Below are positions 1-32,801 of a stretch of DNA of 32,801 nucleotides, piece by piece (positions within the stretch are counted from its first letter, which is position 1; each line of letters starts with the position of its first letter). The notes under the pieces were generated by a model. The model saw nothing but the letters and a program-made list of their open reading frames with translations. It was not told the DNA's origin and did not search any database. The translations under genes and the position numbers were made by a program. Origin of the DNA: an uncultured bacterium. Its GTDB lineage: Bacteria; Bacillota_I; Bacilli_A; RFN20; CAG-826. The stretch lies in NCBI GenBank assembly GCA_949297305.1, contig CASFSG010000073.1:1-32801 (forward strand), given 5' to 3'.

Positions 1-1002
1 ATTTTCATTTTGCATACTTTTTAAATTAATGGTACCACTACCATAAACTAAATATGGTTTAGTCCATCCTAAAAGGATTTTACTATAAGAATTATGGTCG
101 ATAACATTGCCATCCATCATATCAATGCGACCAGTAGGAGCATAAGATAAAGAGTCGTTAGAATAATAGTCATTCAAGCCAAAGAAATGTCCCATTTCAT
201 GAATGTAAGTATGAGCATCAACCTTATCGACGCCAAAAGAATTATACATAAAATCATAACTCGCCCAACCAAAGGTATTCGCGACTAAATTATTCCTATC
301 ACCTGCAGCATCTTGATTAGCCCAAGAAGTATACGCCCAATAGTTCATATCATCGAGCATTGGCCCACCATTTTGGTAATTAGGCGCACTATAAATCATC
401 CATATCGCATCAAAATAGCCATCTTGGTCACTATCATATTTATTTTTAATGTCCCCACTAGTGGCAAAATAATTATCGATAGCATCTTCTAAAATAAACA
501 AAGTGCTTTCACTCGTAATTTCTGCCGCATTTAAATAACCAGACTCACTCGCATCATACCAAGGCGCAACCGTCCCACTTAAGTGTAATTTGCCATAGCT
601 AGATTCTTCATAAAAAGTAGCTAACGAATTATTTAATAAACGTTCATCGTCGTTTTGACCAAAGAACGCTAAATTGATGTCAGATAAAACTAAATCGTTA
701 TCACTATTTCCATCATTATCTAAATCTATCGTTTGATAATCGGGGATTAAAATAGGCAAAACCAAAATATTAACATTCCCAAGCGAAGGGGTTCTTTGCA
801 AATTATAAAACGATCGATCTTCTAAAGAATGCAAAGTATCGGTCACAACAACTTCTTCGGGTGTAAAAATTTTACCATCGTTACGATGAGAAACAAAATT
901 TACATCAATTGTTTTATTGTAAATATCAATATTATCATCGCAAGATGTCATTACTAACAAGCTCATCAACACTAAACAAATAGTAGACGCATTTCTTTTC
1001 AT
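1..1002 (-). CDS. M6-type zinc metalloprotease lipoprotein, C-terminus cut by window edge
   Basis: The reading frame is open for 334 codons from ATG at 1002 to the window edge, so the 3' end is missing. The N-terminus (MKRNAST..., lipobox LVMTSC) is a lipoprotein signal peptide. HEMGH at residues 268-272, followed by FFGLND, is the HExxHxxGxxD zinc site of M6 (immune inhibitor A-like) peptidases. An MMDGN/YSKILLGW block follows it, also typical of M6. The protein is a clear paralogue of the next gene upstream on this strand, sharing the zinc site, the MMD and GWxKPY segments and the overall plan. The ATG follows the TAA of that gene with no gap. Its ribosome site AAAGGAGG (1011-1018) lies in the upstream gene's last codons, so the two are probably one translationally coupled operon. 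It likely degrades proteins at the cell surface; the substrate is unknown. Confidence 0.85.
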   Translation of the reverse strand, partial: MKRNASTICLVLMSLLVMTSCDDNIDIYNKTIDVNFVSHRNDGKIFTPEEVVVTDTLHSLEDRSFYNLQRTPSLGNVNILVLPILIPDYQTIDLDNDGNSDNDLVLSDINLAFFGQNDDERLLNNSLATFYEESSYGKLHLSGTVAPWYDASESGYLNAAEITSESTLFILEDAIDNYFATSGDIKNKYDSDQDGYFDAIWMIYSAPNYQNGGPMLDDMNYWAYTSWANQDAAGDRNNLVANTFGWASYDFMYNSFGVDKVDAHTYIHEMGHFFGLNDYYSNDSLSYAPTGRIDMMDGNVIDHNSYSKILLGWTKPYLVYGSGTINLKSMQNEN

Positions 1003-2700
1003 TTATAAAGCCTCCTTTAGGGTCTTTACTCCAACTTTAAATGGGATTGCTTGACCACCATTAAAAGTATAAGAACCGTTAAAAAATTGATAACCAAAAT
1101 TATAAATATCGAAATCCTGTGATGAAGTAAACCACAGAGTCGAAGTATTCGAAGCATATGTTCCTCGATCAAAAGTATTCGTCCCACTAGCTTCTAATAA
1201 GCGAATTTGTTCAAAATAATCAAAAGATTGAGGAAGTTGATAAGAGGAAGATTCAATCATACTATTACTAATTGGCATTAAAATAGCCTCATCGTTAGCG
1301 AGCGATTTCCCATCCCAAACATAACCATCAACATAATTGAGGGCTTGACCACCGTCATAGTTGACAACACTACATTTAAAGATACGGCTATCGACATGAT
1401 AAATGCGAACACCAGTAGTTGATAAACAAGCTCCGCGACCATGAATTAAACGAGTGCCACTATCTAAAGCATTCAAACCTTTAGGAGAATATAAATCAAT
1501 CATCAAATATTCGCTAAAAGGATTGAATTTATAAACAAAATTTTCTAAATCACCACCGCGATGAAGATTTTCAATCGTCGCTGATATTTCTTCATAATTA
1601 GCGGGAATAACAATGACTGAGTAGTCGTTTTTTGTCACTTCTTCTAACAATATTTCGCTCGTGCCATAAACGACATAAGGTTTAATCCAGCCTAAAAGCA
1701 TTTTACTATAAGAATCTAAATCACCAACATTTTGATCCATCATTGTCGAAGATCCAGCTGGGCGAAAATTATTATCGGCATAGAAATCCTCTAAACCCAA
1801 TAAATGTCCAGTTTCGTGAATAAAAGTATGGGAATCTAGTGGGATTGAATTTAGATTATCTAATAAGGCGATATCATCTTGATCATAAGAAGCATAGCTT
1901 AAATACATTTGGTCAAAACTAGCCCAAGAGAAAGCGGAAGTTGTCGGATTTTCTAGCGAAGGCAAAGTTGAATAATCCCAAGAAGTATAATTCCAAAAAG
2001 AAGAATTTAAATCTTCTTCAGCGGTCATAATTCCATCGCGATAATCGAGTTGATCTTGAGTAAAAAAATTGTGATGATCATAAACCATCCAAACCGCATC
2101 GATGCTTCCGTCTTTATTTTGATCATAATCATTTTTAGACAAATTATAAGTCGAAAAAGCCCAATCGACGCCCTTACGTAAAATTTCAGTAATAATTGTT
2201 CCGCTGCTACCCATCGTTAGATCGCTTAATGTCTTAACGTTCGTGTGTTCACTAACATCAAACCAATCAGTGACAAAACCACTAAAATTCAATTTGCCAA
2301 AACTAGATTGATAAAAATATTCTTTTACGGAATAAAATCCAATCTCATGGTCATTTTCGCCAAAGAAGACTTTTTCGATATCTTCTTTAATTTCGGGAGT
2401 GTTGAACACACTTCTTTCCCCGGGTAAATGAACAGGGATAACTAAAATATTTACATCGCCAATCGATGGACAAACATTTTCATTATTAGATAAAACGCCA
2501 CTTAAATCGTTGTAGGTAAATTCTAATTCGACATTCTTAGGAGAAATATATCTACTTTTAGAAGATGAATTATTGTCCTTATAAATGCGAATAGTTGCCG
2601 TCCCCGGATCATTACTATTTAAATAAATAATATTGTCATTACAAGCATTAAGAGTTAAGGCAAGTAATGGTAAAGATAAAAAATAAAACTGCTTTTTCAT
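1003..2700 (-). CDS. M6-type zinc metalloprotease lipoprotein
   Basis: 565 aa. The signal peptide ends in lipobox LTLNAC, so the mature protein should be membrane-anchored and extracellular. HETGH at residues 295-299 followed by LLGLED is an intact HExxHxxGxxD zinc-binding catalytic motif. The downstream MMDQNVGD and YSKMLLGWIKPY segments are typical of the M6 peptidase-like family. Roughly 250 further residues form a C-terminal beta-rich part with no motif I recognise. It is the first gene of a two-gene protease operon with its truncated paralogue at 1-1002. No Shine-Dalgarno site precedes the ATG, but TTGATT-N17-AAAATA ends 7 nt before it, so the transcript may be leaderless. Family assignment is good; the substrate is unknown. 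Confidence 0.88.
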   Translation of the reverse strand: MKKQFYFLSLPLLALTLNACNDNIIYLNSNDPGTATIRIYKDNNSSSKSRYISPKNVELEFTYNDLSGVLSNNENVCPSIGDVNILVIPVHLPGERSVFNTPEIKEDIEKVFFGENDHEIGFYSVKEYFYQSSFGKLNFSGFVTDWFDVSEHTNVKTLSDLTMGSSGTIITEILRKGVDWAFSTYNLSKNDYDQNKDGSIDAVWMVYDHHNFFTQDQLDYRDGIMTAEEDLNSSFWNYTSWDYSTLPSLENPTTSAFSWASFDQMYLSYASYDQDDIALLDNLNSIPLDSHTFIHETGHLLGLEDFYADNNFRPAGSSTMMDQNVGDLDSYSKMLLGWIKPYVVYGTSEILLEEVTKNDYSVIVIPANYEEISATIENLHRGGDLENFVYKFNPFSEYLMIDLYSPKGLNALDSGTRLIHGRGACLSTTGVRIYHVDSRIFKCSVVNYDGGQALNYVDGYVWDGKSLANDEAILMPISNSMIESSSYQLPQSFDYFEQIRLLEASGTNTFDRGTYASNTSTLWFTSSQDFDIYNFGYQFFNGSYTFNGGQAIPFKVGVKTLKEAL

Positions 2701-2707
2701 ACGCGTA

Positions 2708-2736
2708 TATTTTAATAATTAATATTATTAAATCAA
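2708..2736 (-). promoter_or_regulatory. Putative leaderless promoter of the M6 protease operon
   Basis: On the minus strand TTGATT (2731-2736), a 17-nt spacer and AAAATA (2708-2713) stand 7 nt before the ATG at 2700. There is no ribosome site between them. The -35 and spacing are good and the -10 is weak. Confidence 0.4.
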
Positions 2737-2779
2737 CATTTTTTTAATTTTGCATATCAAATATAGGAATAGTTGAGAC

Positions 2780-2810
2780 AAAAAAGAGGGAGATAGGCCA
2801 CCTCCCTCTT
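2780..2810 (-). terminator. Rho-independent terminator of the repeat-rich lipoprotein gene
   Basis: A perfect 9-bp stem pairs AAGAGGGAG (2784-2792) with CTCCCTCTT (2802-2810) around a 9-nt loop. On the minus strand it is followed by a run of U, and it lies about 30 nt past the TAA at 2838. It separates this gene from the protease operon. Confidence 0.85.
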
Positions 2811-2837
2811 AAATTAATCGATAGATTTTAAGGCGCT

Positions 2838-5800
2838 TTACGCCTCGCTATCAACATGTTGAGTAATAGTTACGACGACATTACCATTTATTTCATAGTA
2901 AATATATTGGTAAGTAGAATCCATGGCAGATAACCTATCAATATCTGTTTTATTAATAATTGTTTCGCCACCAACAGTAACAACTACATCGATAGTGCCA
3001 CTTCCATAATAACTCACCCCAAAACTAAGTTTAGTGCCAGCGTAGATGGTATCACCATGGTTATAAGAGGTGTGGTTGCTGTCAGATAATGTCACATAAC
3101 AATCATATTGTCCAAACGAAGGATCGACATTGATGTCAATAGTATAAGCGGCAGCTTTTGTAATTGTGACAGTCATATTACCATTAACGGCATAGCCGCC
3201 ATTATAAGAACTATATGAAACAGCATTTCCAGAGGCATCGGTTACATTGACCATATAGACAAATCCATCTGGGTTAGGTGTAGTAACTTCCACATCAAAA
3301 TAATCGCCGACAAAAACACTGTTCAAATCTTCAACCGTTGTTTTGTTTTTAGAATATGATAACTGAACATTATCCTCAGTTTCATCATTAATAGTAATTG
3401 TTACAGGCGTTGCATCTTGGAAAGCGATGTTAAGTTCTGTCATATCAGCGCTAACAGCGATGCGATTGAAACGATATTCACCATTCGCCACACCATCAGG
3501 GCTAACTGTTACTGCATCAACGGAAGAACTTGTTTTATAAGAAACAACCGCTTCTTTGCCACTGACGACTTGAATGAGTACTTGGAAGGATGTTCCTTCT
3601 AAGACATTAACCTTCATACCGCTCTCATAATTAGAGTTAGTAACTTCCGTCATTTGAGAACCGCTATTCATGATTTGGAATCGAGTATAATCGACACCTT
3701 GAGTGCCACTAACATTTAAAGCGACTTCAACTGTCGGAAGATCTTCGACCATAACAACAATTGAAACATCATAAGCAGGCATAACAAAAGACACACTATA
3801 ACTATTGGAGTATTTATTTTCTAAGTTTACTTCTAACTCTGGATGACCATCCGCACTCGCACTTGTAGCTTCTTGCAAGGGGGAAGTTGTGAAGTTCATC
3901 GTGACATTTGCACCAACTGCGTAAGCACCTTCACCGCTACCATAACTACTCACCGTAATGTTACTATTTTCAGCAAATTCTGCCGTAAACGCTTGAGCGC
4001 AGGTAATAGTAAATGACATATTTGAGCCATCTCTACTTACTGTGAAGTTGATGTAGTAATAAGTATAACCAGTACTAGAATCTAAAGTTGAACTTAATCT
4101 ATTGCCTTCCCAATAATTTTCAGGATTATTATCATCTTGAACTCTTGTAATTAGATAGCCGGCTTCTGGAAGCATGAATAAGTAAACATTTTGTCCAGGA
4201 TAAGGCGAAACTACATCATCGCTACCAATAGAATACGACGATTTAAGCATATAGGATTCAAGATGCTCTTCGTTGATTGTAATAGTCGGACAATCAGCAA
4301 GAGTAACTTTAATGGTCACAGGGGCAGACGGCATCGTAAATCGAATATCGAAACCACCATAATAATTGGTACCAACATAAGCATTGAAACCCTCAGCGGT
4401 TGAGGTGATTTCAATACTTTGAATGTATTTACCTTCAACATTAGTTGAAACAGATGAGTAATAGAATGATTGACCTTCATAGGCACGAGTAACAAATTCT
4501 TCGCCATATCCATCAACTAGTTGTGAAGGTTCAACACCTTCGTAAACGATGTCACTAAAGACTTTAACTCCACCAGTAACGGTCAAATCTGGGAAGGTAC
4601 CAGTCATCCAATCTGAATTAACTTGAACATAACCATCTCCATCGCTAAAACCTTGTAGTCTTTGTGATGAACCACTAGTTGTCGCAACTCGATCGATGAC
4701 ATAGTCAGGATGGCTGGTGCGCAAAGTTACAACGAGCATGTTGCTAAACGCTAATCCATCTTGCAAGCCATAAACTGTTACATAATCATCGGTAGTAACG
4801 GTAGGATATGTTTTTATTGTACCTACTTTACTTACTTGAGGCTGTTCGGTGACAAAAACATCAGTTTTGCCACTAACAACCAAGGAATGAACGATATAAG
4901 CATCGTTTTCACCACCATCAGGATAATCCGCATCACAATTAACTAAATTTTCGGAAGTAAGTGGTACATAAACATCATTAACATAAATTAAATGACTAAG
5001 ATATCGATCGTTTAATTTTGCCATCGAATCATACATTTTAATTTCAACAGTCGAACCATCATGAATTTCATCAGAGTAATTTCTTACATCATAACTTTGT
5101 TGACCCATAGCTTTAGTGGCGTCCAAAACAACTTCGTTATTGATAGTAAGAGTAATTTCGGTCGCATTTGAGAAAGCGCCCATCGCATTAGCTAAAGTGA
5201 AATCAAATTGCACTAAGGTGATGTATTCAACGCTAACATTTATAGCGGTGAATTCCGCATCAAAGGAATAAGAATTATCGACTAAGGTGACAGGACTATC
5301 ATTAATAGTAACACTACTAATTTCAAAACCACTATTAGCGACGACTTCTAAACGCATCGCTTCACCATAGACATAGTTCATGTCTTCTTTTAATGTTTCA
5401 TTACCATCATCGACCTCGAAGAGTTTAACCGTACCCTTCGCATCATCATTTTCAATAGTAATAGGATAATTTGTATCAGAAGTAACAACAGTTAAAGTTG
5501 CATTTGCTTCTGGCATAACAAATTCATAGTCTTTCGTGCCTCCATTAGCGGTTAAAACTTCTTCATCTAATGAAACACTGACGAGATCTTTGTGATCTAA
5601 TAAGGCAACACGCGCGGTTAATTCGCTGCCACCTTCAATGGCCGCTAAGCTATCTTCATCCATAGTGACACCATCATTTAAAAAGGTGACACCACTAACC
5701 CCAGCATCCGCATTAACAGTTAAAGCATACGTTGTAACTGGTGCAACAGAGCTACTATCACTAGAGGTGGAGTCGCTCGTCGAGGGACCTGGACAACTTG

Positions 5801-5846
5801 AAAGTAAGAAGACAAAACCTAGAGCAAATATAAAGATTTTATTAAT
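2838..5846 (-). CDS. Large repeat-rich surface lipoprotein (divergent InlB B-repeat-like), ATT start
   Basis: The longest ATG-initiated frame starts at 5663, but it is open 61 codons further upstream. That extension encodes NKIFIFALGFVFLLSSC, a textbook lipoprotein signal peptide, then a Ser/Thr linker. The codon at the expected start, 6 nt after a strong AAAGGAG site (5853-5859), is ATT at 5846-5844; no ATG, GTG or TTG lies between it and the upstream stop. The mature protein (about 1002 aa in all) is a string of beta-sandwich-like repeats. They share a pattern of G-x-V, GFxIxxV and FxMPxxxxTxxV, with the MP signature near residues 110, 505 and 688, as in divergent InlB B-repeat (Flg_new_2-type) domains. 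No enzymatic motif is visible. An adhesive or structural surface role is an inference. It has its own promoter and terminator. Confidence 0.78.
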   Translation of the reverse strand: MNKIFIFALGFVFLLSSCPGPSTSDSTSSDSSSVAPVTTYALTVNADAGVSGVTFLNDGVTMDEDSLAAIEGGSELTARVALLDHKDLVSVSLDEEVLTANGGTKDYEFVMPEANATLTVVTSDTNYPITIENDDAKGTVKLFEVDDGNETLKEDMNYVYGEAMRLEVVANSGFEISSVTINDSPVTLVDNSYSFDAEFTAINVSVEYITLVQFDFTLANAMGAFSNATEITLTINNEVVLDATKAMGQQSYDVRNYSDEIHDGSTVEIKMYDSMAKLNDRYLSHLIYVNDVYVPLTSENLVNCDADYPDGGENDAYIVHSLVVSGKTDVFVTEQPQVSKVGTIKTYPTVTTDDYVTVYGLQDGLAFSNMLVVTLRTSHPDYVIDRVATTSGSSQRLQGFSDGDGYVQVNSDWMTGTFPDLTVTGGVKVFSDIVYEGVEPSQLVDGYGEEFVTRAYEGQSFYYSSVSTNVEGKYIQSIEITSTAEGFNAYVGTNYYGGFDIRFTMPSAPVTIKVTLADCPTITINEEHLESYMLKSSYSIGSDDVVSPYPGQNVYLFMLPEAGYLITRVQDDNNPENYWEGNRLSSTLDSSTGYTYYYINFTVSRDGSNMSFTITCAQAFTAEFAENSNITVSSYGSGEGAYAVGANVTMNFTTSPLQEATSASADGHPELEVNLENKYSNSYSVSFVMPAYDVSIVVMVEDLPTVEVALNVSGTQGVDYTRFQIMNSGSQMTEVTNSNYESGMKVNVLEGTSFQVLIQVVSGKEAVVSYKTSSSVDAVTVSPDGVANGEYRFNRIAVSADMTELNIAFQDATPVTITINDETEDNVQLSYSKNKTTVEDLNSVFVGDYFDVEVTTPNPDGFVYMVNVTDASGNAVSYSSYNGGYAVNGNMTVTITKAAAYTIDINVDPSFGQYDCYVTLSDSNHTSYNHGDTIYAGTKLSFGVSYYGSGTIDVVVTVGGETIINKTDIDRLSAMDSTYQYIYYEINGNVVVTITQHVDSEA

Positions 5847-5852
5847 GGCTTT

Positions 5853-5859
5853 CTCCTTT
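5853..5859 (-). promoter_or_regulatory. Shine-Dalgarno site deciding the ATT start
   Basis: AAAGGAG on the minus strand, 6 nt before ATT at 5846. It places initiation 61 codons upstream of the first in-frame ATG (5663). Confidence 0.75.
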
Positions 5860-5894
5860 CTTTTTTTATCATATTGTAGATAAAATACTTATTG

Positions 5895-5923
5895 AATATA
5901 CCGACTAACACTTCTGCTAGCAA
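5895..5923 (-). promoter_or_regulatory. Sigma-A-type promoter of the repeat-rich lipoprotein
   Basis: TTGCTA (5918-5923), a 17-nt spacer and TATATT (5895-5900) on the minus strand, giving a leader of about 40 nt that carries the AAAGGAG site. Confidence 0.65.
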
Positions 5924-5979
5924 GATTTTTTTCTTTGTAAAATCAATTTTTTGATTTTGATTAGAAGGTAAAAAGAAAA

Positions 5980-5995
5980 ATAACCTTAAGGTTAT
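5980..5995. promoter_or_regulatory. 16-bp perfect palindrome, candidate operator
   Basis: ATAACCTTAAGGTTAT is a perfect inverted repeat in the gap between the divergent lipoprotein genes. It lies about 57 nt upstream of the minus-strand -35 and about 50 nt upstream of the candidate plus-strand -35. Its position suits a shared regulator. No protein is identified. Confidence 0.4.
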
Positions 5996-6047
5996 AGCAC
6001 TTAAAAATATAGTTTGATTTCTAACTAAATATCTAATTTTGATTATC

Positions 6048-6076
6048 TTGATATTAAAAATTGCTTTTATTAATAA
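6048..6076 (+). promoter_or_regulatory. Possible promoter of the paired lipoprotein operon
   Basis: TTGATA (6048-6053), a 17-nt spacer and TAATAA (6071-6076). The -35 is good and the -10 is poor. The start at 6145 is about 62 nt downstream of the predicted transcript start. Confidence 0.35.
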
Positions 6077-6144
6077 AAATTAATTTACATAAGACCTACT
6101 ATGGTGCTATTAATATTATGTTTAAACAAGAAAGAAGGGAAAAT

Positions 6145-7884
6145 ATGAAGAAAATAGCTAGATTAACATTTGTTGTTTTTTCCTCATTTTTATGTCTTAC
6201 TAGCTGCACGCCTAATAATGATGGAAGCTCAAATAGTTCATCGAATAATTCAACATCAATAAGTAATAATGATGATATAGTTGCATTAGTGAACAATTTA
6301 CAACAATCTTTCGCCTTAAAAGGTAATTTCGTTTGGGAAACTATCGATTATGATAACGAAGAAATTATGGAGCCTGTCTCATATATCAATAATGTTTATA
6401 TGGATGAAGACGAATATTATCTATACCAAGAAAGCAATGAAACAAATCTTGTCACGAAAAATTGGCATTATTTTAAAAATCCTTTGACACGCAATATCGC
6501 CCATTACCAAAGAAACCATTTAAATGAGGTGAATTTAGTCGATATAAGCGATGAACAAGGTATAACTTTCATCTATGATGACTTTTATTTAAACCCTTTT
6601 ACCTGTTTTGATTCTAATGATTTTATTAAAATCGACGATAATACTTTTTCATTAGATATAGAAAATGTCGAATCCACTGCAATTATCCCAGCAATGTTAT
6701 TTTATTACTCTAACGATTATCCTTTCGAAGTTAGGAAATTAAACATTATAACTGACGATAATAACAATCCCATATCAATGTCTTTAGAAACATTTGGCTT
6801 AAGATTTGAGGTCAATTATGATTTTTATGCCGTCATTAAGTATGAAGCCACCTTCACAAACCGAGAAGAATTAGATAACATCAATAAAGTTCCTTACGAA
6901 ATCGATGATGATATTAGCGGATACACTACTTTTGTCGATAGATTAAAAGAACACAATTACACCGTCACCATCCATGACACCGACAAGGAAAATAGTGAAA
7001 TCTATACCGACTATAAAGCAATTATTACTAAAGAAGGTGTCGCTTTATCGATAAGTGGAACTAGAGAAGAAATAAATAAAGAATCGGCTTTTATAACAAT
7101 TGAAAACGAAGGTGTTGTCGAAGTCGATACTAGCGACACAAATAATTTAATTGGCTTAACATTACCAATTCCTAGTGTCGATTTGTCTTATTATATGTGT
7201 GATTTTTCCTATAGTTATGCTTTTATTGAGAAAAACGCTGATAACCAATATATTTTAAAAAAGGACGCTCCTAGCGACGTCGTCTATTTACTACCAGACG
7301 CTAGATATAACGAAAATAGTGACGCCATCGATTTATCATCTTTAAAATTTACTATTAATAACAATGAAATGTCATATACATATAATTATCAGAATAACGA
7401 ATGGAATAATTCTACAGGAGGAACTATAACCGTAACCGTTAGCGATGTGAATACAAGCATATTCCCGTTTAATAAAGCTAATTATCGGGCGAAAAATGTT
7501 CCTACTTCCTGGCAAGAAGTCATCACTAGTGTCGGTGGTGATTATGATAAATTCTGTGCGACTTTTGGGCAAGATCTCAATACGATAGTCCCATTTTATT
7601 ATCCAGAGGTCGGTTATATAGATTTTACATGGACTAGCAACTATTGTTGGTTAGATACAGCGGATTTTGTCATTTCTTCTGATATCGATCGCTTCCAAGA
7701 AGAATTTATTGAATTGCTAGAAGCTAATGGCTATGTTTTAGAATTCTTGAAAAATCCTCAAAATGGCGATTTAACTTATAAGCACATAGAAACAGGCGCG
7801 TTGATAACCTTTTCTAATATTCGCTATTACGAAGACACTGATGTCGGATTTTATCCAGCAAATTCACCTTACATCTACGCGTAG
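6145..7884 (+). CDS. Predicted lipoprotein of unrecognised family (copy 1 of a tandem pair)
   Basis: 579 aa from ATG at 6145. The frame is open 28 codons further upstream, but this start has GAAGGGA before it and begins MKKIARLTF with lipobox CLTSC, followed by an Asn/Ser linker. The protein is acidic with mixed alpha and beta character. It shares long stretches with the next gene: a VYMDEDEYYLYQE block, a FYLNPF block, a NAIIP-like block, an ITDDNNNPISMSLETF block and, near the C-terminus, a PFYYPEVGY motif. I do not recognise the family and see no catalytic signature. It is the first gene of a two-gene operon; the second gene's ribosome site overlaps this TAG. A surface ligand-binding role is only a guess. 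Confidence 0.85.
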   Translation: MKKIARLTFVVFSSFLCLTSCTPNNDGSSNSSSNNSTSISNNDDIVALVNNLQQSFALKGNFVWETIDYDNEEIMEPVSYINNVYMDEDEYYLYQESNETNLVTKNWHYFKNPLTRNIAHYQRNHLNEVNLVDISDEQGITFIYDDFYLNPFTCFDSNDFIKIDDNTFSLDIENVESTAIIPAMLFYYSNDYPFEVRKLNIITDDNNNPISMSLETFGLRFEVNYDFYAVIKYEATFTNREELDNINKVPYEIDDDISGYTTFVDRLKEHNYTVTIHDTDKENSEIYTDYKAIITKEGVALSISGTREEINKESAFITIENEGVVEVDTSDTNNLIGLTLPIPSVDLSYYMCDFSYSYAFIEKNADNQYILKKDAPSDVVYLLPDARYNENSDAIDLSSLKFTINNNEMSYTYNYQNNEWNNSTGGTITVTVSDVNTSIFPFNKANYRAKNVPTSWQEVITSVGGDYDKFCATFGQDLNTIVPFYYPEVGYIDFTWTSNYCWLDTADFVISSDIDRFQEEFIELLEANGYVLEFLKNPQNGDLTYKHIETGALITFSNIRYYEDTDVGFYPANSPYIYA

Positions 7885-7895
7885 GAGTTAAAGTT

Positions 7896-9716
7896 ATGAA
7901 AATTAAAAATATTGCAATCGCTTTATTAACATTAGGGATGCTCGCTAGTTGTGTCAAAGAAGGCGCGAGTTCTTTACCAATATCCTCTTTGACACCTAAT
8001 GAGCACGATGCTCAAAACTTCATCGATAAATTGCAAGATGGACTTGGAATAAAGGGAAGATATGTTTGGAATATTTTAGATAAAGATTTTAATATAACGG
8101 CTCCGACTAATTTTCCTATCAATAACATCTATATAGACGATGACGAATATTATTTATATCAAGAAGGCGAATATAATGGTGGTACAATAATTACTAGCGA
8201 TATTCACTATTTAAAAGATGAGGAAACAGGCGGCATTGTTCAAGAATATCTAAATTATGAAAATAAAGTTATCAGCGAAATTGTTCCAGGCGCAGAAGGT
8301 GCACTATTTGATGAATTTTACATCAATCCTTTCCTAGCCTTAGAAGGCGACGATTTCACTTATATAGGTAATAATATCTTCGAATTAAATATTCTAAATA
8401 ATATGAGCAACGCCATCATCCCCTACATTTTAATGTTTTATCAAAATAATCCATTTGAAGTTAAAGAACTCCAAATCACTGTGGACGATAATGATAATCC
8501 ACTATCAATCCATTTAGAAACGTTCCCAAGTTATTATTTTGAAACTAATCAAAGAATCTATGTCCAAGTGATTTTTGATGGTGATTTTGCGATGAGAGAT
8601 GAATTTTCTAACATCGATATTAATCCTAAAAAAGACAATTTGCAGACAGCGAAGATTAAAGAAGCGTTTGACTATATTAGTGAAGCTAGCAATTATACCA
8701 TGCGAATCGAGCACGAAATTGTTTCACCTAAACCTGATGAATACTATACGGAAGTTTTAGTGACAGAAGAAGGCATCTATGCGCGCGATTTTGAAACTGA
8801 TGGAACAGCTAGAAGCACGCCTTATGGTTATATGCGCGATGAAGCTAAAACTGGGGTTTATACTTATAATATCAGCTACGATAGTTTAAGAAGACCAATT
8901 ATCAATCAAGAAACATTACCCGTAACATCGGTAACTTTAGATTACTTTTTAAGCGATTTAAAGTATTCAGAAGATTTATTTACTTATCATCAACAAACTT
9001 ATTCATTAATTGATGATGCCCCAAATCAATTTGAACATTTATTACTAGATTATAATTATGTCAATTACATTTCGGGTTTTGCCCCTAACACCTATCGTTT
9101 ATCGCTATTAGATAACTACGAAATCCAATATCAATATACTTATCGCGTCGTCAATATGATCACAAATCAAGGAAACCGTAAAGTAACAATATCTAATATT
9201 GGTAGTACAACCTTAGATGATGTTTTAAAAAATGCTCGTATCGAGGAAATGTATGTTCCGACAAATTACGAGGAATTATTAGCGACGCGTGATACTGCCG
9301 AACAAGGTCCTGGTTATTATTTCAAGCGTTATAACGAAGTTTTAAAACTAGATCAAATGGGTAAAACATTAGATGATATCTTACCATTTTACTTTCCAGA
9401 AGTTGGTTATAGTTACGATAGTTATGGGACAAGTAATCACCATGCTAGATTAGGTAGCAACAAGACAATTAAGCAACCAGAAGATACCTATCGTTATGTC
9501 AATGAATTTATATCATTGCTAGGAGAAGATTGGACCGAATTAGATATCGATAAATATCAAACAATCTTCACTTGGGAAGCCGAGATGTATTACGTTAAAT
9601 TTTTCCAGCATAACGAAACTAAAACTTATATCTTTTTTATCGCCTATGATGAATATTACTATGTCTATCTTTACCCAGGAGATAGTGAAGATATTACTTT
9701 AAAAGAAGAAGTTTAA
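7896..9716 (+). CDS. Predicted lipoprotein of unrecognised family (copy 2 of a tandem pair)
   Basis: 606 aa. The start MKIKNIAIALL with lipobox MLASC is preceded by AGGAG (7883-7887), which overlaps the stop of copy 1. It is a paralogue of the upstream gene along nearly its whole length: IYIDDDEYYLYQE, FYINPF, NAIIPYI, ITVDDNDNPLSIHLETF and PFYFPEVGY match it. Divergence is substantial, so the duplication is old. It is probably extracellular and membrane-anchored. Its last 23 bases overlap the convergent GH32 gene, so transcription must end inside that gene; a perfect 13-bp stem lies 50 nt past the stop at 9766-9804. Confidence 0.85.
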   Translation: MKIKNIAIALLTLGMLASCVKEGASSLPISSLTPNEHDAQNFIDKLQDGLGIKGRYVWNILDKDFNITAPTNFPINNIYIDDDEYYLYQEGEYNGGTIITSDIHYLKDEETGGIVQEYLNYENKVISEIVPGAEGALFDEFYINPFLALEGDDFTYIGNNIFELNILNNMSNAIIPYILMFYQNNPFEVKELQITVDDNDNPLSIHLETFPSYYFETNQRIYVQVIFDGDFAMRDEFSNIDINPKKDNLQTAKIKEAFDYISEASNYTMRIEHEIVSPKPDEYYTEVLVTEEGIYARDFETDGTARSTPYGYMRDEAKTGVYTYNISYDSLRRPIINQETLPVTSVTLDYFLSDLKYSEDLFTYHQQTYSLIDDAPNQFEHLLLDYNYVNYISGFAPNTYRLSLLDNYEIQYQYTYRVVNMITNQGNRKVTISNIGSTTLDDVLKNARIEEMYVPTNYEELLATRDTAEQGPGYYFKRYNEVLKLDQMGKTLDDILPFYFPEVGYSYDSYGTSNHHARLGSNKTIKQPEDTYRYVNEFISLLGEDWTELDIDKYQTIFTWEAEMYYVKFFQHNETKTYIFFIAYDEYYYVYLYPGDSEDITLKEEV

Positions 9717-11037
9717 ATGATTTAAGATTATCGATATCATCAAATTCTAAATCAATAATATCATCAAAGGGGAAATAGCGACTAGAAAAAACTATTTCCC
9801 CTTTATTAATATATATCTCAATAATGCTTCGATCTAAATAAATATCTACTCTTATTGAATTTGAAAGTTTGGCAAAGTATTTCGCTTCATTAAAGGCGAG
9901 ATATTTTTTTGTAATTTGAAAGATATTCACTTCATCTTTAGCGATAAATTTTAAACGAATTTCAGGAAAAATATTGAGGATTAGATGTGAAATTGTTGGA
10001 ATTTGCACACTTTTTGCTAAAACGATATCTTTAACTTCGCTTTCTAATAAAATCGGTGGCGTTTGGATTAAGGCGCTTCCTTTTAATGACAAGTAACGCG
10101 GGAAAGTGAAAACGCCTTCAAAATTTAAATGATACTTTTGCGAACGCTTTTTAACCCAATCATTAACCCAACCAAAAATAAAAGGTTGTTTATTTTTATC
10201 TAAATAAATTTGCGGAGCGTAAAAATCTAACCCAAAATCAAACTTGTTTTTCGCTATAATTTGATACTCTTTTGGGAAGGATAAATCAATCTTTAATAAA
10301 ACATATTCCGTGCGATTAGATGAATGATTTTTTCCTTTATCAATATAAGAATAACTCAAAACGTATTTATTAGCTATTTTAGCAAAAGAAGGACATTCAT
10401 ACATCCAACAATCCTCTGTTAGATTATCGAAAAATGTATGGTATCGAAACTTAATAGCGTCCTTACTAATAAAGACTAAAATTATTCCTCGATTATTTTC
10501 TAAATTTCTCGATGCGACAAATAAGAAATAATGTTCATTTTCTTGATAAATAAACGGATCACGAAAATTGCTATTATCAACTAAAAAGGGAACATCTTCG
10601 GCTTTAATAATTACTTCCCCATAATTAATAAGACGATATAACGAATCAGAAATAGTTAAAGCAATTTCTTCTACTACTACGCCATTATAAATATGATGCC
10701 TAGTATAATATTGATAGATCTTCTCATCGATTAAAATTGATGATCCAGAAAAAATACCATTGATACTTTTATTTGGATATAAGGCAACATCAAGAAAGTC
10801 AAATGATAATAAATCATGACTAGTCGATCGACCAATGGCGATATTATTCCAATAATTTTCTAAAGGATTATATTGATAAGAAAGATAATATCGATCGTCG
10901 ATATAAACTAGACCATTCGGATCATTGATCCATCCTTTTGGCGCGGAAAAATGAAATCGCGGTTTTGCTAATAAAGTTAAGTGATCGCTTTCTATATAAG
11001 CGATTACTTGATTAGTTAACTCATCTTCTTTTTTCAT
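9694..11037 (-). CDS. GH32 beta-fructosidase (sucrose/sucrose-6-phosphate hydrolase type)
   Basis: 447 aa with no signal peptide, so cytosolic. All three GH32 signatures are present: WINDPNG with nucleophile D39, FRDPF with transition-state stabiliser D160, and YECPSF with acid/base E214. These lie in an N-terminal five-bladed propeller, followed by a short C-terminal beta-sandwich. The family hydrolyses terminal beta-D-fructofuranosyl bonds in sucrose, sucrose-6-phosphate, raffinose-type sugars or fructans. Without a PTS nearby, unphosphorylated substrate brought in by a symporter is plausible. The length is at the short end for the family. No Shine-Dalgarno site is seen before the ATG. The 3' end overlaps the convergent lipoprotein gene by 23 nt. 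Exact substrate is uncertain. Confidence 0.9.
   Translation of the reverse strand: MKKEDELTNQVIAYIESDHLTLLAKPRFHFSAPKGWINDPNGLVYIDDRYYLSYQYNPLENYWNNIAIGRSTSHDLLSFDFLDVALYPNKSINGIFSGSSILIDEKIYQYYTRHHIYNGVVVEEIALTISDSLYRLINYGEVIIKAEDVPFLVDNSNFRDPFIYQENEHYFLFVASRNLENNRGIILVFISKDAIKFRYHTFFDNLTEDCWMYECPSFAKIANKYVLSYSYIDKGKNHSSNRTEYVLLKIDLSFPKEYQIIAKNKFDFGLDFYAPQIYLDKNKQPFIFGWVNDWVKKRSQKYHLNFEGVFTFPRYLSLKGSALIQTPPILLESEVKDIVLAKSVQIPTISHLILNIFPEIRLKFIAKDEVNIFQITKKYLAFNEAKYFAKLSNSIRVDIYLDRSIIEIYINKGEIVFSSRYFPFDDIIDLEFDDIDNLKSFKLLLLK
9766..9804 (+). terminator. Perfect 13-bp hairpin inside the GH32 3' coding end
   Basis: AAAGGGGAAATAG (9766-9778) pairs perfectly with CTATTTCCCCTTT (9792-9804) around a 13-nt loop. 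It lies 50 nt downstream of the plus-strand lipoprotein stop and is a candidate terminator for that operon. The U tract is weak (ATTAATAT follows). Confidence 0.5.
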
Positions 11038-11075
11038 ATCTAACTTAATATTAAATTTAATAAAAGGATTTTACT

Positions 11076-11162
11076 ATGAAAAATCAAACTATTTTAGTTG
11101 ATTTAAAGAAATTTCTATTCTTGAGGTATAATCATATTTACCAAAGAATGAATGTTGGATGA
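11076..11162 (+). CDS. Possible 28-aa small ORF upstream of the MATE gene
   Basis: The ATG at 11076 follows AAAAGGA at suitable spacing and runs 28 codons to TGA. The peptide (MKNQTILVDLKKF...) resembles nothing I know. It could be a leader peptide, a gene remnant or chance, and the TGA stop is unlike the intact genes here. The frame is mentioned mainly because it has the only good ribosome site in the 11038-11217 gap. Confidence 0.2.
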   Translation: MKNQTILVDLKKFLFLRYNHIYQRMNVG

Positions 11163-11181
11163 TAAATTATAATTTTATATC

Positions 11182-11209
11182 TTGCTAAGAGATAAAATAT
11201 CATTAAAAT
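11182..11209 (+). promoter_or_regulatory. Promoter of the MATE gene, leaderless type
   Basis: TTGCTA (11182-11187), a 16-nt spacer and TAAAAT (11204-11209) end 8 nt before ATG at 11218. The TTG that would lengthen the reading frame is better read as part of this -35. Confidence 0.5.
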
Positions 11210-11217
11210 GTGTGTCT

Positions 11218-12639
11218 ATGCATATTAAACAAATGCCGATGATCAAGTTGTTTTATGAAAATCGAAATACGATTAAATTAGCAATACCAATCTTTATTGA
11301 ATTGATACTAGGTGTTGGCATTGGCTATATCAATCAATTTATGTTTGCGGGTATTCCTAGTGCGACAAATGCGATTGGTCAAGTCAATCAAATTACAAAT
11401 ATTTTTGTCGTTAGTTTCAATGTTTTAGCGGCTTCATCTTTAATCTTAATTAGTCAATTAAAAGGGGCAAAAAATGATCGAGGCGTCAAAAAAATATATC
11501 CCCTTACCTTATTTTTAAATTTGCTAATAGGCATCGTCGTTTGTTTGATATTATTTGCTTTATCTGGATTTATTTTCAAGATGATGCAAGTCGATGAAAT
11601 CGTCATTCCACTTGCGAAAATCTATTTATATTTTAGCGCGCCTTCCTTAATTTTTTATTCGCTAAATCAGGCTTATGCCAATTTTTTAAGAGCGAATAAA
11701 AAAATGAAAGAACCAACGATAATTTCACTGCTGACAAATGTCACTAATATCATTATATGTGCGATAGTCATTTTTGGTTTCCAAGAAATAGATATCAATT
11801 CAAAAATTATTGGGGTAGGAAGTGCGACTTTAATCTCGCGCTTTATTTCTTTTATATGTTCATACTTGTTTTTTAGATTATCAATTAAAGAGAAAATATC
11901 CTTTCGTGAATTAAAACCCTTTCCGATAAATTATTTGAAAAAGCAATTAAAAATTGGTCTCCCTACCGCTGGTGAAACTTTATCATATAATTTATCGCAA
12001 TTTGTTTTAACAATCATCGTCAATTATTCTTGTCCAGTTCTAGATCAAAATTTAAGAACATATATTATGACCTTTACCTCAATTATTTATCTTTTTGCAA
12101 GTGGAAGCGGGATAGCTATGCAAGTTATTGAGGGAACACTATTAGGAGAAAACGACAAAATACGAGCCAAAAAATTAGTTATTGAGACGGGTAAAATGGC
12201 TAGAATTATTTCTTTCATAATGTCTATTATCGTTTTAGCGATTGCTTATCCTGTGTTTAATGCTTTAATGTTTCCTTCAATCAACGATCCATTAATTAAT
12301 GTTGATAATCTAAGTATTAATTATTGCGGATTAACAGCTGTCTTTTGCTTATTGATTAATATTATCTTAGAACAAGGTCGAGCGACAAATTTAATTTATG
12401 TTAAGGGGTTAGAAACCGCTGGCGATATCATCTTTCCAGTCATTAGTTCAATTTTAACTTCGTGGGTATTTACAGTCGGAGTATCTGCATTATTTAGCAT
12501 CGTCTTTAATCTAGGGATTTACGGCGCTTTTATCGGCGCTTGCTTAGATGAATGCGTTCGCGGAATAGCTTTTTATATTCGTTGGCAAAAAGGCAAATGG
12601 CAAAAGAATAATGTCTTAAAAGGAATTGATAATGATTAA
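11218..12639 (+). CDS. MATE-family multidrug/solute exporter
   Basis: 473 aa from ATG at 11218. The frame is open back to a TTG at 11182, but that TTG fits a -35 element and the ATG sits 8 nt behind a -10. The protein has about 12 hydrophobic segments in two similar halves, starting NTIKLAIPIFIELILGVGIGYINQFMF, with the pattern of MATE (MatE, Na+/H+-driven) transporters. Typical features include a short charged N-terminus, an intracellular loop between halves and a second-half entry at LKIGLPTAGETLSYNLSQF. It should export cationic or organic compounds, but substrate cannot be read from sequence. It stands alone between GH32 (divergent) and the tRNA island, and is followed by a bidirectional hairpin. 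Confidence 0.88.
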   Translation: MHIKQMPMIKLFYENRNTIKLAIPIFIELILGVGIGYINQFMFAGIPSATNAIGQVNQITNIFVVSFNVLAASSLILISQLKGAKNDRGVKKIYPLTLFLNLLIGIVVCLILFALSGFIFKMMQVDEIVIPLAKIYLYFSAPSLIFYSLNQAYANFLRANKKMKEPTIISLLTNVTNIIICAIVIFGFQEIDINSKIIGVGSATLISRFISFICSYLFFRLSIKEKISFRELKPFPINYLKKQLKIGLPTAGETLSYNLSQFVLTIIVNYSCPVLDQNLRTYIMTFTSIIYLFASGSGIAMQVIEGTLLGENDKIRAKKLVIETGKMARIISFIMSIIVLAIAYPVFNALMFPSINDPLINVDNLSINYCGLTAVFCLLINIILEQGRATNLIYVKGLETAGDIIFPVISSILTSWVFTVGVSALFSIVFNLGIYGAFIGACLDECVRGIAFYIRWQKGKWQKNNVLKGIDND

Positions 12640-12645
12640 ATAAAA

Positions 12646-12669
12646 AATAGGAACCGCTATGTTCCTATT
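12646..12669 (-). terminator. Terminator hairpin, probably bidirectional
   Basis: AATAGGAAC (12646-12654) pairs with GTTCCTATT (12661-12669) around a 6-nt loop, just past the MATE stop. On the minus strand the stem runs into a U-rich tract (12641-12647). It would stop leftward transcription from the island and may also stop MATE transcription. Confidence 0.65.
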
Positions 12670-12694
12670 ATCTTACGCTTGGTTGTTCAAGCGA

Positions 12695-12754
12695 GAAATG
12701 ATACAAAGGGACAAGCCCGGAAACAGCGGGACAAAATCGCTAAAGGCGGGACAA
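12695..12754 (+). repeat. Three GGGACAA iterons at exact 20-bp spacing
   Basis: GGGACAA occurs at 12708, 12728 and 12748, each on the same helical face. The array is preceded by GAAATGATACAA (12695-12706), which recurs directly at 12885-12896, and by a CGCTTG/CAAGCG hairpin (12676-12693). Phased repeats like this are known at ends of some insertion sequences (IS21 type) as transposase sites; no transposase gene remains. The rest of 12670-12930 holds no convincing gene, only an 8-bp inverted repeat at 12767-12803 and the tRNA-tail repeat. Confidence 0.5.
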
Positions 12755-12812
12755 TCACCCCAGCTCATTTCCCATTTTCGTTCAATTTTTATTTTTGGGA
12801 AATATAACAAAT

Positions 12813-12875
12813 CTTTTTTATTTATAATAAAAGCCGAAATCTTGGTTCAATTCCGACATACTGTACATTTGGTTG
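12813..12875 (-). repeat. Direct repeat copy A: duplicated tRNA-fMet 3' tail plus terminator
   Basis: 63 nt matching 14825-14885 with about 55 of 61 aligned positions identical and one 2-nt gap. It contains the tRNA-end CAACC(A), the spacer and the terminator hairpin, but no tRNA body. Both copies point the same way and bracket about 2 kb, as expected of attL/attR for an element inserted at a tRNA 3' end. Confidence 0.75.
12825..12857 (-). terminator. Second copy of the tRNA terminator, paired through G-U wobbles
   Basis: On the minus-strand RNA GUCGGAAU pairs with AUUUCGGC (12850-12857 with 12833-12840). Both differences from the tRNA copy are C-to-U changes that keep pairing as G-U wobbles, followed by UUUUAUUAU. 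It lies about 75 nt past the stop of the XRE/zinc-ribbon gene and could end its transcript. Confidence 0.55.
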
Positions 12876-12930
12876 TAATGGTCTGAAATGATACAATGAG
12901 CCACTTTGTCTAATTGTGGACCACCCACAC

Positions 12931-13692
12931 TTAATGTCTTCTTTTAAACAATACTAATTCCGGATTCGCACCTTCAACACCATATGTGCAAATCAATATT
13001 ATTTCAGCATTTGCTACTATTCCAAAGCATCTATTATTATCTACTTCAAGTTGATTGCCTAAATAAGTCACATTATCATCTAAAAATTTGGCTTTCATAC
13101 CTGAAGGTAATCGATATTCGAGATTGACATATGCTCCAACAAGTGCGCTTAGACTTTCTGATTTTGGCATGCCTTCGATGTTTAAATTATTAATTTCTTC
13201 GATTAATTGTTTTTTAAATTCTTCGAATTTCCCATTATCACTCAGTTCTTTATGCCTTTTCCAATAGTCAAGATTTGGAAGCATGTTTCTCATATAGGTA
13301 CGTGCTTGTTCTTCATTAAATCCTTCTTTTATCATATGAGGAATGCAAACATTAATTAAATCATCCATATCGTTATATGTATAAGTGCCATCTGCATAAC
13401 ACCACTTGCAATACTCTTCATTCATTGAACCATCGTTATTTCTTCCGATGATTTCATCTTCAAGTGGCATCCCACAGCATTGGCAAATAAGTTTATTAGG
13501 CGAACCCAAAAGTGTATTAATCGACACATTATATAGTTTTGAAAGTAGTTTTAATGTTTCTGTATTTGGCATTGTTTCACCCGCTTCCCAGCGTGACACA
13601 GCTTGTCTTGTAACAAAAACTTTCTCCGCTAATTCCTTTTGTGAATAACCATTTTTAATTCTAAGTTCCCGTAGCACTAATTTTGTTTCCAT
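12931..13692 (-). CDS. XRE-family HTH regulator fused to a zinc-ribbon domain
   Basis: 253 aa. Residues 5-60 form an XRE/HTH_3 helix-turn-helix (QKELAEKVFVTRQAVSRWEAGE). A zinc ribbon follows with C70, C72, C73 and C95, C98 (CQCC...CKWC), matching the putative zinc-ribbon family seen in Clostridia proteins. The last 90 residues (GxFVNLEY-like, YLGNQLEVDNNRCFGI) form an unnamed effector-like domain. GAGGT (13701-13705) lies 8 nt before the ATG. An extended -10 and a dyad lie just upstream, so autoregulation is likely. It sits downstream of fic on the same strand with its own promoter. It could repress the island or sense metal or redox state; the true target is unknown. Confidence 0.85.
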   Translation of the reverse strand: METKLVLRELRIKNGYSQKELAEKVFVTRQAVSRWEAGETMPNTETLKLLSKLYNVSINTLLGSPNKLICQCCGMPLEDEIIGRNNDGSMNEEYCKWCYADGTYTYNDMDDLINVCIPHMIKEGFNEEQARTYMRNMLPNLDYWKRHKELSDNGKFEEFKKQLIEEINNLNIEGMPKSESLSALVGAYVNLEYRLPSGMKAKFLDDNVTYLGNQLEVDNNRCFGIVANAEIILICTYGVEGANPELVLFKRRH

Positions 13693-13716
13693 AAATAATT
13701 ACCTCAGTTCACTAAA

Positions 13717-13745
13717 ATAATACCATTTGTTTCAGAGAGTACTAA
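13717..13745 (-). promoter_or_regulatory. Extended -10 promoter of the XRE/zinc-ribbon gene
   Basis: TGGTATTAT on the minus strand gives an extended -10 (13717-13722) with a weak -35 TTAGTA (13740-13745) at 17 nt. Confidence 0.5.
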
Positions 13746-13760
13746 GCAACACGTTGTTGC
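13746..13760. promoter_or_regulatory. Dyad next to the -35, candidate XRE operator
   Basis: GCAACA-CGT-TGTTGC, 6-bp arms, abuts the -35 of the XRE gene. This is the usual place for an autoregulatory site. Confidence 0.4.
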
Positions 13761-13844
13761 ACTAAATCAAATTCAAAGAAAAGTTCAAAAAACAGTCCTG
13801 AGTGTATCAGAACTGTAGTTTACATCTGAGAGCAGATCACATGA

Positions 13845-13882
13845 GTGATACATTTTGCCCTAAAAATTTGGGGTGTATTCAC
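13845..13882. repeat. Imperfect hairpin between fic and the XRE gene
   Basis: GTGATACA (13845-13852) pairs with TGTATTCAC (13874-13882) with one bulge, plus an inner CCC/GGG. It lies 17 nt past the fic stop. No U run follows, so it is not a standard terminator. TGATACA also occurs at 12699 and 12889, and the match may reflect old insertion-sequence ends. Otherwise 13761-13898 shows nothing. Confidence 0.3.
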
Positions 13883-13898
13883 CTAAAGTGATGCTCCA

Positions 13899-14753
13899 CT
13901 ATTCAACTTCTTCATAATAGTAAGAAGTATCAACTCCCTTAAGGAATAATTCCCTACTATCAATTTCATTAGTCAAAGCGTTTTTTAATAATTCTTTAAT
14001 TTTCACATCAGAATTAGGGCTATCCTTCATTGCGTCGAAATAATCTTTTTTGTCTATCTTAGACCAATCAATGCATTTTTTAAGTTCTTTAATGAAGATT
14101 AAATCGAGCCAAATCTTGGTTGCGCGTCCATTTCCTTCCATGAATGGATGAGCAATATTCATCTCTATATATTTTTCCGCTATTTCATCAAATGTGGATT
14201 GAGGCATCTTATCTATTTGAGAAAGTGTTTGAGGTAAGAAATCACCATTAGCAAATATAAATCCGCCTTTAGAGATTGTTTTTGTTCTTATTTTTCCTGC
14301 AAACTCATATAATCCTTCAAATAAATATGCATGAATCTTTTGAAGAGAAATAGTTTTTCCAACTTCATCTTCATTAATCAAATCAGTCTTATAAAGCTGA
14401 TATGCTTTTCTTTTGCTTTGTTCATCTATTGGATCGAGCATTCCCGTTATCCAATCTAATACTTGCTTTTTGTATTTAGATGGAATGATAGTTAAAAGTA
14501 ATCTAACACCACTCTCATTAATGACATCAGAAACATATTTTTTCCCATCATCTGCGTATAATTTCAGTTGTCCACAAAAAGGAGACAACTCCGGATTTCT
14601 CACCTTAACATTATTCCAATATCTTCTTGGTGAATTCGGTTCAATGAGAATATTTATAAAGTCAACCGCGGAATACCACCACATTGATTGTTCATTATCC
14701 CAAACCGCTCTTACTTCTTTTTTATTAAAATATCTAATTGAGTGTTTTATCAT
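13899..14753 (-). CDS. Bro-N-Fic fusion protein (probable AMPylator)
   Basis: 284 aa from ATG at 14753 (an in-frame ATG at 14771 would add 6 residues). Residues 1-110 match the Bro-N/RhuM-type DNA-binding domain: IRYFNKKEVRAVWDNE, WWYSAVDFI, ELSPFCGQLKL, DDGKKY. The C-terminal half is a Fic domain with an intact catalytic loop HPFMEGNGR (H202), so transfer of AMP or another nucleotide moiety to a protein hydroxyl is expected. No clear (S/T)xxxE(G/N) inhibitory helix is evident. No Shine-Dalgarno site is seen; a TGGACA-N17-TATCAT promoter ends 6 nt before the ATG, implying a leaderless transcript. Dyads cover that promoter. It is probably a self-regulated toxin or defence-type gene; antitoxin not identified. 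Confidence 0.85.
   Translation of the reverse strand: MIKHSIRYFNKKEVRAVWDNEQSMWWYSAVDFINILIEPNSPRRYWNNVKVRNPELSPFCGQLKLYADDGKKYVSDVINESGVRLLLTIIPSKYKKQVLDWITGMLDPIDEQSKRKAYQLYKTDLINEDEVGKTISLQKIHAYLFEGLYEFAGKIRTKTISKGGFIFANGDFLPQTLSQIDKMPQSTFDEIAEKYIEMNIAHPFMEGNGRATKIWLDLIFIKELKKCIDWSKIDKKDYFDAMKDSPNSDVKIKELLKNALTNEIDSRELFLKGVDTSYYYEEVE
14566..14590. repeat. Internal copy of the fic promoter dyad
   Basis: AGTTGTC-N11-GACAACT inside the Bro-N coding part (encoding LSPFCGQL), the same arms and spacing as at 14780-14804, 214 bp away. About 26 of 30 bases match across the two sites. It could be a second operator or the source of a duplicated fragment. Confidence 0.5.
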
Positions 14754-14766
14754 ATTTATATGATAA
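14747..14766. promoter_or_regulatory. 9-bp dyad over the fic -10 and start codon
   Basis: TTATCATAT-TT-ATATGATAA is a perfect 9-bp-arm inverted repeat that covers the -10 (14760-14765) and the ATG (14753). A bound repressor here would block initiation. Confidence 0.45.
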
Positions 14767-14788
14767 CACATCGATATTCAGTTGTCCA
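14760..14788 (-). promoter_or_regulatory. fic promoter
   Basis: TGGACA (14783-14788), a 17-nt spacer and TATCAT (14760-14765), each 5 of 6 to consensus, 6 nt before ATG at 14753. Confidence 0.6.
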
Positions 14789-14804
14789 CAAATTGAAGAC
14801 AACT
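14780..14804. promoter_or_regulatory. Candidate operator overlapping the fic -35
   Basis: AGTTGTC (14780-14786), 11-nt spacer, GACAACT (14798-14804). The -35 lies inside it. Read on the minus strand it would encode ELSSICGQL, close to the Bro-N ELSPFCGQL, so it may descend from a duplicated Bro-N fragment. Confidence 0.45.
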
Positions 14805-14824
14805 CATCTAATTTTGTATTAAAA

Positions 14825-14879
14825 CTTTTTTATATAATAAAAGCCGGAATCTTTGTTCAATTCCGGCATACTGTACGAA

Positions 14880-14885
<6 letters not shown>
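14825..14885 (-). repeat. Direct repeat copy B: tRNA-fMet 3' tail plus terminator
   Basis: Matches copy A at 12813-12875 (about 90% identity, 2-nt gap). It spans the tRNA 3' CAACCA, a 12-nt spacer and the terminator. Confidence 0.75.
14835..14867 (-). terminator. tRNA-fMet terminator
   Basis: Perfect 8-bp stem, GCCGGAAT (14843-14850) with ATTCCGGC (14860-14867), 9-nt loop, followed on the minus strand by TTTTATTAT. Confidence 0.85.
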
Positions 14886-14956
<71 letters not shown>

Positions 14957-14967
14957 ACGTAATTAAA

Positions 14968-14996
14968 ATATTATGCAAGTCTAAATAAAAAAGCAA
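14968..14996 (-). promoter_or_regulatory. tRNA-fMet promoter
   Basis: TTGCTT (14991-14996), a 17-nt spacer and TAATAT (14968-14973); the tRNA begins 11 nt past the -10. Confidence 0.65.
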
Positions 14997-15031
14997 GAAA
15001 AAAATATAAAATAAGCAAATTTATCCTAAAA

Positions 15032-17371
15032 TTAGTCTTCAATTTTCTTAATTAGGTATAAACGACTGCCAAAATCACCCATTAGGCGCATCGAATTATT
15101 AAATCCGTTTCCTGCCCACTGAGGTTTTAATTTAATTACTTTGTTATTTAATGATGAACCATAGACTACATATTCCTCGTCTTCAGTTTCCATCGTTTTA
15201 TATTTAGAAAGGACGTTGACAATTAAACCGTTTGGATCAAGATGAATAGGTGTGACCATATTAATTAAATTACCGAATTTTGTAATGTCTATTTTTTGTT
15301 TTAAAGCTTGAACGTGATATTTAGCATCACTAATAAAACCTTCGCCATAAAGATAATCCTCGTGTGGTAAAAGGTCACTAACGCCATTAAAATGAGCAAT
15401 AATTGCTTCACTTTTATCCTGACTAATTGCCATCCAAATACCATAGTTATCTCTTTTCAAAGATTTAAATTGATAAAAATCGCCATATTGCAAAGTTAAG
15501 CGGTGTTCCTTCATAAAAGCAACTTGCTTTTTAACTTCTTCTTTTTCGTAAGGTTTCAGCTCACTTAAAAGCAGTTCATAACCAAAAGCTCCAAAAACCG
15601 CCGTATTAAAACGCGTTGCTAAAGAGGAGGGACGCAGCTCTTGTTGCGAAATTGAAGCAGAAACATGATTAGAAACGCTCGAGAGAGGATAACCTAAATA
15701 TAGTGATGATTGAATTTCATTGCGGTCGATCGCATCAGTATTATCGCTCGACCAAATTTGTGGAAAATATCTCAAAATGCCCAAATCAAAGCGATTGCCA
15801 CCACTCGCACATCCTTCGAATAACACATTGGGAAATTTTTTTGTCAAAGTGTCCATCACGCGATAAAGACCTAAAATATAGCGATGATATATTTCACCAT
15901 TAAACAAATCGTCACTAGTTAAATCGGACATCGGTCGATTCATGTCCCATTTGACATAAGAAATATTCGCGCTTGCTAAAATTGATGAAACATTTTCAAT
16001 AATATAATCTTGCACTTCTTTTAACGCTAGATTGAGCAAAAATTGGTGACGCGAATATAAAGGTTCATAATTTTTGTTTCTTAAAACATATTCAGGATGC
16101 GCGCGATATAAATCGCTATTCTCATTGATTGATTCAGGCTCAAACCATAAGCCGAATTGCATTCCTAACTTATTGATCTTTTTCGCTAGTCCATCGATAC
16201 CGTGCGGTAGTTTCTTTTTATTTACCCAATAATCTCCTAAACCCGCTAAATCGTTATTACGATAGGAAAACCAACCATCATCCAAAACAAATAACTCAAT
16301 GCCAAATTTTGCAGCTTCTTTAGCTAAATCTAAAATTTTTCTTTCATTAAAATCAAAATTTGTTCCTTCCCAATTATTAATTAAAATTGGCCGCGGGAAA
16401 TTATTCCACTGTTTTAAAATTAAATGGTTATTAACGAAATGATGCATGTTATTTGCGATGCCATTTAAGCCATTAATAGAAAATGTCATAATCGCCATTG
16501 GGGTAAAGAAAGACTGATTATTCTTTAAATGAAAATTAAATAAATAAGGATTAATGCCTTGTAATATTCTTAAGCGATGATAAGAAGAAAGTTCTAAACT
16601 TGCATAATGATTGCCGCTATAAATTAAATTAAACGCATACGCTGCTCCCTGCGTAAAAGAGGTATTCTTTTGGCACACAGCAAAGAAAGAATTATGACGA
16701 TTACCCGAAAAACCTGTTTTTGAATCAATAATAAATGTTCCAGGCATTAACTTCTCGCGTGTTTGATGCATTTCGCTTGCCCAGCCGCCATAAAAAGATA
16801 TAGCTTCGTATTCATCATTATCTAAATCGAGTTGCATCGACATTATTTTTTGAACTTCAACTTCCCTTTCGCCCCCATTAACAACTTCAACATATTTGCC
16901 GATAATATCAGAATCGATAATGACAAGATAATGCAATTTGAGAACGACATTAATTTTTTCATCAATTAAAGTGACGATTACTTCCTCATCAACATCATGG
17001 GGGAAAGGAAATTGCTCAGGAAAAACGATATCATCATTCCTTTTAATTGCGATATCTTTAAATTTAGGTTCAAAATAATAGCCTTCTTGTCCTTTTAAGA
17101 TAATTGCCACTTCTTTAAAATCACCGCGTAAAGGATAGGAATATTCATGAGCAACTAAATCTAATGAATATGCACAATCACCATGCTCATCATTAGTAAT
17201 TGAAGTACCTTTTAAAAAGGCTCGTTTTTCAAAGATGGACCGATCATTATTAACTAATGAAATTTTTTTGCCAAAATAAAGAAATTCGAGATTTTGATGA
17301 GAATTTATATAAAAAAGATAAGAAAGATTTTTTGTCTTAAGATGAACAAGATTATCAAGAAATTCAACCAT
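15032..17371 (-). CDS. GH36 alpha-galactosidase
   Basis: 779 aa, no signal peptide, so cytosolic. An N-terminal beta-sandwich precedes the TIM barrel (FVLDDGWF, GLWFEPESIN). The nucleophile is D476 in YVKWDMNRP and the acid/base D543 in WSSDNTDAIDR, both intact. A C-terminal beta-sandwich closes the protein. Length matches AgaA/RafA-type enzymes, which remove terminal alpha-1,6-galactose from melibiose, raffinose and stachyose with retention. GAGGT (17379-17383) lies 7 nt before the ATG. It is divergent from the GH2 gene over 50 bp and shares a symmetric -10 with it. Family assignment is secure; a galactosaminidase activity is not excluded but the motifs favour galactose. Confidence 0.95.
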   Translation of the reverse strand: MVEFLDNLVHLKTKNLSYLFYINSHQNLEFLYFGKKISLVNNDRSIFEKRAFLKGTSITNDEHGDCAYSLDLVAHEYSYPLRGDFKEVAIILKGQEGYYFEPKFKDIAIKRNDDIVFPEQFPFPHDVDEEVIVTLIDEKINVVLKLHYLVIIDSDIIGKYVEVVNGGEREVEVQKIMSMQLDLDNDEYEAISFYGGWASEMHQTREKLMPGTFIIDSKTGFSGNRHNSFFAVCQKNTSFTQGAAYAFNLIYSGNHYASLELSSYHRLRILQGINPYLFNFHLKNNQSFFTPMAIMTFSINGLNGIANNMHHFVNNHLILKQWNNFPRPILINNWEGTNFDFNERKILDLAKEAAKFGIELFVLDDGWFSYRNNDLAGLGDYWVNKKKLPHGIDGLAKKINKLGMQFGLWFEPESINENSDLYRAHPEYVLRNKNYEPLYSRHQFLLNLALKEVQDYIIENVSSILASANISYVKWDMNRPMSDLTSDDLFNGEIYHRYILGLYRVMDTLTKKFPNVLFEGCASGGNRFDLGILRYFPQIWSSDNTDAIDRNEIQSSLYLGYPLSSVSNHVSASISQQELRPSSLATRFNTAVFGAFGYELLLSELKPYEKEEVKKQVAFMKEHRLTLQYGDFYQFKSLKRDNYGIWMAISQDKSEAIIAHFNGVSDLLPHEDYLYGEGFISDAKYHVQALKQKIDITKFGNLINMVTPIHLDPNGLIVNVLSKYKTMETEDEEYVVYGSSLNNKVIKLKPQWAGNGFNNSMRLMGDFGSRLYLIKKIED

Positions 17372-17389
17372 ATTTTTTACCTCAAAAGT

Positions 17390-17399
17390 ATTATATAAT
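17390..17399. promoter_or_regulatory. Palindromic -10 shared by GH36 and GH2 genes
   Basis: ATTATATAAT is its own reverse complement and gives TATAAT on both strands (17390-17395 minus, 17394-17399 plus). It serves both divergent genes; neither has a good -35. A second extended -10, TGTTATATT (17405-17413), lies 8 nt before the GH2 ATG. Confidence 0.45.
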
Positions 17400-17421
17400 A
17401 ATTATGTTATATTTTTTAGAA

Positions 17422-19761
17422 ATGAATATAAATCTAAACTATAATTGGAAATTTAAAAAATATTCAGATGAAAAGATTGCTGAGTTAAAAGAAGATAATA
17501 ATTATCAAGTTATCGATATTCCTCACACCGTTAATTCTTCTAATTTAACTTATAATAATGAGCTAAATTATCAAAATAAATATCTATATATTAAAAAATT
17601 CAATTTAGAAAATTTTTCCCCAAATTATAATTATATTTTAAATCTATTAGGTTTTATGCTTCAAGCGGATATCTATATTAATAATGACCTTTTAGGTCAT
17701 TATATTTCAGGATATTTACCAGTAAGAATCAATATAAAAAATCATTTAAAAGAAGGAGAAAACACCATAATCATCATCTTAGATGGACATGAAGATAAAG
17801 ATATCCCACCTTTTGGAAATGTCGTCGATTATTTATCTTTTTGCGGTATCTATCGGGAAGTTTTTCTAGAAATTAAAAAAGAAGTTTATTTAGAAAATGT
17901 TTTTATTGATGCCGCGATTAATGGCTTAACGAAAGTACGTTCCGTTATTTTTAATGATAAAAAACTACCTTATAAAATTATTTATCAAATCAAAGATCAA
18001 TCAGGAAAAATAATTAAAGAAAGTGAAGATGATGAATTTCGAATCACTTCACCAAAATTATGGGAATTAGATTGTCCCTATTTATATACTCTTAATATAA
18101 AACTAATAAGTGATAATCAAGTAATTGACGAAAAAGAATATAAATATGGCTATCGCGAAATTCTCTTTAAAAAAGATGGGTTTTATTTAAATGGTAACAA
18201 AATTAAATTAATCGGTTTAAATCGCCATGAAATGTATCCCTACATCAATAACGCCTTAACTAAGTCGCTCGAAGAAATTGACGCGAAAATCCTTAAGGAC
18301 GATTTAGGTTTAAATGTCGTTCGCTGTTCTCACTATCCTCAAAGCAGACATTTTCTAAATAAATTAGATGAGGTTGGTTTACTTTATATCAACGAAGTAC
18401 CAGGATGGCAACATATTGGTAAAACTAAAAAGTGGCGAGAGACATATTATGATTTTTTAAAAAAGATGGTCTTAGAAGAATATAATCATCCATCACTGAT
18501 TGCTTATGGCGTGCGCATTGATGAATCGATGGATGACCATGAACTATATCTTAATGGTAACAAAATCGTCCATAATTTAGATAATTATCGTCCGACATTA
18601 GGTGTTAGAAACTTTAAAAATAGTGAACTTTTAGAAGATATTTATGCATATAACGACTTTTTTTGTAAAAATTTAAAGGCAGGATTAGAAAACCCTAAAC
18701 ACATTAAAAGTAAAGGCAAACCATATTTAGTAACCGAATATTTAGGACATATGTTTCCTACTAAAATTTATGATGCCTCTAGTAGAAACCTCGAACACGC
18801 TTTAAGGCATTTGTTAGTAATTAATGATAATTATAAATTTGATAACCTCCTAGGCGCGATTGGATGGTGCTACGCCGATTATTATACCCATCAAGATTTT
18901 GGTTCAGGTGATAGCGTTTGTCACCATGGTGTTTTAGACATTAATCGCAATAAAAAGTGGGCTAGTTATGCCTACTCCTCTCAAAGCGATAAATATGAAG
19001 TCATGGAAGTTTTAAATCAGATGCATCCTGGCGATTATAATGAAGCACGGCTTGAAGAGATTTATATTTTCACAAATGTCGATTATGTAAAGTTATATAA
19101 AAATGGTCAATTTGTTAAAACATTTTATCCTACTAAAAAGCAATTTAAAAATTTAAAGCATCCTCCAATTATTATCGACGATCTAATCGGAGAAACTTTC
19201 TTAGAAGAAAAATATCATCTTAAAGATCGCCGAAAAATTGCAAAATTATTATCTTATGTCGCAATTCATGGCTTTAATCATTTAAGGGCAAAGCATTATT
19301 TGTCATTAGCAATATTAATGATTAAATATCATTTAAAGTACTCTGATTTAGTCGATTTATACAATAAATATGTCGCTAGTTGGGGCGGAAAATCTTTTAT
19401 TTATCGTTATGAAGGCTATAAAAATGATAAATTAGTAATCGAGAAAGCCTTTGGTCCTCATAAATATTCTACGTTGAATATTAAACCATTAAAACCAACT
19501 TTAAACGAGGGTGAAACATATGATATTATGCCAATCAAAGTTTCGCATCTAGATAATTATAATAATGTTTTAAAATATTCTAGCGAAGTCATCAATATTA
19601 GCGTTAGTGATAACCTCCTATTATTAAGTCCTTCCTCAGTAGGATTGCTTGGTGGCGAAACTCTAATTTTAGTGCGAAATAAAAATAAACAAAAAGGCGA
19701 GGGAACAATAAAAATATTTAATGATAAATTCAATTATCAATTAAAAATAACCATTCAATAA
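17422..19761 (+). CDS. GH2 beta-galactosidase-family glycosidase
   Basis: 779 aa from ATG at 17422. An in-frame ATG at 17404 would add 6 residues but lies 4 nt past a -10. The order is sugar-binding jelly roll (1-150), Ig-like domain, TIM barrel and C-terminal extension. Acid/base E368 lies in NHPSLIAYGVRIDES and nucleophile E439 in VTEYLGHMFPTK, both characteristic of GH2. LNRHEMYPY and WCYADYYTHQDFG also fit. No signal peptide is present, so it acts in the cytosol on imported beta-galactosides, with other beta-glycosides possible. No Shine-Dalgarno site is seen. It is divergent from the alpha-galactosidase and convergent with asnA with a single base between stops. The C-terminal part after about residue 560 is alpha-helical and then Ig-like. 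Confidence 0.9.
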   Translation: MNINLNYNWKFKKYSDEKIAELKEDNNYQVIDIPHTVNSSNLTYNNELNYQNKYLYIKKFNLENFSPNYNYILNLLGFMLQADIYINNDLLGHYISGYLPVRINIKNHLKEGENTIIIILDGHEDKDIPPFGNVVDYLSFCGIYREVFLEIKKEVYLENVFIDAAINGLTKVRSVIFNDKKLPYKIIYQIKDQSGKIIKESEDDEFRITSPKLWELDCPYLYTLNIKLISDNQVIDEKEYKYGYREILFKKDGFYLNGNKIKLIGLNRHEMYPYINNALTKSLEEIDAKILKDDLGLNVVRCSHYPQSRHFLNKLDEVGLLYINEVPGWQHIGKTKKWRETYYDFLKKMVLEEYNHPSLIAYGVRIDESMDDHELYLNGNKIVHNLDNYRPTLGVRNFKNSELLEDIYAYNDFFCKNLKAGLENPKHIKSKGKPYLVTEYLGHMFPTKIYDASSRNLEHALRHLLVINDNYKFDNLLGAIGWCYADYYTHQDFGSGDSVCHHGVLDINRNKKWASYAYSSQSDKYEVMEVLNQMHPGDYNEARLEEIYIFTNVDYVKLYKNGQFVKTFYPTKKQFKNLKHPPIIIDDLIGETFLEEKYHLKDRRKIAKLLSYVAIHGFNHLRAKHYLSLAILMIKYHLKYSDLVDLYNKYVASWGGKSFIYRYEGYKNDKLVIEKAFGPHKYSTLNIKPLKPTLNEGETYDIMPIKVSHLDNYNNVLKYSSEVINISVSDNLLLLSPSSVGLLGGETLILVRNKNKQKGEGTIKIFNDKFNYQLKITIQ

Positions 19762-19762
19762 T

Positions 19763-20764
19763 TTATAGCAAATTAATTCCTAGTTCTTTTAAGGAACGAA
19801 GATCTTCCTCGTCCCATAAAGAGGCTTGAACTTCACCAATATGAGCTTTTTCTAGGAAAAAGAGGCATAAGCGAGATTGACCAATTCCTCCACCGATAGT
19901 GTATGGCAAATTATCATGAAGAATATCCTTTGAAAATTGCATTTTTAATTTATATTGTTCGTTTTTCTCACATAGTTGTTTAACTAAAGCTTCTTTGTCG
20001 ACGCGAATACCCATGCTCGATAATTCTAATTGACTATCCAAAATATCATCAAAAACGAGAATATCGCCATTGAGGGACCAATCATCATAATCAGCCGCGC
20101 GATTATCGTGTCTAGAGCCATCACTCAAACGCTTGCCAATTTGATAAATAAAAGCAGCCCGGTGTTCTTTTAAATAGAGATATTCTCTTTCTTTTGCGGT
20201 TTTATTAGGATACATCTTTAAAAGTTCTTCACTAGAAATAAAAGAGATTTTTTTAGGTAATTTTTCTTTTAAAAAGGGATATCTCGCGTTAATTAATTTT
20301 TCAATTTCTTTTAAAACCAAGAAAATTTCTTGAACGACATTAAATAGATAAGCAAGATTACGATCTTCTAAAGCGATAATTTTTTCCCAGTCCCACTGGT
20401 CGACATATAAAGAGTGGATATTATCAGTTATTTCATCTTTTCTAATCGCATTCATATCACAATATAAGCCTTCGTAAAGGTCAAAATGATATCTTTTTAA
20501 AGCGTCGCGTTTCCATTTTGCTAAAGATTGAACTATTTCAATATCATCACTAGAAAAATTAACATGAAAGCGAATCGGCTGTTCAACACCATTTAAATCA
20601 TCGTTTAAGCCGCTATGACGAAGAACGAATAACGGTGATGACACACGTTTTAAATTGAGATGTTTAGCTAAAATGTTTTCAAACTCGTCTTTAAGAAACT
20701 TAATTGCCACGAAAGTTTCCTTTCGCGAAAATTTATCGTTATAATTTTTTATTTTATAAATCAT
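19763..20764 (-). CDS. asnA: Aspartate-ammonia ligase AsnA
   Basis: 333 aa, the usual length of bacterial AsnA (about 330). It has the class II tRNA-synthetase-like fold with diagnostic segments: SPLFV near residue 43, NGVEQPIRF, YVDQWDWEK and the C-terminal GGGIGQSRLCLFFL/HIGEVQ block. It makes asparagine from aspartate and ammonia with ATP going to AMP. It lies 17 nt after the GPH transporter stop and is probably co-transcribed with it; no clear ribosome site precedes the ATG. It converges on the GH2 gene with no room for a terminator. The pairing with a sugar symporter has no obvious metabolic logic. Confidence 0.95.
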   Translation of the reverse strand: MIYKIKNYNDKFSRKETFVAIKFLKDEFENILAKHLNLKRVSSPLFVLRHSGLNDDLNGVEQPIRFHVNFSSDDIEIVQSLAKWKRDALKRYHFDLYEGLYCDMNAIRKDEITDNIHSLYVDQWDWEKIIALEDRNLAYLFNVVQEIFLVLKEIEKLINARYPFLKEKLPKKISFISSEELLKMYPNKTAKEREYLYLKEHRAAFIYQIGKRLSDGSRHDNRAADYDDWSLNGDILVFDDILDSQLELSSMGIRVDKEALVKQLCEKNEQYKLKMQFSKDILHDNLPYTIGGGIGQSRLCLFFLEKAHIGEVQASLWDEEDLRSLKELGINLL

Positions 20765-20781
20765 GCCGTAAATAAAAGCAA

Positions 20782-22344
20782 TTAGAATTTTTCGTTTAAA
20801 GTTTTGCCTTCATCAATCAACTGACAAATTTCTTGATGTTTCTTTTCATCGATTTTAAAGACAAACGCTGCTAAAACAATGCAAACAATAAAGATAATTA
20901 AAGGAATGAAAATCATCCCAATAGCCAATCCGAGCAATTGATTACTTGTTATATTATTAGTGAGTTCACTAATTTCTGCATACATTTCATCGCTACTAAT
21001 AATACCAGCATTAGATTCGTTTTCTAAATTAGAAATTGCGCTGGTAACGGCATATAAACCAGTACCAGCTAAAGTAGCGGTAACTATCCCTTGTTGAATC
21101 GCACTACCCCACTTAGCCACCAAAGCTCGAAGCGATGAAACAATCGCTTCTTTTCTTTGGCCATATTTATACTGGTTATATTCAATCGTCGATTGCATCT
21201 GAATAATTAGCACAATCGCAATGATACCTTGGCCCAAGAAGATAATCACCGCCGGAATATAAAGCAAGAAAACAAGATTATCATACGCGAGAGGTTTTTC
21301 GCCAAAAAGCGGGAATCCCATAAGGAACAATAATAAATAACCAACACCTAATAAACACAAGGAAATAATTAGAAACTTCTTACGCGTAAACCATTTTAAA
21401 CGAGCTAAGAAAGGATAAGCAACTTGAGCAATGATCGTGCCTACTGCATACATGACTGTAAACATAAAAGCGATTGTGCCGCTTTCGCGATAACCATAAG
21501 TTAAATAACAGTAATAAGTTGCAAAGGCGACTAAAACACCAGCGGCCAAATAATTGAGTAGAATAGAAATGATATTGATACGAACTTGACTATTTTTTAC
21601 AAAAATCTTAAAGATATCGCGCAGTTTAGCAGCATTCTCTTCTTTGCTTTCGATTGTAGTAGAACGAGAATGCTCTTTACATACGAAAACTAAAACAATT
21701 TGTGAAATTAAATAAAGGGAAGCAACCACCACCGCAATCCAAGTGTAGATATTTGCAGTGGAAACATCTAATAAGAGACCCGGTAATAAATTAGTCACAC
21801 CATAAATGCCGAAAACGCCAATAGAAATGCATATTTGCATCGCGGTTGTAATGTTGTTTCTTCTTCTTTCATCTTTAGTTAAAGAAGGAAGCATTGACCA
21901 ATAAGCAATATCATTAATTGTCCAAACAATATCCCACAAGAAATAAAATACACCAAAAAGAACAACAAACCCCCAACCACTTGGACGAGCTAAGAATAAA
22001 ACTAATACAACAATGGTATTTAAAACGCCACCGATGAAAATCCAAGGTTTATATTTGCCCCACTTAAAATGAACTTTTTCAATGATATAGCCCATAATCG
22101 GATCGTTGATGCCATCCCAAATGCGGCAAATGATGATAATGATATTAATCACAGACATCTGAGCAACATAAGCAGCCGTATCACCAGTTGTTAAAACGCC
22201 AGCAAAGGTGATATAAATAATCAAAAATGCCGAAACAAACTGATAACAAGCATCACGGAAAATTGAAACACCACAATAAGTTATCGAAGTTGAGCGAGGT
22301 GGAATATCGCCCGAGTAAGTTGCCATTAAATTACCTAATCGCAT
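20782..22344 (-). CDS. GPH-family sugar:cation symporter (MelB-like)
   Basis: 520 aa with about 12 transmembrane segments. The GPH signature RIWDGINDPIMGYIIE (D77, N80, D81) followed by KWGKYKPWI is intact. This family moves melibiose, lactose, raffinose, xylosides or glucuronides with Na+ or H+. Neighbouring alpha- and beta-galactosidases make galactosides the likely cargo, but this is inference. GAGGT (22351-22355) is 6 nt before the ATG, with an extended -10 TGTTATAAT just upstream. An ATG at codon 7 is an alternative start. Downstream it leads into asnA. It lacks the IIA-like domain of the longer LacS/RafP type. Confidence 0.92.
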   Translation of the reverse strand: MRLGNLMATYSGDIPPRSTSITYCGVSIFRDACYQFVSAFLIIYITFAGVLTTGDTAAYVAQMSVINIIIIICRIWDGINDPIMGYIIEKVHFKWGKYKPWIFIGGVLNTIVVLVLFLARPSGWGFVVLFGVFYFLWDIVWTINDIAYWSMLPSLTKDERRRNNITTAMQICISIGVFGIYGVTNLLPGLLLDVSTANIYTWIAVVVASLYLISQIVLVFVCKEHSRSTTIESKEENAAKLRDIFKIFVKNSQVRINIISILLNYLAAGVLVAFATYYCYLTYGYRESGTIAFMFTVMYAVGTIIAQVAYPFLARLKWFTRKKFLIISLCLLGVGYLLLFLMGFPLFGEKPLAYDNLVFLLYIPAVIIFLGQGIIAIVLIIQMQSTIEYNQYKYGQRKEAIVSSLRALVAKWGSAIQQGIVTATLAGTGLYAVTSAISNLENESNAGIISSDEMYAEISELTNNITSNQLLGLAIGMIFIPLIIFIVCIVLAAFVFKIDEKKHQEICQLIDEGKTLNEKF

Positions 22345-22366
22345 AAAAATACCTCATTTCTTACTT

Positions 22367-22372
22367 ATTATA
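22367..22372 (-). promoter_or_regulatory. Extended -10 of the GPH-asnA operon
   Basis: TGTTATAAT on the minus strand; -10 hexamer at 22367-22372, with no clear -35. Confidence 0.5.
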
Positions 22373-22419
22373 ACAAATCCTGATACGTTTTTTAAAAACT
22401 AACTTTACACTAAAAAGTA

Positions 22420-23448
22420 TTACCAATAATTTGTCACTCTTTCAGCAAACCCAAAGACATCTTCGATATAAAAGGATTTATCGTCGACATTTATTCGACC
22501 TTTAAACTTTCCAAATACTTGATCGCCATGTTGCTTAATGATTAAAGCACTGAGCCGAGTTCGCCTGTCAAGCATTGGCTCAAAAGTTAAATCAATATCA
22601 CCACTAGATGAACGAATTTTCCATGGTTTCATATAATCGAATCCGCCGCGAGAATTTAAAGGGATATCGAATTTGACATCGTTTAATTTATATTGGACAT
22701 TATCATAATAAAAAACATTTTCTGTCGCTTTAGAGGTGTCGCCAAAACCATACCCTAAATTAAAACCAACTAGATGGTTATTGTAACAATCGCTCATCGA
22801 AGACCAATACCATGTATTTTTATATGTCCAAACTCCTCTACCCCAATCTAAAACACCAAATGAATCATCGAGAAAATCAAAATGTTCATCGCCTAATTTC
22901 ATATAACCGCTCGCTTTTAATAAATTGATCTTTTGGTTGTAATAAAAGTGCTTGGGTTTTAAAAAGGGTGTGGCTATTACCATTGTATCTTCTAAAGTTT
23001 CCTCTAAATAAATATCGGCTCTAAGGTCCTTTTTTTCAAAAAAAGATGGAAAGCGAACTTGCAAATGTCTTTTGCCACTATCTTCATGTAAAAATTTAAA
23101 AGACGCTTTTTTATTTTCGTAAATTATATCACCGCCGCGAGAATCGGTTGGTAGATGAAGTTTCCCGCGACTCATAAAGCGCATGACGTTTTTGCTATGC
23201 TCAAAATTCTTTTGGAAATTAAAGAATGTCGCCCCAACAAGCGACATATAAGAATTATCAGCAATTGTCAAGGCAATACCAAAATTTTCATTACCAATGA
23301 AGTAATAATCCCATTCTTTAATTTTAAGATGATTAGTTTTGACATCGTCACGACGATATATTTTCACTAATGATTTTGCAAAACCAGCTTCGCTTAAATT
23401 ACCATTTTGGTCTAATAAGTAACCATCTTTTAAATACTTTGTATCCAT
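22420..23448 (-). CDS. DUF2804 family protein
   Basis: 342 aa, no signal peptide. The sequence is beta-rich with the family's conserved segments: WDYYFIGN near residue 45, GVLDWGRGVWTY, WYWSS, GFNLGYGFGD, and a C-terminal GRINVDDKSFYIEDVFGFAE. This is the DUF2804 family, predicted to be a CrtC/lipocalin-like beta-barrel pair. No reaction is established, to my knowledge. GAGGT (23457-23461) lies 8 nt before the ATG. It precedes the sugar symporter on the same strand, separated by 75 nt with a new promoter, so co-regulation with sugar uptake is possible but unproven. Confidence 0.85.
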   Translation of the reverse strand: MDTKYLKDGYLLDQNGNLSEAGFAKSLVKIYRRDDVKTNHLKIKEWDYYFIGNENFGIALTIADNSYMSLVGATFFNFQKNFEHSKNVMRFMSRGKLHLPTDSRGGDIIYENKKASFKFLHEDSGKRHLQVRFPSFFEKKDLRADIYLEETLEDTMVIATPFLKPKHFYYNQKINLLKASGYMKLGDEHFDFLDDSFGVLDWGRGVWTYKNTWYWSSMSDCYNNHLVGFNLGYGFGDTSKATENVFYYDNVQYKLNDVKFDIPLNSRGGFDYMKPWKIRSSSGDIDLTFEPMLDRRTRLSALIIKQHGDQVFGKFKGRINVDDKSFYIEDVFGFAERVTNYW

Positions 23449-23521
23449 CTTTTTTTACCTCTAATATTATTTTAAACCAAAAGCAATATTTTTTTATAGA
23501 TAAAAATAGTAAAATCAAAAT

Positions 23522-23953
23522 ATGATTAAATTAGTTCAATCGATTAAAGGAAATGAAAAAATTAAAAAGTACCTTTTATCGAGGCATTATATTGCTCCAA
23601 GATATTATGTTAGTTTAGTCGATCAAGACTTAAATGACATCTTAGGTAAGCAGTACTTATTAATTTCTTATGATAATAACGAAGAGATAAATGGTTTTAT
23701 TTTAATTAGCAATCTCGATTTTACAGTTGAAAATTCTTTTGCTCCGACAATCAATCTAATTTATGCAATAGAAAGCAAAATTAAAAAGAGTTTAATTAAA
23801 GAAGCGATTAAATATTTAAAAAATGATAATATTAAGAAACTATACGCCTATCGCGAAAAAGATGATTTGAGCGATGAAGGCTTTACCTATTTAAAAGACG
23901 TCAAGGATACTTGGTCAAGAACATTAAAATTACTAGTAAAAGAAATTAGATAA
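23522..23953 (+). CDS. Small protein, unrecognised (weak GNAT-like pattern)
   Basis: 143 aa. The pattern beta-alpha-beta with INGFILIS, a middle helix (KKSLIKEAIKYLKN) and a final EGFTYLKDVKDTWSRTLKLL strand resembles the end of a GNAT acetyltransferase, but the acetyl-CoA binding loop is not visible. No function is assigned. The TAA is followed directly by the ATG of the GT2 gene, so translation is probably coupled. No ribosome site is seen: TAAAAT (23510-23515) is 6 nt before the ATG, suggesting a leaderless message. It is divergent from the DUF2804 gene over 73 bp. Confidence 0.7.
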   Translation: MIKLVQSIKGNEKIKKYLLSRHYIAPRYYVSLVDQDLNDILGKQYLLISYDNNEEINGFILISNLDFTVENSFAPTINLIYAIESKIKKSLIKEAIKYLKNDNIKKLYAYREKDDLSDEGFTYLKDVKDTWSRTLKLLVKEIR

Positions 23954-24967
23954 ATGAATTACGATATATCATTAATCATTCCAGTTAGCGGAGAGCAAAA
24001 ACGAATCGATATATGTCTAAGTTCGATTTTAAATCAATCTTTTAATGGGAGTTATGAAATTATCATTATCGAAAATAACGCGAACGTTGACACTCATCAA
24101 AAAATTATTAAATGGGCAAAAGAATATAAAGAAATAATCAACTTAATTATTGACAATAATATTGCCTCTCCTGGCGGAGCGCGCAATAAAGGTATCGAGG
24201 TTTCCCGCGGTAAATACATCGTCTTTTTAGATAGCGACGATTTTGTATCAAAAGATTATTTATCTAGCCTTTTTGCAGGAATTACATCGCAAAACGCTGA
24301 TATTTTATGCCAAAATTATTATTATTATCATCCAATTAAAAAACGAAAATATCGTTTTATAACATCTTTATGCATGCAAAATAAAACCTTAACTTCTTTA
24401 CAAGCGATTAAAATTTTACTCAACGACTTTTCACTTAGAGGTTTCTCTCCATCAAAAATATATCGAAAAGAAATAATTGAAGGATTAAAATTTTATGAAT
24501 CAAGAAAAATATGCGAAGATGTTATCTTTAATTATTTAGCGTTTGCAAAAGCAAATAAAATTATTTTAGACAAACGAAGAAATTATTTCTATACTCTTTC
24601 AGAAAATAGTGAAACGAGCCCGCTTAATGTCCCTAATTTAATTCAAAGCAACATCAATATGATTGCCGTTATTGCCTTTATAGAAAGATATTATTTTAAA
24701 AGGTCGCCTTTAATTTTTAAATGCTTTCCTTACCTAGCTAAAAAAGTTTTAATTCACTTTTATCTCTATGAGTTAGATAAAACTAAATATAATGTAAAAT
24801 TTATAAAAAAAGAAATACAAAAACAATTGAAATTGATAAAAAATGATTATATATATTTAGACACGCCTTATGAAGGATTTATCAAGGAGTTAAAAATCGC
24901 GAAAGAATTATTAAATGATGCGCGTCCTAAAGAAAAGATTAATGATATTAATTCATTAAAATTATAA
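23954..24967 (+). CDS. GT2 family glycosyltransferase
   Basis: 337 aa, GT-A fold. The N-terminus has the nucleotide-sugar pattern DISLIIPVSGEQKRIDICLSSILNQSF, then SPGGARNKGIEVSRGKYIVFLDSDDF with the metal-binding D93-S-D95-D96. The acceptor half has CEDVIF and a basic C-terminus without transmembrane helices. It should transfer a sugar from an NDP-donor to a surface polymer or lipid. The acceptor is unknown. It begins immediately after the TAA of the 143-aa gene. Its last 6 bases overlap the convergent MazG-like gene. Confidence 0.88.
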   Translation: MNYDISLIIPVSGEQKRIDICLSSILNQSFNGSYEIIIIENNANVDTHQKIIKWAKEYKEIINLIIDNNIASPGGARNKGIEVSRGKYIVFLDSDDFVSKDYLSSLFAGITSQNADILCQNYYYYHPIKKRKYRFITSLCMQNKTLTSLQAIKILLNDFSLRGFSPSKIYRKEIIEGLKFYESRKICEDVIFNYLAFAKANKIILDKRRNYFYTLSENSETSPLNVPNLIQSNINMIAVIAFIERYYFKRSPLIFKCFPYLAKKVLIHFYLYELDKTKYNVKFIKKEIQKQLKLIKNDYIYLDTPYEGFIKELKIAKELLNDARPKEKINDINSLKL

Positions 24968-25285
24968 CTTGTCGTATTTAGTTGCGACGCCTTTAGCCTT
25001 ATTTATTGGATATTTATTTTCGTTTTTGTTCATTTTTTCATTGATGATTTCGTCGACATTTAAATGAAGTTTCATTGCTAAATCAAGACAATATGTCATT
25101 ACATCAGCAAGTTCTTCTTTGACATTATCAATCGAATAAGTATCTTCGTCCCACTGAAAACACTCTAAAAGTTCATTAGCTTCAATCGAAATAGACTTAG
25201 CTAAATTACTCGGTGAATGAAATTTATCCCAGTCGCGATCAACTATAAACTTTCTAATGCGTTCAATCGTCTCTTTTTTAATCAT
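24962..25285 (-). CDS. MazG-like nucleotide pyrophosphohydrolase
   Basis: 107 aa from ATG at 25285, chosen because AGGAG lies 8 nt upstream; a GTG three codons earlier is less likely. The all-alpha NTP-PPase Mg sites are present: E35-x-x-E38 in IEANELLECFQW and E58-x-x-D61 in EELADVMTYC. The C-terminal NENKYPINKAKG is typical of the short MazG/RS21-C6 (dCTPase) type. It probably hydrolyses non-canonical or excess dNTPs to monophosphates. It overlaps the upstream membrane-protein gene by 8 nt and the GT2 gene by 6 nt. Confidence 0.9.
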   Translation of the reverse strand: MIKKETIERIRKFIVDRDWDKFHSPSNLAKSISIEANELLECFQWDEDTYSIDNVKEELADVMTYCLDLAMKLHLNVDEIINEKMNKNENKYPINKAKGVATKYDKL

Positions 25286-25880
25286 TTTTTTCACTCCTAT
25301 TAATTTTTGCTTTATAAATCTTGATGAGATTTAAGCGTTCAATTTTTGTTTCCATATTAGTTAAAAAGAAAAAATCGCAACTCTCCCAAATAAAAACCCA
25401 AGCGAAGATTTCAAAAATTCCCTGGAAAAGGAAATTCATATTAAAATACTCTAATAAGCCATAGCCAATGTAAATTAACGCTCCGACAATTAATAAAATA
25501 ATCGCTACAAGGTAATTGCGACGAATTTTTTTGTTTTTATCAATGATTAATAAAGCGAAATGAAGACGAAATAAATCTTCAATTTTTTCGCGTTCTTTAC
25601 TAGAAAATTCATTTGCATAAAGAAAATTAAACTCGAGTTGATAAGATGGACTCACGAAGCGATATAGATTTTCAACTAATTCAAATAATTCATTATTCAA
25701 GGCGTTTTGATTTGAAAAGGAGGCGTATAAATTTTCTCGATTAACGAATTCTAAATTAATAAAACTTTTCTTAAGATAATCATCTTCATAAAAACAATCG
25801 AGATTTTTATTATATTTAACATCATCAAATTTACTATTAACCTCTCGTAAAGTATTTTTAATAATATTTCTTTTTTTCAT
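25278..25880 (-). CDS. Small membrane protein of unknown function
   Basis: 200 aa. A charged cytoplasmic N-terminal part of about 130 residues precedes two transmembrane segments (YLVAIILLIVGALIYIGYG and FLFQGIFEIFAWVFIW) and a basic tail. I do not recognise the family. It overlaps the MazG-like gene by 8 nt, so the two are one operon. TAAAAT (25888-25893) lies 7 nt before the ATG with no ribosome site, a leaderless arrangement. Confidence 0.75.
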   Translation of the reverse strand: MKKRNIIKNTLREVNSKFDDVKYNKNLDCFYEDDYLKKSFINLEFVNRENLYASFSNQNALNNELFELVENLYRFVSPSYQLEFNFLYANEFSSKEREKIEDLFRLHFALLIIDKNKKIRRNYLVAIILLIVGALIYIGYGLLEYFNMNFLFQGIFEIFAWVFIWESCDFFFLTNMETKIERLNLIKIYKAKINRSEKND

Positions 25881-26055
25881 CTATTTAATTTTAGCAAAAA
25901 AGATTACAAATATATATATAAAATACAATCAATAAATTAGATAAATATAGAGTATTAAGATAAATGTGTCCAAAAAAACGGGCAAAATTTTATATAATAT
26001 ATCTCGATAAGCTACTTAGAAATAATATAAAGGTGGATATAGAAGGGATAAAAAC

Positions 26056-27540
26056 ATGACTAAGAAATTAAATAAAAAACCATATTTATATTATGTATAT
26101 CAAATTCTTAAAGAATATAGCGATCCAGCTCACCCAATTACTCAAACGGAAATTATGCGGAAGATTAGTCAAAATGAAGATTGGGGTTCCCCTAATATTG
26201 ACCGAAAAACTATCTATGAAAATATTGAAACGTTAAAGAAAATTGGTTTTGAGATAGGTTCAGGCGATGGTTATGGTGTGTTTTTAGAAGATAACTCGCG
26301 TTTATTCGAAGAAAAAGAAATCCTCTATATTTTATCTTTGATTGCTAACGACAAAAGTAAAGAGGCAATCATCAATAAAAAAGAATTGATTAATAAAATA
26401 AAAGGTACCTTAAGTAAAAAATATCAAGAGAAATATTTTGATCTCGACACAAGCATTGAACTTAAAACGCCAGATAATTGCATCGAAAAAATAATCGACG
26501 CGCGAAATCATGAACTCGAAATTAAAATCGGCCGCGAAATAATATTGCCTAAAAATTTCACAATTAAAGATAATTTATTAGTCGTCGGGGGCTTATTACG
26601 AGACGAAATCACTTGTCAAATTGAAAAAGTTTATCTCCCAATAACCGCAATGACAGATGTTCAAATAATTTATCAAAAACCAAGTCCAAATAAATATAAG
26701 ATGCTAGACTTTGACAATTCGTTTGGATTTATATCATCGAAAACGATTTATGAAAGCGAGGAGGATATTTATGTTACTCTCATAGATGGATGCTTATATT
26801 ATTCTTATTCTGGCGACAAACTTGAAAACGATGATGTCGATAAAGCGTTTGCGATCATCGGTAAATATATTAAAGAAAATGAACGAGATGATAGCGATGA
26901 AAATCGTGATGGCTACAATATTATTTACGATTTTTATCAAGTGTATTCAAAGTCTTTAATCGATAGTGAAAAACGGAAGTTTTTAAACGCGGTCTTAATC
27001 GTCTATAGTTGTATAATTAAAAAATATTTAGAGGGGAAAATCCTACCTGATGAAATCGAAGAGATAATAAAATGTTATGGCATACTTTCTAAATTCAATA
27101 CAGTTTGGTTTAGCGCAATCAAAAATCTCTATCTAAGAAAAAATATTGAAGCGTATGGGGCCCCACTACCTTTCATTTATCGAGGAATGAATAAAGATTA
27201 TGATGATTTGCTCAAAGATAATGTGATTTATATTAATAACATTAAAGAATGGGATGAGCTCGCTAAAAAAACTATTAAAACAAAGAATGAGGATTGGGGA
27301 ATCTTTTTAGTTAATTATTGTTCATATTATTTAATCAAGGAAAGATTTAATCGCGATTATTTCTTTCGTTTAGTTGATTTAATTAAGAACACAAAACAAA
27401 AAGGTTATGTAGAAAAAGCATTATATCATGCTTTATCAATGCTGAACCAACATCCCTATTTAGTCTCGAATGACTTCTTTAAATACGATAACACAATTAT
27501 ATTTTTAAAAGATGTTTTAAAAAAATATTTAACAAGTTAG
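26056..27540 (+). CDS. HTH transcriptional regulator, WYL-type N-terminus
   Basis: 494 aa. Residues 8-75 form a winged helix like that of WYL regulators (LYYVYQILKEYSD, TQTEIMRKISQ, DRKTIYENIETLKKIGFEI, then a GSGDGYGVFLE wing). The following 60 residues (LFEEKEILYILSLIAND) also fit that family. No clear WYL motif follows; the last 300 residues are helical and acidic and I do not recognise them. It likely senses a ligand and controls nearby genes; the GH31 gene is convergent, overlapping by 4 nt, and the membrane protein/MazG operon is divergent. GAAGGGA precedes the ATG; TATAAT is at 25993-25998. Confidence 0.8.
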   Translation: MTKKLNKKPYLYYVYQILKEYSDPAHPITQTEIMRKISQNEDWGSPNIDRKTIYENIETLKKIGFEIGSGDGYGVFLEDNSRLFEEKEILYILSLIANDKSKEAIINKKELINKIKGTLSKKYQEKYFDLDTSIELKTPDNCIEKIIDARNHELEIKIGREIILPKNFTIKDNLLVVGGLLRDEITCQIEKVYLPITAMTDVQIIYQKPSPNKYKMLDFDNSFGFISSKTIYESEEDIYVTLIDGCLYYSYSGDKLENDDVDKAFAIIGKYIKENERDDSDENRDGYNIIYDFYQVYSKSLIDSEKRKFLNAVLIVYSCIIKKYLEGKILPDEIEEIIKCYGILSKFNTVWFSAIKNLYLRKNIEAYGAPLPFIYRGMNKDYDDLLKDNVIYINNIKEWDELAKKTIKTKNEDWGIFLVNYCSYYLIKERFNRDYFFRLVDLIKNTKQKGYVEKALYHALSMLNQHPYLVSNDFFKYDNTIIFLKDVLKKYLTS

Positions 27541-30065
27541 GCAACAAAAAATTCAATCCAATATTCTTGGTCTAAAAATTCTTCAAATTCAACTACCAAA
27601 GTGTCGGCAATATTCGAATAATAGCCAAATTCTAATGGCATCTTACTAACGTCGGCATGATATATTTTAAAAGCGACATTTTCTCCATTAATGCGCACTT
27701 CATTAACAAGTGGAATATCTTTTAACAAATTGAATTTTAAGATAATTTTTCGCTTATAAATATCGTCTTGATAATTCCCGATAGCTTTTGAGATATGAAC
27801 CATGAATGAATTTTGTTTGGCTAAATAATAGGCATCGAAATAAGTCTTGCGGTATTGCCCTAATTTATAGGCAGTAGTCAACTTATCATCTTCATAAATT
27901 GCTTGGTGGGCCTCATTCATCAACGAGGGATAATAATCTAAAGTTAAATTTCTATAATCTAATTGTAAAGCACGATTTGCTTCTTTAACTAAAGGAATAA
28001 TGCTTCCTTCTTTTATAAATAGAGGCATTGTTAATAAATTAGTGAAATCTTTGGTTACTTTCAAATTTCCTAAATATTTTTGGCCATTAAATAAGTCAAT
28101 CCAATTATCAGTTGGTAAATAAATTTTGTTGACATCATCATAGGTTGGTATCGTTAATAATAACAAATTAGCACCACCGCCATATTGATATAATTCCACG
28201 ACAAAATGATAGATTTGTTTCTTTTTAAACACTCCTAAGTTATATGGGGCAATCGCGTGAGCAGTATTATCTTGATGAATTAATTTATTATCGACATAGA
28301 CATTGCAACCATCGTCGCTAGCGATAATTAAATTAGAATCTTCCTTTAATAAAATATCGAACTCATAACGCGCAGTCCAATTGTAAGGTGACATCCCTTT
28401 AAGTGGCGCTTTGCCATTTAAATTAATGCATAAATTATCATATGTTTTAACGCCAAAAGAAGGTTCTTTAAATTCTAAGTTATTATAATAAGTAGCTTTA
28501 ATTTTATTAATAAAAATATTTTTCTTTGCTAAATTACCTTCTTTACTCTTAAATGGACTAACTAAAATCGAATCAGCTAATAGATAAGATTGATAGTTAT
28601 TTTTAGCTAACTTATCGAAATAACAATAATCTAAGCTTTTAAACAAAGGTTCACCACTTGAGTAATTATCAAAACACTTCGAGTAGATTAATGGCAATAA
28701 ACGATATCGCAAATTGAGATATTTTCTTGTAATTTCAATAGTTTCTTCATCATAATTCCAAGGTTCACGAAAACGGATGACTGAATTAGTTGCATGAACG
28801 CGAAAAATTGGCGAGAAAGTTGCAAACTGAATCCATCGCAAATATTCCTCCTTATTAGGATTACCAACATGTCCCCCAATATCTGCATTTATATAAGTAA
28901 TTTCATTCGAACAACCTTTAATTAAATTCTTGACTTCTTTGCTAATTGCATCAAGACCAGAAGCAATATCGCCCGTCCATTGAATTGAATAACGATGAGA
29001 AGCTGAATCGTTTATTTTGATATATTCGCCATGAAACACATTATTGACATTCGCCATGATGATTGGTCGAAGATAGATATCTTTATCTATAGAAATACTT
29101 TGATAATAATTTTTAGTAATTTCATAAAAGAGATAATCTCCAATAGTTTCAGGTTCGATATGTTTACTAATTGATTTTAAGCAGGTGCTCCAATTGCGAT
29201 CATACCACCAAGTTGATAAACCCATTTTTAAGAGATTTGTTAAATTATTAATACGAAAAGACATCTCTTTTTTATCAAAAGCATTTTTCGCGCCTCGATA
29301 GGGTTCAGGATGATCGTTAAACATAATTTCGACATCTTCATTTTTAGCGAATTTGAAAAAATCTTCCATCGAGGGAAATAAATCGCTAGCAATCTCATAG
29401 CCAATTCCAATATCATTAGCTTTTCGCCAATCGGTATCGATAACCATATTGTCTAAAGGGATATTATATCTTGCGTGTTCTTTGATCATTGCCATCGCAG
29501 ATTCTTGATTATATTTAAAGTAGCGAGAATGCCAAAAACCGAGATTTTTAAAGCGAACTAATTCGCTAGGTCCAGTTAATTTAATATATAATTCACGCAA
29601 TTTTAAAGGATTAGATTTAGCAATTAAAATATAACAGTCATCAACATTTTCTTCTACTTGATACTCTTCATGGTTTTTAATAGCTTCAAGGGAATAACCA
29701 CTAGGATATAATTTAACACGCGGGTTATCAAAAAGAGGAAAAAGGCAAGGAGTATTGGATGCTGGTGGCAATTCACCACAATTAAATTTTCTTTGATAGC
29801 GATATAAAAGGGAACCATATTTATCATAAATTTTTAGAGTTCTTAAAGAATCTTTTTTATATAAAACTAAATAATACTCGTTCATATATAAAGTAAAATA
29901 ATCGCCATTATCGCTAAAATCAAAATCGGATAATTTTAAATTACTTTTAGTAGGAATAAAGAAGGTATTTCCATCAAAAAAATGGCCTTTTGCAGCCTTT
30001 TCGATATGAATAATCTCGTTTTCAAGCAATTCAATTCTTAATGAGTTATAAATAAATGTCTTCAT
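27537..30065 (-). CDS. GH31 alpha-glycosidase with PA14 domain
   Basis: 842 aa, no signal peptide. The GH31 barrel carries LGFWHSRY, VIDTDW, nucleophile D289 in WWYDRNWS, acid/base D366 in QWTGDIASG, then INADIGGHVG and IFRVHATN. A PA14-like domain follows at about residues 560-650 (GMSPYNWTARYEFDILL, SDDGCNVYVDN), then C-terminal beta domains with MPLFIKEGSIIPL. Retaining alpha-glucosidase, alpha-xylosidase or alpha-galactosidase activities all occur in GH31, and I cannot choose. GGAGG lies 5 nt before the ATG. It follows the GT4 gene by 29 nt on the same strand and overlaps the stop of the convergent regulator. Confidence 0.9.
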   Translation of the reverse strand: MKTFIYNSLRIELLENEIIHIEKAAKGHFFDGNTFFIPTKSNLKLSDFDFSDNGDYFTLYMNEYYLVLYKKDSLRTLKIYDKYGSLLYRYQRKFNCGELPPASNTPCLFPLFDNPRVKLYPSGYSLEAIKNHEEYQVEENVDDCYILIAKSNPLKLRELYIKLTGPSELVRFKNLGFWHSRYFKYNQESAMAMIKEHARYNIPLDNMVIDTDWRKANDIGIGYEIASDLFPSMEDFFKFAKNEDVEIMFNDHPEPYRGAKNAFDKKEMSFRINNLTNLLKMGLSTWWYDRNWSTCLKSISKHIEPETIGDYLFYEITKNYYQSISIDKDIYLRPIIMANVNNVFHGEYIKINDSASHRYSIQWTGDIASGLDAISKEVKNLIKGCSNEITYINADIGGHVGNPNKEEYLRWIQFATFSPIFRVHATNSVIRFREPWNYDEETIEITRKYLNLRYRLLPLIYSKCFDNYSSGEPLFKSLDYCYFDKLAKNNYQSYLLADSILVSPFKSKEGNLAKKNIFINKIKATYYNNLEFKEPSFGVKTYDNLCINLNGKAPLKGMSPYNWTARYEFDILLKEDSNLIIASDDGCNVYVDNKLIHQDNTAHAIAPYNLGVFKKKQIYHFVVELYQYGGGANLLLLTIPTYDDVNKIYLPTDNWIDLFNGQKYLGNLKVTKDFTNLLTMPLFIKEGSIIPLVKEANRALQLDYRNLTLDYYPSLMNEAHQAIYEDDKLTTAYKLGQYRKTYFDAYYLAKQNSFMVHISKAIGNYQDDIYKRKIILKFNLLKDIPLVNEVRINGENVAFKIYHADVSKMPLEFGYYSNIADTLVVEFEEFLDQEYWIEFFVA

Positions 30066-30094
30066 AAATGCCTCCGTTATCGATAAAACATAAT

Positions 30095-31096
30095 TTATTT
30101 TTTCAAAACTTTTAAATATAATTCTTTTAGTCTATAACCAACATTATTTAATGAACGATTTTTTATAACTTCAAAACCGTTTTTGATAATCTGAGAATTA
30201 TCATGCGTTAAAAGATAATTTAGTTTTTCAATAAATTCCTCATTATTTTTTGCTTTATAACAATTATAGTTATCACTTAGCCAATCGCTATAAACTCCAA
30301 TATCGCGAATTAATAATGGGCAATTAGAAGCGAGAGCTTCCAAAGTAACAATGCCTTCGGTTTCTTCATAACTAGGAAAAAATAAACAAGCCGCGTAATG
30401 ATACGCTCCTTTAATAATGTCATTAGAAATATAGCCCGGCATTATCACGTTATTCGGACGATTTTTTATCGCTTTTAAGACATCGATACTCGTCAAGATT
30501 CTTTGCAAATAACCAAACCAAATAAATGTAATAGCGGGAAATTTTGAAGCAACATAAAAGAAATCTTTAATGCCTTTACGATTAAATGGGAAGCCTACCC
30601 CTATCACAACTTTTTGGCCGTCTTTTAAATGAAAATATTCTTGAAATTTTTTAACTTTTTCTTCATCGAAAACATATTCGGAAGGTTCGATGCCATTTGA
30701 GCAAACATATGTTGGGGTATTTAAATGATAATTATCGATACATTTTTTTGAATATTCAGTCGGAGTAATGATCATATCAGCTTGACGATAAAACGATAAT
30801 AAATTAGGATTAAACCATAAAGCCATCACGCGCCATAGGCGGAATGAATTTTTAAAGTCTTCCAGGGTCGAATGACCATGAACGATAACCGGTATACCTC
30901 TTCTTTTGCATTTTTTTAATAATATTTTGCTCTTTGGGAAATAAGTATTTATATGAGCGATATCAAATTGCTCTTTACTAGAAAGTGTATATTCAATTCC
31001 TTGACTTTTAAGTGCCGCTATTTGATGTTTTAAAGCGCGACCAATTCCCGATTTACGTATTTTCTTTTCGTCTTCGAAATACAATAAAACTTTCAT
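30095..31096 (-). CDS. GT4 glycosyltransferase, probable membrane glycolipid synthase
   Basis: 333 aa, GT-B fold. The N-terminus has KSGIGRALKHQ; the C-terminal half has IGVGFPFNRKGI, ADMIITPTEYSKK and the E-x7-E motif E245-E253 in SYEETEGIVTLEALAS. This pattern and length match the alDGS/CpoA type, which adds a second sugar to monoglycosyl-diacylglycerol on the inner membrane face. That function is inferred from resemblance. It is co-directional with GH31 29 nt downstream and likely in one operon. The start has only a weak AGGT site. Confidence 0.85.
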   Translation of the reverse strand: MKVLLYFEDEKKIRKSGIGRALKHQIAALKSQGIEYTLSSKEQFDIAHINTYFPKSKILLKKCKRRGIPVIVHGHSTLEDFKNSFRLWRVMALWFNPNLLSFYRQADMIITPTEYSKKCIDNYHLNTPTYVCSNGIEPSEYVFDEEKVKKFQEYFHLKDGQKVVIGVGFPFNRKGIKDFFYVASKFPAITFIWFGYLQRILTSIDVLKAIKNRPNNVIMPGYISNDIIKGAYHYAACLFFPSYEETEGIVTLEALASNCPLLIRDIGVYSDWLSDNYNCYKAKNNEEFIEKLNYLLTHDNSQIIKNGFEVIKNRSLNNVGYRLKELYLKVLKK

Positions 31097-31168
31097 TTTT
31101 TGAGACCTAATTTAATTATAAATTAAATAGGAAATAATTAGTATTATTATTTAACTAAATTGATTGTT

Positions 31169-31654
31169 CTATTTAATCGCTAAGAAATTATTATTTTTAA
31201 ATAGACGATTAGACAAAGGATAAATGAATAAAAAGAATGTATTTAAAATAAAGAAACATGTCATTATTTCAATAGTAGGGTCATTAATAAAGAAGACGAT
31301 GCGAATCGTTAATAAAAGCTCAATGGTAATTATCGATAAGAAAGTTATAATCGCTGAAATAATTTTCGCCTTTCGTTTTTTAAATAATAAGCTTATAAGA
31401 TAAGAAATAAAGATAATTTTATAAATTTCAACGATGAATGATAATAATGTTAAAGAAAGAGAGGGCATTTCTAAATCGTTATAAAGAAAATTCATAAAAT
31501 AATAATTAAGTGAGCTTAAATAGATAAAAGGTAAATTTGATAATAATAAAATAATTATTAATGAAATTTTGTAAGCTTTTTGGTCACTACTATTAGGATA
31601 GATATTGCTAATACTTAAAAATGTGGAAATGCATAACAATAAAGAAAGGAACAT
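31169..31654 (-). CDS. Membrane protein fragment (C-terminal part)
   Basis: 161 aa from ATG 31654 to TAG, with about five hydrophobic segments. The same frame is open 34 codons further upstream to the TGA at 31757, and those codons encode another membrane-like stretch (IIYPFLFIFWRDLVDAALLL). No usable start codon or ribosome site is found there. Best read as the tail of the broken gene. Confidence 0.5.
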   Translation of the reverse strand: MFLSLLLCISTFLSISNIYPNSSDQKAYKISLIIILLLSNLPFIYLSSLNYYFMNFLYNDLEMPSLSLTLLSFIVEIYKIIFISYLISLLFKKRKAKIISAIITFLSIITIELLLTIRIVFFINDPTIEIMTCFFILNTFFLFIYPLSNRLFKNNNFLAIK

Positions 31655-31756
31655 ATTTAATAATAGAGCCGCATCAACAAGATCTCGCCAAAAAATAAAT
31701 AAGAAGGGATAAATGATTGAAAGAGAATTATATCCTAAAGAAATAGTTAAAAACGT

Positions 31757-32317
31757 TCAGCGTTTTAGTGGAAATAAAAATGATAGAACGATATTGGCTA
31801 AATAAAGAAAAACGCCTAAATAAAGAAAGCGAATAAATATCTTGATAATTTCGATAATTGGGCTAGATAAATCGAGGGTTAAAATCGACCATGAATAATA
31901 AAAAGATAAATTAGTAGGTTCTAAAAGTACTTGATAACCGACGATTGGAACAACAGCAAAAATCAGAGTTATTATTAATGAAGTAATTTGGGGTGTAATA
32001 TATTTAAAGATATTATCTTTTTTAATTGATACTTCCTTAATCGTAGAATCGCATGTTAATGGTGGATTTATCAATCTAAAAGCAAGGATGAGACTCAAAG
32101 CGAGATAAATTAAAAGTAAACTAAAACCAAGATTAAATAACAAAGGGGTAGATTCAATTTGCTTAAAATAAATACCCAATAAAAATAAATAGAGAAAGAT
32201 TAGGCCAAGAATTATCGATAAAAAACTAACGAAAGATTTTAAATATTTATTTTTGAAAAATGATGATATTTCTAATACCATTAATAGACCACTTGTGAGC
32301 GATAAAGGGGTCACCAC
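31757..32317 (-). CDS. Membrane protein fragment (middle part)
   Basis: 186 aa from GTG 32317 to TGA 31757. The frame is open upstream to 32371 (IFDDNIQDLSIYYNVFIAV) with no ATG. It has about five hydrophobic segments. Its TGA end is unlike the TAA/TAG ends of every intact gene here. Probably the middle of the broken gene. Confidence 0.5.
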   Translation of the reverse strand: MVTPLSLTSGLLMVLEISSFFKNKYLKSFVSFLSIILGLIFLYLFLLGIYFKQIESTPLLFNLGFSLLLIYLALSLILAFRLINPPLTCDSTIKEVSIKKDNIFKYITPQITSLIITLIFAVVPIVGYQVLLEPTNLSFYYSWSILTLDLSSPIIEIIKIFIRFLYLGVFLYLANIVLSFLFPLKR

Positions 32318-32363
32318 AGCAATAAAAACATTATAGTAAATAGATAAATCTTGAATATTATCA

Positions 32364-32801
32364 TCAAAAATTTAATGTAATGAGAAGAATGAAAAAGGGG
32401 GTAGCCATCATAATAAGAACAATAGTAAAAAATAACCTTTTGATTAAAAGAGGGATTTTTAAAGAAGAAAAATAATAGAAAGAAGACAAGACAATGTTAA
32501 TTAAAAACAGGCCATAAATTAACAGATTAACAAAATATAAGATTAGATAATTCGTTGAATTAATTAAAACATGGTGAACATTTAAAGAAATATAATTTAA
32601 ATAGACGGCAAAAATTACCGCTAAGAGATTAAATAGTACACTAATACCTAATAAATGTTTATTAAAAATATCTTTTTTTAAATGAATGAACATGATAACA
32701 AGATTATAAATAGTCATAATTGCAATGAAAGATATAGAAAGATATAAAGGCAACCTATTTTCATAAGACAAAAAATAAATAAAATACATTGGAATCAGGG
32801 A
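32364..32801 (-). CDS. Membrane protein fragment (N-terminal part, open at window edge)
   Basis: The first ATG is at 32789, but the frame is open to the window end (SLIP before MYFIYFL), so the real start may lie outside. About four hydrophobic segments end at TTT-TGA-TGA. Probably the first visible part of the broken gene. Confidence 0.5.
   Translation of the reverse strand, partial: SLIPMYFIYFLSYENRLPLYLSISFIAIMTIYNLVIMFIHLKKDIFNKHLLGISVLFNLLAVIFAVYLNYISLNVHHVLINSTNYLILYFVNLLIYGLFLINIVLSSFYYFSSLKIPLLIKRLFFTIVLIMMATPFFILLITLNF

Follow-up and report, generated by a model that had tools for sequence, protein, structure and literature searches.

Two lesions in one membrane-protein gene of an uncultured bacterium: a probable case of recent gene decay

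The closest parallel to the locus described here is provided by recently formed bacterial pseudogenes, among them the singleton frameshift genes described in PMC3711429. As in that description, the lesions are small and confined to one genome, a close relative retains an intact gene, and past selection remains visible. Our case differs in that the membrane-protein family is nameless and the lesions are known from the assembly only; otherwise nothing sets it apart from the pseudogenes that the source describes. The second system to be considered is the +1 frameshift of the release-factor gene prfB. According to PMC12421855, TTTTTGA serves as the prfB slippery sequence in 21 genomes, mostly of low GC content, and these variants keep the SD-like element and its spacing.

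Our analysis covers a stretch of 32,801 nucleotides (the window), which makes up the entire contig C73 of a 1.22-Mb genome assembled in 93 contigs. On the minus strand, positions 31169-32801 contain three pieces of a single polytopic membrane protein. We conclude that the gene encoding it has most probably been inactivated recently, through ordinary gene decay and not through an unusual reading of the code.

The disrupted gene and its intact relative

The membrane-protein gene is broken in two places only, by a one-base frame change in a run of five T (32366..32370, minus strand) and by a TGA at 31757..31759 (minus strand) that follows the residues PLKR. Piece A, the N-terminal part (32364..32801, minus strand), has 145 codons present, is open at the contig end and ends in TGA; the zero frame across the T run reads AAT TTT TGA TGA TAA. 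Piece B, the middle part (31757..32365, minus strand), is open between the T run and the in-frame TGA, and piece C, the C-terminal part (31169..31756, minus strand), between that TGA and a TAG. Pieces B and C share one frame and are parted only by the TGA, and piece A lies in another. The open reading frames (ORFs) as called were 32364-32801, 31757-32317 and 31169-31654, with the ORF caller starting piece B at a GTG (32317) and piece C at an internal ATG (31654); the frame of piece B is open upstream to the T run, and that of piece C to 31756.

An uncultured bacterium of the same genus (G002, contig CASFQR010000027.1) carries the gene as a single ORF of 572 codons, 76% identical and without stops across query positions 1-543. 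This ORF stands at the same place, beside the same glycosyltransferase and ABC gene. Because it aligns across both breaks, the three pieces belong to one protein and are not a chance arrangement; the original prediction, that one membrane protein had been split by a TGA and a T-run frameshift, is confirmed by the ORF frames together with this alignment. At the T run the frame of the relative is continuous, and neither lesion is common to this one relative with which the gene was compared. The TGA corresponds to CAA (Gln) in G002, a difference at two of the codon's positions.

The gene was found only in its own genome (G000) and in G002 among 58 genomes, own included, and no homologue beyond these two was detected among 245 genomes from the order, own included. 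It is absent from the third member of the genus (G001). A search of a contig collection returned one locus only, that of G002, and a plasmid search returned no homologue. Pfam and NCBIfam searches gave no family match for the pieces in the window, nor for the G002 membrane protein and its upstream partner, and single-sequence structure prediction of the G002 membrane protein yielded a poor model (mean pLDDT 50.2, pTM 0.27). On the contig of the relative (L067, G002:C27), DNA similarity to the window stops beyond about 8287, inside a GH31 gene whose ORF has 1176 codons, against 842 in the window, and runs on to another C-terminus. At this gene, which lies downstream of the region used here, the G002 contig may be a chimera.

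We propose that a membrane-protein gene of ~570 codons, between an ABC exporter and a diacylglycerol-type glycosyltransferase, was recently inactivated by two lesions: a frame change in the T run, some 170 codons in, and a nonsense TGA some 200 codons farther on. Translation would end at TGA TGA TAA just past the T run, leaving a product of ~170 residues from which roughly the C-terminal 70% of the protein is missing. Both lesions are presumably present in living cells.

Selection, lesion frequency and the contig end

Decay is favoured by the intact orthologue at the same place in a close relative, by the absence of the lesions from G002, and by the imprint of past purifying selection. The Nei-Gojobori comparison with G002 (544 aligned codon pairs, 2 containing a stop left out) gave a dS of 0.777, a dN of 0.129 and a dN/dS of 0.167, and the differences fall mostly at third positions (174 of 325). 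By piece, dN/dS was 0.169 for A, 0.183 for B and 0.148 for C, which lies beyond both lesions. Since the ratio is similarly low in all three pieces, selection acted until recently, and the whole length was constrained through most of the period since the species split. The neighbouring glycosyltransferase has a dN/dS of 0.077, and the membrane protein is therefore the less constrained of the two. Random single substitutions create a stop in the gene in 3.4%-5.9% of cases. As a rough estimate from one event, a single nonsense lesion suggests that some 17 to 29 neutral substitutions have accumulated since the gene was inactivated, whereas the differences between the species number about 321.

The frequency of such lesions was surveyed with 300 G002 ORFs of at least 150 aa, for 136 of which a partial sample of the own genome yielded a counterpart that satisfied the filters on identity and on coverage (70%), and for 164 none. 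Four of the 136 genes were flagged. Two were dropped (the L075 gene and that at 22420-23448 of the window), the stop lying upstream of the gene's own start, and two carry a real lesion. The membrane-protein gene accounts for two of the three surveyed lesions, and the third is a TAA in a short lipoprotein-like gene. Were three lesions spread evenly over 136 genes, the probability of two in one gene would be about 0.02, a clustering that makes real decay likelier than uniform sequencing error, though not likelier than locally poor coverage. The lipoprotein-like gene (L088:8180-8629, that is G000:C25:28180-28629, minus strand) carries the TAA within its signal peptide, at a codon that is TTA (Leu) in the sister genome, and is a second candidate pseudogene of this genome.

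Among the readings first offered for the split gene, a recent pseudogene fits best and an assembly error comes second, while programmed recoding and separate genes find little place. Under an assembly or consensus error the gene would be intact, one or both lesions being artefacts of thin coverage or strain mixture close to a branch of the assembly graph; we hold this to be improbable. In its favour, the gene runs off the contig end, its 5' end is found on contig C69 (C69:1-228), and the first 141 bases of C69 are exactly the last 141 of the window. Among the overlaps listed, one of 141 bp also occurs between C41 and the other end of the window and between C14 and C41; 37 whole contigs were compared, 21 of them reading N, with N-to-N matches ignored. 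An assembly graph built on 141-bp words would be expected to leave such overlaps, and the gene thus lies across a break in that graph. Many apparent pseudogenes are assembly errors according to PMC11017572, and the low dN/dS of the membrane protein, on which the case for decay draws, would also be seen in a gene that is still functional. Against an error, this one gene has two different kinds of lesion, compared with a single lesion in the other 135 genes, although local low coverage would itself cluster errors. A single miscall would not turn CAA into TGA unless the true codon differs from that of the relative, and the upstream partner of the gene is missing as well. The T run or the TGA may also represent the allele of a minor strain.

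Recoding and the genetic code

Programmed recoding would produce a full-length protein by a +1 slip at TTT-TGA followed by read-through of the downstream TGA, perhaps as a regulatory switch, and we regard it as very unlikely. The heptamer TTTTTGA (32364-32370) does resemble the prfB site, with a slippery pyrimidine run directly before a TGA and a downstream frame that is +1. On it a tRNA-Phe in the P site could re-pair in the +1 frame, the organism's own prfB uses +1 frameshifting, and constraint is alike before and after both breaks. However, unlike prfB, the site has no SD-like element, since the 35 bases before the TTT codon are without any G; the purine element sought three bases upstream of the slippery sequence was not found at the T5 site. 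The base after the TGA is T and not C, and the zero frame then runs into TGA TAA; a U after the stop codon lowers read-through in E. coli and yeast, as reported in PMC5289835. TTTTTGA is no commoner than chance in the window (22 occurrences against 29 expected from shuffles), and a scan of the window for RGG-N5-YTTTGA gave 0 matches against 1.3 expected, a result of little weight, since the pattern would also miss the organism's own prfB signal. Moreover, neither site is present in G002, the one homologue compared, and the second break further on would need another, unrelated event. What survives of the suggestion that TTT-TGA resembles a +1 slippage site is the motif, which PMC12421855 documents for prfB; the heptamer does not exceed chance and the stimulatory elements are missing. 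A programmed frameshift is rejected on the missing SD-like element and the missing C. Less likely still is a leaky +1 slip at the T5-TGA combined with weak read-through of the second TGA, which would yield a trace of full-length protein and so keep a gene that has lost its partner active at very low dose and not dead.

As for the code itself, the genome encodes RF2 (prfB, 479.6 bits), and prfB bears the canonical CTT TGA C frameshift close to its start. In a 656-kb sample of the genome, 42 kb of it N, TGA ends 66 of the 447 mechanically called ORFs of at least 150 aa, piece B being one of the 66; at a length of at least 200 aa, TGA ends 53 of 393 own-genome ORFs. The corresponding counts for ORFs called mechanically in 393 kb of G002 are 43 of 300 and 34 of 247. 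Within the window, TGA ends none of the other 20 listed genes whose stop is visible, which has a probability of 0.04 at the genome rate and is a mild fluctuation. This gene list was drawn from 28 ORFs by dropping three opposite-strand overlapping ORFs and one duplicate, and one of the dropped overlapping ORFs (14413-14763) does end in TGA. The original prediction had found no other TGA stops on candidate genes; this holds for the gene list of the window, but not genome-wide.

The weakest readings, to which we give almost no credence, are that TGA encodes Trp, for which the 0 of 20 in the window could speak but which is ruled out (as translation table 4) by a prfB with its own TGA frameshift and by the usual use of TGA as a stop here and in G002, and that the pieces are three genes with their own starts, whereas the sole intact homologue found is a single ORF to which the starts at 32317 and 31654 are internal. 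The original prediction would have fallen had homologues occurred as three separate genes, and this homologue points the other way. Read-through with Trp, which had been considered for the TGA, is also contradicted by the relative, whose residue at that codon is Gln and would therefore not be restored.

The upstream partner and the neighbouring genes

If the membrane-protein gene has indeed decayed, its surroundings suggest a context for the loss. In G002 a gene of 492 codons, whose product has a signal-peptide-like start, ends 6 bp before the membrane-protein gene. No match to this partner was found in the own genome (assembly 94% complete, part reading N). Both genomes keep the leader as far as the ribosome-binding site, and between this conserved leader (to GGAGGT) and the start of the membrane-protein gene there are 58 bp in the own genome, against 1485 in G002. 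The 58 bases resemble the 5' and 3' ends of the G002 gene, with 3 and 17 of 1000 simple shuffles scoring as high. They have some look of a deletion remnant, in a sequence that is AT-rich and short. The partner may have been lost here or, alternatively, gained in G002. We infer that the membrane-protein gene and its upstream partner formed one functional unit, and that loss of the partner would have relaxed selection on the membrane protein.

The leader is itself of note. Its last ~50 bases are near-identical in the two genomes (about 287-350 of L028, on G000:C69, and L067:1410-1472 in G002), ending ATTGGGATATATATGGAGGT, and conservation ahead of the absent partner gene is above that of the coding parts. 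G005 and G042 encode distant relatives of the partner, with no large membrane protein flanking them in the 9-10 kb examined. Two proteins of ~460 aa with signal-peptide-like starts (L112:2713-4113 and L113:3386-4759) are distantly related to the G002 partner; neither has a Pfam match, and each is followed by a lipoprotein-like gene on the same strand.

The genes on either side of the disrupted locus give a hint of its function. Upstream, on contig C69, lies the ABC exporter, and on the other side is an intact GT4 glycosyltransferase (30095..31096, minus strand), which scores 430.5 bits against the IagA/BgsA family, below the cut-off of 460. It is close to diglucosyl-diacylglycerol synthases, and its G002 counterpart is 88% identical and adjoins the same membrane-protein gene. 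Given its position next to this glycolipid-synthase-like gene, the membrane protein may act in the cell envelope. The glycosyltransferase is present in 14 of 39 genomes (E up to 1e-40), and at the 13 loci outside G000 and G002 it has different genes around it within some 1.5 kb. In one genome (L026 and L027, G005:C42:5226-6175) the glycosyltransferase homologue is split into two ORFs near residue 180.

In annotation, the three ORFs should be entered as a single disrupted gene and not as three proteins, and the genome should not be assigned a modified genetic code. Beyond that, the locus may illustrate the ongoing loss of a two-gene membrane unit of narrow distribution, with one gene absent and the other carrying two lesions.
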